Source: Acidobacteriota bacterium (GTDB lineage: Bacteria > Acidobacteriota > Terriglobia > Terriglobales > Acidobacteriaceae). From it: 64,000 nt of DNA. Under the pieces are notes generated by a model. The model searched no databases, was not told the DNA's origin, and saw only the letters and a program-made list of their open reading frames with translations. Positions within the stretch are counted from its first letter, which is position 1. Each line of letters opens with the position of its first letter. Made by a program: the position numbers and the translations under genes. The stretch is taken from contig JAJXZT010000049.1 in assembly GCA_021779935.1 (NCBI GenBank), positions 62,001 to 126,000 of the forward strand, written 5' to 3'. Below, in pieces: positions 1 through 64,000 of this stretch.

Positions 1-179
1 ACGAACACTTCGCGTCCGACTACCATCTCTTCTCTCGCTCGCTGGTGATCGTCAGATTCAAGGACGGAAAGCAGGTTGAGTACAAGACTCTTGAGAAAGC
101 ATGGGAGCTGCTCAATGACGACGAAGCACTGACGAAGTATGTTCAATCGGAAGTGCGCGACTATCTCCAGAAGAGCTAA
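1..179 (+). CDS. ArsF-like thioredoxin-fold protein (3' end only)
   Basis: This is the last 58 codons of a gene that begins before the window; codons start at base 3 and the stop is at 177-179. The readable tail (FASDYHLFSRSLVIVRFKDG, then a run ending DYLQKS) aligns along its whole length with the C-terminus of the next gene (FATEYQLYSRTLVLVKVRNG ... DYLSEKQHG), so the two are tandem paralogues. The pattern fits the ArsF-like family of thioredoxin-fold proteins found beside ArsG-type permeases. The CxxC region lies outside the window, so whether this copy keeps its redox cysteines cannot be seen. Confidence 0.65.
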   Translation, partial: EHFASDYHLFSRSLVIVRFKDGKQVEYKTLEKAWELLNDDEALTKYVQSEVRDYLQKS

Positions 180-201
180 TGGAAAGAATGCTGCAACGGG
201 A

Positions 202-702
202 ATGAAAGCCCCCACCATGTCGAAGAAATCATTGGTACGAACCGTTCTGCTGCTGTTCGTTGCCATAAGTATCGCCGTGCTCGTCGTGCAGGAATTTCAT
301 GCTCGCCATGTGGAGCAGGTGACGGCGGCTCAACCGCCAACCAAGTTTCCTCGGAATACCCGCGTGGTGGCTTATTTTTTCCATGCCAATCGGCGCTGTG
401 CCCCTTGTGTTCAATACGAGGACACGGCGCGAGAGGCCATCGAGGAGGCCTTCCCGAACGAACTACGCCAGGGCGTCGTGGAGTGGAAGTCGATCAACCT
501 CGCTTCTCCAGAAAACCGCCACTTTGCCACCGAATACCAGCTCTACTCGCGCACTCTTGTACTGGTAAAAGTCCGGAACGGTCAGCAGGTTGCCTACAAC
601 AATCTGATGGCCGGTTGGGAATTGATCGAAAATCGCGCCGCGCTGAAGAAGTTTATACAAGCCGCCGTCAGCGACTATCTCTCGGAGAAACAACATGGGT
701 GA
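202..702 (+). CDS. membrane-anchored ArsF-family thioredoxin-like protein
   Basis: A 166-residue protein with an N-terminal membrane anchor (about residues 10-30, LVRTVLLLFVAISIAVLVVQ) and an extracytoplasmic thioredoxin-like domain. The strand-plus-CxxC start is readable as VAYFFHANRRCAPCVQYED. Family knowledge: such proteins are annotated as ArsF-family (nitrophenyl compound nitroreductase subunit) partners of ArsG permeases. The exact substrate here is not shown by the sequence. I prefer the ATG at 202 because an upstream in-frame ATG at 139 lies inside the preceding gene; the ATG at 217 is another option. The stop overlaps the start of the next gene by 8 bases, which implies translational coupling. 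It is a tandem duplicate of the gene cut by the window edge. Confidence 0.65.
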   Translation: MKAPTMSKKSLVRTVLLLFVAISIAVLVVQEFHARHVEQVTAAQPPTKFPRNTRVVAYFFHANRRCAPCVQYEDTAREAIEEAFPNELRQGVVEWKSINLASPENRHFATEYQLYSRTLVLVKVRNGQQVAYNNLMAGWELIENRAALKKFIQAAVSDYLSEKQHG

Positions 703-1393
703 CACCTACTGGGTTGCCGCAACGACGGCCTTCTGGCTCGGTATTCTCACGGCCATCAGTCCTTGCCCACTGGCGACGAACATCGCCGCGATTTCATACA
801 TAGGAAAGCGCGCCGGCCGGCCACGCTATGTGCTCGCTACGGGCTCGCTCTACACGCTGGGCCGGTCCCTTGCCTATGTAATCCTCGGCGCGCTGTTGGT
901 GGCAAGCCTGCTGTCAATCCCCCGGCTTTCGAACTTTCTCCAAATCTACATGAACAAGGTGTTGGGGCCGGTGCTGATCATCGCCGGCATGTTCCTGGTT
1001 GATCTGCTGAAAGCTCCCAATGTGGGCGGAGCGGTAAGCGGAAAAATACAGGAACGGGTTGGACAGTCTGGCATGTGGGGCGCCGCCCTGCTCGGCTTGT
1101 TGTTTGCGCTGTCCTTTTGTCCGATCTCTGCTGCGCTTTTCTTTGGCAGCCTGATTCCGCTTTCCCTGAAATGGCAATCGAGTTTCCTGTTGCCGTTGAT
1201 CTACGGCATTGGGACGGCCATTCCCGTGTTTGGTTTTGCTGTCCTCATGGCCCTGGGAACGCAGTGGATTGGAAGTGCGTTCCACCGCTTGACCGCAATT
1301 GAGGTTTGGGCACGCCGCGTGACCGGCATCGTATTCATCGCTGTCGGCGTATATCTCTCGCTGACGTTCATCTTTGGTATCAGCGTCGGTTAG
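695..1393 (+). CDS. ArsG-family / CcdA-like membrane transporter
   Basis: A 232-residue polytopic membrane protein of the DsbD/CcdA transmembrane family with about six hydrophobic segments. Two symmetry-related cysteine motifs are visible: ISPCPLATNIAAISYIGKR near residue 27 and ALSFCPISAALFFGSLIPL near residue 145. In CcdA-type proteins such cysteines move reducing equivalents across the membrane. In the ArsG branch the protein is annotated as an efflux permease for aromatic arsenicals. The start is preceded by GGAG (in the end of the preceding gene) and overlaps that gene by 8 bases, so a thioredoxin-like partner and a redox-type membrane protein are made together. Substrate unproven; a generic thiol-electron shuttle is the alternative. 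Confidence 0.7.
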   Translation: MGDTYWVAATTAFWLGILTAISPCPLATNIAAISYIGKRAGRPRYVLATGSLYTLGRSLAYVILGALLVASLLSIPRLSNFLQIYMNKVLGPVLIIAGMFLVDLLKAPNVGGAVSGKIQERVGQSGMWGAALLGLLFALSFCPISAALFFGSLIPLSLKWQSSFLLPLIYGIGTAIPVFGFAVLMALGTQWIGSAFHRLTAIEVWARRVTGIVFIAVGVYLSLTFIFGISVG

Positions 1394-1444
1394 CGAAGCA
1401 TGCAGTCAGAAATTTTACGAATCATGGAAAGAGGTGCAATCAAT

Positions 1445-1816
1445 ATGAACTCCGAACAAAGACCCACTGTCGAACAAGTATTCAGCATGATGCTCAAAAG
1501 CATGGGTTCCATTCCCTCGGCGATTGAAAAAGCCACGCAAGTGGATGAAGAAGTGCTGTACGAGCACTTGCGATCGAAGGGATACGCGATGCCTGCCGAG
1601 GGCGCGCTCGACGAGGAAACGCGAACGCTGATCTACCTCGCCTCGGCGCTGGCGGCCAGCAGCAAGGCGTGCATTCAGGCCATGGCTAACAAAGCAAGAA
1701 TGCAACGGATCGCCCCCGAAAAGATATTGGAGACGGTTCGTATCGTGCGATTCGCCCTGGCGACCAAGGTGCTCGGCGACGCCGAACCAGTATTTGAAGA
1801 AGTACAGAAATTCTAG
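1445..1816 (+). CDS. small carboxymuconolactone decarboxylase-like (AhpD-fold) protein
   Basis: A 123-residue soluble protein. The segment LDEETRTLIYLASALAASSK, followed by a helix with one cysteine and then IAPEKILETVRIVRFALATK, matches the helical layout of the AhpD/CMD family (regulated by the run 'TRxLIxLAxALA ... ACxxAMxxKA'). The CxxC/CxxxH redox pair of true AhpD is absent; only a single Cys follows the helix, so peroxidase-type chemistry is doubtful. The ATG at 1445 is chosen because AAGAGGTG sits at a proper distance; an in-frame ATG at 1400 is poorer. It lies between the ArsG-like gene and the RND operon in the same direction. Confidence 0.5.
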   Translation: MNSEQRPTVEQVFSMMLKSMGSIPSAIEKATQVDEEVLYEHLRSKGYAMPAEGALDEETRTLIYLASALAASSKACIQAMANKARMQRIAPEKILETVRIVRFALATKVLGDAEPVFEEVQKF

Positions 1817-1922
1817 AAAAGCGTATGAATCGCCAGGTTGCCCGTCGCCTGCGATGCGGCAACCAGTCCGGGCCGCAGATGGCATTCGGACCGCAATGTG
1901 GTGACGCGCAAAGAGGACGCCT

Positions 1923-3002
1923 ATGAAGAAGCTTGACAGCAGTTATCTGAGATGGGGATTACCAGTTCTGATCATTATCGTCATGATGCTCTGGTTAGGC
2001 GGTAGCTTCCGCCGAGGGGCCATTCAACCCGGCAAGGTAAAGGCCGCCGAGGTTCCCTCCATTGGCTTGCCTTTGTACACGGTGACGATGGTCACCGGTC
2101 CGCAGATTGTGGAGGCGGTGGGCACGGTCCAACCGCAGTTAAAGACAACGGTGTCTGCGCGTGTAACCGCTAATGTCATCGATCTGCCGGTCAACGCCGG
2201 GCAACATGTTCGCAAGGGCGAGCTGCTGGTCCGACTGGATGATCGCGACTTGCAGGCAAAGGTACAGCAGGCGCGCGAGGCCCTGCGGCGGGCGGAGGCC
2301 ACAAGAGACCTGGCGCAGGCCGATTACGAGCGCGACAAGGAGCTGTACGAAAAGGCCGTTATCCCGAAATCCGAGTTCGATATCACGACCATGCGGTTGA
2401 AAACTTCGACCGCTGACGTTGCCGCTCTGCAACAGGCCTTGCACGATGCAGAAGTCACTCTCGGATATACCGTGATCCGCAGTCCCTACAACGCCACCAT
2501 TGTCGATAAAGTCTCCGACGTGGGCGACCTCGCAGCACCCGGAAAGCCTCTACTGACGATGTATGGGAGCGGACGTCTGTGGTTGGAAGCGGCCGTGCCG
2601 GAAGAACAAGCGGGCGATATTCACATCGGCAAGCCCTACCAGGTGCGTATCGATTCGCTGGACAAGGAGATGGAAGGGCACCTGGTAGAAATTGTCCCCT
2701 CATCCGATCCTTCCAGCCGCACCCTCACCGCTCGCGTCACCATTCCCCATAGCGAGAACGTGTTCCCCGGACTTTTCGGTCGGATGCTGATTCCCGCGGG
2801 TGAGCGTCAACGCGTGATGATTCCGCAATCGGCTGTCTTGCACGTGGGCCAACTCACCATGGTGGATGTCGATGAATCCGGCATGCTGCGCCGCCGCTCG
2901 GTGCAGGTCGGACGCCAGATCGGCGACCAGGTGGAGATTCTCAGCGGGCTCGTTCCCGGCGAGAAGGTTTCACTGGTTCCGCGAAAGGATCTGAACCAGT
3001 GA
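1923..3002 (+). CDS. RND efflux periplasmic adaptor (membrane fusion protein)
   Basis: A 359-residue membrane fusion protein that bridges an inner-membrane RND pump and an outer-membrane channel. An N-terminal membrane anchor (about residues 8-26) is followed by a lipoyl half-motif (VNAGQHVRKGELLVRLDDRD), an alpha-hairpin/coiled coil (about 100-170, rich in A, R, E and K), the second lipoyl half (VIRSPYNATIVDKVSDVGDL) and beta-barrel domains. AAGAGGA precedes the ATG. Its stop overlaps the GTG start of the pump gene, so the two are coupled. Substrate class cannot be fixed: no His-rich metal-binding stretch is visible. The neighbouring CDF exporter hints at metals. Confidence 0.9.
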   Translation: MKKLDSSYLRWGLPVLIIIVMMLWLGGSFRRGAIQPGKVKAAEVPSIGLPLYTVTMVTGPQIVEAVGTVQPQLKTTVSARVTANVIDLPVNAGQHVRKGELLVRLDDRDLQAKVQQAREALRRAEATRDLAQADYERDKELYEKAVIPKSEFDITTMRLKTSTADVAALQQALHDAEVTLGYTVIRSPYNATIVDKVSDVGDLAAPGKPLLTMYGSGRLWLEAAVPEEQAGDIHIGKPYQVRIDSLDKEMEGHLVEIVPSSDPSSRTLTARVTIPHSENVFPGLFGRMLIPAGERQRVMIPQSAVLHVGQLTMVDVDESGMLRRRSVQVGRQIGDQVEILSGLVPGEKVSLVPRKDLNQ

Positions 3003-6000
3003 AACACGATGGCGAAAGCTTGACGATACGCATCGTCCGTATTTTTCTGGAATCGCATCTTTCGATTGTGCTGATCCTGCTGGCGCTGGTCGCTGGCGGC
3101 ATCGCGCTGCTGGTTACGCCACGCGAAGAAGAGCCGCAGATTGTCGTTCCGAACGCAGACATCTTTATTTCTTATCCGGGACACTCGGCCGAGGAAGTTG
3201 AAAAACTCATCTCCTCGCCAATCGAGCGCTATCTCTACCAGATTGACGGCGTGGAGTACGTCTATTCGCGTTCGATGCCGGGACAGAGCATCATCACCGT
3301 TCGCTTCTATGTCGGACAGGATCGCGAACGGAGCTTGGTGAAGCTCAATAAATGGCTCTCGCAGAACGCGGACAAGATGCCGGCCGGTGTCACCGGTTAT
3401 GTGGTCAAGCCGCGTGAAACTGACGATGTACCGATTGTCACATTTACCCTTACCAGTCCTAAGCGCGACGACTACGAACTACGACGCATTGCGGAAGAAG
3501 TCCAGAACCGGCTGCAAGCCGTGCCGGACACGGGCATCAGCTTCATCACCGGCGGACGTCCGCGTCAAGTACTCGTGCGTCTGGATCCAGAGCGAATGGC
3601 GGGCTTCCACATTGCACCGCTGGATGTCTACCGCGCCTTGGCCGGGGCGGACAGCAACTTGCAAGCCGGTTCGTATGCCCGGGACGATCGCGATATCCGT
3701 GTTGAGACGGGAAGGTTTTTCGCCAGCAAACACGACGTCGAATCCTGCGTGGTGGGCGTCGCCGGAGACCGACCGGTTTATTTGCGCGACGTGGCCGACG
3801 TGACCGATGGTCCCGGCGAAGTAACCGACTATGTACGCTTCAGCCAGGGAGCCGCCTGGAACCTGAACAAGCATGCTGGTTCGGCAGGCACCTGGATTGG
3901 AAGTGCCAACCATCCGAAGCAGCCGTTGCTGTTCGAACAACCGGCCGTCACGATTGCCATTGCCAAACAGAAGAGCACGAATAACGTTACTGTCGCCCGC
4001 GCCGTCCTCGCCCGCATGGAGCAGATCAAGCGCGAGGTGATTCCGGACGACGTAACGGTAGCGGTCACCCGCAACTACGGCGTTACTGCGAATGACAAAG
4101 TCAACGAGTTGGTTGAGGGTCTTGTGGTCGGCATCATAGTAGTGATTGCGTTGCTGACCATCGGCCTCGGTTTTGCGGACGCAATGGTCGTCGCCGTGGC
4201 TGTTCCATGCGTCTTTGGATTCACGCTGGCCGCCAACTACTTGTTTGGCTTTTCCATCAACCGGGTCACCTTGTTCGCGTTGACGGTGGCGCTGGGTCTG
4301 CTGGTCGATGATCCAATCGTGGATGTTGAGAACATTCACCGCCACTTCAAGATGGCTGGCAAGGCCACGCGGGAGATTGTGCTGGAAGCCGTCAATGAAG
4401 TGCGGCCTCCGCTCATCGCCGCGACCATCGCGGTGATGATTTCTTTCTCCCCGCTGTTCTTTGTCACCGAGGAGATGCACGACTACCTGCGTCCCATGGC
4501 CGTCAATGTCCCGATGACCATGCTGATGTCGATGCTGGTCTCCTTCACCATCACGCCATGGCTCGCGTATTGGGTGATGCGCCGCCGCTACTTGCCTGGC
4601 AAGGACGGCAGGGTTCCCATTCAAGAAACGGCGGAAACCGACGTCAAGCAAATGTGGACCTATCGTTTCTTCCGTCCTCTGATGGAGCCTTTGCTTACGC
4701 GACGCAGGAACGCCTATATCTTTTTTGGCGTAATCGCTCTCGCATTCATCGGCAGCCTGATGCTCGTGGGCACCCGGCGCGTCAAGCCCAAGCAGTTACC
4801 CTTCGATAATAAGGACGAGTTGCTGCTGGTGCTGGACATGCCCAGTGGTACGAGCCTGGAACGTACGGACGCCGCTGCACGCGATTTTGAAAACTATCTC
4901 CGATCGGTTCCGGAAGTGACCGATTTCGAGTCGTACGTCGGAACGTCCTCGCCGTTCGATTTCAACGGAATGTCGCGACGCTATTTCCTGCGGCAGTCAC
5001 CCAATAAGGGCGACATTCGCATCAATCTGATTCACAAAACAGATCGCACTGCCGGTAGTCACGAAATTGCGTTGCGTCTGCGAAACGATCTGACTGCCAT
5101 TGCCCAGCGAGATGGAGTGAAGCTGAAGATCGTCGAACTACCCGCCGGTCCGCCGGTCATGTCCACCGTGGTGGCTGCGGTTTACGGCCAACCCGGTGAT
5201 CGCTACGAGGACCTGATCCACGCGGCACAAATCGTGAAGCATAGGATGCGGCAGGAACCCGGCATCGTGGACCTGGACGACACCGTCGAGGAAAACCAGG
5301 GAAAGTACGTATTCACCGTGGATAAGGCCAAAGCCGCGTTGAATGGCATTGCCACCGACGACATCAACCGCACGGTTCGGTTGGCTCTCTCTGGTGCGGA
5401 TGCCGGAACGGTCGCCATCCCAACCGAGCGAAATCCGCTCCCGATCGTGCTTTGGCCGGAGCGCGTGGACCGCTCCAGTACCGCGGATCTGTCGCGCATT
5501 TACGTGCGCGGGCAGAAGGGAAATTTGGTCCCGATCTCCCAGTTGGGAAGCTGGCATCAGGAGATTGAGAACAAGACCATTTATCACCGCGATTTGGAGC
5601 GCGTGGTGTACGTTACTGCGGAGATGGCTGGGCGGCCTCCGGTCGAAACCATTCTGGACATCCGGGCCGACCAACGTACGCCCGAGCAACTCGCGGCCGA
5701 GGGACACCCCGAGCGCGGCGCCAAACCGCGTCCTCTTTCTGGTCGCACCCTCTTTCACAAGGGTGGCGGGCTGCCTTGGGCTGTCGCCGATGGCATCACG
5801 GTCAAGTGGTGGGACGAGGGAGAGATGCGCCTCACCATGCACATCTTCCGCGACCTCGGAATCGGTTTCCTGGGCGCGTTGCTGGCAATCTACATTCTGC
5901 TCAGCCAGCAGACCGGATCGTTCCGTCTTCCCATCGTCATCATGATGGCCATTCCGCTGATGGTGATTGGCGTCATGCCGGGATTCTGGCTGCTCAATCA

Positions 6001-6442
6001 CCTTGGAACCCAGCAGGTCGGCGGCTATGCGGATCCGATGTTCTTCAGTTCGCCTGCCATGATTGGCATGATTGCGCTGGCCGGAATCGTCACAAGGAAT
6101 TCCATCATCATCGTGGACTTCGTGCACATTGCACTGGCACGCGGCCGCACGTTGATTCAGGCGCTGATCGAAAGCTGTTCGGTCCGTCTGCGTCCGATCC
6201 TGCTTACCTCTGGCGCGGCCATGCTGGGCGCCTGGCCAATCACGAAAGACTCGGTCTTCGCGGGCCTTGCCTGGTCGCTGATATTTGGTCTATTCGCGTC
6301 CACCATTTTCAGTTTATTTGTCATTCCCGTCGCTTACCACCTCATGTATGAAAAGCAACCGGGACACGGCCTGCCCGAAAACTTTCACTTGAGAGAACTC
6401 GGCACGTCATCTGTCGCGACGGAAGGTGCGAGAGAGTCATGA
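2999..6442 (+). CDS. RND-family efflux pump, inner-membrane subunit
   Basis: A 1,147-residue AcrB/MexF-type proton-driven transporter. The N-terminal TM1 (VLILLALVAGGIALLVTP) is followed by the large porter loop, which begins EEEPQIVVPNADIFISYPG. TM4 keeps the paired aspartates of the proton relay in GLLVDDPIVDVENI. A second porter loop and a C-terminal TM bundle (IALAGIVTRNSIIIVDFVH) complete the two-repeat architecture. It starts with GTG overlapping the adaptor stop, and its TGA overlaps the tolC-like ATG, so adaptor, pump and channel form one translationally coupled unit. It is longer than AcrB (about 1,050), with extra length in the porter loops. Hydrophobe versus metal specificity is unresolved. 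Confidence 0.9.
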   Translation: MKHDGESLTIRIVRIFLESHLSIVLILLALVAGGIALLVTPREEEPQIVVPNADIFISYPGHSAEEVEKLISSPIERYLYQIDGVEYVYSRSMPGQSIITVRFYVGQDRERSLVKLNKWLSQNADKMPAGVTGYVVKPRETDDVPIVTFTLTSPKRDDYELRRIAEEVQNRLQAVPDTGISFITGGRPRQVLVRLDPERMAGFHIAPLDVYRALAGADSNLQAGSYARDDRDIRVETGRFFASKHDVESCVVGVAGDRPVYLRDVADVTDGPGEVTDYVRFSQGAAWNLNKHAGSAGTWIGSANHPKQPLLFEQPAVTIAIAKQKSTNNVTVARAVLARMEQIKREVIPDDVTVAVTRNYGVTANDKVNELVEGLVVGIIVVIALLTIGLGFADAMVVAVAVPCVFGFTLAANYLFGFSINRVTLFALTVALGLLVDDPIVDVENIHRHFKMAGKATREIVLEAVNEVRPPLIAATIAVMISFSPLFFVTEEMHDYLRPMAVNVPMTMLMSMLVSFTITPWLAYWVMRRRYLPGKDGRVPIQETAETDVKQMWTYRFFRPLMEPLLTRRRNAYIFFGVIALAFIGSLMLVGTRRVKPKQLPFDNKDELLLVLDMPSGTSLERTDAAARDFENYLRSVPEVTDFESYVGTSSPFDFNGMSRRYFLRQSPNKGDIRINLIHKTDRTAGSHEIALRLRNDLTAIAQRDGVKLKIVELPAGPPVMSTVVAAVYGQPGDRYEDLIHAAQIVKHRMRQEPGIVDLDDTVEENQGKYVFTVDKAKAALNGIATDDINRTVRLALSGADAGTVAIPTERNPLPIVLWPERVDRSSTADLSRIYVRGQKGNLVPISQLGSWHQEIENKTIYHRDLERVVYVTAEMAGRPPVETILDIRADQRTPEQLAAEGHPERGAKPRPLSGRTLFHKGGGLPWAVADGITVKWWDEGEMRLTMHIFRDLGIGFLGALLAIYILLSQQTGSFRLPIVIMMAIPLMVIGVMPGFWLLNHLGTQQVGGYADPMFFSSPAMIGMIALAGIVTRNSIIIVDFVHIALARGRTLIQALIESCSVRLRPILLTSGAAMLGAWPITKDSVFAGLAWSLIFGLFASTIFSLFVIPVAYHLMYEKQPGHGLPENFHLRELGTSSVATEGARES

Positions 6443-7821
6443 AATCAGCAAGTCTATGCGTTCTGATTACCGTTATTACCGCCGGTTCGCTGCTGGCACA
6501 GCAGCAACCGGCGCAAAACCAACTCACGCTGAAGCAGGCGGTGGTGTATGCCTTGCAGCATAGCCCCGACTTGAAGATAGCAATTGTTGAAACCACAAAA
6601 CGTCAGGGAAATGTAACCACGGTGCGGTCTGCGCTGTTACCGGAATTGGATGTCGCCGGTGACGTTGGCCGCAGCCGCCTCGAACATGGTTATCCCGCTG
6701 GGGCGCCGCCATCCCTCTCGCGCTTTGCCCGGACGACCTATTCCGCCAGCGCCGACCTGCACATGCTGGCCTGGGATTTCCAGAAGACTTCGCTGGAACT
6801 GGGTGCGACGCGGGAACGGCTCTCGGCCTCGCAGGTTCTTGTCGACCGCAAGAAACAGGAACTCATCTTTCAGATTGCGCAGTTGTACTTACGGGCGCTC
6901 ACGTATCAGGATCTGTTGCATGCGGCGGACCTCACCCGCAAGAGCCTGACCTCCCTGCTCGACCGGACGAACGAACTGGTGAAGGCTGGCCGTGCCGTTC
7001 CGGTCGATGCCTTCAAAATCCAGACGCAGATCGCACAGATTGACAGCGATTCCGCCACCTTGGAAGCTGGCCGCCAGGCCACGCTCAGTTCCCTCGCAGC
7101 CACGATGGGTTATGTAGGACAACTCCCAGCCCTCGCATACTCTCCTGCAAACACGGCCACACCGCCGGCAACCACCGATCGGCAACAACTGGTGCAAAAC
7201 GCTTTGCAGCAGAGACTGGACTTGAAGGCTGCCATGTTCGATACAAAATCGGCAACCGATCTCGAGCGTGCCGCCCGTCGTTCCTACTGGCCGCGGATTG
7301 ATTTCCGTGCAGCCGCCATCCAGTACGGCGGAGACAATCCAGTGGGGTTCCCGACACTCATTGGCCGGCTCTTGCCAGGGCTGTCCGTACCGAGTCTCGG
7401 TACTCCCAGTGGCGTGAATGACTGGACAGTGGGACTGCACATCGGCGTGCCGCTGTTTGACAGCGGTCGTCGTAGCGGCCAGATCAAGGCAGCCGCAGCC
7501 CAGGCGGAGCAGGCTCGGCTTGCACAGCAGAAACTCAGCCTGAACGTCGCCCGTGAAGTGCAGACGTCCTATGCCGAACTTCAAAGCGCGCAGACGCGGG
7601 TGAAAGCCATGCAGGAAACCGTTATTCAGGCGCAGGAGATTCTGAAAAACGAACAAACGAAATATGCGGTCGGCCGCACCGTAATTAACTTTGTCCTGGA
7701 GGCCGAGTCTGGCGTGCTGAATAGCCAGTCTTTGCTCTCGCAGGCGCAGCGGTCGGAAGCAATCGCACAACTTGCGCTCGAACTCAGCACGGGGACCATT
7801 CAGCCGGATTCATTGCCGTAA
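6439..7821 (+). CDS. TolC-family outer-membrane efflux channel
   Basis: A 460-residue outer-membrane channel of the OEP/TolC family, the third component of the RND pump. A cleavable signal peptide (MKSASLCVLITVITAGSLLA) precedes the mature N-terminus QQQPAQ. The opening LTLKQAVVYALQHSPDLKIA is the typical first helix of TolC repeats, and the second repeat carries long Gln/Ala-rich helices (about residues 345-450) including an EAESGVLNSQSLLSQAQ-like segment. There is no lipobox. The ATG overlaps the pump stop codon by four bases. It is probably the last gene of the pump operon; the next gene starts over 100 bases downstream. Confidence 0.88.
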   Translation: MKSASLCVLITVITAGSLLAQQQPAQNQLTLKQAVVYALQHSPDLKIAIVETTKRQGNVTTVRSALLPELDVAGDVGRSRLEHGYPAGAPPSLSRFARTTYSASADLHMLAWDFQKTSLELGATRERLSASQVLVDRKKQELIFQIAQLYLRALTYQDLLHAADLTRKSLTSLLDRTNELVKAGRAVPVDAFKIQTQIAQIDSDSATLEAGRQATLSSLAATMGYVGQLPALAYSPANTATPPATTDRQQLVQNALQQRLDLKAAMFDTKSATDLERAARRSYWPRIDFRAAAIQYGGDNPVGFPTLIGRLLPGLSVPSLGTPSGVNDWTVGLHIGVPLFDSGRRSGQIKAAAAQAEQARLAQQKLSLNVAREVQTSYAELQSAQTRVKAMQETVIQAQEILKNEQTKYAVGRTVINFVLEAESGVLNSQSLLSQAQRSEAIAQLALELSTGTIQPDSLP

Positions 7822-7933
7822 GTAGTGCACGGCTTGACGTTTTGAAAACGGAGTGGCCGGCGCATACCGTTATTGGCAACGCAATACCAAAGGGGTGATT
7901 AGAGTCGTATTGCTTCGGACAAAACCTGATCAA

Positions 7934-8860
7934 ATGAAAATGCCACATACGCACCATCACATAGAAGACAACGACAGTCTCGACCTCCGCTTATGGGGCA
8001 GCATGGGACTGAACCTTGCGGTGACCGTTGTCGAGATCATCGGCGGCGTTCTCTCGGGAAGCCTGGGCCTGCTCGCAGATGCCGTGCACAACCTCAGCGA
8101 TATTGCGGCTTTAGGCCTGGCCATCGTGGCGCGCGACTTAGGACGGCGACCAGCCACGCACCGCTTCACCTATGGCCTGAAGCGGACTGAGATTCTCGCG
8201 GCACTTCTCAATGCTGTGATTCTGGGTGTGATCACCGTCTTCATTGTGCACGAGGCGATCACACGCCTGTTGAATCCTGTTCTGTTGTCGTCCAGAGTCA
8301 TGCTGCCGGTGGCGCTGGCGGCACTCCTCGCCAACCTCGGTTCCGTCTTTCTCCTGCGCAAACACGACGGAGACGATCTCAACGTCCGAAGCGCATTCCT
8401 GCACTTGGCGCAGGATGCTCTTTCTTCCCTCGTCGTGGTGGTGGCGGCGTTATTTGCGAAATCGCGCGTTGGCCCCTATCTGGACCCGATCGCCGCCTTG
8501 GTCATTGGGCTCGGGGTAGCCTGGAGCGCAGTTTCTATTATTCGGCAAGCTGTTGGAACATTGGTCGAAGCGACTCCAGCCGGCTTCCAGTTGGAGCAAA
8601 TGGTCCAGGAAGTAGGGCTACAATTCGATCCCGTGCAGATGCATCACGTACACGTCTGGGAGATCGGCTCGGGACAAACTGCGCTTACGGCTCACCTCTC
8701 GGTGCCGGAGATGAGCGTCACAAAAGCAGAGTCCCTTACAAACGAAATTCGCACTTTCCTTCAAGAACATTGGCACATACAACATGCCACTCTGGAACCG
8801 GAAGTAAACGGTTGTGGAAAGAGCGATATGTTGGGGGAATGGAAACCGATTTCGCTTTGA
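7934..8860 (+). CDS. cation diffusion facilitator (CDF) family metal exporter
   Basis: About 308 residues, six TM helices and a C-terminal cytosolic metal-sensing domain (ferredoxin-like, about residues 210-300). Metal-site motifs are intact: LLADAVHNLSD in TM2 and HLAQDALSS in TM5, the D/H pattern of Zn/Cd/Co exporters such as CzcD and ZitB. The N-terminus is His-rich (MPHTHHHIEDND). The protein exchanges divalent cations for protons. The start is uncertain: the ATG at 7934 gives the natural His-rich N-terminus, while an in-frame GTG at 7853 would add 27 atypical residues. It follows the RND operon, suggesting a shared metal-resistance role, and ends about 30 bases before the IS relic. Confidence 0.87.
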   Translation: MKMPHTHHHIEDNDSLDLRLWGSMGLNLAVTVVEIIGGVLSGSLGLLADAVHNLSDIAALGLAIVARDLGRRPATHRFTYGLKRTEILAALLNAVILGVITVFIVHEAITRLLNPVLLSSRVMLPVALAALLANLGSVFLLRKHDGDDLNVRSAFLHLAQDALSSLVVVVAALFAKSRVGPYLDPIAALVIGLGVAWSAVSIIRQAVGTLVEATPAGFQLEQMVQEVGLQFDPVQMHHVHVWEIGSGQTALTAHLSVPEMSVTKAESLTNEIRTFLQEHWHIQHATLEPEVNGCGKSDMLGEWKPISL

Positions 8861-8889
8861 GAGGGTTTTGAGGCTTGACCTTGTTCCTG

Positions 8890-9501
8890 GAATCCGTATC
8901 CCATAGCTGAAGGTACTTCGTATTGTTCGAACAGCGTCTCGCTGCAGGCGTTGTCCCAGCAGTTGCCTTTGCGACTCATCGAGGGCGTAATGCCACACTC
9001 CTTGAGCAGCTTGCTGAACTCGTAACTGGCGTACTGGCTGCCTCGGTCGCTATGGAAAATCAGTTCTGACTTCCTGTCTGGGCAGCGTAGAAACCAAGCC
9101 ATCCGTAGAGCATCGACCACGATCTCGCTGGTGATTTGCTCGCGCAACGACCAACCTATGATGCGGCGGCTGAACAGGTCCATGACCACAGCCAGAAACA
9201 GCCATCCTTCCTCGGTTGCGATGTAGGTCACGTCGCCGACCCACACCCGATTCGGCGCCGCCGTGGTGAAGTTGCGATCCAGGAGGTTGGGCGCAATCGG
9301 CAGGCCGTGCCGGCTGTCCGTAGTCGTGATCCGGAAACGGCGCTTGCCGCGTGCTCGGATGCCATTCCGCTGCATGAACCGTTGTACTCACAGCCGACGG
9401 ACAAAGTGTTCATGGTAGCCGGCAACGCTCACCCGTAGAACCCGGCACTGCACGCTGATCGGCCACACACACCGGTTCCGATAAATAAAGGCGTACTTCA
9501 T
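8890..9501 (-). pseudogene. IS3-family transposase orfB, broken
   Basis: Reading starts at ATG 9501 (MKYAFIYRNRCVWPISVQCR) and stops after 37 residues at a TGA (9388-9390), where a stretch of roughly 50-60 residues normally found in such transposases is missing. The same frame then continues with QRNGIRARGKRRFRITTTDS and the DDE integrase core: DVTYIATEEGW with its Asp, FHSDRGSQYAS with the second Asp, and NCWDNACSETLF with the Glu. After that Glu the sequence no longer resembles the family and the C-terminal 60 or so residues are lost. The catalytic triad is therefore legible but the protein is both interrupted and truncated. Confidence 0.82.
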
Positions 9502-9786
9502 TTCTGGCCCTTCGCGAAGTACGCCGTCGCTTTTCCCAGGATGTCGCGCTCCATCTTGACCCGCGCCAACTCAGCCCTCAAACGACTGGTCTCCATCTGC
9601 TCGGCGCTCACCTTGAAAGGACTGTCAGCATCCGTGAGGCTTTTACCCAGTTGAACAGCGTCTGATCCGATCCACCACGCCCAGGCTGCGCGCTGCTGCT
9701 ATGCTCTGGCGCGACTCGACTAGCCGAACCGCCTCCTGCTTGTACTCGAGCGTGTATCGCGCCCTCTTCGTTTTCATTTTCTTCAT
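9498..9786 (-). pseudogene. IS3-family transposase orfA, frameshifted
   Basis: From ATG 9786 or 9777 the first frame reads a helix-turn-helix start (KRARYTLEYKQEAVRLVESR, SIAAARSLGVVD) and then runs into a stop. The family sequence resumes in a second frame (QTLFNWVKA) and again in a third (DADSPFKVSAEQMETSRLRA, then ERDILGKATAYFAKGQK and stop at 9498). At least two frameshifts have therefore accumulated. The third-frame segment is the leucine-zipper-like tail of OrfA. Confidence 0.8.
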
Positions 9787-9800
9787 CTCCCTTAACGGAT

Positions 9801-10577
9801 GCTCAACCACTCACCTAAGGGATACGTTTTTCGCGGGCAAGATCGTTCAGTTGTCCGCCAAGGTTAGTTTCTAGTTGGCGAAAGTAGTACCGCACGAGCA
9901 TCGCACAGTGGATGGACAGTGTGCGATGCTCGGCGTCATCTTCCACAAGGTGCACGCGGACGTGCCGGAAACGTCGCGCAAGGCTATCACGCGCCTTCTT
10001 CAATTTAGAAAACGTTGCGCTCGCAAAGGAAAACAGATCCCGTAACTTTCCGAGAATTGCCTCCGTGGCGATCACCTACTACTTCGGTGGATGACTTCAA
10101 CGACAGGGACAGGAATAGAACGCGCAATGATAATCACTTCGGTGTGTGAGCTAAATCACATCCTCGGGGCAATCAATGAGTACAGACTACCGCACAATTC
10201 GAAGGTTCAGAAGCAACAGAAAAACCGGAATAACCGGAACCTTTGAGACATGCAGGATGGCACTTACGGGGTGACCGAAAAGTTTGTGGTTTAGTGAAGA
10301 GAAATGAGAAGCAAGTGCGGCGTCAACCAGACGGTTGCCGACATCCACGTTCTCTTTTAGTTGTGTCACTAGCCATTGAATTCAGAATCTTGCCAAGCTG
10401 ACGACAAAAATAGGGGAGCTTATCGGATAGAAATTCGAAGCCTACTCCCCTGGACTTTTCGCTATTAGTTTTCAGTGCAGTCCAGCTAGCAGGATGCAGC
10501 AACAGGGAACGGAGATTGCCAGGTCCACATCCGTGGGCATTACATTTCGATACGAACAAGGGATAAGTCTGATTCTC
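9801..10577. other. intergenic region upstream of the respiratory operon
   Basis: About 780 bases with no convincing gene. A minus-strand open frame at 9815-10075 (86 codons) has charged, low-complexity content and no recognisable family, so I do not call it. The useful signal is a CRP-type palindrome at 10145-10160. A large part of this stretch is probably the 5' regulatory region of the operon that starts at 10578. Confidence 0.5.
10145..10160. promoter_or_regulatory. CRP/FNR-superfamily-type operator
   Basis: The sequence TGTGAGCTAAATCACA is a perfect TGTGA-N6-TCACA inverted repeat, the exact half-sites of the CRP consensus. It lies about 418 bases before the pentaheme cytochrome start. 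CRP/FNR regulators commonly control respiratory operons, so control of the downstream ACIII-like genes is plausible. The distance is long, and no regulator gene is in the window. Confidence 0.4.
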
Positions 10578-11189
10578 ATGTTACCTTCCAGGGGCTGGAT
10601 TACACTCGTAGTAGGGTTCGCTGCTGTCGTTGTTGTTGCGACTCTTGTCTCGTGCTCGGCTGGCAAACAGGTGCAGCCTCAAGCTCCCTCCTATGTAACT
10701 TCGGGAAAATTTACTAGTGCTCACCCGAACCTGCTGGCTGCGGCGAAGGATTACATCGATACGTATCCGACCCATGTGCAGCAGCCCATCGCCTTCACTC
10801 ACAAAGTGCACTTACAAAATGGAATGCAATGCACGGACTGCCATAAGGGGGTAGCCGAGGGGCCCGACGCTACCATCCCCAACGTGCAACTGTGCATGGC
10901 GTGCCACCAGGTGATTGCAACCGATAAACCGGAGATCAAGAAGGTAGCTGCATACCAGGACAAGGGTGAGCAGATTCCCTGGCATCGCGTCTACTGGTTC
11001 TATCAGTCTGCACACGTCAAATTTTGGCATGGGCCCCATATCCGCGCCGGTGTCGATTGCGCAACGTGCCATGGCGACATGAAGCAGCAGACCGTAGCCG
11101 TACGCAAGGAGGGATTGGATATGAAGTTTTGCGTAGATTGTCACCGGCTGCACAAGGCGCCGACGGACTGCACGGCTTGTCATTATTAA
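10578..11189 (+). CDS. pentaheme cytochrome c, ActA-like subunit of ACIII-like complex
   Basis: A 203-residue protein with an N-terminal hydrophobic segment ending LVSCSAG, a lipobox-like or anchor sequence. It has exactly five CxxCH heme-binding motifs: CTDCH (about residue 85), CMACH (105), CATCH (162), CVDCH (184) and CTACH (198), plus extra His residues suited to bis-His ligation. A five-heme cytochrome at the head of such an operon is the hallmark of ActA of alternative complex III, which passes electrons to the terminal cytochrome. The ATG at 10578 gives a proper membrane-anchor N-terminus; an in-frame ATG at 10494 would add 28 atypical residues. First gene of a six-gene operon. Confidence 0.8.
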   Translation: MLPSRGWITLVVGFAAVVVVATLVSCSAGKQVQPQAPSYVTSGKFTSAHPNLLAAAKDYIDTYPTHVQQPIAFTHKVHLQNGMQCTDCHKGVAEGPDATIPNVQLCMACHQVIATDKPEIKKVAAYQDKGEQIPWHRVYWFYQSAHVKFWHGPHIRAGVDCATCHGDMKQQTVAVRKEGLDMKFCVDCHRLHKAPTDCTACHY

Positions 11190-11260
11190 ATGATGCGGGT
11201 TCGCTCGAGGACGGGCAGGACTCGGTGTGAGACCGGTAGGAGACCGTAGTAAAGAAGCTT

Positions 11261-13531
11261 ATGGATCGTCGCAACTTTCTAAAAATCGCGGCAGTAAGCA
11301 GCGCGGCGGCGGCACTCGATGGGTGCGGCAAGCCAGAGAATCATCTCATCCGCTTTATTCCGGAAGAAGAACTGATTCCCGGTGTTGCCCAGCGGAAACC
11401 GGGAGTTTGTACTCAATGCCCGGCCGGGTGCGGCATCCAGGTGCGGGTGATGGAAGGCGAGGCGGAAGTAACTCGCCACGGGCAGGTGGGACTCCTCAGC
11501 ATGGGGCTGGCCAAGAAACTGGAAGGCAACCCCGACCATCCCGTCAACCGGGGCAAGCTGTGCGCGTGGGGACAGGCAGGTCTGCAAGTGACTTACCATC
11601 CCGACCGCATCCGTTTCCCCCTCCGGCGCTCCGGGCCACGCGGTTCCGGGGAATACCAGGAAATCAGTTGGGACGAGGCGATCAAGGATTTGTCCTCGCA
11701 CCTCTCGTCGCTGAAGTCGCCGGGCAAGGCGTCACCGGTCGCGTTTCTGACGAAGCCGCTTCACGACCACTGCGGCGTATTGATCGAGCAATTCCTCGCT
11801 GCACTCGGAGCACCGCCCGCAGTGAAGTTTGAATTCTTTGAGCAAACGGTTCTGCGCAGGGCCAACGAGCTGAGTTTCGGTCATCATCAGTTGCCGACCT
11901 TTGACTTGGCTAATTCCAATTATGTGATGTCTTTCGGAGCGGATTTCCTTGGAACGTGGAACTCACCGGTCTCGCAGAATCTGGGTTACGGGACAATGCG
12001 GCAGGGGAGGCCTGGCCTGCGCGGCAAGTTTGTGCAGGTTGAGGCTCGAATGTCGCAGACCGGCGCGAACGCCGATGAGTGGATTAACGCAAAGCCGGGA
12101 ACGGAAGGTCTGCTGGCTCTGGGCCTTGCCCACGTGATCCTGAGTGAAAAGTTGCGTCCGGCGGAAGCGGCCGGAGAGGCCGGAGCGCGGATCGAAGACT
12201 GGTCGAAGGGGCTTCCGGATTACGCGCCGGAAGCGGTATCGAAATTGACCGGCGTGGAGGCGTCGAGGATTCAGCGTCTTGCTCGCGAGATGGCTGCGCA
12301 CGCACCCGCCGTGGCCATCATCGGCGGAGCGTCACTGGCCCAGACTAACGGCCTTGCGAATGCGCTGGCGGCCAACGCGCTCAATGCCCTGCTGGGAAGT
12401 GTTGAGAAGCCGGGTGGAGTTTTCTTCACACCGCAGCCGCCGATCCCAGGCCTTGCTGCTCGAAAGGAAGGCGCCTCCGTCCGCGAACTCTGCGGGGGCA
12501 TTCTGGCAAAATCAACTCCGGTTGAAGCCCTGCTGATCTATAACGCGAATCCGGTGTTTGCCAGCCCGTCGGAGTGGCGAGTGCGGGAAGCGCTCGAAAA
12601 AGTTCCGTTTATCGCAAGCTTCGGAAGTTTTGTCGATGAGACCAGCATCCTGTCGGACCTTATCCTGCCGGATCATTCCTATCTCGAATCCTGGGTCGAC
12701 AACATTCCGGAATCGGGGACGACGCAGGCTGTGGCAAGCCTTGCGCCACCGGCAATGAATCCGCTTCACCATACGCGAGCCATGCCTGACGTTCTGCTGG
12801 ATGTGGCGCATCAACTGGGCGGCGATGTGGGCAAGGCGCTGCCGTGGAAAACATACGGCGACATGCTTCAGGCAGCCTTTGATCCGCTACGCAGCCACCC
12901 GGGCTCGACTTCCGCAAAGACGGCCGATGATTTTTGGAGCGAAGTGCAGGACAAGGGCGGCTGGTGGAGCGCCGGGATAACGAAGTCCCCTGCAATGCGT
13001 GCGGCGAACCCATCGATTGCTCCTGTCAAGGTTTCGGCGCCGCAGTTCGACGGCGCTGCACAGGAGTATCCGTTTAACTTCCTCCCCTATGCCTCCCAGC
13101 AATTCTTGGACGGATCACTCGCCCATCTGCCGTGGCTTCAGGAGATGCCCGATGTCGTTTCCACGGCGATGTGGGGAACCTGGATAGAGATCAACCCGCA
13201 GACGGCAGAGCGGCTGGGCATCCAGCAGGGCGATCTGGTGGAAGTTGCCTCCCAACATGGCAAGCTCCAGGCGCCGGCGCTGCTGTCGCCCGGCATTGCT
13301 CCGGAAGTCATCGCCATGCCGGTCGGACAGGGGCACGAACATTACGGACGCTACGCGAGCGAGCGAGGCGCCAATCCGATCAAAATTCTAGCCGCACAAG
13401 TCGAGCCCCAGACGGGCGCGCTGGCTTGGTCGGCCACGCGGGTCAAAGTCAAGCCCACAGGTCAGAAGGGCAAGCTGATATTGCTCGGCGGAGGTTTGCG
13501 CGAGTCGCCGCGTGAATTCCATCACCGGTAG
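11261..13531 (+). CDS. molybdopterin-oxidoreductase-fold Fe-S subunit, ActB1-like
   Basis: A 756-residue protein of the complex iron-sulfur molybdoenzyme family. A Tat signal is visible (MDRRNFLKIAAVSSAAAALD), followed by a 4Fe-4S motif CTQCPAGC near residue 50 with the fourth Cys in KLCAWGQ near residue 101. The segment ELSFGHHQLPTFDLANSN, followed by SFGADFLGTW, matches ActB-type sequences, and no Cys or Sec is seen where catalytic family members place the molybdenum ligand. So an electron-transfer or structural role, as in ACIII, is more likely than a Mo reaction. In classical ACIII this part is fused to the Fe-S subunit; here the two are separate genes. A polysulfide/tetrathionate reductase-like enzyme is the alternative. 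Confidence 0.72.
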   Translation: MDRRNFLKIAAVSSAAAALDGCGKPENHLIRFIPEEELIPGVAQRKPGVCTQCPAGCGIQVRVMEGEAEVTRHGQVGLLSMGLAKKLEGNPDHPVNRGKLCAWGQAGLQVTYHPDRIRFPLRRSGPRGSGEYQEISWDEAIKDLSSHLSSLKSPGKASPVAFLTKPLHDHCGVLIEQFLAALGAPPAVKFEFFEQTVLRRANELSFGHHQLPTFDLANSNYVMSFGADFLGTWNSPVSQNLGYGTMRQGRPGLRGKFVQVEARMSQTGANADEWINAKPGTEGLLALGLAHVILSEKLRPAEAAGEAGARIEDWSKGLPDYAPEAVSKLTGVEASRIQRLAREMAAHAPAVAIIGGASLAQTNGLANALAANALNALLGSVEKPGGVFFTPQPPIPGLAARKEGASVRELCGGILAKSTPVEALLIYNANPVFASPSEWRVREALEKVPFIASFGSFVDETSILSDLILPDHSYLESWVDNIPESGTTQAVASLAPPAMNPLHHTRAMPDVLLDVAHQLGGDVGKALPWKTYGDMLQAAFDPLRSHPGSTSAKTADDFWSEVQDKGGWWSAGITKSPAMRAANPSIAPVKVSAPQFDGAAQEYPFNFLPYASQQFLDGSLAHLPWLQEMPDVVSTAMWGTWIEINPQTAERLGIQQGDLVEVASQHGKLQAPALLSPGIAPEVIAMPVGQGHEHYGRYASERGANPIKILAAQVEPQTGALAWSATRVKVKPTGQKGKLILLGGGLRESPREFHHR

Positions 13532-13575
13532 CGGAAAGAATCCGCCTGAAGGATAAAGGTAACGGAGGGTCCGTA

Positions 13576-14262
13576 ATGAAGCGCCAATGGGGTATGGTCA
13601 TTGACCTCGACCGCTGTACAGGCTGTGAAGCTTGTGTGGCGGCCTGCCATGCAGAGAACAACATCGCGACCGTCGGAGACGATCAAGCGGCCAAAGGCCG
13701 GACTATGCACTGGATTCGAGTGGAGCGTTACTGGGAGGGTGAGTTCCCGGATGTGCGCCTCAGGTACCAGCCCGTGTTCTGCCAGCAGTGCGCCGATGCT
13801 CCTTGTGAATCCGTTTGCCCCGTTTACGCTACTTACCACAACCCCGAAGGACTGAACGCCCAGGTTTACAACCGCTGCGTCGGAACGCGATATTGTGGCA
13901 ACGCATGTCCTTATAACGTCCGCTTCTTCAACTTTTTCAATCCGGTCTGGGACAAACCGCTCAACCTCCAGTTCAACCCCGATGTTTCTGTCCGCTCGGT
14001 TGGGATCATGGAGAAGTGCACGTTCTGTATCCAGCGCATAAAAACAGCCGAAATCAAAGCTCTGGCGGAAAAGCGGGAACTGAAAGACGGCGAGTTTAAT
14101 CCTGCTTGCGTCCAGTCGTGCCCAGCAAACGCCATGGTCTTTGGCGACTTGGACGATCCCCAAAGCGAAGTGGCACGGCTGGCCCAATCGAATCGGGCAA
14201 CGAAGCTGCTCGAAGGAGTAGGAACGGAGCCCAATGTGATCTGCCTGAGGAGTGTTTCTTAG
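13576..14262 (+). CDS. four-cluster ferredoxin-like subunit, ActB2/PsrB-like
   Basis: A 228-residue Fe-S protein of the DmsB/PsrB type. Four cysteine groups are visible: CTGCEACVAACH near the N-terminus, CQQCADAPCESVCP, CVGTRYCGNACPYNV, and the pair CTFCIQR with CVQSCP. This suits three to four [4Fe-4S]-type clusters wiring the molybdopterin-fold subunit to the NrfD quinol-binding subunit. There is no signal peptide; it would be exported with its Tat-borne partner. GGAGGG precedes the ATG, and the next gene begins on the base after its stop codon, so stoichiometric coupling is likely. Confidence 0.85.
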   Translation: MKRQWGMVIDLDRCTGCEACVAACHAENNIATVGDDQAAKGRTMHWIRVERYWEGEFPDVRLRYQPVFCQQCADAPCESVCPVYATYHNPEGLNAQVYNRCVGTRYCGNACPYNVRFFNFFNPVWDKPLNLQFNPDVSVRSVGIMEKCTFCIQRIKTAEIKALAEKRELKDGEFNPACVQSCPANAMVFGDLDDPQSEVARLAQSNRATKLLEGVGTEPNVICLRSVS

Positions 14263-15645
14263 ATGCCGGTCCCATCAGTCGAACAACTGAACGAAGATAT
14301 TCTCCGCCCGCTCGTCCGCACTTCCTGGCGCTATTACCTGGCAGTAGGGATCCTTGGCAGCATTGTCCTCGCTGCTGTTGCGGCTTTCCTCCATCAGGTT
14401 TATTCGGGAATCGGCGTCTCCGGGCTAAACGAGCCCGTCTTTTGGGGATTTTACATCACCAATTTCGTGTTCTGGATCGGCATCAGCCACGCCGGCACGT
14501 TGATCTCCGCCATTTTGCGCCTCACCCATGCGGAATGGCGTCGCCCAGTGACTCGCTGCGCCGAAGCCATTACGGTCTTCGCATTGATGATTGGCGCCGC
14601 GTTCCCCATCATTCACCTGGGCAGGCCTTACTTATTCTTCTGGCTGCTTCCTTATCCGAGCGAGCGCGGCATTTGGCCAAATTTCCATTCGCCTCTCATC
14701 TGGGACGCCTTCGCGATCACCACTTATCTGACTGGGAGCACCATCTTTCTGTATTTGCCGACGATTCCGGACTTCGCCCTGCTTCGCGATAAAGCCAAGG
14801 GTTGGCGTAGAAGGCTCTATCGCCCGCTGTCCCTGGGCTGGACAGGAACGCCCAGGCAATGGCATCGGCTGGAAATGGCCATGCGCATTATGGCTGTTGT
14901 CATTCTTCCGGTCGCAGTTTCCGTGCATACCATCGTCTCCTGGGACTTCGCTATGCCTCCCGTCCCGATGTGGCATTCCACAGCCTTTGGCCCGTACTTT
15001 GTTGCCGGCGCCATCTTCAGCGGCATCGCTGCCCTGATCATTGCGATGGCCTTTCTCCGCAAAGCTTTCCACCTGGAAGAGTATCTGACTCCGTTTCATT
15101 TCGATAAGCTCGGCAAGCTTCTGCTCCTCATGAGCTTGATCTGGGCATACTTTATCGTCGCCGAGCGGCTGACCATTTGGTACGGCAATGATTCGCCCGA
15201 GATGGCGGTGTATTGGTCGTCTTCGCAGGGACGATTCACTCACTTGTTCTGGTTCATGGTCTTTTGTAACCTTCTGGTGCCTTTCTCCATTCTCTCCATC
15301 AAGCGTTTCCGCACGATTACCGGTACCGTTATTGCATCCACCACTGTGGTCATTGGCATGTGGATCGAACGGTTCCTGATCATCGTCCCGTCGCTCGAGC
15401 GGAAGTATCTGCCTTATACGTGGGGTTCCTACCGGCCATCGTGGGTTGAAATTACGATTACGGCCGGCACGTTTGCCGCCATGGCCTTGCTGTATATGCT
15501 CTTCTCGAAATTCGTCCCGATTATTTCGATCTGGGAAATGAAATTAGGCATGAGGCAGGAAGCCAATTCTCCGCAGCCGATCCCGGTCGAGACCAGGCTG
15601 CCGCAGATCGTTGCGGAGACGAATTTTCCGGCTTCAGGAAGCTGA
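14263..15645 (+). CDS. NrfD/PsrC-family quinol-binding membrane subunit, ActC-like
   Basis: A 460-residue polytopic protein with about ten TM helices. Typical NrfD/ActC landmarks are present: GISHAGTLISAILRLTHAEW near residues 70-90 and the long helix pairs with conserved His/Arg at HLGRPYLFFWLLPYPSERG, then WDAFAITTYLTGSTIFLYLP. In ACIII this subunit binds menaquinol in the membrane. It starts immediately after the Fe-S gene stop (no spacer). Length agrees with ActC (about 460-480) rather than with shorter NrfD proteins, supporting the ACIII assignment. Confidence 0.87.
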   Translation: MPVPSVEQLNEDILRPLVRTSWRYYLAVGILGSIVLAAVAAFLHQVYSGIGVSGLNEPVFWGFYITNFVFWIGISHAGTLISAILRLTHAEWRRPVTRCAEAITVFALMIGAAFPIIHLGRPYLFFWLLPYPSERGIWPNFHSPLIWDAFAITTYLTGSTIFLYLPTIPDFALLRDKAKGWRRRLYRPLSLGWTGTPRQWHRLEMAMRIMAVVILPVAVSVHTIVSWDFAMPPVPMWHSTAFGPYFVAGAIFSGIAALIIAMAFLRKAFHLEEYLTPFHFDKLGKLLLLMSLIWAYFIVAERLTIWYGNDSPEMAVYWSSSQGRFTHLFWFMVFCNLLVPFSILSIKRFRTITGTVIASTTVVIGMWIERFLIIVPSLERKYLPYTWGSYRPSWVEITITAGTFAAMALLYMLFSKFVPIISIWEMKLGMRQEANSPQPIPVETRLPQIVAETNFPASGS

Positions 15646-15661
15646 GAGAGGGTTTAAAAAT

Positions 15662-16186
15662 ATGAAGGCAATTTATGGTCTCTATCCCGATCCGGCTTCT
15701 GCCCAACGCGCCATGAACCGGCTCCGGTCCAGCACGTCCGAGTTGGGCGTGGAGCCCGCCAACATCTATTTATCGTCGGGAGAGCCTCTCGACGAATACG
15801 ACCTTGGCTGGCGGGAACAGAGAACTTTCATGCCGTGGCTCGCTGCCTTGGGCGGATTGATCGGCGGTACCGCCGGTTACCTCCTGGTTTCTTTCACGCA
15901 ACGGGCCTATCCCCAGCCAACTGGCAATATGCCTATCGTTGCTCTGTGGCCGACTGGCGTTATCGTTTACGAACTGACCATGCTGGCCGCTATCTTGACA
16001 ACTCTCATTACCTTGCTTCTGACGGCGCGCATTCCTGACTTGCGCGGAAGCAAGCTTTACGACCCAGCCATCAACGACGGAAAAATCCTGATTGGTGTAA
16101 TCAACCCCCCGGAAAGCGCATGGGACGAGCTTGAAAAGAGACTGCGCGCAGCGGGCGCGGAAGTTGTGAAAACATTTATTAAGTAA
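15662..16186 (+). CDS. DUF3341 membrane protein, ActD-like
   Basis: A 174-residue protein with a soluble N-terminal domain (MKAIYGLYPDPASAQRAMNR), two TM helices (about residues 57-80 and 97-122) and a cytosolic tail. This is the DUF3341/ActD architecture, an accessory membrane subunit of ACIII. Start choice: the ATG at 15662, 16 bases after the NrfD gene, preceded by GAGAGGG; an in-frame ATG at 15611 lies within the upstream gene. The C-terminal segment with GKILIGVINPPESAWDELEK resembles a small ferredoxin-like fold. It has no cofactor motif. Confidence 0.82.
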   Translation: MKAIYGLYPDPASAQRAMNRLRSSTSELGVEPANIYLSSGEPLDEYDLGWREQRTFMPWLAALGGLIGGTAGYLLVSFTQRAYPQPTGNMPIVALWPTGVIVYELTMLAAILTTLITLLLTARIPDLRGSKLYDPAINDGKILIGVINPPESAWDELEKRLRAAGAEVVKTFIK

Positions 16187-16201
16187 CCATGAGGAGGCAC
16201 G

Positions 16202-16582
16202 ATGCAACGACGTTCATTGAAGATCATTAAATGGCTGTTCATTCTGGCAGTGGCCGCGGTACTTCCCTCGGCGACCATCAGTTGGGCTCAAGGCAAGACC
16301 GCTCTTTCCCCGGCGGCCAAGGGGGGCCAAAAGGTATTCGAGCAAAACTGTGCATTGTGTCACTTCGCGGACCAGGCAAACGCCAAGATCGGACCTGGCC
16401 TCAAGGGGGTTTTGAAGAACAAGGAGCTTCCTTATTCTCACAAACCGGCAACGGTTGCCAATGCCCGTGAGCAGGTCGAAAAGGGCAACCCGCAGGGCAA
16501 GCCGATGGCGATGCCTCCGTTTGGGAATAAGCTTTCAAAGACGCAGCTAGACAATCTGCTCGATTACCTAAAGACGCTTTGA
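16202..16582 (+). CDS. monoheme cytochrome c, ActE-like
   Basis: A 126-residue class I cytochrome c. A signal peptide (WLFILAVAAVLPSATISWAQ) leads to a mature domain with a single heme site CALCH near residue 51, the axial-Met region (PMAMPPFGNKLS) and a closing helix LDNLLDYLKTL. In ACIII, ActE takes electrons from the complex and hands them to the terminal oxidase. AGGAGG lies 6-11 bases before the ATG, the strongest ribosome-binding site in the operon. It is the last gene; no second NrfD (ActF) follows. Confidence 0.88.
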   Translation: MQRRSLKIIKWLFILAVAAVLPSATISWAQGKTALSPAAKGGQKVFEQNCALCHFADQANAKIGPGLKGVLKNKELPYSHKPATVANAREQVEKGNPQGKPMAMPPFGNKLSKTQLDNLLDYLKTL

Positions 16583-16725
16583 ACCGGCCATTGATTCGAA
16601 TTGCTTTCACAGCTTCGAAGTGAGGCAAGGTCGTTTGAGTGGAACGGCGCCGTCTTTAAGGTATCAAGACCACGCCGGGCTGCTCTGCCGGGGGATAGAG
16701 AGGTAGGCCGGGGAGAAGTGGAATG

Positions 16726-16748
16726 CGCCTCGCCGTTCTGGCGAGGCG
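16726..16748 (+). terminator. hairpin downstream of the ACIII-like operon
   Basis: A perfect 9-bp stem (CGCCTCGCC / GGCGAGGCG) with a five-base loop lies about 145 bases after the monoheme cytochrome stop. There is no real T-tract after it (TTCGTGCG), so intrinsic termination is only possible, not clear. The remaining sequence between 16583 and 17110 shows no convincing gene. One plus-strand frame at 16926-17135 ends in the tRNA fragment and is rejected as coding. Confidence 0.35.
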
Positions 16749-17110
16749 TTCGTGCGTTTGAAGCAAGAAGACGCGCGGAACAATCTGGCGAAGTTCCGGC
16801 AGCACGACAATCATCCACGTCCGCACAGCGCGTTGGCTTCGTAGTGACGGGGAACAGGCCATTCGGAATGTGCTACCAGTCTCGAAATCTACTCGAAGAC
16901 TTGGTGGGACGAACGGGCGGCTGCAGTGTCGGCTGTCGTTGATCTCGTTATGAAGTCGGACGAGAAAAAAGATGGCGACAAGGAACAGCAGAAGGAGGAA
17001 AACCCGCGCCAGATGCTGTTTAAGCCGGAGCCAAGTAGCGCCCCAGTTAGCGCCCCAGCACCAATTCGGGTGCAACAGGAGCCTGATATATGTTTGGAAG
17101 TTGTTGAGAA

Positions 17111-17160
<50 letters not shown>

Positions 17161-17225
17161 GGTTGGCAAGATCAAAAGAAGAGAAAAGGGGGAAATTCGG
17201 TTTGAAAACAATGAGTTGCAAATAT

Positions 17226-17248
17226 CGGCTTCAGCGAAGCTGAAGCCG
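17226..17248. other. perfect 10-bp stem hairpin inside the island scar
   Basis: CGGCTTCAGC / GCTGAAGCCG with a three-base GAA loop. There is no T-tract on either side strong enough to call it a terminator (the minus strand continues ATATTTGC). It may be a weak minus-strand terminator for RHS debris, or an imported structured element. The rest of 17161-17387 contains nothing I recognise. Confidence 0.35.
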
Positions 17249-17387
17249 GAAATAGGCACCGCCCTCAAAATCCCCTCAGCATGTCGCTGATTCTGGAGGC
17301 CACTTGTATACTCATCGTCTCCGGATCAACAAAAACAGCCCGTTCCGCTCCCCGGGGCATTTCTAAATGCGCATTACGGGGTTGCTT

Positions 17388-17618
17388 CTAAGTGAGTGTT
17401 GACAAAACCCGCACGCAGTGCGTGCCCAGCCCATCGGAGGCGTGGAAGTGGACACCGAGACTGCCATAGGTAGCGAGCAGCTTGCCGCCCAGATAGACGT
17501 TCGAATGTGTCAAGCCGCCCGTGCCGTTGAACTCCGAAACATCCTCGCTGGCGTAGGTTGCGTCTGTTGCCGGACTTGTCATGGCTGTGATGGTTCCATT
17601 CGCAGCGAATGGGGGACA
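17388..17618 (-). pseudogene. RHS-repeat protein fragment
   Basis: The open frame from the stop at 17619-17621 reads PFAANGTITAM and then a segment with THSNVYLGGKLLATYGSLG and VHFHASDGLGTHCVRV before a stop at 17388. This resembles the conserved RHS core ('YLGGxLLATY ... HFHxxDxLGTxRV') that precedes the variable toxin tip of bacterial RHS proteins. Both ends are missing. It lies between the two tRNA-derived repeats, so it is probably leftover cargo of the integrated element. Confidence 0.55.
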
Positions 17619-17766
17619 CTATGGCTGCAAGGGATGCCAGCGTCACGAGCCCCAGACAGCTGGGTGCAATTGAAGAGCACCCGGCAACTATCATACTCCG
17701 CCAAAAGACGGCTGAATGGAGCATCTCTGCAGCTTCGTAGAGGTTGCGACCACCGACCGCGTACAT

Positions 17767-18171
17767 TTATCGAAGTAGCTTCTTCTTGAGGGTTGGACCT
17801 CCCGGAATGGGGGCAAGGGTCAGAGAAGGGAACAATCCGAGCGTTTTGTCGAACTGACCGTGAGCTTCGCCGTCCGCATTGAGTTCTTCCCCCGTAACCG
17901 TCAGGAAACTACTTGAGAATGACACATGAGCCTCACCGTAACGGTACCAAGTTCCTGTTGTCGTTTGTGAGAGCCCGGCACGAGTCAGTTCCTCTGTGAA
18001 GGTTCGGTCAGCCCTGAGATGTAGCACGCAGGTCTCTCCGTTCTGCTTCAGAACGTACACCCCAGCTAGAGCACCATATCCGTAGTCGGCTGCCAGAACG
18101 TACCAACCCCATGCAACACCAATCACTAGCAAGATCACCAAAACCCTTTGTACGGTCTTAGCTGTTTTCAT
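17767..18171 (-). CDS. hypothetical single-TM protein, possible immunity protein
   Basis: 134 residues: an N-terminal signal/TM segment (VLVILLVIGVAWGWYVLAAD) and a small beta-rich extracytoplasmic domain. That domain includes GVYVLKQNGETCVLHLRADR, a TFTEELTRAGLSQTTTGTW stretch and a C-terminal KKKLLR. It belongs to no family I recognise by eye. It sits directly downstream of an RHS-type C-terminal fragment and upstream of another RHS fragment, all on the minus strand. That is where immunity genes are found in RHS loci. The immunity role is inference from position only. Confidence 0.5.
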   Translation of the reverse strand: MKTAKTVQRVLVILLVIGVAWGWYVLAADYGYGALAGVYVLKQNGETCVLHLRADRTFTEELTRAGLSQTTTGTWYRYGEAHVSFSSSFLTVTGEELNADGEAHGQFDKTLGLFPSLTLAPIPGGPTLKKKLLR

Positions 18172-18216
18172 CGTTCACCTATCGTCGACAACGTTTTCTC
18201 TGAAACTTCTTCAGGT

Positions 18217-18591
18217 TTACTTTGAACATGGATGATCAGTACTTCCGCCGCAAGGCACCGCAGGGCCCTGTTCGGTTGTTACGGTCCCTTTTATATTTTC
18301 CCCCTGTATGGTCAGCCACATCAGGTTGTACATGTCGAAGCGGGGATTGCCGTAATCTTGGCCCTGCTTCGGTTTCGTCATATGGCCCCACACAGCTTGA
18401 CTCGGATTGTAGCGACCCATAAGCGAGTACCAGAGGTTTTTCGGAGTCATTCCAGGCCAGAACCATCCGGTGTTGGCAAGTTTGAACTGCTTCAGGATTT
18501 TCTGCCCGGTGCCCCATATCTGGCCGCCTCTGTTGGCGGACAGATGTGGGAAGAAACAAAGCCGCGCGCAGCGCGTCCGAGATTCTAGCAA
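18217..18591 (-). pseudogene. C-terminal fragment of a large protein, possible RHS toxin tip
   Basis: The distal part of the frame reads as a genuine protein tail (FKLANTGWFWPGMTPKNLWY, SLMGRYNPSQAVWGHMTKPK, FDMYNLMWLTIQGENIKGTV) with aromatic-rich composition, ending at 18217. No start codon or upstream domain is evident; the proximal residues are low quality and run toward the tRNA gene. With the RHS core fragment and small membrane protein in the same interval, a detached toxin tip is plausible, but the fold is not recognised. Confidence 0.4.
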
Positions 18592-18633
18592 TGAGGGAAC
18601 GATCGCGAAAGGATGGAGTGAAAGCTCGATTTT

Positions 18634-18713
<80 letters not shown>

Positions 18714-19391
18714 ACGCTTGTGCAGGCGCGGCGATTGCCGCGTGACATTCATTATTATAACAGACCAACATCTTCATGTGGCGGCTCCGGCCGTTGTGGG
18801 TTCGAAATAGGATTTTCGCGGTTTTGGCCCGGAACACCGTGTTGAATCCCATGCCTGCCTGCCGCAGTCGCCAGTTTGCGTCGCGTCTCAAGCCATCGCG
18901 TATCGGGTCTTGTCATGTATCCTCCAGACACTCGGCTCCCGGTCAACTTCCGGCACCCAGCGTTGAAGGAATTCCTCTTGCCTCCACGCACTACCCATGG
19001 CAGGAAAGTACCTATAGCTCGCGGAAATGTCACATTGGTGCCACATCTCGCATTGTTGTTTTCATTGTTGACGTCACTCTCCGTTACGGCTAAAGTTTCG
19101 CCATCAGGTGTTGTGGGGTTCAAGCTTACAAACCATTAGGTTCCGGCAGCGCAGCTTAGCTGTGCCTTGCGGTTGGGCGTGTTCCCCGGCGTTTCGCAGT
19201 TGAGTGCTTTGGTTCTGTGCGTGTCATTGTGTCGGGCTGGGCGGGCAATATCTCGCCATCGGCCTGCTTGATCTGACCCAGGAGTTTCTCTCAACTTTTT
19301 CGCTCGCCGTTGTCGCCGTCTTGTGAGCGGATGACAGGAACCGTTCCTTCGGGACGAAATCGCGAAGCCCCACTTCGTTTTGGATTACGCC
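18714..19391. other. intergenic region before the giant secreted protein gene
   Basis: About 680 bases with no gene I can support: open frames on both strands are short, overlapping and without recognisable content. I looked for a riboswitch-like core, including the GEMM (c-di-GMP) signature, and saw none. It presumably holds the promoter of the 19392 gene, but no clear -35/-10 pair stands out. Confidence 0.4.
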
Positions 19392-22300
19392 ATGTCCGCA
19401 AATCTTCTTGCCACTGCTTCTGCCATTCGCAGCAAGGTCGTTTCCGTTTGTCTCCTGTCAGCCCTGCTTCTTCTGGCTGCGCCCACGCTCTCCGCGCAGA
19501 CGGCGCATTTCAGTTACGCACAGCAGACGATAGGGAGCGGATTGAGCTTTCCCGCCAGCGTGGCGGAGGACAGTAGCGGGAATGTTTTTATCGCCGATTA
19601 CAGTAACGGCCGTGTGCTGAAAGAGACGCCCTCGGGGAGCGGCTACACGCAAACCACGATTGGAAGCGGCTTTTCGATTCCCGTTGGAGTCGCCGTGGAC
19701 AGCAGTGGAAATGTTTATGTCTCCGATAACGGTCTAAACGAGGTGGTCAAGGAGACGCTTTCCGGAGGCACATACACGCAGAGCACGATTGCCAGTGGCT
19801 TTGCGGGATCCCTGGGCGTGGCGGTGGACAGCAGCGGGAATGTATATACCTCCGACAGGTCCGGGAAGGTGTTCAAGGAGACACCGTCGGGCGGCAGCTA
19901 CACGCAGACAGTGATCCTTACCGGCTTCAGTAATCCCGTGGGTTTGGCGGTGGATGGGAGCGGGAACCTCTATGTTGGCGACGGAATCACCAACCAAGTA
20001 ACGAAAGAGATATGGAACGGCTCCGGTTACACGCAGATGACGGTGGGCAGCGGCCTGAACAGTCCTGGCGGTGTGGCGGTGGATGGGAACGGGAATGTCT
20101 ATATTGCCGATTACTACAACAAACGCGTGCTGAAGGAAACTCTTTCCAGCGGCGTGTACACACAAACGACGCTCATAGGCGGCTTGGGCGGACCTGAAGG
20201 GGTTGGGGTAGATGGAGACGGAAACGTCTTTGTTGCTGATTCAGCTGGCAACCAAGTGCTGAAACTGTCGACGGCAGGGGTCGATTTTGGCTCGGTTGCC
20301 GTCGGAGCCAGCTCTTCGGCCGTCTCGCTTACGTTTACGTTCGATTCCTCCGGCTTCGGTGTCCCGCTCAAGGTTGTGACGCAGGGCGCTACTGGCCAGG
20401 ACTTTACCGATGCAGGCACGGGAACCTGCACGACGCACGGTACCAGTTACGCATACAGCACGGGCACCACCTGCACGGTGAATGTCATCTTCAGTCCGAA
20501 ATATGCCGGTCTGCGAGAAGGGGCGGCTGTGCTGGAGGACTCCAGCGGCGCTCCTATTGCCACGGCCTATGTCTATGGCATCGGCACGGGACCGCAGGTG
20601 GTATTCGAGCCGGGGACGCAGTCGGTCCTGTTTAACAGCGGATTGTCCCTTCCCGCCGGTGTGGCGGTGGATGGCAGCGGGAACATCTATATCTCCGATG
20701 AAAGCAATAGTCGGGTGCTGAAGGAGACACCGTCCGGTGGCGGCAGCTATACGCAGACGACGGTTGGCAGCGGCCTTAATGGGCCCTTTGGCGTGGCGGT
20801 AGACGGCAGCGGGAACGTTTACATCGCCGACACAAATAACAACCGCGTGTTGAAGGAGACGCCGTCCGGCAGTGGCTACACGCAGACGACGATCGGCAGT
20901 GGCTTCAACCAGCCTGCGTATCCGGTGGTGGACGGCAGGGGAAACCTCTATTTCTCCGATTTTGGAAACAATAGGGTGATTGAGGAGACGCCATCCGGAG
21001 GGGGCAGCTACACCCAGACGACGCTCTTTACCGGATTGAACGGTCCCATTGGCGTGGCGCTGGATAATGGCGGAAATATTTATATTGCCCAAGCTAATGG
21101 TAATGACGTGTTGAAGGAGACACCGTCCGGTGGCGGCAGCTACACGCAGACGACGGTTGTCAGCGGCTTGAACTCACCCTACGGCCTAGCGGTGGATAGC
21201 AGCGGGAGCCTCTATATCGCCGATTCATTGAATAATCGGGTGGTGAAAGAGTCACCGTCCGGAGGGGGCAGCTACACGCAGACGACAATCGGTAGCGGCT
21301 TGAACGCTATTTTTGGCGTGGGATTGGATAGCAGCGGGAACGTTTACATAGCCGATTCATACAATAATCAGGTGCTGGAAGTCAATGTTGCCACACTGCC
21401 GTCACTCACATTTGCCTCGACTGCAGTGGGTACTACGAGCAGCGACAGTCCGCAGACGGTGACGCTGGATAACATCGGCAATGCGGCGCTGACATTCCCC
21501 ATTCCTGGTGCGGGTAATAATCCCAGCATCGCGGCAGGCTTCGACCTTGACAATAGCTCCACGTGTCCGCAACTCTCTTCCAGTTCCGGAAGCGCAGGAA
21601 CGCTTGCCGCGGGAGCGAGTTGTACGGACGTAATCAACTTCACGCCGGTTAGCGGCGGCAACATAATCGGCTCTCTGAGCATTACGGACACGAACCTGAA
21701 CGCCAGTCCAAGCGTGACGCAGACGATTTCGCTGAGCGGCACGGCAACGCAGGCATCGCAGACGATTACGTTCACGCCTCCGGCGACGCCGATTACGTTC
21801 ACCACATCGCCGATTACGTTGTCGGCGAGCGCGAGCTCGGGGCTGCCGATCACGTTCACGGTGACGTCCGGACCGGCGACTGTCACTGGCGATCAGTTGA
21901 CGTTAACGGGAATCGGGACAGTGGCGGTGACGGCATCGCAGGCAGGAGACGCGGAGTACTTACCCGCAACGTCGGTGTCGAACAGCATCGTCGTCAACCA
22001 GGCGACTACTTCGACGGCGCTTGCGGTTTCGTCGAACTCAATCGCCGGCGGCAGTGTGCTCACGCTGACGGCCACGGTGATTTCAGGTGGAAACAATGTT
22101 GCTCCCGGGCTGGTGTCTTTCTACGAGCGGAGCACCTACGGAGCGAACACGGTCAACACACCGCTGTACACGGCGGAGCTCGTGAACGGTGCAGCAACCT
22201 ACAAGCTCTTTCCCGGCGTTGGCGCACGCACGTACTTTGCGAAGTTCCGTGCCACCACGGACTTTGCGAAGAGTGTCTCATCGATCCAGACCGTCACGGT

Positions 22301-25300
22301 GACGGGGGCAGCAACCGCGACAACAACCACGATCCAGTCGTCGGGAGGTGCAGGGGCATATACGCTGACGGCCACGGTGGCGGGCACGAACCTGCTTGCG
22401 CCGCCGACGGGGAACGTGTCGTTCCTCGATATGAGCAACGGCAACCTGTCGCTTGGCACGGCTGCGCTGTCCGGTGCAAACGTCAACGCGAATGCTGCTC
22501 CGGCCTCAGCTTTCCCCGTCGGACAACCAGCAACTGCCGTTGCGGTCGCCGATGTTAATGGCGATGGCATTCCGGACCTTATCGTCGCGAACTTAACGCT
22601 CGGTCCGGACGGAGTGTCGGTTCTTTTGGGCAATGCCGATGGGACGTTCCAGCCAGCGGTGAATTACAACACAGGGTCTGCTCCGTGCGCCATGGCGATC
22701 GCCGACTTCAACGGCGATGGTTATCCGGATATCGCGGTTGTGGATGAAGACTCCGACACGGTCACAATCCTTTTGAATAACGGCAATGGGACCTTCACAT
22801 TGAAGAGTTCGCCGGCAACCGGGCACATGCCGATCTCAGTGGTCGCGGGCGACTTCAACGGCGATGGCATCGTCGACCTGGCGGTTTCCAACAACAACTT
22901 GAGCGGGACAGGTTCGGTCAGCATTTTGATCGGAAACGGCGACGGGACATTCCATACAGCGGTGCCGTACGCGATCCATGACCAGCCGACGCAGATCGTC
23001 GCGGGCGACTTTAATGGCGATGGCATCACCGATCTCGCAGTGGCGGACGCTGCGCCAACGGCCAACGATGTCTCGATCCTGCTCGGCAACGGCGACGGTA
23101 CGTTCACTGTGCAATCCACCTATCCAGCGGCCGGTACGCATCCCAACTCGCTGGCAGTGGGCGACTTCAACAACGACGGCAAGCTCGATCTTGCCGTGGC
23201 CAACATCACGTCGCAAAACGTGACGATACTGCTGGGCAACGGAAATGGGACGTTTACGACAACGCCGTCATCCCCGACGACGGGCGCCGGACCGTTTGCC
23301 ATTGTGAGCGGCGATTTCAACCACGATGGCAAGCCGGACCTGGCCGTGGTCAATTCCGGAGACAATACGGTCAGCGTACTGGGAGGCAATGGCGACGGCA
23401 CGTTCCGCGCGGGAGTGACCTTCGCTGTCGGCGGGACGCCAACCGGAGTGGCCGCAGGCGACTTCAATGGCGACGGTATGCTCGACGTCGTGACCGCAAA
23501 CCGTGACGACTGGGACGTTACTGTCCTGTTGAACACGTCGACCGTAAGCGCGACCGCAACCCTTAACAACGTCTCGATTCCCGGCGGCGGAACGCACAAC
23601 ATCGCGGCCAGTTATCCCGGCGACACCAACAATACGGCGAGCAGTTCCTCTACAATCTCGCTGACCGGGACGCCGATTTCGACCACTACCAGCATCAGTG
23701 TTTCCCCGGCCACCACAGTGCCCACCGGTGTATCTCTTCAACTGAGCGCCGCCGTCGCACCTTTCCCGGCCGACAACTACGCGGCCACCGGAGCCATCGT
23801 CTACTACGACGGCGCGACCTTACTGGGCACCGCATCGGTGGGCGCTCCTTCGATTTCCGTCACGCTTGCTCCTGGTGCGCACACCCTTACGGCGACGTAT
23901 GTTGGCGACACGAATTTCGCGACCAGTACTTCCGGCACCGCCGCCGTCGACATTCTTCCGCCCGCAGCGGCCTTCCCAAATACAGCCGTCGGCGCGACAT
24001 CTTCCCAGCAGACCGTTACGCTCTACTTCACGACCGGAGGAACGCCCGCAACCATCAATGTGCTGACAGAGGGCGCGCCGAACCTGGACTTCAAGCAGGT
24101 ATCCGGCGGCACGTGTTCGACCAGCACGGCGTACACCGCCAGCCAGATCTGCACGGCGAACGTGACCTTCAGCCCGTCGGCGCCTGGCCCGCGCTCGGGA
24201 GCAGTAGTGCTCCGGGATGGCAGCGGGAATGTGCTCGCCATGGCGTATCTGAACGGCGTGGGGCAGGGACCGCAGGTGGTATTCGATCCTGGCGCGCCAT
24301 CTACCCTCGCAAATGGGTTCAGTGTTCCTGATGGCTTGGCAATGGATGGTGCAGGAGACATTTATGCCTCATCCGCCGGCTCCAACAACGTCATAAAGAT
24401 CGCGGCCGGTACCGGCACGAAGTCGACCGTAGCTACCTCGGGAACCACCGTTTATAGCGTGGCCGTAGATGGTGCCGGCAATGTGTTCTACACCAATCAG
24501 TCCGGAACAAAGGTATGGGAAGTCGACGCGGCTACCGGGGCCGTATCTTCCCTGGCTTTTAGCGGACTGAACTCTCCTTTGGGAATCGCCGTGGACAACG
24601 CCGGAGATGTTTTCGTCTCGGATTTCAGCAATGATAATGTTGTGGAACTGCCGTGGGGGGGAAGCGGATATGGAGCGCAGCGGTTCGTCGTCGGCGGGCT
24701 GAATGGCCCGGTTGGTTTGGCGCCGGACAACCTGGGGAACATCTACGTGGCGGACTCCCAGAACAATCGCGTCATCAAAGTAAACGTATCTACTGGTTCC
24801 TACACCGCGATTGGCTCCGGATTCAATACTCCCCGTGTTCTTGGCTTGGACGCGGCGGGCGATCTGTACATCGGTGAATCCGGTACGGGTCTGTTGAGTG
24901 AGGTGGAGGCTGGCAGCGGAACTCAAACAACGGTGGCCAGTGGGCTTGGCATTCTCACGGGACTCATCGTCGATCCCCAGGGAAACCTGTATTCCTGCTC
25001 GGAGCTCGCCAGCACCGTCCTTAAATTCGACCGCACCACGCCGCCGTCGTTGACCTTCGCGGCCACGCATGCGGGCTTTACAAGTTCGGACAGTCCGCAG
25101 ACGGTGACGCTGGACAACATCGGCAATGCGGCGTTGACATTCCCCGTGCCAGGCTCGGGAAACGCCCCAACCATCTCCAGCGGATTCACTCTTTCCAACA
25201 CGAGTACGTGTGCGCAGCTCACGAGTTCGTCGGGCTCCAGTGGCAGCTTGAGCTCGGGTTCCGTCTGTACGTACCTCGTGACCTTCAGCCCGACCGTGGC

Positions 25301-28300
25301 CGGTGCTAATAACGGAACGCTGGTCATCGGCGACAACTCGCTCAATGCGAGCCCGAGCACAACGCAAAGCATTTTGCTGAGCGGCCCGGGATTGCCCGGG
25401 CCCGCGGCACAGTTTGTAGTCTCGGCCCCGGCGACGGCATTGGTCGGTATCCCGTTCAATATCACGGTGACCGCCTACGATGCCTACAACAACTTGGTCA
25501 GCACTTACAACGATACGGTGCACTTCACATCCACCGACGCGAGCGCGCTGCTGGAGGCATATACGACGCTGACAAGCGGGACGGGCACGTCCTTGGCCGA
25601 GCTGGTTACCCCCGGCACGCAGACCATTACGGCGACCGATACCGTCAGCGCTGCCATCACCGGAACTTCGGGCAATATCACCGCCGTGATTCCGAACTTC
25701 GTCGTGACCGTTCCTACCGATACCACGTCGGGGACGGCGTCGAACTGCACCGTCCAAAACCTGCCGGGCGCGTTGCCCGACGCAAACTGCAGCCTGCGCG
25801 ATGCCATTGCCGCGGCGGACGCGGTTAGCACCGCCACCGTCACGCCTACAATCACGTTTGCCTCGTGGCTCACCGGCGGCCGAGCGGCGACAATTACACT
25901 TGCGAACGGCTACCTCGACCTGGCGAAGAACGTCAAAATCACCGGCCCCGGCGCATCGCTGCTGAACGTCTCCGGCAACAATGCGTCGAACGTGTTCACC
26001 GTGGAAAGCGGCGTAACCGCGTCGATCACGGGCCTCACGATCGAAAACGGCAAAGCCGGGTTCTCCGGTGGTGGCGTGTCGAATCAGGGGACGCTGACGC
26101 TGTCGAGCTGCTCGGTTTCCAACAACAGTGCATCTGAGGGCGGCGGAATCTACAACACAGGCACGCTGACGATCAGCGGGTGTACTCTCAGCGGTAACAG
26201 TGCGATCGCCCTCGGTGGATTCCTCGTCAACACTGGTACGGCCACCATATCCACGAGCACAATCAGCGGAAACACCGTCCCCAGCACAGGCGACGATGCG
26301 GGCATCTACGTCTTTGCGGATACGGGACAGACCGCAGCGTTGACGCTGACCGAGAGCACGGTGAGCGGAAACTCAGGCGGCAAGGGGGTGATTGACGCGT
26401 GGTCGCAAAATGGGGGCAATGCCGTGCCCGGAACGATCACCGCTCATTTCACCAACGACACCATAGCCGGGAACAATTGCGATTGGGGAGTGGGTGCGTA
26501 CGCCCTGAACAATTCGACGCAGAGCACGACCTTCCATGGCACGGTTGTTGCGGGGAACAGCGGCAGCCAGTTCACGACCGAGGGCAGCGGCGCGTCCATC
26601 ACCTCCGGCGGCTACAACCTGTTCAGCGATACGAGCTTCGATTCGTACAAAGTTGCCAGCGATATCACCTCGACCGATCCGGTGCTCTCCGCTCTGGGAA
26701 ACTACGGCGGCTCGACGCAGACGATGGCGCTGCTGCCTGGCAGCCCGGCCATCGATGTGGGCGATCCGACGGACAACTCGAACGACCAGCGCGGCGATGC
26801 CGTCTACAACACGGTGCGCGATATCGGCGCCTTCGAGAGCCAGGGCTTCTCCCTGACCAAGATTTCCGGTGATAGCCAGACGATTACGGCGGGAACGGCC
26901 TTTGGGAGTCCGCTGGTTGTTGGCGTGACGGCGAACAACGCGGCGGAGCCGGTCAGCGGCGGCGTCGTTACGTACACCGCGCCCGCGACCGGAGCCAGTC
27001 TCTCTCCGGCAACCTCCACGGTGACGATCGCCAGCGGAAAGGCATCGCTGACGGCGACGGCCAACAACGTGGACGGAACTTACAACGTGACAGCCAGCGC
27101 GGTCGGTGCGCCGTCTCCAGTGACCTTCTCTGAAACGAACCAGCAGATTACAACCTCGCTGACGCCGACGGTGATGCCTTCCGCTACCTTTGACTACGGC
27201 GCACCAGCGCCGGCCATCAGTGTTGCGCTCACGCCTTCGAACGCGACGGGTATTACGGCCTCAGACTTCACGGCAACGCTGGACGGAACGACGGCGCTGA
27301 CCGTTACGGCGGGCACTGGAAACACCTACAACATCGTGCTGCCGTCGACACCGCTGTCGGTGGGTGGGCACTCCATCCAGGTTGCGTTTGCCGGGACAGT
27401 TACCTACAAGACCTCGAACACGACCATCAACCTGACGGTGAACCAGGCCACTTCGTCGGTCAGCGGAACAACTCCGACCATGACCTACGGACAGACCGGT
27501 TCGTCCACCATTACCGTGGCCGGCGAGTTCAGCGGCGCGGGCATCGCCGTTCCGAGCGGAACGGTGACATACGCGATCGACGGTGGCGCAACGCAATCGG
27601 CCACGCTGACGAGCGGCTCGGCGACCATCTCCGTCCCGATTCTCTCGGCGGGCGCGCACTCCATTGTCCTCAGCTATGGTGGTGATACGAACTACCAGTC
27701 CAGCACCGGCACCGTGAACTTCACCGTCGCCAAGGCGGCTCTCACCGTCACCGCCGACAACGCTTCGAAGACCTACGGCGATGTCGATCCAACGTTGACC
27801 GCCACCATCACCGGCTTTGTGAATGGCGATACGGCTTCGGTGGTTAACGGCAGCGCCTCGCTCAGTGCTAGCGGCACGGCGGGCGCGACGCGTCCGGCGG
27901 GTACGTACACCATCACGCCCACGCTCGGAACGCTAACCGCGTCGAACTACACGTTTACAACCTTCAACACCGGTACGCTGACCGTGAACCAGGCAGCGTT
28001 GACGGTCACAGCCGACAACAAGTCGAAGACTTACGGCGATGTCGATCCAACGTTGACCTCCACCATCACCGGCTTTGTCAACGGCGAGACGGCGTCAGTG
28101 GTTAGCGGCAGCGCCTCGCTCAGTGCTAGCGGCACGGCGGGTGCGACGCGTCCGGCAGGTACGTACACCATCACGCCGACGCTCGGGACACTGACTGCGT
28201 CGAACTACACGTTTACAACCTTCAACACCGGTACGCTGACCGTGAACCAGGCAGCGTTGACCATCACCGCCAACAACCAGACTCGCGTCTATGGGGTTGC

Positions 28301-29795
28301 GAATCCAATGCTCACCGCGTCGTTCATGGGCTTTGTCAACGGCGATACCGCGGCTTCGCTCGGCGGCACACTGAGTTGCACGACCGCGGCCACGGCTTCG
28401 AGCACCGTCGCGGGCAGTCCGTACGTCATCGCCTGCTCGGGCGCCACCTCGTCGAACTACAGCATCAGTTACGTGCCCGGCACGCTGACTCTCACGCCCG
28501 CAGCCTTGAGCGTCACCGCCAACAACCAGTCGCGACTTTACGGCGACGCCAATCCGACGCTCGATGGCACGCTCACAGGCGCCGTCGCCTCCGACGGCAT
28601 CACAGCCAGCTACGCCACCACGGCGACCGCCGCCAGCGCCATCGGTCCCTACCCAATCACCGCGACGCTCGTCGATCCCAACAGTCGCCTGGCCAACTAC
28701 ACCGTCACCAACACCCCGGCCACGCTGACCGTGAACGCCGCGCCGTTGACGGTGACGGCCGATAACGCCACGCGCGTCTATGGCATCGCCAACCCGGCCT
28801 TCACCGGATCGGTCACTGGTGCCAAACTCACCGACACGTTCACCGAGAGCTTCGCGACCACGGCCACGACTTCATCGACGGTGGGAACGTACGACATCAC
28901 TCCGTCGGTGACCGGAGCGAACCTGTCGGATTACACCGTGACGACAACGAAGGGCACGCTCAACATTACCCAGGCCTCCACCTCGGTCGCGCTGGCATCG
29001 AGTGCGGCCCATGCGTTGCGCTCGAACCCGGTAACGCTGACCGCGACGGTCACCTCGACCTCGTCGGGCACACCCACCGGCAGCGTGCAGTTCTTCGACG
29101 GCACCACTTCGCTCGGCACGGTGACCCTCGATAGCAGTGGCCACGCCGCGTTCACCACGAGTTTGCTGTCGGTCGCCACGCATAGCATCACCGCGCAGTA
29201 CAGCGGCGATACCGAGTTCGCCACTTCCACTTCGAGTTCGTTCTCCGAGGTGGTCGAGGACTTCAACTTCAACATCGGCATCGCCAGCGTGCTGAGCGCA
29301 ACGGTGCTGCCCGGCGGCACCGCGACTTACACGTTGCAGGTCTCGCCGACCGGTGCAAGCAGCTTCCCCAGTGCCGTCGCCTTGAGTTTGAGCGGACTGC
29401 CCGCCGGTGACAGCTACACCATCACTCCGGCCACCATCGCCGCCGGTAGCGGTGCTACCACCGTGACCGTTACCATCACTACGACTAAGAACGTTGCCAT
29501 GGTCATGCCCATGAACACCGGCAACGGACGCCTGCCGTTCCTGCCGGTAACATTCGCCATGATGCTGCCGTTCTTCGGAACGCGCCGTTCGCGCCGCCTG
29601 CTGCGCAAGCTGCCGCGTAATATGCTCATGCTATTACTTGGCGCAATCCTGCTGACGGGCACGCTGGCCATGACCGCCTGCGGTGGTGGCGGCAATGGCT
29701 TCTTCAAGGATTCGCCGCAGACCTACACGCTGACCGTGACCGGCACTGCCGGTTCGCTGCAACATTCGCAAAGCCTGACATTGACGGTTCAATAG
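19392..29795 (+). CDS. giant secreted multidomain protein (NHL / FG-GAP / beta-helix / MBG / Ig-like repeats)
   Basis: About 3,467 residues with a signal peptide ending near LSAQTAHF. Approximate order: NHL propeller (40-293); choice-of-anchor/ASPM-like Ig domain (295-403); second NHL propeller (413-666); further Ig-like domains; FG-GAP/VCBS repeats with Ca-binding DxNxDG motifs such as DFNGDGYPDIAVVD (1040-1383); third NHL propeller (1633-1880); CSLRDAI-type right-handed beta-helix (2106-2486); MBG/YDG domains including two near-identical 86-residue units (2781-2953); and a terminal Ig-like domain interrupted by a hydrophobic segment with LAMTACGGGG. Adhesion or surface-display function is inferred. 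The ATG at 19392 is chosen for its signal peptide. A small outer-membrane protein gene follows 9 bases later. Confidence 0.85.
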   Translation: MSANLLATASAIRSKVVSVCLLSALLLLAAPTLSAQTAHFSYAQQTIGSGLSFPASVAEDSSGNVFIADYSNGRVLKETPSGSGYTQTTIGSGFSIPVGVAVDSSGNVYVSDNGLNEVVKETLSGGTYTQSTIASGFAGSLGVAVDSSGNVYTSDRSGKVFKETPSGGSYTQTVILTGFSNPVGLAVDGSGNLYVGDGITNQVTKEIWNGSGYTQMTVGSGLNSPGGVAVDGNGNVYIADYYNKRVLKETLSSGVYTQTTLIGGLGGPEGVGVDGDGNVFVADSAGNQVLKLSTAGVDFGSVAVGASSSAVSLTFTFDSSGFGVPLKVVTQGATGQDFTDAGTGTCTTHGTSYAYSTGTTCTVNVIFSPKYAGLREGAAVLEDSSGAPIATAYVYGIGTGPQVVFEPGTQSVLFNSGLSLPAGVAVDGSGNIYISDESNSRVLKETPSGGGSYTQTTVGSGLNGPFGVAVDGSGNVYIADTNNNRVLKETPSGSGYTQTTIGSGFNQPAYPVVDGRGNLYFSDFGNNRVIEETPSGGGSYTQTTLFTGLNGPIGVALDNGGNIYIAQANGNDVLKETPSGGGSYTQTTVVSGLNSPYGLAVDSSGSLYIADSLNNRVVKESPSGGGSYTQTTIGSGLNAIFGVGLDSSGNVYIADSYNNQVLEVNVATLPSLTFASTAVGTTSSDSPQTVTLDNIGNAALTFPIPGAGNNPSIAAGFDLDNSSTCPQLSSSSGSAGTLAAGASCTDVINFTPVSGGNIIGSLSITDTNLNASPSVTQTISLSGTATQASQTITFTPPATPITFTTSPITLSASASSGLPITFTVTSGPATVTGDQLTLTGIGTVAVTASQAGDAEYLPATSVSNSIVVNQATTSTALAVSSNSIAGGSVLTLTATVISGGNNVAPGLVSFYERSTYGANTVNTPLYTAELVNGAATYKLFPGVGARTYFAKFRATTDFAKSVSSIQTVTVTGAATATTTTIQSSGGAGAYTLTATVAGTNLLAPPTGNVSFLDMSNGNLSLGTAALSGANVNANAAPASAFPVGQPATAVAVADVNGDGIPDLIVANLTLGPDGVSVLLGNADGTFQPAVNYNTGSAPCAMAIADFNGDGYPDIAVVDEDSDTVTILLNNGNGTFTLKSSPATGHMPISVVAGDFNGDGIVDLAVSNNNLSGTGSVSILIGNGDGTFHTAVPYAIHDQPTQIVAGDFNGDGITDLAVADAAPTANDVSILLGNGDGTFTVQSTYPAAGTHPNSLAVGDFNNDGKLDLAVANITSQNVTILLGNGNGTFTTTPSSPTTGAGPFAIVSGDFNHDGKPDLAVVNSGDNTVSVLGGNGDGTFRAGVTFAVGGTPTGVAAGDFNGDGMLDVVTANRDDWDVTVLLNTSTVSATATLNNVSIPGGGTHNIAASYPGDTNNTASSSSTISLTGTPISTTTSISVSPATTVPTGVSLQLSAAVAPFPADNYAATGAIVYYDGATLLGTASVGAPSISVTLAPGAHTLTATYVGDTNFATSTSGTAAVDILPPAAAFPNTAVGATSSQQTVTLYFTTGGTPATINVLTEGAPNLDFKQVSGGTCSTSTAYTASQICTANVTFSPSAPGPRSGAVVLRDGSGNVLAMAYLNGVGQGPQVVFDPGAPSTLANGFSVPDGLAMDGAGDIYASSAGSNNVIKIAAGTGTKSTVATSGTTVYSVAVDGAGNVFYTNQSGTKVWEVDAATGAVSSLAFSGLNSPLGIAVDNAGDVFVSDFSNDNVVELPWGGSGYGAQRFVVGGLNGPVGLAPDNLGNIYVADSQNNRVIKVNVSTGSYTAIGSGFNTPRVLGLDAAGDLYIGESGTGLLSEVEAGSGTQTTVASGLGILTGLIVDPQGNLYSCSELASTVLKFDRTTPPSLTFAATHAGFTSSDSPQTVTLDNIGNAALTFPVPGSGNAPTISSGFTLSNTSTCAQLTSSSGSSGSLSSGSVCTYLVTFSPTVAGANNGTLVIGDNSLNASPSTTQSILLSGPGLPGPAAQFVVSAPATALVGIPFNITVTAYDAYNNLVSTYNDTVHFTSTDASALLEAYTTLTSGTGTSLAELVTPGTQTITATDTVSAAITGTSGNITAVIPNFVVTVPTDTTSGTASNCTVQNLPGALPDANCSLRDAIAAADAVSTATVTPTITFASWLTGGRAATITLANGYLDLAKNVKITGPGASLLNVSGNNASNVFTVESGVTASITGLTIENGKAGFSGGGVSNQGTLTLSSCSVSNNSASEGGGIYNTGTLTISGCTLSGNSAIALGGFLVNTGTATISTSTISGNTVPSTGDDAGIYVFADTGQTAALTLTESTVSGNSGGKGVIDAWSQNGGNAVPGTITAHFTNDTIAGNNCDWGVGAYALNNSTQSTTFHGTVVAGNSGSQFTTEGSGASITSGGYNLFSDTSFDSYKVASDITSTDPVLSALGNYGGSTQTMALLPGSPAIDVGDPTDNSNDQRGDAVYNTVRDIGAFESQGFSLTKISGDSQTITAGTAFGSPLVVGVTANNAAEPVSGGVVTYTAPATGASLSPATSTVTIASGKASLTATANNVDGTYNVTASAVGAPSPVTFSETNQQITTSLTPTVMPSATFDYGAPAPAISVALTPSNATGITASDFTATLDGTTALTVTAGTGNTYNIVLPSTPLSVGGHSIQVAFAGTVTYKTSNTTINLTVNQATSSVSGTTPTMTYGQTGSSTITVAGEFSGAGIAVPSGTVTYAIDGGATQSATLTSGSATISVPILSAGAHSIVLSYGGDTNYQSSTGTVNFTVAKAALTVTADNASKTYGDVDPTLTATITGFVNGDTASVVNGSASLSASGTAGATRPAGTYTITPTLGTLTASNYTFTTFNTGTLTVNQAALTVTADNKSKTYGDVDPTLTSTITGFVNGETASVVSGSASLSASGTAGATRPAGTYTITPTLGTLTASNYTFTTFNTGTLTVNQAALTITANNQTRVYGVANPMLTASFMGFVNGDTAASLGGTLSCTTAATASSTVAGSPYVIACSGATSSNYSISYVPGTLTLTPAALSVTANNQSRLYGDANPTLDGTLTGAVASDGITASYATTATAASAIGPYPITATLVDPNSRLANYTVTNTPATLTVNAAPLTVTADNATRVYGIANPAFTGSVTGAKLTDTFTESFATTATTSSTVGTYDITPSVTGANLSDYTVTTTKGTLNITQASTSVALASSAAHALRSNPVTLTATVTSTSSGTPTGSVQFFDGTTSLGTVTLDSSGHAAFTTSLLSVATHSITAQYSGDTEFATSTSSSFSEVVEDFNFNIGIASVLSATVLPGGTATYTLQVSPTGASSFPSAVALSLSGLPAGDSYTITPATIAAGSGATTVTVTITTTKNVAMVMPMNTGNGRLPFLPVTFAMMLPFFGTRRSRRLLRKLPRNMLMLLLGAILLTGTLAMTACGGGGNGFFKDSPQTYTLTVTGTAGSLQHSQSLTLTVQ
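27735..28250 (+). repeat. tandem 258-bp coding repeat (two units) in the MBG region
   Basis: Units 27735-27992 and 27993-28250 are in phase and nearly identical at base level: both encode 'A(A)LTVTADN.SKTYGDVDPTLT' through an SGTAGATRPAGTYTITPTLG stretch to 'TFNTGTLTVNQ'. A third, more diverged unit starts at 28251. The high identity of the two units implies a recent duplication or ongoing homogenisation, and a likely site of length variation between strains. Confidence 0.9.
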
Positions 29796-29804
29796 GAGAG
29801 GGAA

Positions 29805-30386
29805 GTGAACAAGCTGACAGTTCTGTTGGGAATCGTTGTGCTGTTTGCCATGGTTGCGGTCGCGCAGACGGACAAAACCGCTTCACTGCCGAAGGGCGAG
29901 ATCTCCTTCAACTACGTCAACACCCGCGCCGACTTCGCGCCCAGCGAAGCACCCGCCTTCCACCTCCAGGGCATGAGCATGGATGGCGTCATCAACCTCT
30001 ATCACGGGCTCGGCCTGGCGGGAGAACTCGCGGGCGAACATGCCGGACAGATCAGCTCGGCGGGCGAATCGCTCTCCCTGTTCAGTTACATGGCTGGCCC
30101 GCGCTATTCGCATCCGGTGGGGGATCGCTTCACGCCTTATGTGCAGGGACTGTTTGGACGCGTACACGGCTTCGATTCAATGTTTCCAGAGGCGGGCGGC
30201 ACCGCACCGTCTGCCAACGCATTCGCCATGGCGCTCGGTGGAGGGCTCGAAGTCCGCCTGCCCCACCATCTCTCGCTGAAAGCCCTGCAGGCCGACTACT
30301 TCAAAACCGATCTCCCCAACGACTACGCCAACCACCAGAACAACTTCCGCCTCACCACCGGAATCGTTTTCCGCTTCGGAAAGTAG
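29805..30386 (+). CDS. small outer-membrane beta-barrel (porin-like) protein
   Basis: A 193-residue protein with a signal peptide (MNKLTVLLGIVVLFAMVAVA), starting at GTG behind GGAGAGGGAA. The mature part has alternating amphipathic strands such as LSLFSYMAGPRYSHPVGDRF, TPYVQGLFGRVHG and NNFRLTTGIVFRFGK. The C-terminus ends in F-R-F-G-K, close to the aromatic C-terminal signature of barrel proteins. It resembles the OmpA-like/opacity 8-strand barrels annotated as 'outer membrane beta-barrel protein' in Acidobacteriota. It starts 9 bases after the giant gene and probably shares its transcript, so a role in anchoring or presenting that protein is possible. Confidence 0.78.
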   Translation: MNKLTVLLGIVVLFAMVAVAQTDKTASLPKGEISFNYVNTRADFAPSEAPAFHLQGMSMDGVINLYHGLGLAGELAGEHAGQISSAGESLSLFSYMAGPRYSHPVGDRFTPYVQGLFGRVHGFDSMFPEAGGTAPSANAFAMALGGGLEVRLPHHLSLKALQADYFKTDLPNDYANHQNNFRLTTGIVFRFGK

Positions 30387-30390
30387 CCGG

Positions 30391-30415
30391 CGTGGATGCG
30401 GCGTGCTCATCCACG
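30391..30415. terminator. hairpin between convergent genes
   Basis: An 8-bp stem (CGTGGATG / CATCCACG) with a nine-base loop lies in the short gap between the barrel-protein gene and the convergent LysR gene. No T-tract follows on either strand, so this is only a candidate bidirectional terminator. Confidence 0.3.
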
Positions 30416-30500
30416 GCACGCCTGGCGGACATACTAATAATAAGGATACGTGGCCCGATTCCATCTGCCGCCTTGTTTCTTGTCCGCTCACGTTGTCGCC

Positions 30501-31397
30501 TCATGGTGTCTGCGTGTCCAGCGCCGTTTTCAGGAACATGGCAACTGCTTCCGTCAGTGCCCGCGGCTGTGCTGTGATCGGCATCGCAAGCGCCTGGTGA
30601 CGAAAGAGTTGCTTTCCTTCAATGCGCATCGTATGGAAAAACTTACTCGACTCTTTCAGTGCGTATTCCGGCAACATGGAATAGCCGAATCCCGTCTCCA
30701 CCAGGCCTTTGATTGCCTCCGTGTCCGCGGCTTCCATCACCACGCGCCGGCGCAGACCTAGTTCGTCGAGAAACCGGTCGATCACGCCGCGCATATTGCT
30801 CGACTTCGGATACAACAGAAATGACGCCCCCTCCAGCTCCTTGCGACGAATATTGCCGATGTGGTGTCCGTGTACGCGCGTCGGCGACGGACGCAGCAGA
30901 AGAAGTTCCTCGTCAAACAGGGGAACGATGCGCAGCGTAGTGTCAGGTACGGGCAGCGAAATCAGCCCAAGGTCGAACTGCCGGTCCACCAGTCCCGAGA
31001 CAATTTCCTCCGTCGCCAGCACCGTGACGTGCAGATCAAGGTGCGGGAACTGTCTGCGCAGCTGACGGAATGGCCGTCCCAACCGGTAAATCAGCGTCGT
31101 CGCTCCCGTGGCGAAATGGAATGGCCGAACGTCGCGCACGGGATCGTTCGCGAACTCCTCCTTGATCTGCTGAAAACGCAGAATGACCGATTTGGCGTGC
31201 TCTGCCAACCGCAGCGCCGCCGGTGTCGGCATCAGTTTTCTGCCGGAACGCACGAACAGGTCCACGCGTAGATCGGCGGCCAGCGACTGGAGTTGCAGAC
31301 TGACTGCCGCTGGTGACAGATGCAACTTCTCCGCGGCTCGTGTCAGCGTGGGAGACTCAAGCACGGCAAGAAATAGCTCAAGCTGATAGATATCCAT
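30501..31397 (-). CDS. LysR-family transcriptional regulator
   Basis: A 298-residue LysR-type regulator. An N-terminal winged helix-turn-helix (MDIYQLELFLAVLESPTLTR, then AAEKLHLSPAAVSLQLQSLA) is followed by a linker helix and a periplasmic-binding-protein-like effector domain (about 90-290; GATTLIYRLGRPF, LISLPVPDTTLRIVPLFDEE). The ATG at 31397 is preferred because the HTH starts right after it; an in-frame ATG at 31451 is possible. It is divergent from the GH28/altronate dehydratase/SDR genes, the usual arrangement for a LysR regulator and its target operon, so sensing a galacturonate-pathway metabolite is likely but unproven. Confidence 0.88.
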   Translation of the reverse strand: MDIYQLELFLAVLESPTLTRAAEKLHLSPAAVSLQLQSLAADLRVDLFVRSGRKLMPTPAALRLAEHAKSVILRFQQIKEEFANDPVRDVRPFHFATGATTLIYRLGRPFRQLRRQFPHLDLHVTVLATEEIVSGLVDRQFDLGLISLPVPDTTLRIVPLFDEELLLLRPSPTRVHGHHIGNIRRKELEGASFLLYPKSSNMRGVIDRFLDELGLRRRVVMEAADTEAIKGLVETGFGYSMLPEYALKESSKFFHTMRIEGKQLFRHQALAMPITAQPRALTEAVAMFLKTALDTQTP

Positions 31398-31484
31398 CGT
31401 CCCATCCATGGCGTCCATGGGCTTGCCGCGGAGGGCGGCATCGAGCTTCATTGGACCGGTAAACTGGTGTGCCGCGACCTATTG

Positions 31485-31507
31485 TACGTTAATTAAAGTT
31501 AAACGTA
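31485..31507. promoter_or_regulatory. imperfect palindrome in the lysR-GH28 divergent region
   Basis: TACGTTAA-TTAAAG-TTAAACGTA is an imperfect inverted repeat in an unusually AT-rich patch (to about 31525) of an otherwise GC-rich sequence. LysR regulators typically bind T-N11-A palindromes between divergent genes, so this is the best operator candidate. The remaining sequence to 31829 holds a terminator hairpin (separate entry) and no supported gene. Confidence 0.4.
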
Positions 31508-31679
31508 TTATTTATATCTTTAAGATGGACACAACAATGCCTGCGGCCTAACTTCACTTGGTTGGCTAGTTGCGCCGCCAGCGAGCGGACTGGCTGCGGC
31601 GCGGGCTTGCGTCATGGTCCGGGGCGCCGTGGTGTCGTGCCAACAAGGTGTTTTCGAGGCTCCTCCCATACAGCCTTGG

Positions 31680-31713
31680 GTGGGTCGCTGGTCGTGGATA
31701 AGTGGCGACCCAC
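31680..31713 (+). terminator. intrinsic terminator in the leader of the GH28 operon
   Basis: A 9-bp stem, GTGGGTCGC (31680-31688) with GCGACCCAC (31705-31713), loop of 16 bases, followed at once by ATTTTTTTGG. It is a well-formed rho-independent terminator on the plus strand, 116 bases before the GH28 start and downstream of the likely divergent promoter. Two readings are possible: it ends a short upstream transcript or small RNA, or it acts as a conditional attenuator for the pectin genes. Confidence 0.65.
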
Positions 31714-31829
31714 ATTTTTTTGGTTTCAACAACGGGGATGAGCAACTTGTTCTTCCGGCGGATGGAAAATCGAACCTGGCAATCCAATATCGTCGTGAAA
31801 TCTCATCGAGCATGTCGGAGCGTAATGGA

Positions 31830-33278
31830 ATGAAAAATCGGCGCGAGTTTATGAAAACAGTCCTCATCGGTGGTGGCGCTTTGTTGGCCGCTCCCGCTCT
31901 GTTACGCGGCGACACCGCCGGCGTACTTGACCCGATCCGCGGCGCCGCTTCGGGTTCCGATGATGTCTGGATTCAGGTTCCCCGGATTCTCGCGCGAATC
32001 AAGCCCCCGATTTTTCCTGACCGCGACTTTCTCATCACCAAATACGGTGCTGTGGGCGACAACAAATCCGACTGTACCGAGGCTTTTGCGAAAGCGGTTG
32101 CCGCCTGTCATGCGGCCGGGGGTGGCCGTGTCGTGGTTCCCGCCGGAGAGTTCATGACCGGTGCCATTCGCTTGCGGAGCAATGTCAACCTGCACGTCAG
32201 CCACGGCGCCACCATCCGTTTCACGCGCGACACGAAAAAATATCCGCTTGTCTTTACGCGCTGGGAAGGCATGGAGTTGATGAACTTCTCGCCGTTCATC
32301 TATGCCTTCGAGGAAGAAAATGTCGCCATCAGCGGCAAGGGCACCATCGACGGTTACGCCGACTGCGACCACTGGTGGCCGTGGAAGGGCCGCTTGAATT
32401 GCGGCTGGAAGAAGGGCGCTCCCAGCCAGGAGAAGGATCGCAACCATCTCATGGCGCTCGTCGAGAGCGGTGCTCCCGTCAGCCAGCGTGTCTTTGGCGA
32501 AGGCCATTTTCTGCGTCCGCAATTCATTCAACCTTATCGATGCAAGAATGTGCTCATCGAGGATGTCACTTTGCTCAACTCTCCCATGTGGCAGGTGCAT
32601 CCCGTGCTCTGTACCAACGTCACGGTGCGCAGGCTCACCATCAGCAGCTTCGGCCCCAACACTGACGGCTGCGACCCCGAGTCGTGCACGGACGTTCACA
32701 TTCAGGATTGCTTCTTCAACACCGGCGATGACTGTATCGCCATCAAGTCCGGCAGGAATGCCGATGGCAGGCGCCTCCACGTTCCCTCCAGTAATTTTGT
32801 GATTCAGGGATGCCATATGAAGGACGGCCACGGCGGCGTTACCGTCGGCAGCGAAATTTCCGGCGGAGTTCATCATGTATTCGCCGAGAACTGCCGCATG
32901 GACAGTCCGCATCTCGACAGTGCCGTGCGCATCAAGGACAACGCCATGCGCGGCGGCCTGCTTGAACATATCTACGTGCGAAATATCGATGTCGGACAGG
33001 TCGCCCTCGCCGGTCTTTCCATCGACTACAACTACGAGGAAGGCGACAAGGGGAACTTCACTCCTATCGTTCGCGACGTCGAAATTCGAAACTTGAAAAC
33101 AAGGAAGGCGGACTACGCGTTGTACCTCCGCGGATTCAAGAACGCTCCGATCTATGACATCAGCGTTGTCGATTGCGACTTCGAAGGCGTCGCTAAGCCG
33201 AACGTGATCGAGAATGTGAAGGGCCTTTCCCTGCGCAACGTGATCATCAATGGCACGCGCGTCGACAAGGCGAGCTAG
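31830..33278 (+). CDS. glycoside hydrolase family 28 polygalacturonase-like enzyme
   Basis: A 482-residue secreted pectin-degrading enzyme that would hydrolyse alpha-1,4-galacturonosyl (or related) bonds. A Tat-type signal (KNRREFMKTVLIGGGALLAA) precedes the parallel beta-helix. All GH28 signatures are readable in order: NTDGCDPES, NTGDDCIAIKSG, DGHGGVTVGSE and AVRIKDNAMRGG, supplying the Asp triad, catalytic His and substrate-binding Arg/Lys. The ATG at 31830 is chosen because GGAG lies 9-12 bases upstream; the open frame extends further back without Tat-signal sense. It is divergent from a LysR gene and is followed 12 bases later by altronate dehydratase, so depolymerisation and monomer catabolism are linked. 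Confidence 0.9.
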   Translation: MKNRREFMKTVLIGGGALLAAPALLRGDTAGVLDPIRGAASGSDDVWIQVPRILARIKPPIFPDRDFLITKYGAVGDNKSDCTEAFAKAVAACHAAGGGRVVVPAGEFMTGAIRLRSNVNLHVSHGATIRFTRDTKKYPLVFTRWEGMELMNFSPFIYAFEEENVAISGKGTIDGYADCDHWWPWKGRLNCGWKKGAPSQEKDRNHLMALVESGAPVSQRVFGEGHFLRPQFIQPYRCKNVLIEDVTLLNSPMWQVHPVLCTNVTVRRLTISSFGPNTDGCDPESCTDVHIQDCFFNTGDDCIAIKSGRNADGRRLHVPSSNFVIQGCHMKDGHGGVTVGSEISGGVHHVFAENCRMDSPHLDSAVRIKDNAMRGGLLEHIYVRNIDVGQVALAGLSIDYNYEEGDKGNFTPIVRDVEIRNLKTRKADYALYLRGFKNAPIYDISVVDCDFEGVAKPNVIENVKGLSLRNVIINGTRVDKAS

Positions 33279-33290
33279 GGAATCGTTGCG

Positions 33291-34862
33291 ATGAGTACGT
33301 CAAGAAAATCCTGCGACCCGCTCCAGCGTTATGCCATCGTCGTTCGCGAAGAGGACAACGTAGCCGTCGTTAAGAAGGCAACCATTGCGGGCCTTTGCCT
33401 CGAAGATGCCCACGGACGCACCGTCGAAGTCCGCGAAGAAATTCTTCCTGGCCATCGCTTTGCCACGCGCCACATTCCCAGCGGCGATTTTGTAATCCAG
33501 TATGGCGAGCCAATCGGCACCTCCCTCGGCATTCGCTCCGGCGACGCCGTGACGCACGCTAACATGACCGATGACGTTCCTGTGGTTCGCGACGTTCCGG
33601 AGAACCTCCACTCTGCTCCGCCTGATTATTTTCCGGAAGGTCAGCGCGCGACATTCATGGGTTTTCGCCGTCCCGATGGACGCGTAGGCACGCGCAACTT
33701 CATTCTCATTGTTCCCACCAGCATGTGCGCCAGCCACGAGGCGCAGCAGATATCGATGCTGGCGGAATTCACGCTCTATAGCCGCGAGAAGTATCCGAAC
33801 GTGGATGGCGTAACGGCGATTCCGCACAACAAGGGTTGCGGCTGCCAGGATGGCACGCCCGTGGAAGTGTTGTTGCGCGTGCTCTCGAACTACGCGGATC
33901 ATCCCAACGTTGGCGGTGTGGTTCTGCTGGAACTTGGCTGCGAGAAGACGAACCTCTCCGTGTTGGAATCGCACATGCAAAGGCTTGGCCGGAAATTGGA
34001 CAAGCCAGTGGTGCGCATTGGCATCCAGCAGGCGGGCGGAACGCAGGCGGCCATCAGGGCCGGCATGGATGCGGTCGAACGCATGTTGCCGGAGATTAAC
34101 CGTGCCACGCGTCAGCCTGTGCCGGTCAGCGAACTTGTTCTCGGTGTGAAGTGCGGCGGGTCGGACGCGTTCTCCGGTATCTCCGCGAATCCTGGTCTCG
34201 GACGCGCGGCGGATTTGCTCGTTCGCTCCGGCGGAACCGTGCTGATCACAGAGGTTCCGGAGTTCTGCGGTGCCGAGCATATCCTGGCCCGGCGCGCAAA
34301 GGATGCGGATACCGCGCGTGCCGTCTATCGCATGGTCGACTGGTACAAGGAGTACGCAGAAAAATCTGGCGCAAGACTTGGCGAGAATCCCAGCCCTGGA
34401 AATATCAAGGGCGGATTGTTGAACATCACCATCAAGTCGCTCGGCGCAATCGCGAAAGCCGGCACCACGCGTGTGGAAGGCGTTACTGACTACGCGGTGC
34501 CTCCCGGTGGCAGGGGACTCCAGTTGATGCAGGGGCCTGGTTACGATCAGGAATCCACGCCTGGCCTGGTGGCCGCAGGCGCAACCGTCGTTGTTTTCAC
34601 CACTGGCCGGGGATCCACGATCGGCAACGCGATCGCGCCCGTAATCAAGCTGGCCTCGAACAACGATGTGTTTCGTCGCATGGCGGGCGATCTTGATCTG
34701 TCGGCGGGTGATGTTCTCGAGGGTTCTGCGTCAATCGATGACGTCGGGGCAGCGGTCTTCGAACACATTCGCCGGGTTGCGAGCGGCGACATAGAGGCCA
34801 AGGCCGAGGCTCTGAAGCATCGTGAATTTCAGGTGTGGGCCGAGTCTGCCATCTCGCTCTAG
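33291..34862 (+). CDS. uxaA: altronate dehydratase (UxaA family)
   Basis: A 523-residue enzyme of the altronate/galactarate dehydratase family, dehydrating D-altronate to 2-keto-3-deoxygluconate in galacturonate catabolism. The N-terminal SAF-like domain (about 10-100) is followed by the catalytic domain with FMGFRRPDGRVGTRNFILIV, NKGCGCQDGTP, VVLLELGCEKTN and GVKCGGSDAFSGISANPGLG. Its cysteines fit the Fe-binding sites of the family. Galactarate dehydratase (GarD) belongs to the same family, so the substrate is inferred from the GH28 gene upstream. It probably belongs to one operon with the GH28 and SDR genes. Confidence 0.85.
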   Translation: MSTSRKSCDPLQRYAIVVREEDNVAVVKKATIAGLCLEDAHGRTVEVREEILPGHRFATRHIPSGDFVIQYGEPIGTSLGIRSGDAVTHANMTDDVPVVRDVPENLHSAPPDYFPEGQRATFMGFRRPDGRVGTRNFILIVPTSMCASHEAQQISMLAEFTLYSREKYPNVDGVTAIPHNKGCGCQDGTPVEVLLRVLSNYADHPNVGGVVLLELGCEKTNLSVLESHMQRLGRKLDKPVVRIGIQQAGGTQAAIRAGMDAVERMLPEINRATRQPVPVSELVLGVKCGGSDAFSGISANPGLGRAADLLVRSGGTVLITEVPEFCGAEHILARRAKDADTARAVYRMVDWYKEYAEKSGARLGENPSPGNIKGGLLNITIKSLGAIAKAGTTRVEGVTDYAVPPGGRGLQLMQGPGYDQESTPGLVAAGATVVVFTTGRGSTIGNAIAPVIKLASNNDVFRRMAGDLDLSAGDVLEGSASIDDVGAAVFEHIRRVASGDIEAKAEALKHREFQVWAESAISL

Positions 34863-34928
34863 CGCTATTTGTAGAATCGATATGTGTAAATGTTATAAAA
34901 GTCACAAAAAGGAATCGCGAAATATTCA

Positions 34929-35693
34929 ATGCTCAATCTTGAAGGTAAAACAGCAGTAGTTATTGGCGGTACATCCGGCATCGGTCTCACTCTTGCCAAA
35001 GGTCTGGCGCGGGCTGGCGCAAATGTCATTCCCACCGGCCGCCGTTTGGAACTCGTCCAATCCGCCTCTGGTGAAGTCACAAAGTTCGGGCGCAAGTCGC
35101 TGGCGATTGCCTGCGATGTCACGGATCGCTCCACCCTCGAAACGCTTCTTGACGCGGCGTGCAGAGAGTTCAGCGCGGTCGATATCCTTGTGAACTGTGC
35201 CGGGCGGACGAAACGGACTCCAACGCTCGACCTGCCCGACGCCGAGTGGAATGAGATCATCGAGACAAACCTCAACGGGACTCTTCGCGCCTGCCAGGTA
35301 TTTGGCCGTCACATGATCGAGCGGCGCTATGGACGAATCATCAACATCGCGTCGCTCTCTTCGTTTGTCGCCTTGTATGAAGTCGCGGCCTATGCGGCGA
35401 GCAAGGCCGCCGTGGCATCGCTGACAAAATCTCTTGCCATCGAGTGGGCGAAGCATGGAGTCTGCGTGAACGCCCTTGCCCCGGGAGTGTTTCGCACCGA
35501 CCTGAATGCGGCATTACTCGACGGCACTCCGCGCGGAAAGGAATTTCTGATGCGAACTCCGATGGGGCGTTTCGGATCTCTCGAAGAGCTTGTCGGCGCC
35601 GCAGTCTTTCTTGCGTCTGACGCCGCCAGTTATGTCACCGGCCATCTTCTCGCCGTCGATGGTGGATTCCTGGCGAGCGGCGTCAATCAATAA
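34929..35693 (+). CDS. SDR-family oxidoreductase, probable uronate/gluconate-pathway dehydrogenase
   Basis: A 254-residue classical short-chain dehydrogenase. Cofactor motif GGTSGIGLTLAKGLARAG, NAG-equivalent NCAGRTKRTP, catalytic Ser in IASLSSFVAL and Y-x-x-x-K in YAASKAAVASLTKSLAIEWA are all present. Its closest relatives by pattern are gluconate 5-dehydrogenase/KduD-type enzymes, which fits a step in galacturonate or ketodeoxyuronate breakdown. The residue after the first beta-strand loop (GRRLEL) suggests NADP(H) preference. AAAAAGGA precedes the start. Exact substrate not determinable. Confidence 0.82.
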   Translation: MLNLEGKTAVVIGGTSGIGLTLAKGLARAGANVIPTGRRLELVQSASGEVTKFGRKSLAIACDVTDRSTLETLLDAACREFSAVDILVNCAGRTKRTPTLDLPDAEWNEIIETNLNGTLRACQVFGRHMIERRYGRIINIASLSSFVALYEVAAYAASKAAVASLTKSLAIEWAKHGVCVNALAPGVFRTDLNAALLDGTPRGKEFLMRTPMGRFGSLEELVGAAVFLASDAASYVTGHLLAVDGGFLASGVNQ

Positions 35694-35706
35694 GCGTGTA
35701 CTTCGG

Positions 35707-35748
35707 CGTCACTCCGTGGAATCCGGGAACATCTTCCGCGGAGTGACG
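35707..35748. terminator. hairpin between the convergent SDR and amidase genes
   Basis: An inverted repeat CGTCACTCCG (35707-35716) with CGGAGTGACG (35739-35748), extended by three weaker pairs, fills the short convergent gap. There is no strong T-tract, so it is a candidate bidirectional terminator rather than a certain one. Confidence 0.45.
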
Positions 35749-35765
35749 TCCCATACTGCTGCGCT

Positions 35766-37445
35766 CTATACCTGCGCGCGCAAGTCGACGGTCCGCAGCA
35801 ATCGCGGTGGCCGCCGGTGATGCGTCATTTGTTCGTAAGCGAATGCCAGCTTGATCAGCGTTGGCTCTGACCATGCTCGTCCGAAGAACGAAATTCCCAC
35901 TGGCAGTCCCCATAGGAATCCCATCGGAACCGTGATGTGCGGATATCCGGCCACTGCCGCGGGGGTGGAAGCGCTGCCCGTGAAGTGATCGCCGTTAATA
36001 AGGTCCGTGGGCCACGCCGCGTTTCCCGTCGGAGCCACCAGCGTATCCAGTTTCAGTTTGTCCATCGTCGCGTCGATTCCTTCCGTGCGCGACAGTCGCC
36101 GGCAATCTTCCAGTGCCTTCTGATACTTCTCGTCACTCAACGGACCTCGTGCCTCTGATTGCGTCATGATTTCCTGGTCGAAGTACGGCATCTCTTCCGC
36201 CGCGTGCGCCTTGTTGAACGCGATTATCTCTTGCAGCGAATGCACCTTCGCATTCGCTCCCAGCCACGCCAGGTATTGGTTCAGCCCATCCTTGAACTCA
36301 TACTGCAACACGGTATTTTCCGCTTCGTCGAATTTTCCGATCGTCGGCATCTCTGCCGGATCGATGACCTCGGCTCCAGCCTTCTTCATCGCGTCGATCG
36401 CTTCGTCCAGCAGCTTGTCGACGTGCGGATCGTAGCCCGCAAGCTTGCGCACAATTCCGACCCTCGCGCCACGCAATCCACCGGCGTCGAGAAACTTCGT
36501 GTAGTCCATTGCGATGTGCCCCAGGGCGCCGTTGGTGGCGGGGTCGTTCGCGTCGATGCCGGCGATTGCCGAGAGCAGGGCGGCTGCATCTGCAACGCTG
36601 CGCGCCATCGGTCCGGCCGTGTCCTGCGACTTAGAGATCGGTACGATTCCTGCGCGGCTCACCAGTCCCACCGTCGGCTTGATTCCCACCAGTCCACTGG
36701 AGCACGAGGGCGAGACGATCGAACCATCTGTTTCCGTGCCGATGGCGATTGCGCAGAGATTCGCCGAGGCTGCCGCTCCGGAACCTGAGCTTGATCCCGA
36801 TGGATTGCGGTCGAGCGCGTACGGCATATTCGTCTGTCCTCCGCGTCCACTCCAACCGCTGGTGGAGCGTGTCGACCGGAAGTTCGCCCACTCGCTCAGG
36901 TTCGTCTTGCCCAGTATCAGCGCCCCCGCAGTCCTGAGCTGCGCTGCTACATGCGAATCCTTGGGCGGACGCGAGCCAACCAGCGCCAGCGATCCTGCCG
37001 TCGTCTGCATCCGGTCCGCCGTCGCAATATTGTCTTTAATAAGGATGGGAATTCCGTGCAGTGGTCCGCGTGGCCCCTTGGCCTTGCGTTCGCGATCCAG
37101 TTCCTCGGCCAGTTTCACCGCGTCGGGGTTGACTTCAATCACCGCATGCACGTGCGGATCCACTTCCCTGATCCGCTCCAGGTACTTTTCCGTCAGCCCG
37201 CGCGCCGAGTACTTGCCGCTTTCCATCCCCTTGCGCAACGTCTCCAGCGATACTTCTTCCAGTTCGAAAGCAGCGACATGGTGTTCATGGGTAGTGGCAG
37301 CATGTTTCGGCGCCTGATGTTCGGTTGCCTGTGCGGCAAGCGCTTGCGGAAAGAGAGCGGCTGCCGCGGCTCCGGCAACACCTGTTTTGAGAAATTGCCT
37401 GCGACTGTCGATGGAGGGTTCTCCATCCTTCTTATCAATGGGCAT
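35766..37445 (-). CDS. secreted amidase (amidase signature family)
   Basis: A 559-residue amidase-signature hydrolase. A Tat signal (DSRRQFLKTGVAGAAAAALF) indicates export. Catalytic Lys lies in LHGIPILIKDNIATAD, and the Ser-cisSer pair lies in the Gly/Ser-rich NPSGSSSGSGAAASANLCAI and GTETDGSIVSPSCSSGLVG segments, giving a complete Ser-cisSer-Lys triad. The ATG at 37445 is strongly supported by AAGGAGT five to eleven bases upstream; the frame extends further 5' without a credible start. Amidases of this class cleave diverse amides or peptide amides, and nothing nearby fixes the substrate. It is convergent with the SDR gene. Confidence 0.88.
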   Translation of the reverse strand: MPIDKKDGEPSIDSRRQFLKTGVAGAAAAALFPQALAAQATEHQAPKHAATTHEHHVAAFELEEVSLETLRKGMESGKYSARGLTEKYLERIREVDPHVHAVIEVNPDAVKLAEELDRERKAKGPRGPLHGIPILIKDNIATADRMQTTAGSLALVGSRPPKDSHVAAQLRTAGALILGKTNLSEWANFRSTRSTSGWSGRGGQTNMPYALDRNPSGSSSGSGAAASANLCAIAIGTETDGSIVSPSCSSGLVGIKPTVGLVSRAGIVPISKSQDTAGPMARSVADAAALLSAIAGIDANDPATNGALGHIAMDYTKFLDAGGLRGARVGIVRKLAGYDPHVDKLLDEAIDAMKKAGAEVIDPAEMPTIGKFDEAENTVLQYEFKDGLNQYLAWLGANAKVHSLQEIIAFNKAHAAEEMPYFDQEIMTQSEARGPLSDEKYQKALEDCRRLSRTEGIDATMDKLKLDTLVAPTGNAAWPTDLINGDHFTGSASTPAAVAGYPHITVPMGFLWGLPVGISFFGRAWSEPTLIKLAFAYEQMTHHRRPPRLLRTVDLRAQV

Positions 37446-37730
37446 CGCGACTCCTTCTTGAGCGGGAATCACCGCATCAGAAAACGCGGCAGTGTAGCAA
37501 AGTATACAAAGGAGATTCCATCGCAAACACCGATTTCTTGCATATTCACCAAAACCTTGGCCTGACATTGGAGCCGCATGTTCGCATCGTCAGGGTGTCC
37601 TTGCGCGCAGCACAATTGTGGCGCGGCGCCTGCTTCTCGGTTCTGCCGTGGGCGTCCCTTTCTCTTGAATGGATGCATGAATTCTCACAATTCATCGGAA
37701 AACTCGCCCTCCTATACGACGTACAGGTAT

Positions 37731-38063
37731 ATGGCGAAACGACTCTATCTGTTCTTACTGCTGATTCTTCCCCTCGCTCTTTTCGGCCAATCCTCCGAAC
37801 TACATGGCTCTATTAAGGATTCCAGGGGCGCTCTGGTTCCCCATGCCGTGATCGAGTTGCGAAACCAGCGAACCGGCACCCGCCTCACTTCCCGGTCCGA
37901 CAGTCGCGGACAGTTCTTATTCCGCGAACTTAAGTCCGGGGTTTACCAGGCCACCGTTCAGGCTGCCGGTTACAAAACTCTCACCCGCGACGGCATTCAT
38001 TTAGGAAGCGAAGAGCGAGCGCAATTGGAATTGACTGTGGAGCCCAATCACGGCTCTCATTGA
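37731..38063 (+). CDS. orphan carboxypeptidase-regulatory-like domain protein
   Basis: A 110-residue secreted protein: a signal peptide (KRLYLFLLLILPLALFGQSS) followed by one CarboxypepD_reg-like beta-sandwich and nothing else. It aligns throughout with the N-terminal domain of the TonB-dependent receptor at 40592: LHGSIKDSRGALVPHAVIEL here against VSGYVKDQTGASVPKASVEL there, and YQATVQAAGYKTLTRDGIHL against YLATVQAQGFRTLTRENIVL. It may be a soluble paralogue of the receptor's extension or a remnant of a lost receptor. The start at 37731 gives the signal peptide. Confidence 0.7.
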   Translation: MAKRLYLFLLLILPLALFGQSSELHGSIKDSRGALVPHAVIELRNQRTGTRLTSRSDSRGQFLFRELKSGVYQATVQAAGYKTLTRDGIHLGSEERAQLELTVEPNHGSH

Positions 38064-38150
38064 TTTGCTCATTCCGGCGCGGCATCAGCCACTTATGTGC
38101 CATCTTTATCGGCGTGTCTTGTTGCAGGTCTTCCTGAAATAATTTCAAAG

Positions 38151-38197
38151 TTTTTCCGGAAAAATCGTCACTTCAAGCGACTATATAAACGGTGAGT
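38151..38197 (+). promoter_or_regulatory. candidate ECF promoter/operator region upstream of the sigma gene
   Basis: A perfect 14-base palindrome TTTTTCCGGAAAAA (38151-38164) is followed by GTCACTTCAAGCGACTATAT and then the ribosome-binding site GGTGAG. A related palindrome TTTTCGGAAAA lies at 40513-40523 before the receptor gene. An autoregulated ECF promoter here is speculative. Confidence 0.3.
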
Positions 38198-38198
38198 C

Positions 38199-38771
38199 AT
38201 GGCCGCTGGCGACGACAGCTATCTGAATCTCGGCGCAATGTTCGAGGCTGCCTGGTCTGAAAAGGGCAGCGCGCACGAGCGTGTCACCGCGCTTTATGAA
38301 TCTCATCGCGACGGAATTTACCGGTTCCTGGTCGCGCAGGGGCTGGAGCCCGCAGCCGCGCAAGAGGTCACGCAAGATGTTTTCATCGATCTCTTTGTCG
38401 CCATTCAAAAGGAGACTCCGCTTCGGTCCGAGCGCGGCTGGCTTTACGCGGTTGCCGCGCGCGCAGCCGTCGATTTCTGGCGCCGCGAAAAGCGTCCCAT
38501 CTGGGTCGAGCTCGATTCCTCTCCCACGCCCGATGAAAGTCTTTCGTCCCGTGAGCCAACGCCGGAAGCGAACGCGCTTGAAAACGAGCGGCTCCGGCAG
38601 ATTGCGGATGGCTTGAGAAGATTGCCCAAAGAGCACCGCTTGTGTGTTCACCTGCGAATGCAGGGTTTGCGATATCGCGAGATTGCGAAGATTCTTGGCG
38701 TCTCCACTTCCACCGCTGCGGAGTGGATCGCCTCGTCCGTTGAGCGCCTGCGAGGAGGGTCCAATGACTGA
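38199..38771 (+). CDS. ECF-family RNA polymerase sigma factor
   Basis: A 190-residue extracytoplasmic-function sigma factor. Region 2 is readable as VTALYESHRDGIYRFLVAQG through QDVFIDLFVAIQKE and RSERGWLYAVAARAAVDFWR; region 4 is RRLPKEHRLCVHLRMQGLRY followed by the HTH REIAKILGVSTSTAAEWIAS. Region 3 is absent, as expected for the class. The ATG is preceded by GGTGAG. The gene overlaps the anti-sigma gene by 8 bases, the standard pairing. Its regulon plausibly includes the TonB-receptor locus immediately downstream. Confidence 0.92.
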   Translation: MAAGDDSYLNLGAMFEAAWSEKGSAHERVTALYESHRDGIYRFLVAQGLEPAAAQEVTQDVFIDLFVAIQKETPLRSERGWLYAVAARAAVDFWRREKRPIWVELDSSPTPDESLSSREPTPEANALENERLRQIADGLRRLPKEHRLCVHLRMQGLRYREIAKILGVSTSTAAEWIASSVERLRGGSND

Positions 38772-40512
38772 CCATCTCACGCGGGAACAACTGCTGCGTT
38801 TCCTCGATGGCGAACTCTCCCGGTCTTCCACCGCGCGCGTCGCGGACCATCTCCAGTCGTGTTGGGCGTGCCGCTCCTCGCTCGACCAGTTGGAAGGTGA
38901 CATCGCGAATATTCTCAAGGCGCAAATTCAAGTTTTTGCGCCTTCCATTCCGGACCCGCCCAACCCCTGGCCTCGCCTTGAGCCTCGCCTTGCCGCCGCG
39001 CAATCGCGTCCGCCGTATTGGAAGCGCGCGGCGTCGTCCATGCGCTTTGTTTTGCGGCCGTCATTTGCCTTCGCCACCACGGCGCTCGTTGCCATCCTGA
39101 TCTTCTCTTTGGTTGTGTTGCCGGTGCAGCCGGTTTCCGCCAAGGAAGTCTTGCGTCATGTGGAAGTCGCCGAAGCCCAACGCAGCATTGTCACGCCGCA
39201 GCAAGTCATTCGCCAGCGTGTACAAATCCGGAAACTGCTAAAGCATTCTTCCGTGGAACTCAGCGCGAATGTCGATTCATGGAAGTCGGGCCACATCACT
39301 TACTGGGATTCCGGCAAGGACTCCGTCGGCGCAGAGCTTCAGCATCTTTATAAGTCGTTCGGAATTTCTTCTTCGCTTCCGCTGTCGAACAGTGTGCTCC
39401 AGTCATGGATACATCTCGCCGGTTCGGAACCGAAGGCCTACCGCGAACGCGACGGCGCCATCGATGTACAGGTGAATTCTGATCCGCAGGGTAGTGTTCC
39501 CGGACTTCAGCGTGTCACCTTCCATGTTCAGCCCAGCAACTGGCATGTCGATAGTATGAATCTCTCCTTTGCCGACGCCGACTTCGAAATCTCCGAACTT
39601 GATTTCTCCGTCGTCAACAAGCGCGAAGTTCCGCCTGCCGTGCTTGCCATTCTCGAACCTCCGGCGCATCCGGTTGAGCCGCGTCTTGCCGCACTGGTTC
39701 CGTCGGCGCCGCCCGTCAATGCTTCCATCTATCGTCCTGTCCTGCCCAATCTTGACGATGTCGAAGTCGGTGTTCGCTACGACCTTCACCGCATCGGCGC
39801 CGATCTCGGTGAGAGCATCGAAGTCTCGCAGCACACGCCGGATGCAGTTATCGTGAACGCCTGGGGCATCTCGTCGGAGCGCAAGGCGCAACTCGCCTCC
39901 CTCCTGGACGGCAAGCCCGATGTTCGCCTCGAGTTCCAGCCGCCGGATATAAATTCTTCCGTCGCCGCGCAACCCGCCCGCAGTGTTGTGATTCCGCAGC
40001 CGCCCCTTCCGCAGCAGCAGCCCGACCGTCGGCTTGAGCAATACTTCGGCAGCCGCGACACCGAAGAGAACTACACGCGCGCCGTGCTCGACACCAGCAC
40101 CACGCTGCTCTCGCATCTTTATGCATTGCGCGCATTGGCCCAGCGTTGGCCCAGCAACAACGATCCTCGGCTCTCCGATTCGTCGCGTGCCGAACTTGCG
40201 GCGATGGTACAGGATCATGCTCGTGAAGTTGCTTCGCAGGTCGATGAACTGAAAGCGGAGCTCGTGCCTCTGATGAGTGGGTTCGGTTATCAGTTGAAGT
40301 CCGACGCGCCGTCCGGAGCGTTTGCTTCGTGGCAGGATGTGGGCGTCGCCAGTCTTGGCGCCGGCAAACAGATTGACTTCACGCTCCGTTCGCTTCTCAC
40401 CACGTCCACTAGCCCCACCTCCGTGGATGCTGCAATGCCTCGCCTTCAGCAGCAGTTGACGGAGCTCGATATCTTGGCGAAGAAACTGCTTCGCGCCAGC
40501 GCGCAAAAATAA
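38764..40512 (+). CDS. zinc-finger anti-sigma factor with large periplasmic domain
   Basis: A 582-residue membrane protein starting at the ATG overlapping the sigma gene (38764), much better than upstream in-frame starts within the sigma gene. The N-terminus carries the ZAS zinc-finger motif in LTREQLLRFLDGELSRSSTA, then HLQSCWACRSSL (H-x3-C-x2-C). A single TM helix spans about residues 95-120 (FATTALVAILIFSLVVLPV). The remaining 460 residues are periplasmic and of unknown fold, far larger than the usual sensor tails. Typical anti-sigma factors are 200-300 residues, so this one may bind an envelope partner directly, perhaps the receptor downstream. Confidence 0.82.
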   Translation: MTDHLTREQLLRFLDGELSRSSTARVADHLQSCWACRSSLDQLEGDIANILKAQIQVFAPSIPDPPNPWPRLEPRLAAAQSRPPYWKRAASSMRFVLRPSFAFATTALVAILIFSLVVLPVQPVSAKEVLRHVEVAEAQRSIVTPQQVIRQRVQIRKLLKHSSVELSANVDSWKSGHITYWDSGKDSVGAELQHLYKSFGISSSLPLSNSVLQSWIHLAGSEPKAYRERDGAIDVQVNSDPQGSVPGLQRVTFHVQPSNWHVDSMNLSFADADFEISELDFSVVNKREVPPAVLAILEPPAHPVEPRLAALVPSAPPVNASIYRPVLPNLDDVEVGVRYDLHRIGADLGESIEVSQHTPDAVIVNAWGISSERKAQLASLLDGKPDVRLEFQPPDINSSVAAQPARSVVIPQPPLPQQQPDRRLEQYFGSRDTEENYTRAVLDTSTTLLSHLYALRALAQRWPSNNDPRLSDSSRAELAAMVQDHAREVASQVDELKAELVPLMSGFGYQLKSDAPSGAFASWQDVGVASLGAGKQIDFTLRSLLTTSTSPTSVDAAMPRLQQQLTELDILAKKLLRASAQK

Positions 40513-40591
40513 TTTTCGGAAAATTCGGCCCCTGCTCCGACTTACATATTGAAAACCGTTTCCCGGCCTCGACTTTTCCTTGGAGCAGCGA

Positions 40592-43500
40592 ATGCTAAAA
40601 CGAATCTCTTTGTGTCTCTTTTTACTGGTCTCCACTGGTCTGCTGTTCGGACAGTCTGCTGACGTCAGCGGCTATGTGAAAGACCAGACTGGGGCGAGTG
40701 TGCCAAAAGCATCCGTCGAGTTGCGGAACCAGTCCACTGGTATTCGTCAATCAACCGTGACCAACAAAGACGGCGTTTACAACATTTCGAATCTAAAACC
40801 CGGCACATACTTGGCTACCGTTCAGGCGCAAGGGTTCCGCACGCTCACGCGTGAAAATATTGTTCTGAATGTTGCGGATCGCGTCAGCATGGATTTTTCC
40901 TTGAAGGTCGGCTCCACCGCCGAGACCGTTAATGTCTCCAGTGAAGCCCCCATGGTGGACACGGATCCTTCCGTGAGCACCGTCGTTGATCAGCGCTTCG
41001 TGGAAAACCTTCCGCTCAATGGCCGTACTTTTCAGTCGTTGATTTCGTTGACTCCAGGAGCAGTGCGCACCACTGGCGCGGGTCAGTTCAGCTTCAATGG
41101 CCAGCGCGACACTTCCAATTACTTCACCGTGGATGGCGTCGCCGCAAACACTGGCATCGGGCTCGACTCGGCTGGTTTGGCCAACGGAGGCGGTTACTAT
41201 TCCGGACCGAGCGCGGCCGGTGCTCCCACCATTAGCGCGATTGGCACCACCAGCAGCCTTCTGTCGATTGATGCCATGCAGGAATTCAAGGTGCAGACGT
41301 CCACCTACTCCGCCGAGTATGGACGTTCGCCCGGTGGCCAGGTTCAGATCACGAGCCGCTCCGGAAGCAATCGCCTCAGTGGAACCGTCTATGACTATCT
41401 ACGCAACGATGTCTTCGATTCCTTTGACGCATACAGCAAGTATTTGAATTCGCGACTCATTGCCTCCAACCAGACCAGCAGTCTTCTGAAGAAGCCTCCG
41501 CTTCGCCAGAATGATTTTGGATTTACTCTTGGCGGCCCCGTTGTCATTCCCGGTCTTTACAACGGCAAGGACAGAACGTTCTTCTTCGTGTCGTATGAAG
41601 GTGTGCGCCTCCGTCAGCCGAATTCTGGCATCGTCGACGTGCCGTCGGCTGCCTTCCGTAGCAATCCGGCGGGATTCAGCCCAAGTCTCGCTCCTTATCT
41701 CGCGCTGGTGCCAATGCCGAACGGTGTCGACCCCAACAATGGCAACGCTCCGGCGTATGTTTCGTCGTTTTCCAATCCCAGCAGTACGAATGCGACCAGC
41801 ATCCGCATCGATCACAGGATCAATGACAAGCTGAACCTGTTTGTGCGCTATGCTTACTCGCCGTCATATTCCGCGGTTCGTACGTCCTATGCGGTCAATA
41901 ATCTTCAAACCAACTCTTACGACCAGCATCTGGTTACAGTCGGCGCCAATTCCGCACTGACTCCTCACCTCGCCAACGAACTTCGTTTCAACTGGACAAA
42001 GAACGAAGGCAGCTCGGTTTATACGCTCGATAATTACGGCGGTGCCGCCGTGCCGACCTCCACTCAGATGGAACAGATGTTCCCGTCCAAGTACGGCGCC
42101 AGCGCATCAAACTCCACGTTCAGCTTCGGCCTTTATCCCCCAGGCAACTGGTACGAGGCGTTTGAGTTGGGCACCATCGCGGTCAATACGCAGCGTCAGA
42201 TGAACCTCGTCGATAATCTTTCATGGGCAGTGGGCAAGCACAATCTGACCTTCGGCGCGGATTGGCGCTTTCTCTATCCCATTGCAGCGCCCAACTACTA
42301 CAACGCGCTGATGGCCTACTATCTGCCGTCAGACATTCAATCCGGCAACCCAAGCCTTGCGATTATTCAGCAGCAGGACAAGGTCATCGTCCATCAGTTC
42401 CAGACCTCGCTTTACGCGCAGGATAGTTGGAAACTCACGCCGCGCCTCACGCTGGATTACGGCCTGCGTTGGGAGATCGATCCTGCTCCAAAGAGCGCCA
42501 ACGGCCAGCCGCTCTATGGCGTTGCCAACGTCATCGATTTCAACAATGCCACATTGGCGCCCGCAGGCGCACCGCTCTATCCGACCGACTGGCACGCTTT
42601 TGCGCCGCGCGTTGGCCTCTCCTACGAAATTCGCAACACCCCAGGCTGGGAAACTGTCGTCCGCGGTGGTTACGGTCTTTTCTATGACACCGGTGCAGGT
42701 GGAGCCCTGAATGCCACGGGTGCCTATCCGCACACTCGCGCCTATGAGGCCGGCACGTTCTATGGTTCGCAGCTTGATTGGTTTAACACGCCGTTGGCGT
42801 CGCCTCCGGCCATCACATCCGTTCAGCCTCCTTACACCAATCAGAACATCATTGGTTATGCTCCGGGCTATACGCTTCCGCGCACCCATGAGTGGAACGT
42901 CAGCATCGAACAGGCGCTTGGTTCGCAGCAGAGCCTCACTCTCTCTTATGTCGGTTCCATTGGTCGCAATCTGGTTCGTTTCTCGCGCTTCCAGGGCAAC
43001 ACGCCCAGGTACTCGTATCTCGATGTGTATTCTTCCGTGGATACCTCCGACTATAACGCCTTCGAAGCCAAGTTCATGCGTCGCCTCTCGCACGGGCTCC
43101 AGGCTCTGGCCAGCTACACCTGGTCCAAGTCGTTCGACACCAGTTCCAGCGATTCCAGCAAATCGACGTCTCCTGCCTTCGTAAATCTACAGGGCGAGCG
43201 CGGACTGTCGAGCTTTGACGTGCGGCACAACTTCAGCATGAGTCTCAGCTACGACATTCCAACCGCACCGGTTGGCTTCAAACCGTTGCGCTTCCTCTTG
43301 CAGAACTGGTCGATCGACACCATCTACCAGGCGCGCACTGGCATGCCTCTCACCGTCACCATGAGTTCGGCAGACATTCTCGGCGGCTCCATTCGGCCCG
43401 ACGCTGTGCCCGGTCAGCCGGTCTGGATCAGTTCGCCGACCGCTTTTGGCGGCAAGGTCATCAACCCTGCGGCCTTCAGCTATGCCTTCCTCTCGAACGG

Positions 43501-43825
43501 CAGCGGACGCAAGCAAGGCAACGAACCGCGCGGTTATGTTCCGGGCTTTGGTCTCTCGCAACTCGACTGGACGCTTCGCCGTCAGTTCAAGTTGACTGAG
43601 CGCTTCGGACTGCAGTGGCGGCTGGATGCCTTCAATCTCCTGAACCAGACGAACTACGGACCTCCGGCAACGTCCTTTGGCAGCTACTCGTCGACGGGCC
43701 ACTTCTATAAGGGCTACCAGTTTGGTCAGGTCACCAGCATTCTGGCATCCGGCTTCGGCGCTGGAGCGTTGTATGCGCCGGGCGGGCCGCGCAGCATGCA
43801 GATGGCTTTGAAGTTAACGTTCTAG
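40592..43825 (+). CDS. TonB-dependent receptor, Oar-like, with carboxypeptidase-regulatory domain
   Basis: A 1,077-residue outer-membrane receptor. A signal peptide (ISLCLFLLVSTGLLFGQSAD) is followed by the CarboxypepD_reg domain (about 25-110), a TonB plug (FVENLPLNGRTFQSLISLTP, FSFNGQRDTSNYFTVDGVAA) and a 22-strand barrel ending in the aromatic signature MQMALKLTF. This is the Oar-like type that is very abundant in Acidobacteriota, importing glycan or peptide breakdown products using TonB energy. The ATG at 40592 is preferred over the in-frame TTG at 40580 and follows TTGGAG. It sits downstream of the sigma/anti-sigma pair and ends in a strong terminator. Confidence 0.92.
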   Translation: MLKRISLCLFLLVSTGLLFGQSADVSGYVKDQTGASVPKASVELRNQSTGIRQSTVTNKDGVYNISNLKPGTYLATVQAQGFRTLTRENIVLNVADRVSMDFSLKVGSTAETVNVSSEAPMVDTDPSVSTVVDQRFVENLPLNGRTFQSLISLTPGAVRTTGAGQFSFNGQRDTSNYFTVDGVAANTGIGLDSAGLANGGGYYSGPSAAGAPTISAIGTTSSLLSIDAMQEFKVQTSTYSAEYGRSPGGQVQITSRSGSNRLSGTVYDYLRNDVFDSFDAYSKYLNSRLIASNQTSSLLKKPPLRQNDFGFTLGGPVVIPGLYNGKDRTFFFVSYEGVRLRQPNSGIVDVPSAAFRSNPAGFSPSLAPYLALVPMPNGVDPNNGNAPAYVSSFSNPSSTNATSIRIDHRINDKLNLFVRYAYSPSYSAVRTSYAVNNLQTNSYDQHLVTVGANSALTPHLANELRFNWTKNEGSSVYTLDNYGGAAVPTSTQMEQMFPSKYGASASNSTFSFGLYPPGNWYEAFELGTIAVNTQRQMNLVDNLSWAVGKHNLTFGADWRFLYPIAAPNYYNALMAYYLPSDIQSGNPSLAIIQQQDKVIVHQFQTSLYAQDSWKLTPRLTLDYGLRWEIDPAPKSANGQPLYGVANVIDFNNATLAPAGAPLYPTDWHAFAPRVGLSYEIRNTPGWETVVRGGYGLFYDTGAGGALNATGAYPHTRAYEAGTFYGSQLDWFNTPLASPPAITSVQPPYTNQNIIGYAPGYTLPRTHEWNVSIEQALGSQQSLTLSYVGSIGRNLVRFSRFQGNTPRYSYLDVYSSVDTSDYNAFEAKFMRRLSHGLQALASYTWSKSFDTSSSDSSKSTSPAFVNLQGERGLSSFDVRHNFSMSLSYDIPTAPVGFKPLRFLLQNWSIDTIYQARTGMPLTVTMSSADILGGSIRPDAVPGQPVWISSPTAFGGKVINPAAFSYAFLSNGSGRKQGNEPRGYVPGFGLSQLDWTLRRQFKLTERFGLQWRLDAFNLLNQTNYGPPATSFGSYSSTGHFYKGYQFGQVTSILASGFGAGALYAPGGPRSMQMALKLTF

Positions 43826-43844
43826 GCTGAAACTCTGGTTACCG

Positions 43845-43878
43845 GAAGGGACGCGATTCATCTCGCGTCCCTTCTTTC
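43845..43878 (+). terminator. rho-independent terminator after the TonB-dependent receptor
   Basis: A 12-bp perfect stem (GAAGGGACGCGA with TCGCGTCCCTTC) and six-base loop are followed by TTTCTC. The stem begins 20 bases after the receptor stop codon. Confidence 0.8.
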
Positions 43879-43965
43879 TCGCAATCGTTTCTTCGATGGA
43901 GTGCCGCGTTCCCGGCGTAGGCATCATCGGTTGAACTTTATTCATTCGCCTGATCAAGGGGAATT

Positions 43966-46170
43966 ATGACCAACCGTTTCTTGCGCCTCATTCCGGCACT
44001 TCTAATTCTGATCTCTTCCGTCATTGCCGTAGCCCAAACCTCGCCAGACAAAACCTCGACAGATCCACTCGCCAAGGTCAAAGCGGAAGTTGCGCTTGGC
44101 AAGATTTCGGCCCGCGACCTTGTCGCCAAATATGATGCACTGGCGCGCCGCGATCCGGACAATCCGGCTTGGTATGTCATGTCGGCCGCCGTTTACAGTC
44201 GTAACGCCACTCCGAAGCTTATCCAGCAGGCATTGAAGATCGACCCGAACTATGGGCTGGCCTACGTTGTCCTTGCGGACTATAACGTGATGGCTCGGCC
44301 GCCCGAATGTGCGGCCACCTATCAAAAGGCCCTGCAACTGGAGCCGGGGAACACATCGCTCCGTCACGAAGCGATCTGGAACTGTGCGCAGTATGTGTCC
44401 TGGGTTCCGCAATCCTTGGCTGTGCTCAAGCAGATTGCCGGAGTCAGCGTGCATTCTCGTGTGGATTTAGCGCGCGCCCTTATTGACGCTGCCGGTCCGG
44501 GAGGGCCAGCAGAAACTGAACTGGCTGCACTGGAAAAAGACGCGCCCGGGAATGCTCTTGTGCAGTTCGCGGAAGGTGAGCTCGAATTCGCCCAGGCTCA
44601 GAAAAAAAGCGATGCAGCACTCCAAAAGCGGGCTCTTGATCGGATGGTGGCTGCATGGAAAATCTCACCGCAATACGTCGATTATTACCAAAAGTCCCTG
44701 TATCCGCGCTTCCCTTCGTTTGGCCCACTCCTCGTTCAGGCCGGTCGCATCTCTGATGCCGAAGCTTTCTATCAAAAGGGAATTGAGCTCTATCCCTCCA
44801 ACTACTCACTACGCGAGGGTCTCTGGAAAGCCTGGTTCGCGGAACCCAGCAACGATTACACACCTCAGCGAGCCAAGGTTCGCGCGGCTGCGCAGGCTCT
44901 GCTGACGTCACATGCTGCATCTCCTGAACTGCTCCATGTGGCTGCTACCGGTTACCAGATGGCCGGCGACACAGCGAAGAGCAAAGCCCTTGAAGCGCGT
45001 CTCCATGCGGAGTTCCCCTATTCTCCAGAGACCAAGGCCGATCTAACTGAAGAGATAAACTCCACATCCGATCGTCATCGCCTCGCACAGCTCCTTGTGA
45101 AATACAACCGTGACTTTCCTGATCCGCAATACGGTCGCTACCTTACTGTGCTCGACCAGATCGGCGCGCCCGCGGCTCAACTGCGCGATACCGCCAGAAT
45201 TCTGCTTGATTACGCCAGCAAGACAGGTTTTCCCAATCAGTACTCCGATGCGGTAATTACGGTTGCGCAGGTTTTTCTCCATCGCCAAATTGACTTGGAT
45301 CGTGTTCAGCAATTGTTGGGTTCCCTGAAGGAAAATTCCGACGCACTGCTGAAGAAAGAAAATCTCAATCCTTACGAAGCTGAAGTCCTGTCCCTTCGTG
45401 CCGATCTGCTCGCTCGCAGGGGCGAGTGGTCGCAGGCGCAGAACGTGCTCACGGAAATATTAAAGAAGGCACAGAATCTCAGTGCCGATGACCGTGGCCG
45501 CATAGAGTCCTATCAGGCTGATGCGATTCTTGCTTCCGGAAAGAAAGACGGTGCGCTTGCCGCCTATGCCAACGCGCTCACCGAGGCGCAACGCTCGTGG
45601 ACGGAAGATGCAGCCCTGGAGATCCGCGAGAAATATCGCAAGCTCTATGTCGCTCTCAAAGGAAGCGACAAGGGCATGGCCGCGTACCTCTCGATACATG
45701 ACAATGGCAGCTCCGCGGTAACCAGCGATCAGCGAGAAGAAGTCCTGAACCAGCCAGCGCCCGACTTTACTTCACTCGACCTGAATGGCAAGCGTATTAA
45801 ACTTTCCTCTCTTCGCGGCAAGGTTGTGATTATCGATTTCTGGGCAACCTGGTGTGCCCCCTGTCGCAAGGAATTTCCGGAACTCCAGCAGTTTTATTCG
45901 GAGATGAAGGATGATCCAAATGTTGCAGTGCTTGCCATTAGCGTCGATGAAAACCGCGCACTCGTGAAACCCTTCATAACGTCCAAAGGCTACACGTTCC
46001 CTGTTCTGCTGGATGATGGTGCCAAGGCGGCATTCAAAGTGGGCCCAATTCCGGAGACATTTGTTGTGGATCCTTCCGGCCACATTCGCATTCACATGAC
46101 GGGGTATAACGGTGCCGTTCCGCTGGTTGCGCACCTCAAGGCTCTGGTGGACAAATATCGTACGAGGTAG
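43966..46170 (+). CDS. TPR-repeat protein with C-terminal TlpA/ResA-like thioredoxin domain
   Basis: A 734-residue secreted protein: a signal peptide (LIPALLILISSVIAVAQTSP), a long alpha-helical tetratricopeptide array (about 40-590) and a thioredoxin domain (about 595-734) opening LNQPAPDFTSLDLNGKRIKL and carrying the redox site WATWCAPCRKEF. TlpA/ResA-like domains reduce disulfides in the periplasm using electrons from a membrane partner. The TPR array should present the domain to a partner protein. A second gene of the same design lies 860 bases downstream, with a LolA-like gene between; the three are co-oriented with short gaps. It begins after the receptor terminator, so it probably has its own promoter. 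Confidence 0.83.
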   Translation: MTNRFLRLIPALLILISSVIAVAQTSPDKTSTDPLAKVKAEVALGKISARDLVAKYDALARRDPDNPAWYVMSAAVYSRNATPKLIQQALKIDPNYGLAYVVLADYNVMARPPECAATYQKALQLEPGNTSLRHEAIWNCAQYVSWVPQSLAVLKQIAGVSVHSRVDLARALIDAAGPGGPAETELAALEKDAPGNALVQFAEGELEFAQAQKKSDAALQKRALDRMVAAWKISPQYVDYYQKSLYPRFPSFGPLLVQAGRISDAEAFYQKGIELYPSNYSLREGLWKAWFAEPSNDYTPQRAKVRAAAQALLTSHAASPELLHVAATGYQMAGDTAKSKALEARLHAEFPYSPETKADLTEEINSTSDRHRLAQLLVKYNRDFPDPQYGRYLTVLDQIGAPAAQLRDTARILLDYASKTGFPNQYSDAVITVAQVFLHRQIDLDRVQQLLGSLKENSDALLKKENLNPYEAEVLSLRADLLARRGEWSQAQNVLTEILKKAQNLSADDRGRIESYQADAILASGKKDGALAAYANALTEAQRSWTEDAALEIREKYRKLYVALKGSDKGMAAYLSIHDNGSSAVTSDQREEVLNQPAPDFTSLDLNGKRIKLSSLRGKVVIIDFWATWCAPCRKEFPELQQFYSEMKDDPNVAVLAISVDENRALVKPFITSKGYTFPVLLDDGAKAAFKVGPIPETFVVDPSGHIRIHMTGYNGAVPLVAHLKALVDKYRTR

Positions 46171-46179
46171 GCTCACGTG

Positions 46180-46992
46180 ATGAAAATCAAGGCATTGCTG
46201 CTGGTCGCGTCGTGCTTGGTCTTTGTTTCGTCCGCCGCTGCCAAAGATCACGGCATCACTCTCAAAACGCTGGTGGCGAACCACCTCGCTTCCATCGGCA
46301 CTCCTGCCGCGCGCAATGCCGCCGTTACTCGCTTTGCGCAGGGTACGGTTCGTGTCACCGATATTCTCGCCGGCCAGGTTGACCTCGGCGGCGCCGCCCA
46401 GTTCATCTCTCAGGGAGACAAGCTGAAGTGTGCTTTCCAATTGGGTGTGCCGCAGTATCCCGGCGAGCAATTTGTCTTTGACGGGAAAAACCCTAAAGTC
46501 GCCACCACCGGACCTAATACCCGTTCCGCGCTTGGACAGTTTTTCTTCACGCAGTCCGAGATTCTGCGCAATGGTCTTCTCGGCGGTTCCATGTCAACGG
46601 CATGGCCGTTGCTCAATCCCAACTCAAAACAAGCCCGCCTGAAACTTGAAGGTCTCAAGAAAATCGATGGACGCGAACTTTACGACGTAGATTACACGCC
46701 CCGAAATCACGATGCCAGCGGCGACCTCTCCATCCATTTGTATTTCGATCCTCAAACCTTTCATCACGTCATGACCATCTACCGGCTGACGTTGCACGAC
46801 GCATCGGGTCAGATTCAGAACGGAACTGACGAGAGTACGCAAACCGTTGAAGAGCGCTTCGACGATTTTCGCCAGGTCGATGGAGTCACTCTTCCCGCTC
46901 ATTGGACGATTCGCTATCGCGTTGAACCCGGCAAACCCTCCGAGCTTCAATGGGACGTGCACTTCACCGGCATTGAACAGAAACCGCTGTAG
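46180..46992 (+). CDS. LolA-like periplasmic protein of unknown function
   Basis: A 270-residue exported protein (signal MKIKALLLVASCLVFVSSAA). The mature part starts with a helix typical of LolA-type carriers (LVANHLASIGTPAARNAAVT) followed by antiparallel strands and a late segment VEERFDDFRQVDGVTLPAHW that is common in 'outer membrane lipoprotein-sorting'-like domains. Lipid or lipoprotein carriage is a family-level guess. The ATG at 46180 is one base off an overlapping GTG at 46177; either gives nearly the same protein. It is sandwiched between two TPR-TlpA genes, gaps of 9 and 36 bases, suggesting an operon. Confidence 0.62.
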   Translation: MKIKALLLVASCLVFVSSAAAKDHGITLKTLVANHLASIGTPAARNAAVTRFAQGTVRVTDILAGQVDLGGAAQFISQGDKLKCAFQLGVPQYPGEQFVFDGKNPKVATTGPNTRSALGQFFFTQSEILRNGLLGGSMSTAWPLLNPNSKQARLKLEGLKKIDGRELYDVDYTPRNHDASGDLSIHLYFDPQTFHHVMTIYRLTLHDASGQIQNGTDESTQTVEERFDDFRQVDGVTLPAHWTIRYRVEPGKPSELQWDVHFTGIEQKPL

Positions 46993-47028
46993 CCTCGGCG
47001 CAGCAAAAATACAAGAGAGTTCATTTTT

Positions 47029-49164
47029 ATGCAGCAAAAGAATTACTGCTTATCGTTTCTCATTCTTTTCCTCTACGCCCTGACTGCACCGCAGTTCGCC
47101 TTCGCGCAATCCACCGCTGCTCGCAGCGCCGCGGTAGAGCTCGTTCGCCATCTTTATTACAACCAGGATGGTTGGCTCGCTACGGCGGAAGCCAATCGGC
47201 TATTTGCCAAAAACCCGGATGACATCGAGCTTGCTGGCTGGCACGTCATGCTGGGCCAGAACGACAGCAAAGCTGCTGAGTATGTAGCTTCGATGAAGAA
47301 GCAGGCTCCTGACAGCCCATGGACGCTGCTTGCGGAATCCAACATTACCAGTGGCCCTCAGGTGGAGAAGCTCTGCAACGAGGCGATTGCCAAATCCAAT
47401 GGCGATCCGGACATCCTCTATCTGGCCACACAGAGATTGAGTTTTGCCGCGTATCTGTCGCGCGACGAAGCGACGTACAAGTCGTTTGTCGAGTCACACA
47501 AGAACGACTACGCGAAGTCCTCCGAAGGACTTTTCACCCTGGCCAGTGCCGAGCAATCTTTTGCCCACGGTGCAAGTTCAAAAGTCGATTCCATCATCGC
47601 CGTCTACGACAAGGCATTGCAGCTCGATCCAAAAAATGTCGGCGCAGCCATCGGCAAAGCAAATCTCCTGAAGTTCGCGGGCAAGTTTAAGGAGTCCCGC
47701 CAACTGCTGAAAGCAACCGTCCAGGCCGTTCCCGACTCGTATACTCTTCACGCCGCTTATTGGAATGCTATCGCCGCCGACATAGCCATCAAGCCTGAAG
47801 AGCAGCAGAAGCAGATCGTTGCTGACGCGCTTCAATTCTTCTCTCAGTACGAACCCAGTGCGCAGACGGTCAACATCGCTTCCAACGCACTCGAAGGCAT
47901 CGCTCCCAAGTCGACGAAAGAAGTCGCCGATCTCATCCTCAAGAAGTATCCCGATTCGCCTGCTTCTGACGCGGTATCCCTTGCTCTGGCGATGAAAGAC
48001 CTGCCCATGGCCACTTCCGAGCAGAACGTCACCGCAAAGATCATCGCGCTCGAAAAATTCCTCGACCGCCCCAAACACTACGACGATGAAGTCGTGAAAC
48101 AAGCCAATCAGAATCTTATCGGCTTGCTTGCGTCGGAAGACAGTCCCGACCTCGACCGGCTTTACAAGGCCACCGTCGCTGTTGGCGGTGCCCCGCTCGG
48201 AATCACCGTGCTCGCCACTCATAAAGTTCACCTGCCGGAGATTGAGTTCATGGCGATGAAGCAGGCGGACGATCAATGGGCGGAAATGCGGACCGCCATT
48301 GCCACGCAGGAAGACAAGACTGGCTTCCTCGGCTTCTGGATGGGTACGTTCGTCGAGCCCTGGCAGGACGCCCTCGGCTGGGTCTACTTCAATGAAGGCA
48401 AACTCGACGAAGCGCAGGCCAAGCTGGAGTTCGCTTCAAAACTTTCTCCTGACAATGTGACAGCCGCGATTCATCTCGGCCGCGTCTACGAAGCTCAGGG
48501 CCAGCTCGACAAGGCCGAGACGACCTTCAAGGAAGCGCTCGTTAAGCCCTATTACGGGGAAGGCGATCATCCCGCCGTCAAGGCATTGCGCGATCTTTAC
48601 ATTCACCGCCATGGCAACGCCGATGGCGTCGATGCCTACATGAAGCCGATCCTTGACCAGGATTTACAGCGCCGCAAGCGCGCCGTCCTCTCCGCGCGTA
48701 TCCGTTCTCCCAAGGAGATCGCGAATTTCTCTCTCAAGACGCTTGATGGCAAAACCGTCACTTCTGACAGTCTCAAGGGAAAAATTGCGGTCATCAACTT
48801 CTGGGCGACCTGGTGCGGCCCTTGTCGCAAGGAACTTCCCGACCTCAATAAGTTTTACGAAAAATACAAGAACGATCCGAACGTCGTTGTCCTCACCATG
48901 GCAACCGACGCGGAAGGAACGCCGACGGCTGTCATCGAAAACTTCATCAGCAAGAATAAGTATTCGTTCCCGGTGCTGCGTGCTCCAGAGTATGCAACCA
49001 GAAATGGCATCAACACGATACCGCTTACGTGGTTCGTCGATCCAACCGGCCACATCATCTTTTCTAAACTTGGTTACAGCAAGGAGCTGATGCAGGAGTT
49101 CACCTGGCGCCTCGAAGCCATTCGTAAATCCGAACCCGGAGCGGCAACTTCCAAATCCGATTAG
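47029..49164 (+). CDS. second TPR-repeat protein with C-terminal TlpA-like thioredoxin domain
   Basis: A 711-residue paralogue of the 43966 gene: a signal peptide (SFLILFLYALTAPQFAFAQS), a TPR-rich middle with a clear motif at ALGWVYFNEGKLDEAQAKLE and TAAIHLGRVYEAQGQLDKAE, and a thioredoxin domain starting ANFSLKTLDGKTVTSDSLKG with the active site WATWCGPCRKEL. Here the pair is CGPC rather than CAPC, the more usual TlpA sequence. ResA-like cis-Pro is present (NTIPLTWFVDPTG). The ATG follows AAGAGAG. A hairpin lacking a T-tract lies just after the stop. Confidence 0.85.
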   Translation: MQQKNYCLSFLILFLYALTAPQFAFAQSTAARSAAVELVRHLYYNQDGWLATAEANRLFAKNPDDIELAGWHVMLGQNDSKAAEYVASMKKQAPDSPWTLLAESNITSGPQVEKLCNEAIAKSNGDPDILYLATQRLSFAAYLSRDEATYKSFVESHKNDYAKSSEGLFTLASAEQSFAHGASSKVDSIIAVYDKALQLDPKNVGAAIGKANLLKFAGKFKESRQLLKATVQAVPDSYTLHAAYWNAIAADIAIKPEEQQKQIVADALQFFSQYEPSAQTVNIASNALEGIAPKSTKEVADLILKKYPDSPASDAVSLALAMKDLPMATSEQNVTAKIIALEKFLDRPKHYDDEVVKQANQNLIGLLASEDSPDLDRLYKATVAVGGAPLGITVLATHKVHLPEIEFMAMKQADDQWAEMRTAIATQEDKTGFLGFWMGTFVEPWQDALGWVYFNEGKLDEAQAKLEFASKLSPDNVTAAIHLGRVYEAQGQLDKAETTFKEALVKPYYGEGDHPAVKALRDLYIHRHGNADGVDAYMKPILDQDLQRRKRAVLSARIRSPKEIANFSLKTLDGKTVTSDSLKGKIAVINFWATWCGPCRKELPDLNKFYEKYKNDPNVVVLTMATDAEGTPTAVIENFISKNKYSFPVLRAPEYATRNGINTIPLTWFVDPTGHIIFSKLGYSKELMQEFTWRLEAIRKSEPGAATSKSD

Positions 49165-49182
49165 CCGTATCCCGCACCCTCT

Positions 49183-49206
49183 CCGCGCCCCGCTCCCGGG
49201 GCGCGG
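49183..49206 (+). terminator. GC-rich hairpin after the TPR-TlpA operon
   Basis: A 10-bp perfect stem CCGCGCCCCG / CGGGGCGCGG with a four-base loop lies 19 bases after the stop codon. No T-tract follows (AATACTC), so termination would rely on the very stable stem or on Rho. The stretch from here to 49426 holds no supported gene; its one notable element is a 16-base palindrome at 49301. Confidence 0.5.
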
Positions 49207-49300
49207 AATACTCACATGTGTAAATCCACTCTCAATCCTCCCGCCATTGCCATCGTCGATACTGGCTCCCGAGTACTGTTGATGCCTCTCGTACCCTCCC

Positions 49301-49316
49301 GTAACCGGCCGGTTAC
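49301..49316. promoter_or_regulatory. perfect 16-base palindrome upstream of the ilv promoter
   Basis: GTAACCGGCCGGTTAC is a perfect inverted repeat about 110 bases before the candidate ilv -35 box. It could be an operator for a dimeric regulator acting on the ilv operon or on the upstream genes. No regulator is identified. Confidence 0.3.
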
Positions 49317-49426
49317 TAGGCTTGATTACTCCCCGTGCACTGGCGCCCCTGAACATCTTTAAGCAATCATTTGAATCGGCGATACCATGCATCAGCTTTT
49401 CGCGGCCTATTTCATTCAAAGTGCTA

Positions 49427-49454
49427 TTGACCCTGTGTATCGCGATGCGATAAG
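49427..49454 (+). promoter_or_regulatory. candidate sigma-70-type promoter of the ilv operon
   Basis: TTGACC at 49427-49432 (five of six matches to the -35 consensus) is followed after 16 bases by GATAAG (49449-49454, four of six to -10). Transcription would begin near 49461, giving an almost leaderless mRNA for the leader peptide that starts at 49470. A second upstream promoter is not excluded. Confidence 0.45.
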
Positions 49455-49469
49455 TTAACACCACCTCAG

Positions 49470-49616
49470 ATGTCACCCGCTTCGCAAACCCGCGCAAACA
49501 GCCGGTCTCTTGGCCTTCTGCCGAGCCTCCGCTTTTCTGCGCTTCGGGTCAGCGTCATTATTATTAGCATTAGCGTAGTAATCGTAATCGCCATTACGGG
49601 CGGTGCGGGGACGTAG
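49470..49616 (+). CDS. ilv leader peptide (Ile/Val-rich attenuation peptide)
   Basis: A 48-codon open frame whose C-terminal half reads [16 protein letters not shown]: 12 of the 16 residues at positions 27-42 are Ile or Val, followed by TGGAGT and a stop at 49614-49616. There are also five Leu codons in the first half. It lies directly upstream of a terminator and ilvD. This matches the logic of ilv attenuators: ribosome stalling at Ile/Val codons when the charged tRNAs are scarce. ATG at 49470 is the only in-frame start candidate; no clear ribosome-binding site precedes it, consistent with a very short 5' end. Functional translation is inferred. Confidence 0.75.
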
Positions 49617-49676
49617 GCTTAGAACAAAACAAAGTTCGAAAAGCCACCAACCGCACCGAGCGGGGGTGGCTTTTCT
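49601..49676 (+). promoter_or_regulatory. transcription attenuator of the ilv operon (antiterminator pairing and terminator)
   Basis: The terminator stem pairs 49638-49648 (GAAAAGCCACC) with 49665-49675 (GGTGGCTTTTC), with an inner stem CCGC (49651-49654)/GCGG (49660-49663), followed by a T-rich run (TCTTTTGCATTATTTTTC). The segment CGGTGCGG at 49601-49608, inside the last codons of the leader peptide, is exactly complementary to CCGCACCG at 49651-49658, which includes the 5' side of the inner terminator stem. A ribosome stalled at the Ile/Val codons would leave 49601-49608 free to pair and prevent termination; one reaching the stop codon would cover it. ilvD starts 30 bases downstream of the stem. 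Confidence 0.75.
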
Positions 49677-49705
49677 CTTTTGCATTATTTTTCGGGAGAA
49701 AAGTC

Positions 49706-51415
49706 ATGGACTCACGCGTACTTAAATCGAAGAGCACACCGTTGACGGAAGGCCCGCATCGCGCACCTGCCCGCGCCATGTTCAAGGCCGTCGGCTTCAC
49801 TGACGACGATCTACGAAAGCCCCTTGTCGCCATTGCCAACACCTGGACGGAAATCGGTCCGTGCAATTACCACCTTCGTGAACTTGCCGAGGCCGTCAAG
49901 GAAGGTGTCCGCGCCGCAGGCGGAACTCCCATGGAGTTCAACACCGTCACCATCTCCGACGGAATCACCATGGGAACCGAGGGGATGCGCGCATCGCTCG
50001 TCAGTCGCGAAGTCATCGCCGACTCCATCGAACTCGTCGTGCGCGCCAACATGTTTGACGCCGTCGTCGCCCTTGCCAGTTGCGACAAAACTCTGCCCGG
50101 AACCGTCATGGCTCTGGCGCGTCTCGACGTTCCCGCGCTCATGCTCTACGGCGGATCGATCGCCCCCGGCCAGTTCGAAGGCAAGTCCGTCACCATTCAG
50201 GATGTCTTCGAAGCTGTCGGTGCGCACGCCGCGGGTGCGATGAGCGACGCGCGCCTCACCGCCCTTGAGGATCACGCCTGTCCCGGCGCCGGCGCCTGTG
50301 GCGGACAATTCACCGCAAACACCATGGCGCTCGCCTGCGAATTTCTCGGCATCTCGCCTCTCGGCAGTGCAAGCGTTCCTGCCACCGTCGCGGACAAACT
50401 CGAAGTTTCACGCCGTATGGGTCACATGGTGATGGATCTGTTGAAGCGCGATATCAAGCCCTCTGCCATTCTCACGCGCCAGGCGTTTCTCAACGCTGTC
50501 GCCAGTGTTTCTGCCTCCGGTGGCTCCACCAACGCCGTCCTTCACCTCATTGCGATGGCCCACGAAGCCGGCGTGCAACTTTCGCTCGACGATCTCGGCG
50601 ATGTCTTTTCGAAGGTTCCGCTTCTTTGCGATCTCAAGCCCGGCGGGCGCTACGTTGCCACGGATTTCTACGCCGCTGGCGGTTCCCGTTTGCTTGCCCG
50701 GCGTCTCGCGGAGATGGGGCTGCTTGACACTTCTTGCGTGACAGCCAGTTCTCGCACGCTCGGCGACGATCTCGCTGACGCCAAGGAGACTCCCGGGCAG
50801 GATGTCATCCGTCCCGCCGATCAATATCTTAAACCGACGGGTGGCATCGCCATCCTCAAGGGAAATCTTTCCCCGGAAGGTTGCGTCGTAAAACTTGTTG
50901 GCCACGAGCGCCTGGTGCATCGCGGTCCCGCGCGAGTTTTCGAAAGTGAAGAAGACGCCTTTGAGGCCGTGCAGAGCGGCGCGATTCATCCCGGCGACGT
51001 CGTTGTCATCCGCAATGAAGGTCCGCGCGGCGGCCCCGGTATGCGCGAGATGCTTGCCGTCACCGCCGCCATCGCCGGCACTCCACTTGGCAAAACCGTC
51101 GCGCTTATTACGGATGGGCGTTTTTCCGGCGCAACGCACGGTTTCATGGTTGCGCACATCGCTCCGGAAGCCGCAGTCGGCGGTCCCATCGCTCTTGTTC
51201 GTGAGGGAGAGACCGTCGTCATCGACACCGCCAATCACGTTCTCTCCGTTGAAGTCTCTGACGAAGAACTGCGCAATCGCGCCCGCGAGTGGAAGCCACG
51301 CCCGCGGAGATACAACTCTGGTGTTTTCGCGAAGTATGCCGACACCGTTTCCTCCGCTGCGCTGGGTGCCGTTACAAACGCCAGTCGCAATGCGGAACTT
51401 GCGCTCGCGAGGTAA
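49706..51415 (+). CDS. ilvD: dihydroxy-acid dehydratase
   Basis: A 569-residue Fe-S dehydratase, the fourth step of the Ile/Val pathway, converting 2,3-dihydroxy acids to 2-keto acids. Conserved cysteine motifs are ASCDKTLPG and [20 protein letters not shown], with a further IEL-like segment [20 protein letters not shown] near the C-terminus. Length equals the family norm of about 560. The ATG is preceded by GGGAGAAAAG. First structural gene of a six-gene operon, just after the attenuator. Confidence 0.96.
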
Positions 51416-51418
51416 ACC

Positions 51419-53120
51419 GTGAAAATGACAGGAGCCGAAATCATCTGGAAGAGCCTGGAGCACGAAGGCGTCACTACCGTCTTCGGATATCCCGGCGGCG
51501 CAATTCTTCCAACCTATGACGCGCTGAAGTCTTCGTCCATTCACCACGTCCTCGTGCGCCATGAGCAGGGAGCCACGCATATGGCCGATGGCTATGCGCG
51601 CGCCAGCGGAAAAGTCGGAGTCGCCATCGCGACCTCCGGCCCCGGTGCCACCAACATGGTTACCGGGATCGCCACCGCCATGATGGACTCTTCGCCTATC
51701 GTCTGCATCACCGGACAGGTCGGCAGCAAACTCATCGGCTCCGATGCATTTCAGGAAACTGACATCACCGGTGTCACGCTCCCCGTCACCAAGCACAACT
51801 ATCTCGTCACGCATCCGTCGGAAATTGCACGCACCATTCGCGAGGCTTTCTACATCGCCAAGTCCGGCCGCCCCGGTCCGGTGCTCATCGACGTCACCAA
51901 GGACGCGCAACAGGGGTTGTGCGAATTTGAATGGGACGCTGCCCGGCCGCAACTTCCCGGGTATCGCCCCGATCTTTCGCCCAGCCTCGACGAGTTTGAA
52001 GACGCCCTGGAGTTGATCCACAACGCGAAGCGCCCGCTCATTCTTGCCGGTCACGGAATCATGATCTCCGGCGCCATGCGCGAAGTACTCGAACTCGCCG
52101 AGCGCGGCAACATTCCTGTCGCTGTCACGCTGCTCGGCATCGGCAGCCTTCCCGCATCGCATCCGCTCAATCTCGGCATGATGGGTATGCACGGCGAAGC
52201 CTGGGTCAATCATGCAATCCAGGAAGCCGATTTGCTCATCGCCCTTGGCATGCGCTTCGACGATCGCGTCACCGGCAACCTTGCGTCCTATGCGCAGAAC
52301 GCAAAGAAGATCCACGTTGAAATCGACCCGGCCGAGATCAACAAGATCGTCAAGGTTGACGTCGCGCTTGTGGGCGACCTTGCCTGTGTACTGCGCGACC
52401 TGTTGCCTCGCGTCGAATACCGTGCGCGCGAGGATTGGTTCTCGTTGATTCACGAGTACAAGGGTGATGCCGCTGTCCGTGACATTCAGAACCTGCCTGA
52501 CAACGGCCACCTCTATGCCGCCCACGTTATCAACGACATCTGGCGCGAGACACAGGGTCGCGCCGTCGTTGTTACCGATGTCGGCCAGCACCAGATGTGG
52601 GAGGCGCAGTATTACAAGCACGAAGGGCCGCGTTCGCTCATCACCTCCGGTGGCCTCGGAACCATGGGGTTTGCATTGCCAGCGGCTATAGGAGCAAAAA
52701 TGGCAAAGCCCGGCGCGGAAGTCTGGGTCGTCGTCGGTGACGGCGGCTTCCAGATGACCATGCCCGAACTAGCGACCATGGTGCAGGAAAAACTCGACGT
52801 CAAGATCGCCATCATCAACAACGGATTCCTCGGTATGGTCCGGCAGTGGCAGGAATTCTTCTACGACAAGAACTATCAGTCCACGCCGCTGCTCAGTCCC
52901 GACTTCTGCAAGATCGCCGATGCCTATGGCGTGCTCAGCGAGGCTGTCAGCCGGCGCGAAGATGTTGTTTCTGCCGTCGGCACGGCGCGCCATCACCTCG
53001 GCCCGGTCCTGCTTGACTTCCATGTTGAGCAGGAGGATTCCGTCTATCCAATGGTTCCCGCTGGTGCGGATCTTCGCGGCATGATCCTCCGTCCCAGCCC
53101 AATCGTCGAAACGGCACAGG

Positions 53121-53128
<8 letters not shown>
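51419..53128 (+). CDS. ilvB: acetolactate synthase large (catalytic) subunit
   Basis: A 569-residue ThDP enzyme condensing two pyruvates, or pyruvate with 2-ketobutyrate. The activating Glu lies in HEQGATHMADGYARASGKVG; the FAD-binding middle domain (about 190-330) and the ThDP motif GDGGFQMTMPELATMVQEKL are intact. It starts at GTG (51419), three bases after the ilvD stop, or at ATG 51425; GCGAGG precedes. Its stop overlaps the ilvN start. Expected to work as a complex with the small subunit encoded next. Confidence 0.96.
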
Positions 53129-54786
<1,658 letters not shown>

Positions 54787-54827
54787 TTGCGCTGCACGCG
54801 AGCCCGCGCCGCTCGCAGGAGGTTGAT

Positions 54828-55796
54828 GTGTCATTGTCGGATTGTAAGTTCGTATGGAAAAACGGCCAGGTCGTGCCATGGGAGCAGGCCACCGTGCATG
54901 TCTCATCCCACGGTCTTCACTATGGAACCGGCGTCTTCGAAGGCATGCGTTGTTACAAGACGTCGAGCGGCCCGGCCGTCTTTCGACTCACCGAGCATCT
55001 TGACCGCTGGCTTGCGTCCGCTGCCGTCTATGGCATGAAGTTGCCGTACTCGCGCCAGCAGCTTGCCCAGGCCACGCTGCAAATCATCGCCGCCAATGGT
55101 TTTGAGGGCTGCTACATCCGCCCCATAGCTTTTTACGGGTCGGATGGCCTCAGCGTTCATCCTCGCAACTGTCCCGTCGAAGTCATGATTTTCGCCTGGC
55201 CTTGGGGCGCATACCTCGGCGGCGACGCTCTCGAACACGGCATTCGCGCCACCGTATCTCCCTGGAAAAAATTCCAGTCCGATGCGATTCCCGCCACCGC
55301 CAAGGCTTGCGGGCAATATCTGAACTCCGTTCTCGCTGTTCAGGATGCCATAGCTCGTGGATATGATGAGGCTATTCTCCTCGATAGCGCCGGCTGTGTC
55401 ACCGAGGGCTCCGGAGAGAATCTCTTCTTCGTCAAGGGTGGCCGCCTCTGCACGAATGACGAGCGCAGTTCGGTGCTGATGGGCATTACCCGCGACGCAG
55501 TCCTGCGACTGGCGCGTGAGATGGGCATCGCCGTCTCGATTCAGCAGCTCACCCTTGCGGATGTCCAACAGGCTGACGAGGCTTTCTTCACCGGCACCGC
55601 CGTCGAGGTCACGCCAGTCGCATCCATTGATGATCATCCGATCGGTGCCGGCAAGCGAGGTCCAGTCACGGCGATGTTGCAACGCGCTTTCTTTGACGTT
55701 ACCGGCGGCACAAATCCGCAGTATGCGAACTGGCTCACGCCGGTACCTGTTGCGAAGAATGATGAGCGCCTCGTCTCGCAGGGAGCATCGTTATGA
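54828..55796 (+). CDS. ilvE: branched-chain amino acid aminotransferase (class IV)
   Basis: A 322-residue PLP enzyme transferring amino groups to the branched-chain keto acids, the final step. The GTG at 54828 is chosen: AGGAGG (54817-54822) sits at the right distance and MSLSDCKFVWKNGQVVPWEQ is the usual N-terminus, whereas the nearby ATG at 54826 is out of frame. Conserved segments include HGLHYGTGVFEGMRCY, the PLP-Lys region PATAKACGQYLNSVLAVQDA, EGSGENLFFVKGG and GTAVEVTPVASID. Overlaps ilvA by four bases. Confidence 0.94.
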   Translation: MSLSDCKFVWKNGQVVPWEQATVHVSSHGLHYGTGVFEGMRCYKTSSGPAVFRLTEHLDRWLASAAVYGMKLPYSRQQLAQATLQIIAANGFEGCYIRPIAFYGSDGLSVHPRNCPVEVMIFAWPWGAYLGGDALEHGIRATVSPWKKFQSDAIPATAKACGQYLNSVLAVQDAIARGYDEAILLDSAGCVTEGSGENLFFVKGGRLCTNDERSSVLMGITRDAVLRLAREMGIAVSIQQLTLADVQQADEAFFTGTAVEVTPVASIDDHPIGAGKRGPVTAMLQRAFFDVTGGTNPQYANWLTPVPVAKNDERLVSQGASL

Positions 55797-56824
55797 CCGG
55801 CGACAGTGGCGTAAGTGACGTAACCTATTCCATGGTGCAATGCGCGCGTCAGCGTATTGCACCTTACATCCATCGCACCCCGCTTGTTCGCAGCTCCACT
55901 CTCAGCAATCTTTTCAATGCCAACGTATATCTAAAGATGGAAATCTTCCAGCGAACCGGCGCGTTCAAGGTTCGTGGAGCCTTCAACAAGATGCTTTCCC
56001 TTGGCCAGCGGGCCTCTCGCGGCGTCGTTGCCGTCAGTGCCGGCAACCATGCGCAGGCCGTGGCTTATGCCGCGCAGTGTTGTCACGTGCCGGCCGTCGT
56101 GCTTCTTCCCAATGACACTCCGCAGAACTATGTCGACGCCACGCGCGGTTACGGTGCTGCCGTCGCATTCGTCTCCGATCTCGCCGAAGGCTTTCGTGAG
56201 GTTGCGGCCTTCGAGCGTCGCGGTTACACCTTCATTCATCCCTTTGGAGATCCGCTCGTTGTTGCCGGGCAGGGAAGCATCGGTCTTGAGATTCACGATG
56301 ATCTCCCTGGCGTCACGGATGTTTTTGTCAGCATCGGTGGCGGTGGTTTGGCTTGCGGGACCGCTGTCGGGTTGAAGGGAAGGAATCCGTCCATCCGGGT
56401 CTGGGGCGTGGAAACTCGCGGCGCCGATTCGATGGCGCAGGCGCTCGATGCCGGCAAGATCGTCCAACTCCCCCGCATCACCTCGCGTGCCAAAACTCTT
56501 GGCGCTCCGAGCGTCTCTCCCCTTACGCTTCAACTCGCGCGTCAGTTGCTCGAAGAGGTTGTCGTTGTCTCCGATGACGAGGCCACTCGTGATGCCATCT
56601 TCCTTCTCGAACGCACCAAGGTTCTCACCGAGTTGGCTGCTTCATGCACGCTCAGCGCCTTGCATCTCCGTCGCGACTGTCTCACTCCTGCCTCCAATGT
56701 CGTCCTGGTGCTTTGCGGCGGAAATGCGTGCTTGTCTGATCTTGTCGATGATTCCCGCGAACATGCATTGCCACTACCTGGAAATCGCATGCATTCCGAA
56801 CAACTGCCCAGTTCTTTCGCGTAA
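55793..56824 (+). CDS. ilvA: threonine dehydratase, short form without regulatory domain
   Basis: A 343-residue PLP enzyme deaminating threonine to 2-ketobutyrate, the entry of the isoleucine branch. The PLP-Lys motif FQRTGAFKVRGAFNKM, the Asn/His site VSAGNHAQAVAYAAQ and the phosphate-binding loop GGGGLACG are intact. The protein ends soon after the catalytic core (VLVLCGGNACLSDL). So the C-terminal ACT-like isoleucine-binding domain of classical biosynthetic IlvA (about 510 residues) is absent. Catabolic TdcB-type enzymes are the alternative, but the operon position favours a biosynthetic role. Confidence 0.92.
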   Translation: MTGDSGVSDVTYSMVQCARQRIAPYIHRTPLVRSSTLSNLFNANVYLKMEIFQRTGAFKVRGAFNKMLSLGQRASRGVVAVSAGNHAQAVAYAAQCCHVPAVVLLPNDTPQNYVDATRGYGAAVAFVSDLAEGFREVAAFERRGYTFIHPFGDPLVVAGQGSIGLEIHDDLPGVTDVFVSIGGGGLACGTAVGLKGRNPSIRVWGVETRGADSMAQALDAGKIVQLPRITSRAKTLGAPSVSPLTLQLARQLLEEVVVVSDDEATRDAIFLLERTKVLTELAASCTLSALHLRRDCLTPASNVVLVLCGGNACLSDLVDDSREHALPLPGNRMHSEQLPSSFA

Positions 56825-56961
56825 GCATCCGCGGAAGCGGCATGGTGATTCTTGACTGCCCCATGCGGCCTGGCTGGCGTCGATGTCTGCCGAGGGTTAC
56901 GCAGGAACGTGAAGGCGGCGTTCCCCTCGCGCGCTTCACGGTGTAACATCGAATCCGCCGA

Positions 56962-57843
56962 GTGCCGACGCCGAAAGGACTGCGATTGCCGGCCTGTTTC
57001 TTTGCTACTGATCTTCACGGACGCACTGCTCGCTACGGCAAGCTTTTCGCCGCGATCGCCGCCGAGCGTCCCGCTGCCGTTTTTCTTGGCGGAGACCTTC
57101 TGCCCAGCGGCGCATCGCCGCCCGCTGAGCCCCATTTTCACGACTTTCTTCACGACTACATGATTCCGGAGTTTGCGCGCCTTCGTTATTCTCTTGGCGA
57201 TGCCTATCCTTCCGTGTTCCTCATTCTTGGCAATGACGATCCCCGTTACGAGGAAGAATCTTTCTGCGCCGATGCCGCAGCAGAACTCTGGCAATATATC
57301 CACCAGCGAAAGGCGTCTCTTGGGGATCTCGCGGTGTACGGCTATGCGTATGTTCCGCCCACGCCGTTTCTGTTGAAGGATTGGGAGCGCTATGACGTTT
57401 CGCGATATATTCCGCCAGCCTGCGTCTCACCCGAGGAGGGTTACCGAAGCCTTGCGATCGATGAGATGGATATCCGCTGGGGAACGATTCACAAGGATCT
57501 CGCCGCTCTTGCCGGCGATGCCTCTCTTGATCGCGCAATCTTTCTCTTTCACACTCCGCCTTACGACACTCCGCTTGATCGTGCCGCGCTTGACGGAAAA
57601 TTATTCGAGCACGTCGAACTCGATGTCCACGTCGGCAGCATCGCCGTCCGCCGTTTCATCGAGCATCGTCAGCCGCTCCTCACTCTTCACGGCCACATTC
57701 ACGAATCCACTCGCCTGACCGGTGATTGGAAAACCACGCTTGGACGCACCGTCTGCATCAACGCCGCGCATGACGGCCCGGAGCTTTCGCTTGTGCGCTT
57801 CGATCCCGAATCGCCTGCCGCCGCTACGCGCGATCTGTTGTAG
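56962..57843 (+). CDS. metallophosphoesterase (calcineurin-like)
   Basis: About 293 residues with all five metallophosphoesterase blocks: ATDLHGR (D-x-H), FLGGDLLPSG (GD), LGNDDPRYEEE (GND), LFHTPPYDTPLD (H) and LTLHGHIHES (GHxH). This predicts a two-metal phosphoesterase, substrate unknown. The start is uncertain: a GTG at 56962 opens the frame, and a TTG a few codons on is another option; no strong ribosome-binding site is visible. It follows ilvA by 137 bases and its end overlaps the convergent ATP-grasp gene by 20 bases. Confidence 0.8.
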   Translation: MPTPKGLRLPACFFATDLHGRTARYGKLFAAIAAERPAAVFLGGDLLPSGASPPAEPHFHDFLHDYMIPEFARLRYSLGDAYPSVFLILGNDDPRYEEESFCADAAAELWQYIHQRKASLGDLAVYGYAYVPPTPFLLKDWERYDVSRYIPPACVSPEEGYRSLAIDEMDIRWGTIHKDLAALAGDASLDRAIFLFHTPPYDTPLDRAALDGKLFEHVELDVHVGSIAVRRFIEHRQPLLTLHGHIHESTRLTGDWKTTLGRTVCINAAHDGPELSLVRFDPESPAAATRDLL

Positions 57844-60800
57844 CCATCTCCTGCGCATTTTTCATCGGCAATTGTCGCGCCGGGTCCGTAATCGCGTCGA
57901 TCTTGATTGCGAAGCTGTCGCGCGCCCGGATGTTCTCATCGGTTACAAGGTGCACGTCCAGCAGTCCTTCTGTGCGATAGCCGGTCCGCAGGAAGTTGAT
58001 CTCCCCAAGACACCGGCTCCAGCCCTCCAGCCATAGCAGCAGGTCTCTGCGCTGTTCTTCGTTTCCTTCAAAGTGCAGCAGAAGGTCAATATCGCTCGCC
58101 GGTCCCGCCGAAGCATTCTTCGTGCTCCCGATCAGGTAGAAAGCCTTCACGCCGAACTTCTTTGCGTCGAGTTGCGCCGCAATTCTCTGTGCCATGCGGA
58201 AGCGCCACCGCCAGTGTTCGTCGCCCGCCCGGTCTACAATCTCCACTTCCGGTTGCGTCTCTCCCACCACCTGTTGCCGCAGCGCAAGGTATCCCACCGC
58301 CTGGTCCAGGTCCGCATTCATCAGCACCCGCAGTACCAACCCCGCCGTCTCCCGCGGCACGTCGATCACGCGTAGTGTGTTTGAGAGGTGCGCGAATTCC
58401 GGCAGAACTTCCTCCAGCATGTTACGTGATCGTTGGAAGAACATCTCCTTGAACACCGTATGCGTGTCGTCCGGATACAGCGGCAGGTAGCGGATTGACG
58501 CCTCCACCAGGTCCTGGAAAAAATGCGTACCAAACGACAGGTCCGGCAGATAATTCCCCTGCTGCCGCGCCACCTCAATCAACATCGCCGCATTGTTGAT
58601 GTCCGAGTACGTTACCGGAACTCCCAGCCGTATGTCGCCCCGGCTGCCCCATCGTCCCGGCCCAATCAGGATGAACTGCCGCTTTGGCAGTAGCTTGTTC
58701 AGCCTCCCCACCGCGCGACCTATATCGCGCATCGCGAGCTGGGTGGAGAGTTGGCTGTATCCTTCCAGGTCTACGTAGACGATGTGTGTGATATCTGGAA
58801 CCTTGCCGTTCGACACGAACCGGTTCGCCGAAAAGACAATCTTGTCCTGCGGCAGGTTCTGCGGGATCGCGACCGGGGTAGCGTCCGCTCCGTAACTCTG
58901 CGGCCTCGATTGCAGCAGGTAGAAGTCATCTCCGTCATACGCGAATTCGATGTCCACGGGCGTGCCGAGTTTCGCGTGTAGAAGATTGAGCAGCTCGCGG
59001 ATGCGTCCGACAAACGGCGTGTTGCGGATCAGCCCTTCGAATGTGAACAGTGCGTCGCTGTTCTCGAAGTCCGGCACCGGCCCGATGGGCTGTTCAATGC
59101 GATCGTGCCCTACAATGGAGACAAGGTTTCGAATCTGCGAGTATTGCGCACCACAATAGCGAAGTAATTCGCCGGCATCCACGGTTTCGAATGCGTTCGC
59201 CTCCAGGTTGATAACGTCCACGCGTTTGGGCGAATATTTCAGCATCTCGTCCACCGTCACGTTTACCCGCAGGTTTGGCTGTCCCGGCGTAATCAGCACC
59301 GGGTAGTCGTCGGACACGCGGTCCACCGCGCGCGTGCCCAGTCCTGGCACCATGCGGATCAGTCCGTCTCCGCGCTTGATCCGCGCCGACCAGCGAAATT
59401 CATTGTTGCTGAACGCGACTCCCGAACAGGCAGGAAGAAAATACTTCCCGAGCGTCTGACCCACCACTTCCTGGATCATGATGCCCATCTCTTCGTGCAC
59501 GTCCAGCAGGCCTCTTTCCGCGCGATATTCCGTCGGGTCCGGGCCGAAGATCGACGCGTATACTTCCGCGATCGCGTCCATCAGCGCCGCCAGCCGCTCT
59601 TCCTTTGTCCCGCGATTTCCCAGGAACAGGCTCTTGTACTTGCCTGAAAACGCCGATCCCGAGCGGTCTTCCAGCAGGCTCGAACTGCGCACGATCAGCG
59701 GCTTATCGCCGAACTCCTCCAGCACCAGCGCCAGTCCCTTTACCAGTTCTGAAGGGAACGATGATCGCTTGAACAGCGCCACCAGGTGCGGATACTCCTG
59801 CCTCACCTGGTCAATCTCCATGTACTTGCGGTTCAATACGTCTTCCAGGTCGTTGTGGTGAATGAAGTGCAAAATCCAGTCCGACGTGATGTACCACGTG
59901 CGTGGCACCTTCACCTGGTGCAGCAGTTCGCTCGCCTCCGGAGATTTGTCGATGATCTTCTTTGCCAGGAACAACCCTGCGCTCTTGCCACCCAGCTTGC
60001 CGTGGCATCGCGGTGGAAAGATGATCCGTCCCAGCAGTTCGTAGAAGTCTTTGACCTCAATGTAATCTTTCGCGACGTTAATGAACTCCAGGCTCTCGGA
60101 AAAGAATCTCCGTATCAGCGAAACCCGCAGCCCCTTCTGTGTCGAAACCGATAGTTCGTTCTCTTCCACCCCCGCGTGCCGATGCCGTTCAATGGCTTCC
60201 GCGATCTCGCCCAGCGAAGTGTCCTGGCTCTCCAGCGCTCGCACCAGGAAGCTCGACTTTTCTTCCTTGATCCACGTTGTCAGCAGGCTGAGTATCTCCG
60301 CCTCGCTCAGGTGTTTCTCGGCGATCTGGAACACCTCGGCCGTCACGTCGAGGAATCGCGCCGAGCTATTTGGTCGCAGCGGACGGTTCTCGTCCTGCTC
60401 CGCTCCCATCGAGAATCCGCCGCGTTGCAGCAATTCCTTCGCCTGCAGAATGCCGCTCCAACTCAGGTGGTTAATGAGTTTGCGCGAGATTCGTTGCAGC
60501 AGCACCGGGTCCGTACCGCGCAGGAAATCCAGCACAACGCGCCACTCGTGTTTTTCCGTCGCGGTTTCACCCGTGGCCGCTTCCCAGCCCTTGAACGCGC
60601 TTTTCAGCCGCCGCTGTGTCACCATGTTGCCGATTCGTTCCGCAACTGTTTCAATCAGCTTGCGCTCTTCCTTGAGGAACGGCCCTTCATCCGATTTCGG
60701 CTTCTGTTCGCGGTAGTAGACTTCCACGCTTCCGCGCACTTGCCCCTGCACGACGATCTTTGCGCTTTGCATCCATGGCGTCGGCTGGAAATCCTTTGGC

Positions 60801-61015
60801 TCAATCGCCATATCTTCGAACATGATGCGCGCCTGGCAGACATCCGGAAACTGCCATCCCGGAGGCAGGATCGCCATGATGTCGCGAAGTATGTCTTCCA
60901 CTGGACGTTCCTGCTGGTTTACGAATTCGTCCACGCGGTAGAGGCAGTTCAATTCCTTCGCGCGCTCTTGCAGCGCCTGCAGAATCATTGCGTACTGTGT
61001 GTCGTCTGTTTTCAT
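57824..61015 (-). CDS. PEP/pyruvate-binding (PPDK_N) protein with GAF-like and nucleotidyltransferase domains
   Basis: A 1,063-residue fusion. The N-terminus is GAF-like (about 1-140; ILQALQERAKELNCLYRVDE), the middle is the ATP-grasp half of PEP synthase (KLGGKSAGLFLAKK; VRSSSLLEDRSGSAFSGKYK), then a GPGRWGSRGDIRLGVPVTY block shared with the neighbour. The C-terminus is a nucleotidyltransferase fold: LIGSTKNASAGPASDIDLLL gives GS and the D-x-D pair, LLDVHLV a third acidic residue. The phosphohistidine swivel and PEP-binding TIM barrel of real PEP synthase are absent, so ordinary PEP synthesis is unlikely. The ATG at 61015 lies 5 bases after the upstream gene's stop; same operon. Confidence 0.75.
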   Translation of the reverse strand: MKTDDTQYAMILQALQERAKELNCLYRVDEFVNQQERPVEDILRDIMAILPPGWQFPDVCQARIMFEDMAIEPKDFQPTPWMQSAKIVVQGQVRGSVEVYYREQKPKSDEGPFLKEERKLIETVAERIGNMVTQRRLKSAFKGWEAATGETATEKHEWRVVLDFLRGTDPVLLQRISRKLINHLSWSGILQAKELLQRGGFSMGAEQDENRPLRPNSSARFLDVTAEVFQIAEKHLSEAEILSLLTTWIKEEKSSFLVRALESQDTSLGEIAEAIERHRHAGVEENELSVSTQKGLRVSLIRRFFSESLEFINVAKDYIEVKDFYELLGRIIFPPRCHGKLGGKSAGLFLAKKIIDKSPEASELLHQVKVPRTWYITSDWILHFIHHNDLEDVLNRKYMEIDQVRQEYPHLVALFKRSSFPSELVKGLALVLEEFGDKPLIVRSSSLLEDRSGSAFSGKYKSLFLGNRGTKEERLAALMDAIAEVYASIFGPDPTEYRAERGLLDVHEEMGIMIQEVVGQTLGKYFLPACSGVAFSNNEFRWSARIKRGDGLIRMVPGLGTRAVDRVSDDYPVLITPGQPNLRVNVTVDEMLKYSPKRVDVINLEANAFETVDAGELLRYCGAQYSQIRNLVSIVGHDRIEQPIGPVPDFENSDALFTFEGLIRNTPFVGRIRELLNLLHAKLGTPVDIEFAYDGDDFYLLQSRPQSYGADATPVAIPQNLPQDKIVFSANRFVSNGKVPDITHIVYVDLEGYSQLSTQLAMRDIGRAVGRLNKLLPKRQFILIGPGRWGSRGDIRLGVPVTYSDINNAAMLIEVARQQGNYLPDLSFGTHFFQDLVEASIRYLPLYPDDTHTVFKEMFFQRSRNMLEEVLPEFAHLSNTLRVIDVPRETAGLVLRVLMNADLDQAVGYLALRQQVVGETQPEVEIVDRAGDEHWRWRFRMAQRIAAQLDAKKFGVKAFYLIGSTKNASAGPASDIDLLLHFEGNEEQRRDLLLWLEGWSRCLGEINFLRTGYRTEGLLDVHLVTDENIRARDSFAIKIDAITDPARQLPMKNAQEMATTDRA

Positions 61016-61020
61016 CGGCC

Positions 61021-62796
61021 TTATTTTTCCGTCTGTCGCGGAGTGGCAAAAATTGCTCCTCGCGCCGTGCGTCCATCCACCCGGATCGAAATTGCCTCCG
61101 CCGGCCTCACGTGCCGCACGAGTTCCGTTTCGCTCACAACCGGCTGCCGGTTCAGCCACTCCCAGTCAATCTTGAATGGACGATCATATTGCACCATGAA
61201 GTAGCTTGCCCGGAAGCTCGAAAGATTATGGAAGAAGTGCGAGCCTTGGCTCAATTCCACGTTCATTTCCGGCAGTGTCGCTTCCACAATCGCCCGCGCC
61301 CCGGAAATCTGGCTCCAGTCCACCGGTATGCCGAGCGACGGATGCGAGCTGCCCCACCGTCCAAATCCGATCAGCAGATACTGTCTCTTCTGCTCCGCTA
61401 ATTCACGGTTGATCTTCCCCAGTTCTTCCGCGATTGCCGGCGTATGCAGCGTCGAAAAGTGCTCCGGCCTGACGTACACAATGTCCCGCACGTCGTCCCA
61501 GGCGCCGTTGCCCATCACCGCATCGGATGACACAATCACTCCCGGCGCCGTTAATTCTTCCTCTGCAATCTCCACCGTCTCGTCCGATACCATCATCGGC
61601 CGCACCTGCAGAAATCCCAGCCGTGCATGGGGGTTCTTACCTCGCGGTTCTTCAATCGTCACCGCGAACTCAATCTCCACCTTCGCTCGCACGGCCTTCT
61701 CGGATGCCTTCAGCAGCGCCTTAATCAACTCGTTCAGCGGAAACTGTTCCCACACCAGCAGCGGCGCAAAGTCCACCACTCGCGGCCCGCGCACGCTCAG
61801 TCCCGGCACCATCCGGTCGCGTGCTCCGTCATACGTTGAAGCCACGAAGCGCAGCACTTCGTCCGCTTCCGCGTCCGCCAGGTTCGCGCACACCATGTAT
61901 TCCACTTCGCTTACCGGATCATACGCCGGAGGCTTGCCCATGTTGATCGCCCAGAACTCCGCCTGCGTTCCGCGTATCTGTTCGTTCACCGAGCCGAACG
62001 GTGGCGGTTTTTTCGGATACGCCGGTGAATACGTCCATGCCACGCCGCCGTCCACAATCGTCTTTCCCAGCCCCAGCGCCAGGTTCACCACACCCTCTTC
62101 CGGACGCGCCGGCCCATTCGGATAGAAGTTGTACGAGCGCCCCACTCCCGCGATGTCCGGATAATAGCGGTCTCCGTGCCTGCGCCCCACCACTTCCTGC
62201 ATGATCACCGCCATCTTTTCTTCGCGCGGTTCGCGTCCCGTCGTTCGAATGTAGTCTCGCGCTTCGCGGAAGTATGTCGACGCATATACGAATTTGATCG
62301 CCTCAACCAGCCGCTGGAATCTCGTATCCGCATCGAACTGGTTGTTCGGAATCATCTTCGTCGCGTACACTCCCGCGAACGGCCGGTCCAGTGCGTCTTC
62401 CAGCAGGCTCGAAGACCGTATCGCCAGCGGTGTCGTCACCTGGTCGATCAGCGCCCGCAAGTCTCCCAGCAGTTCCACCGGCAGGTCTGCCTGCTGGAAC
62501 GCCATTCCTATGCGCTCATCCGAGAGTTCGTCTAGTTTTAGTGTGGAGAGGTGATTTTGTGCGAGAAATTCGTCGAAGAAATCCGTGGCGATCACTGCCA
62601 TCGTCGGGACGTTCACCTCGAAGTCCCGCAGCGCCGCTGTGTCGATCTCTGTTGCGAGCAGGTCTTTAATGAACGCCAGTCCGCTCGCCTTCCCGCCGAT
62701 CGAACCCCTTCCGATCCGCGTGAAGTGGAAAGTGCCATCCCAGAACTTCCGGTCGAATTCCGGCAGGTCTGCCGTTACAGTCCTCGGGGCGCTCAT
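61021..62796 (-). CDS. PEP/pyruvate-binding (PPDK_N) domain protein
   Basis: A 591-residue ATP-grasp protein related to the N-terminal half of PEP synthase: GSIGGKASGLAFIKDLL near residue 35, IRSSSLLEDALDRPFAGVYA near residue 130, AVIMQEVVGRRHGDRYYPDI near residue 195. Its C-terminal part carries the block LIGFGRWGSSHPSLGIPVDW and SQGSHFFHNL, also seen in the next gene, and no phosphohistidine or TIM-barrel domain. An ATP-dependent phosphotransfer or sensory role is possible; the true substrate is unknown. It is 5 bases upstream of the larger paralogue and 82 bases downstream of the glutamate dehydrogenase gene, same strand. Confidence 0.8.
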   Translation of the reverse strand: MSAPRTVTADLPEFDRKFWDGTFHFTRIGRGSIGGKASGLAFIKDLLATEIDTAALRDFEVNVPTMAVIATDFFDEFLAQNHLSTLKLDELSDERIGMAFQQADLPVELLGDLRALIDQVTTPLAIRSSSLLEDALDRPFAGVYATKMIPNNQFDADTRFQRLVEAIKFVYASTYFREARDYIRTTGREPREEKMAVIMQEVVGRRHGDRYYPDIAGVGRSYNFYPNGPARPEEGVVNLALGLGKTIVDGGVAWTYSPAYPKKPPPFGSVNEQIRGTQAEFWAINMGKPPAYDPVSEVEYMVCANLADAEADEVLRFVASTYDGARDRMVPGLSVRGPRVVDFAPLLVWEQFPLNELIKALLKASEKAVRAKVEIEFAVTIEEPRGKNPHARLGFLQVRPMMVSDETVEIAEEELTAPGVIVSSDAVMGNGAWDDVRDIVYVRPEHFSTLHTPAIAEELGKINRELAEQKRQYLLIGFGRWGSSHPSLGIPVDWSQISGARAIVEATLPEMNVELSQGSHFFHNLSSFRASYFMVQYDRPFKIDWEWLNRQPVVSETELVRHVRPAEAISIRVDGRTARGAIFATPRQTEK

Positions 62797-62878
62797 TCGC
62801 TGCCTCCGGACGTCTTCTTAAGATGACAACATATAATAAGATGCCGCGCACCGCCCCCTGCGATGCGCGGCTCCAACC

Positions 62879-64000
62879 TTATACCCAGCCGCGGTCGTGG
62901 CATGCCTGGGCAACGCGCCCAATGGCAATTGCATACGCCGCATCGCGCATGTACAGCTTTTCCCGCCGCGCCAGTTCTGACACTGCGTAGTAGGCTGCCG
63001 TCATCTTCATGTCCAGCTTGCCCAGCACTTCTTCCTTCGACCAGAAGTAGTTCATATTGCTCTGCACCTGTTCGAAGTAGCTGCACGTTACGCCGCCGGC
63101 GTTGGCCAGGAAGTCTGGAATCAGCAGGATGCCGCGCTCGCGGATCTTCACGTCCGCTTCCGGCGTTGTCGGCCCGTTCGCGCCTTCCGCGATGATCTTC
63201 ACCCGCTGGCTGATCTTTCCGATGTTGTCTCCCGTCAGCTGGTTTTCGATTGCTGCCGGAATCAGTATGTCCACTTCCTGTTCCATCCATGCATCGCCCG
63301 GAAGCACTTCGTATCCCAGTTCCTGTGCCTTGGCCTTGTTGATGCCGCCAAAGCGGTCGGTGATCGACAATAGTTGTTGCAGGTCGATCCCCTTCATCTT
63401 GCGGTACGTATACGAGCACTGGTCTGTCTGGTCCCAGCACGACACCGCGATCACCTTGCCGCCGAGCTGTTGATACAGTTCAATCGCGTACCGCGACACG
63501 TTGCCCAGGCCCTGTACGCTCGCTTCCGTGTTCTCCGCCTTGATTCCCAGTTCCTTCATCGCCTCGCGCAGCGTGAACACCACGCCGTAGCCGGTTGCTT
63601 CCGTCCGTCCCAGCGAGCCGCCCATGCCCACCGGCTTTCCGGTGATGAATCCCGGGAACCTTCCTCCCATAATTCTTTCGAACTCATCCAGCATCCACAG
63701 CATGTGTTGCGAGTTCGTCATCACGTCCGGCGCCGGAACGTCCGCCACCGGGCCCACGTTCCGCACCACCTGCCGAATCCATCCCCGGCAGAGTTGTTCC
63801 TGTTCCCGCTGGCTCAGGTTATGCGGATCGCAGATTACGCCGCCCTTTGCTCCGCCCAGTGGAATATCCACCACCGCGCACTTCCACGTCATCCACATCG
63901 AGAGCGCCTTCACCGTGTCAATCGTCTCTTGCGGGTGGAAGCGGATGCCGCCCTTGCCCGGTCCGCGCGCGTCGTTGTGTTGTACGCGGAATCCGCGGAA
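62879..64000 (-). CDS. gdhA: Glu/Leu/Phe/Val dehydrogenase, probably glutamate dehydrogenase (5' end outside window)
   Basis: The last 373 codons of a dehydrogenase whose start lies beyond base 64000. The visible part opens [20 protein letters not shown], with the substrate-binding Lys region [20 protein letters not shown], the nucleotide-binding segment [20 protein letters not shown] and [20 protein letters not shown]. It catalyses reversible deamination of glutamate (or a branched-chain/aromatic amino acid; family members are hard to separate by eye). Length and the [13 protein letters not shown] context fit hexameric glutamate dehydrogenase. Two ATP-grasp genes follow on the same strand after 82 bases. 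Confidence 0.9.

Follow-up and report, generated by a model that had tools for sequence, protein, structure and literature searches.

The question raised by this locus is whether an acidobacterial ilv operon is controlled by transcription attenuation through a translated leader, and, if it is, whether the attenuator stands alone or belongs to a wider class. We have analysed positions 49427–49705 of a 64,000-nucleotide stretch of Acidobacteriota DNA (the window), a region flanked on one side by an ORF that ends at 49164 and on the other by ilvD, which starts at 49706, with the genes downstream in the order ilvD-B-N-C-E-A. We consider it highly probable that the region controls the ilvDBNCEA operon as a ribosome-mediated transcription attenuator. 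At the level of the class, both RNA pairings covary and the codon run fits the pathway, and in the window itself the anatomy is improbable by chance.

Leader anatomy and operon organization

The features of the region are collected in Table 1. The leader frame is reproduced from the sequence as originally predicted, with 48 codons, an end at 49616 and Ile or Val at 12 of the 16 residues 27–42, and ATG 49470 is the only ATG, GTG or TTG of that open frame. The 8-bp exact complementarity is reproduced likewise, 49601–49608 (CGGTGCGG) being the exact reverse complement of 49651–49658, and a fold of 49590–49700 gives the antiterminator form, in which CGGTGCGG:CCGCACCG is accompanied by GGCTT:AAGCC and GAAC:GTTC. 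The proposed terminator with a T-rich tail holds for the stem, which has a dG of about -25 (-25.3, or -26.5 kcal/mol with a few flanking bases in a fold of 49638–49685), but the U-tract is interrupted (TCTTTTGCATTATTTTT, 49676–49692) and the consensus scanner did not pick up the stem. The distance of 30 nt from the stem to the start of ilvD is as had been described. The proposed promoter is similarly mixed in that it has 9 of 12 matches and recurs before the leaders L166 and L209, but a T is missing at its last position and it is absent from the consensus scanner's list.

Table 1. Features of the putative attenuator and the downstream operon.
Feature	Position	Strand	Basis or remark
Putative promoter TTGACC-N16-GATAAG	49427–49454	+	9/12 consensus matches; weak
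Leader peptide ORF, 48 codons, ATG 49470, stop TAG 49614–49616	49470–49616	+	Sequence, shuffles
Sensing codons, 12 Ile/Val, -22 to -7 before stop	49548–49595	+	Class position profile agrees
Short hairpin CGTAAT/ATTACG immediately 5' of arm 2	49583–49598	+	Read by eye
R1 covariance model match	49598–49680	+	19.8 bits; top site of window and whole genome
Arm 2, antiterminator 5' strand CGGTGCGG	49601–49608	+	Sequence
GGCTT, antiterminator extension through pairing with 49641–49645	49616–49620	+	Fold of 49590–49700
Terminator stem-loop (3:4), followed by interrupted U-tract 49676–49692	49638–49675	+	Folding, shuffles
Arm 3 CCGCACCG, common to antiterminator and terminator	49651–49658	+	Sequence
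ilvD, dihydroxy-acid dehydratase, predicted first gene controlled	49706–51415	+	NCBIfam TIGR00110 above cut-off
ilvB, acetolactate synthase large subunit	51419–53128	+	TIGR00118 above cut-off
ilvN, acetolactate synthase small subunit	53121–53678	+	TIGR00119 above cut-off
ilvC, ketol-acid reductoisomerase	53707–54786	+	TIGR00465 above cut-off
ilvE, branched-chain aminotransferase, start approximate	54831–55796	+	TIGR01122 above cut-off
ilvA-like threonine ammonia-lyase	55793–56824	+	Best NCBIfam TIGR01127, 263.6 bits, below cut-off 378.75

The TIGR01127 match of the ilvA-like gene spans profile positions 1–287 of 380. We also note that several relatives have stronger hairpins at the place that corresponds to the short hairpin 5' of arm 2. 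In five of them (L104, L110, L114, L116 and L120) a strong hairpin of down to -23.7 kcal/mol lies within the codon run and directly 5' of arm 2, where it may serve to pause RNA polymerase.

The chance occurrence of this arrangement was assessed with dinucleotide shuffles of the 541-nt intergenic stretch. At least 10 Ile or Val within 12 residues were found in 0 of 20,000 shuffles, as was the full composite at relaxed cut-offs (0 of 20,000), and a terminator-like hairpin with a dG of -25 or below arose in 2 of 300. The composite was not found on the reverse strand of the 541-nt stretch.

The short distance between the putative promoter and the leader ATG was originally regarded as unusual, and this is an element that we do not retain. 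A survey of 80 leader entries, in which the window was entered twice and some starts are uncertain, gave a promoter-like match (score at least 8.5) in 43, compared to 13% in mononucleotide shuffles, and in 18 of those 43 the gap from the -10 element to the ATG is 20 nt or less, compared to 29% in the shuffles. A 4-nt Shine-Dalgarno match is present in 8 of the 80 entries. Near-leaderless starts are thus common enough for the one at the window to be unremarkable, although the statistical case is a modest one. In L166 and L209, too, TTGACC-N16-GATAAG is separated from the leader ATG by 12 nt, and L164 has a version with N15 at a distance of 10 nt, but these likenesses are not independent because all three leaders come from one genus (g166).

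Leaders of related ilv loci

Among the matches listed for the ilvB protein of the window, 80 named loci were kept, and composite leaders precede ilvD or ilvB in 27 of them, a raw count uncorrected for chance. The loci with composite ilv leaders are named as Acidobacteria of several groups, as Verrucomicrobia (some Opitutia) and as Chloroflexi, and further ilv leaders in relatives are those of L010, L011, L012, L054, L060, L080 and L081. Among 19 leaders used for training, 14 end in Ser-Gly-stop, and 12 of the 19 have AGCGGATGA at that place. In these leaders the antiterminator arm, GCGGATGATG, includes the stop codon, and the terminator has the form GGGCCATCATCC...GGATGATGGCCC; other terminator forms (ACCCACC...GGTGGGTTT) are present in the window's own family.

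A covariance model (R1) was built from these 19 ilv leaders of relatives, with the window excluded. It has 79 positions and 12 terminator pairs, represents arm 2 as sequence only with the 2:3 pairing unmodelled, and begins three codons before the stop, so that the codon run lies outside it. In the window the best R1 site is the one at the leader, with an E-value of 0.00059 and the next site at 13.0 bits, and in the whole 4.49-Mb genome the same site again comes first, with a modest score (19.8 bits, E 0.041), followed by one of 17.3 bits. The composite shuffles, the similar leaders in relatives and this first rank together support the original Ile/Val attenuation reading.

The window site differs from the class in its letters. 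It does not contain the class core letters GGATGATGG, and where the class has its stop inside an antiterminator arm with the core GGATGATG, arm 2 of the window is CGGTGCGG and ends 8 nt short of the end of the stop codon. Because the core letters are absent, we classify the site from its sequence as a diverged relative of the Acidobacteriota attenuator class and not as a strict member, a kinship that the R1 rank supports; its mode of action would be that of the class. R1 matches occur in 11 genomes of the window's own family, and in nine of these no recognised gene follows the match.

A phylum-wide class with exchangeable codons

R1 matches at E of 1e-3 or below occur in 60 of 396 genomes of the phylum. 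From this search 101 places were listed, and 88 were read after 13 antisense mirrors had been dropped. The next gene was recognised at 70 of the 88: ilv at 25, hom/thrA at 13, cimA at eight, pheA at five, cys at four, an unannotated protein of about 90 residues at four, LysR at three, and ilvA, MFS, gltB and cupin at two each, the names MFS and cupin having been assigned by eye. At the other 18 there is no recognised next gene (L184 lies at a contig end). An amino-acid biosynthesis gene (ilv, hom/thrA, cimA, pheA, cys, ilvA or gltB) is thus next in 59 of the 88 places.

The codons of each leader were read in the best frame ending at the core stop, over its last 24 codons, with the same rule applied to permuted labels. 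The expected residue was compared with its fraction in the other leaders, giving 0.349 versus 0.162 for ilv (I+V), 0.231 versus 0.076 for thr (T), 0.271 versus 0.034 for cys (C), 0.219 versus 0.115 for cimA (I) and 0.125 versus 0.131 for ilvA (I). Over the 52 labelled leaders, the observed total was not attained in any of 20,000 permutations of the labels; by group, the counts of 20,000 are 0 for ilv, thr and cys, 130 for cimA and 11,561 for ilvA. Three labels had been assigned manually from the gene context once the leaders were known (L165 and L210 as cys, L225 as pheA). When they are taken out, leaving 50 leaders of which two are cys, the count for the total is still 0 of 20,000 and that for cys becomes 19. 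Examples of runs before the stop are VVVVVRGVGVVMTPAVSG at ilvD (L104, a training row), RPTMTRTTTITTGDSSGG at thrA (L195), RACACPCCCPACCRRQDVVYG at cysK (L231) and THIGIAIIIITGVSPGG at cimA (L224).

A second set came from the class of G272, where R1 matches at E of 1e-4 or below occur in 92 of 193 genomes, some of them shared with the first set. Among the matches listed there were 96 places in new genomes once mirrors had been dropped, and eight identical to training or earlier matches were removed. The remaining 88 comprise 31 thr, 21 ilv, 17 pheA, two LysR, two of the protein of about 90 residues, one ilvA and 14 without a recognised gene; these 14 include L369 and L382 (ileS-like), L314 (no readable frame) and L398 (118 nt downstream). 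In the 53 labelled leaders of this set I+V is 0.282 versus 0.117 at ilv (0 of 20,000) and T is 0.156 versus 0.070 at thr (4 of 20,000), with the total again at 0 of 20,000. When both sets are reduced to one leader per genus and category, with no hand labels (54 leaders), the total is 0 of 20,000 and the groups give 0 for ilv, 0 for thr, 109 for cimA, 375 for cys (n=1) and 7,551 for ilvA. Leaders of ilvA, two in the first set and one in the second, show no clear Ile excess. The Ile/Val run, whose conservation was originally proposed as a check, is kept before ilv genes, and other codon runs stand before other pathways.

Several further leaders bear on the range of genes involved. The Ile-rich leaders L369 and L382 precede ileS-like genes (the best match of L369, a partial sequence, is TIGR00392, below the full-length cut-off, and L382 is ileS-like by eye), for which attenuation of a tRNA synthetase gene is predicted. 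Met, Phe, Leu and Trp were examined post hoc on pooled leaders, and in these tests, as in the comparisons of helix lengths and cores, the second set enters without 13 of its listed places; with that composition, the Met excess in hom leaders is 0.094 versus 0.049 (0 of 20,000). Met-rich leaders stand before hom in L322, L325, L372, L378 and L388, as if the methionine branch sensed homoserine flux. Leu/Trp-rich leaders precede the protein of about 90 residues in L164, L166, L180, L209, L316 and L384. This protein ends in GYGHGI or similar where fully read, one copy that was tested has no NCBIfam match, and in L164, L166, L180 and L209 its gene lies beside ilvC on the opposite strand. Leu-rich leaders precede a cupin-like protein ending in ENYLWGV in L201 and L203, and a YLWGV tail (DYLWGV) also occurs in ORFs just upstream of ilvB in L035, L037, L038, L045 and L046. 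The leaders before LysR-type regulators (L162, L183, L196, L331 and L354) have an ambiguous codon signal.

The genome of the window also contains a hom gene about 7 kb beyond the window, with a leader MKTNVQICTSITITATTMVAIHPCFWRT-stop that is a Thr/Ile candidate. Its arm 2, GCTTCTGGCG, spans -17 to -7 relative to the end of the stop, its terminator is AACCGCCGCCAGAAGCCCTGGCGGCGGTT with TTGTTTT, and by eye there is a TTGACG...TAGTTT promoter-like match near the ATG. By eye, L278 has the same arms. Among 30 hom loci fetched from relatives the Thr composite was found in one, that of this genome. With the finder set to the other residues in turn, between 0 and 4 of the 30 loci were flagged (Arg 4, Gly 2, Ser 2, Ala 1, Asn 1), and we reject the idea that a Thr leader is common to the family. 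The Thr leader of this genome is a candidate on the strength of its anatomy and of the phylum-wide Thr group. No composite was found at the leuA-like gene of the same genome (L270).

Covariation and the proposed mechanism

Both pairings were compared as duplex energies between each leader's own arms and foreign arms. In 70 leaders the arm 2 zone with arm 3 has a mean of -22.8 for own and -18.4 for foreign partners, and 3:4 has -26.1 and -19.9, each with 0 of 5,000 permutations. With one match per genus and category (45 leaders) the values are -23.4 versus -18.5 kcal/mol for 2:3 and -26.1 versus -20.5 kcal/mol for 3:4, again at 0 of 5,000 each, and two control zone pairs in the same 45 leaders give no signal (2080 and 3823 of 5,000). 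Covariation of the two pairings, proposed originally as a check, is accordingly seen at the level of the class and not in the window's own letters. A column test on the 19 training rows gives a 3:4 covariation score reached in 0 of 500 shuffles and a weak 2:3 signal (16 of 500 shuffles for the covariation score and 33 of 500 for cells paired), the latter because the arms hardly vary in those rows.

The position of the sensing codons suggests how the ribosome would act. In 50 leaders of relatives the sensing residues, counted back from the stop, are most frequent between about -8 and -20 and fall to near zero at -1 to -3, in a profile taken from the frame richest in the expected residue, which lifts its level and not its position; the window codons at -7 to -22 are consistent with this. 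Such a position is what the geometry requires: a ribosome stalled there would leave arm 2 accessible, and one that has reached the stop would cover it.

We propose that a ribosome initiates the 48-codon leader near the 5' end of the RNA. When charged tRNA-Ile or tRNA-Val is scarce it would stall in the run 49548–49595, arm 2 would remain free to pair with arm 3, aided by GGCTT:AAGCC and GAAC:GTTC, and with the antiterminator formed RNA polymerase would continue into ilvD. When both charged tRNAs are plentiful, the ribosome would reach the UAG at 49614 and cover arm 2, and the terminator 49638–49675 would form. For 49427–49705 we infer the stalling, the masking, the start site and the starvation-dependent readthrough each from the sequence.

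Origin of the attenuator

The original prediction left room for an independent or an ancient instance. Similar leaders are found across Acidobacteriota, so that attenuation leaders are probably an old trait of the phylum, and an isolated instance is improbable. For the shared core of the class one model, to which we give about even chances, is that of an ancestral cassette used as a plug-in, in which the core spread between operons within genomes, new codon runs were fitted to it, near-leaderless initiation delivered the ribosome, and the window carries a diverged copy. A second model, which we regard as possible but rather less credible, holds that the core is convergent, with the constraint of a stop inside the arm recreating GGATGATG independently in each operon. 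A UGA stop inside the arm does limit the choice of sequence, and in two of its reading frames GGATGATGTAG closes with a stop codon; however, the shared letters reach the whole terminator, and the leaders of Verrucomicrobia and E. coli have other letters. Moreover, two or more pathway labels occur in 35 of 99 genomes, and the mean likeness of cores of different pathways is higher within a genome, at 0.639 over 41 pairs, than across genomes, at 0.612 over 7273 pairs (0 of 2,000 permutations, with the second set in the reduced form described above). This likeness favours copying with codon exchange, or a lineage-wide constraint, over unrelated origins.

If the plug-in cassette model is correct, the cassette would sense Ile/Val at ilv, Ile at cimA and ileS, Thr and Met at hom/thrA, Cys at cysK and cysG, Leu at small ORFs, and Val/Phe at pheA-ilv. 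The class would extend leader-peptide attenuation to a large, hard-to-culture phylum. It also suggests that attenuators may form an RNA family that is reused with different sensing codons, so that their origin, whether by convergence or by copying, becomes open to direct tests. Nutrient-limitation switches could then be read from sequence in soil genomes, and regulation predicted for listed genes such as ileS and the small Leu-linked ORFs.

The remaining alternatives concern the window leader itself. Acquisition from Proteobacteria of an attenuator of the ilvGMEDA type, unrelated to the acidobacterial class, seems improbable to us. Locally aligned to the ilvL region of E. coli K-12, the window scores 39 (0 of 3,000 shuffles), but it aligns better with L060 (49), L011 (46) and L080 (40), and R1 has no match in the E. 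coli stretch. L081 scores 42 against E. coli, and the score of the window can therefore be put down to codons and layout in common. A kinship specific to E. coli ilvL was rejected because the alignment score does not stand out among those of other leaders.

Slightly less probable still is that the frame encodes a functional small membrane-like peptide, or serves translational coupling, with the hairpin merely ending a small-RNA gene. The hydrophobic I/V run resembles a membrane segment, and a leader peptide is reported to act in trans (peTrpL, PMC7298713). However, the matching residue is Thr, Cys or Ile according to the pathway that follows, ends rich in Thr or Cys are poorly suited to form membrane segments, and arms 2 and 3 covary. 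The least probable reading, an ordinary terminator of an upstream transcript or a fixed leaky terminator next to a chance Ile/Val-rich frame, can draw on terminators being common and on a hairpin this strong arising in the shuffles, but the absence of the composite from all 20,000 of them, the retention of the layout with different letters in relatives and the first R1 rank in the genome speak against it.

Relation to known systems

The attenuator preferred here has clear counterparts elsewhere. E. coli ilvGMEDA likewise has a short Ile/Val-rich leader (ilvL) and a terminator before the first structural genes, and its attenuator also forms an alternative pairing; unlike the window, ilvL includes Leu codons. 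In thrL, leuL and hisL of Proteobacteria the codon run fits the respective pathway, as it does in the acidobacterial class. In Acidobacteriota, however, one core sequence serves several pathways, whereas to our knowledge the proteobacterial attenuators share no common core. Leader-peptide attenuators are also found outside Proteobacteria, in actinobacteria, with Cys-rich and leaderless or near-leaderless forms among them; examples are Corynebacterium ilvBNC and the leaderless polycysteine ORFs of mycobacteria.

A search of Rfam 15 at the gathering score, which covers T-box, riboswitch and His, Thr, Trp and Leu leader families, gave no match at the window leader, and five loci of relatives gave one sub-threshold match located elsewhere (speF, 21.6 bits, E 0.23); an Rfam, T-box or riboswitch identity was therefore rejected for the window and the five loci. 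The sole Rfam match in the window is a tRNA gene at 18640–18713 on the minus strand. Among the papers listed in PMC searches, none describes amino-acid operons of Acidobacteria as controlled by leader-peptide attenuation; Lopatovskaya 2010 could contain cases. According to PMC4833913, short leader genes generally show a peak at certain distances, in Acidobacteria as well, and in Weinberg 2010 (PMC2864571) Acido-1 and Acido-Lenti-1 are both marked n for cis-regulation. The mechanism is known; by these searches, an attenuator core that is conserved across a phylum while its sensing codons are exchanged seems not to have been described.

Outside the phylum, R1 matches at E of 1e-3 or below were obtained in two of 11 control genomes. 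One is a metagenome-assembled genome named Betaproteobacteria (G552, L157/L264), which has an acidobacterial-type ilvD attenuator with a V/I-rich leader and is possibly a misnamed assembly or a case of transfer; the other, G547, has a match without a leader frame that we take as chance. Among these control genomes, at the same threshold, none of six Verrucomicrobia has a match and one of three Chloroflexi has one, without a leader frame. The ilvD leaders of Verrucomicrobia (Opitutia) and Chloroflexi resemble the window in their I/V/L-rich leader, terminator and antiterminator, but those of Verrucomicrobia, unlike the class, have their own core, GGGCGGC(T), with its complement. Own-core ilvD leaders were seen in L125, L131, L137, L141, L144 and L153 of Verrucomicrobia and in L132, L140 and L159 of Chloroflexi, and L131, L137, L141 and L153 share a conserved leader-peptide end.
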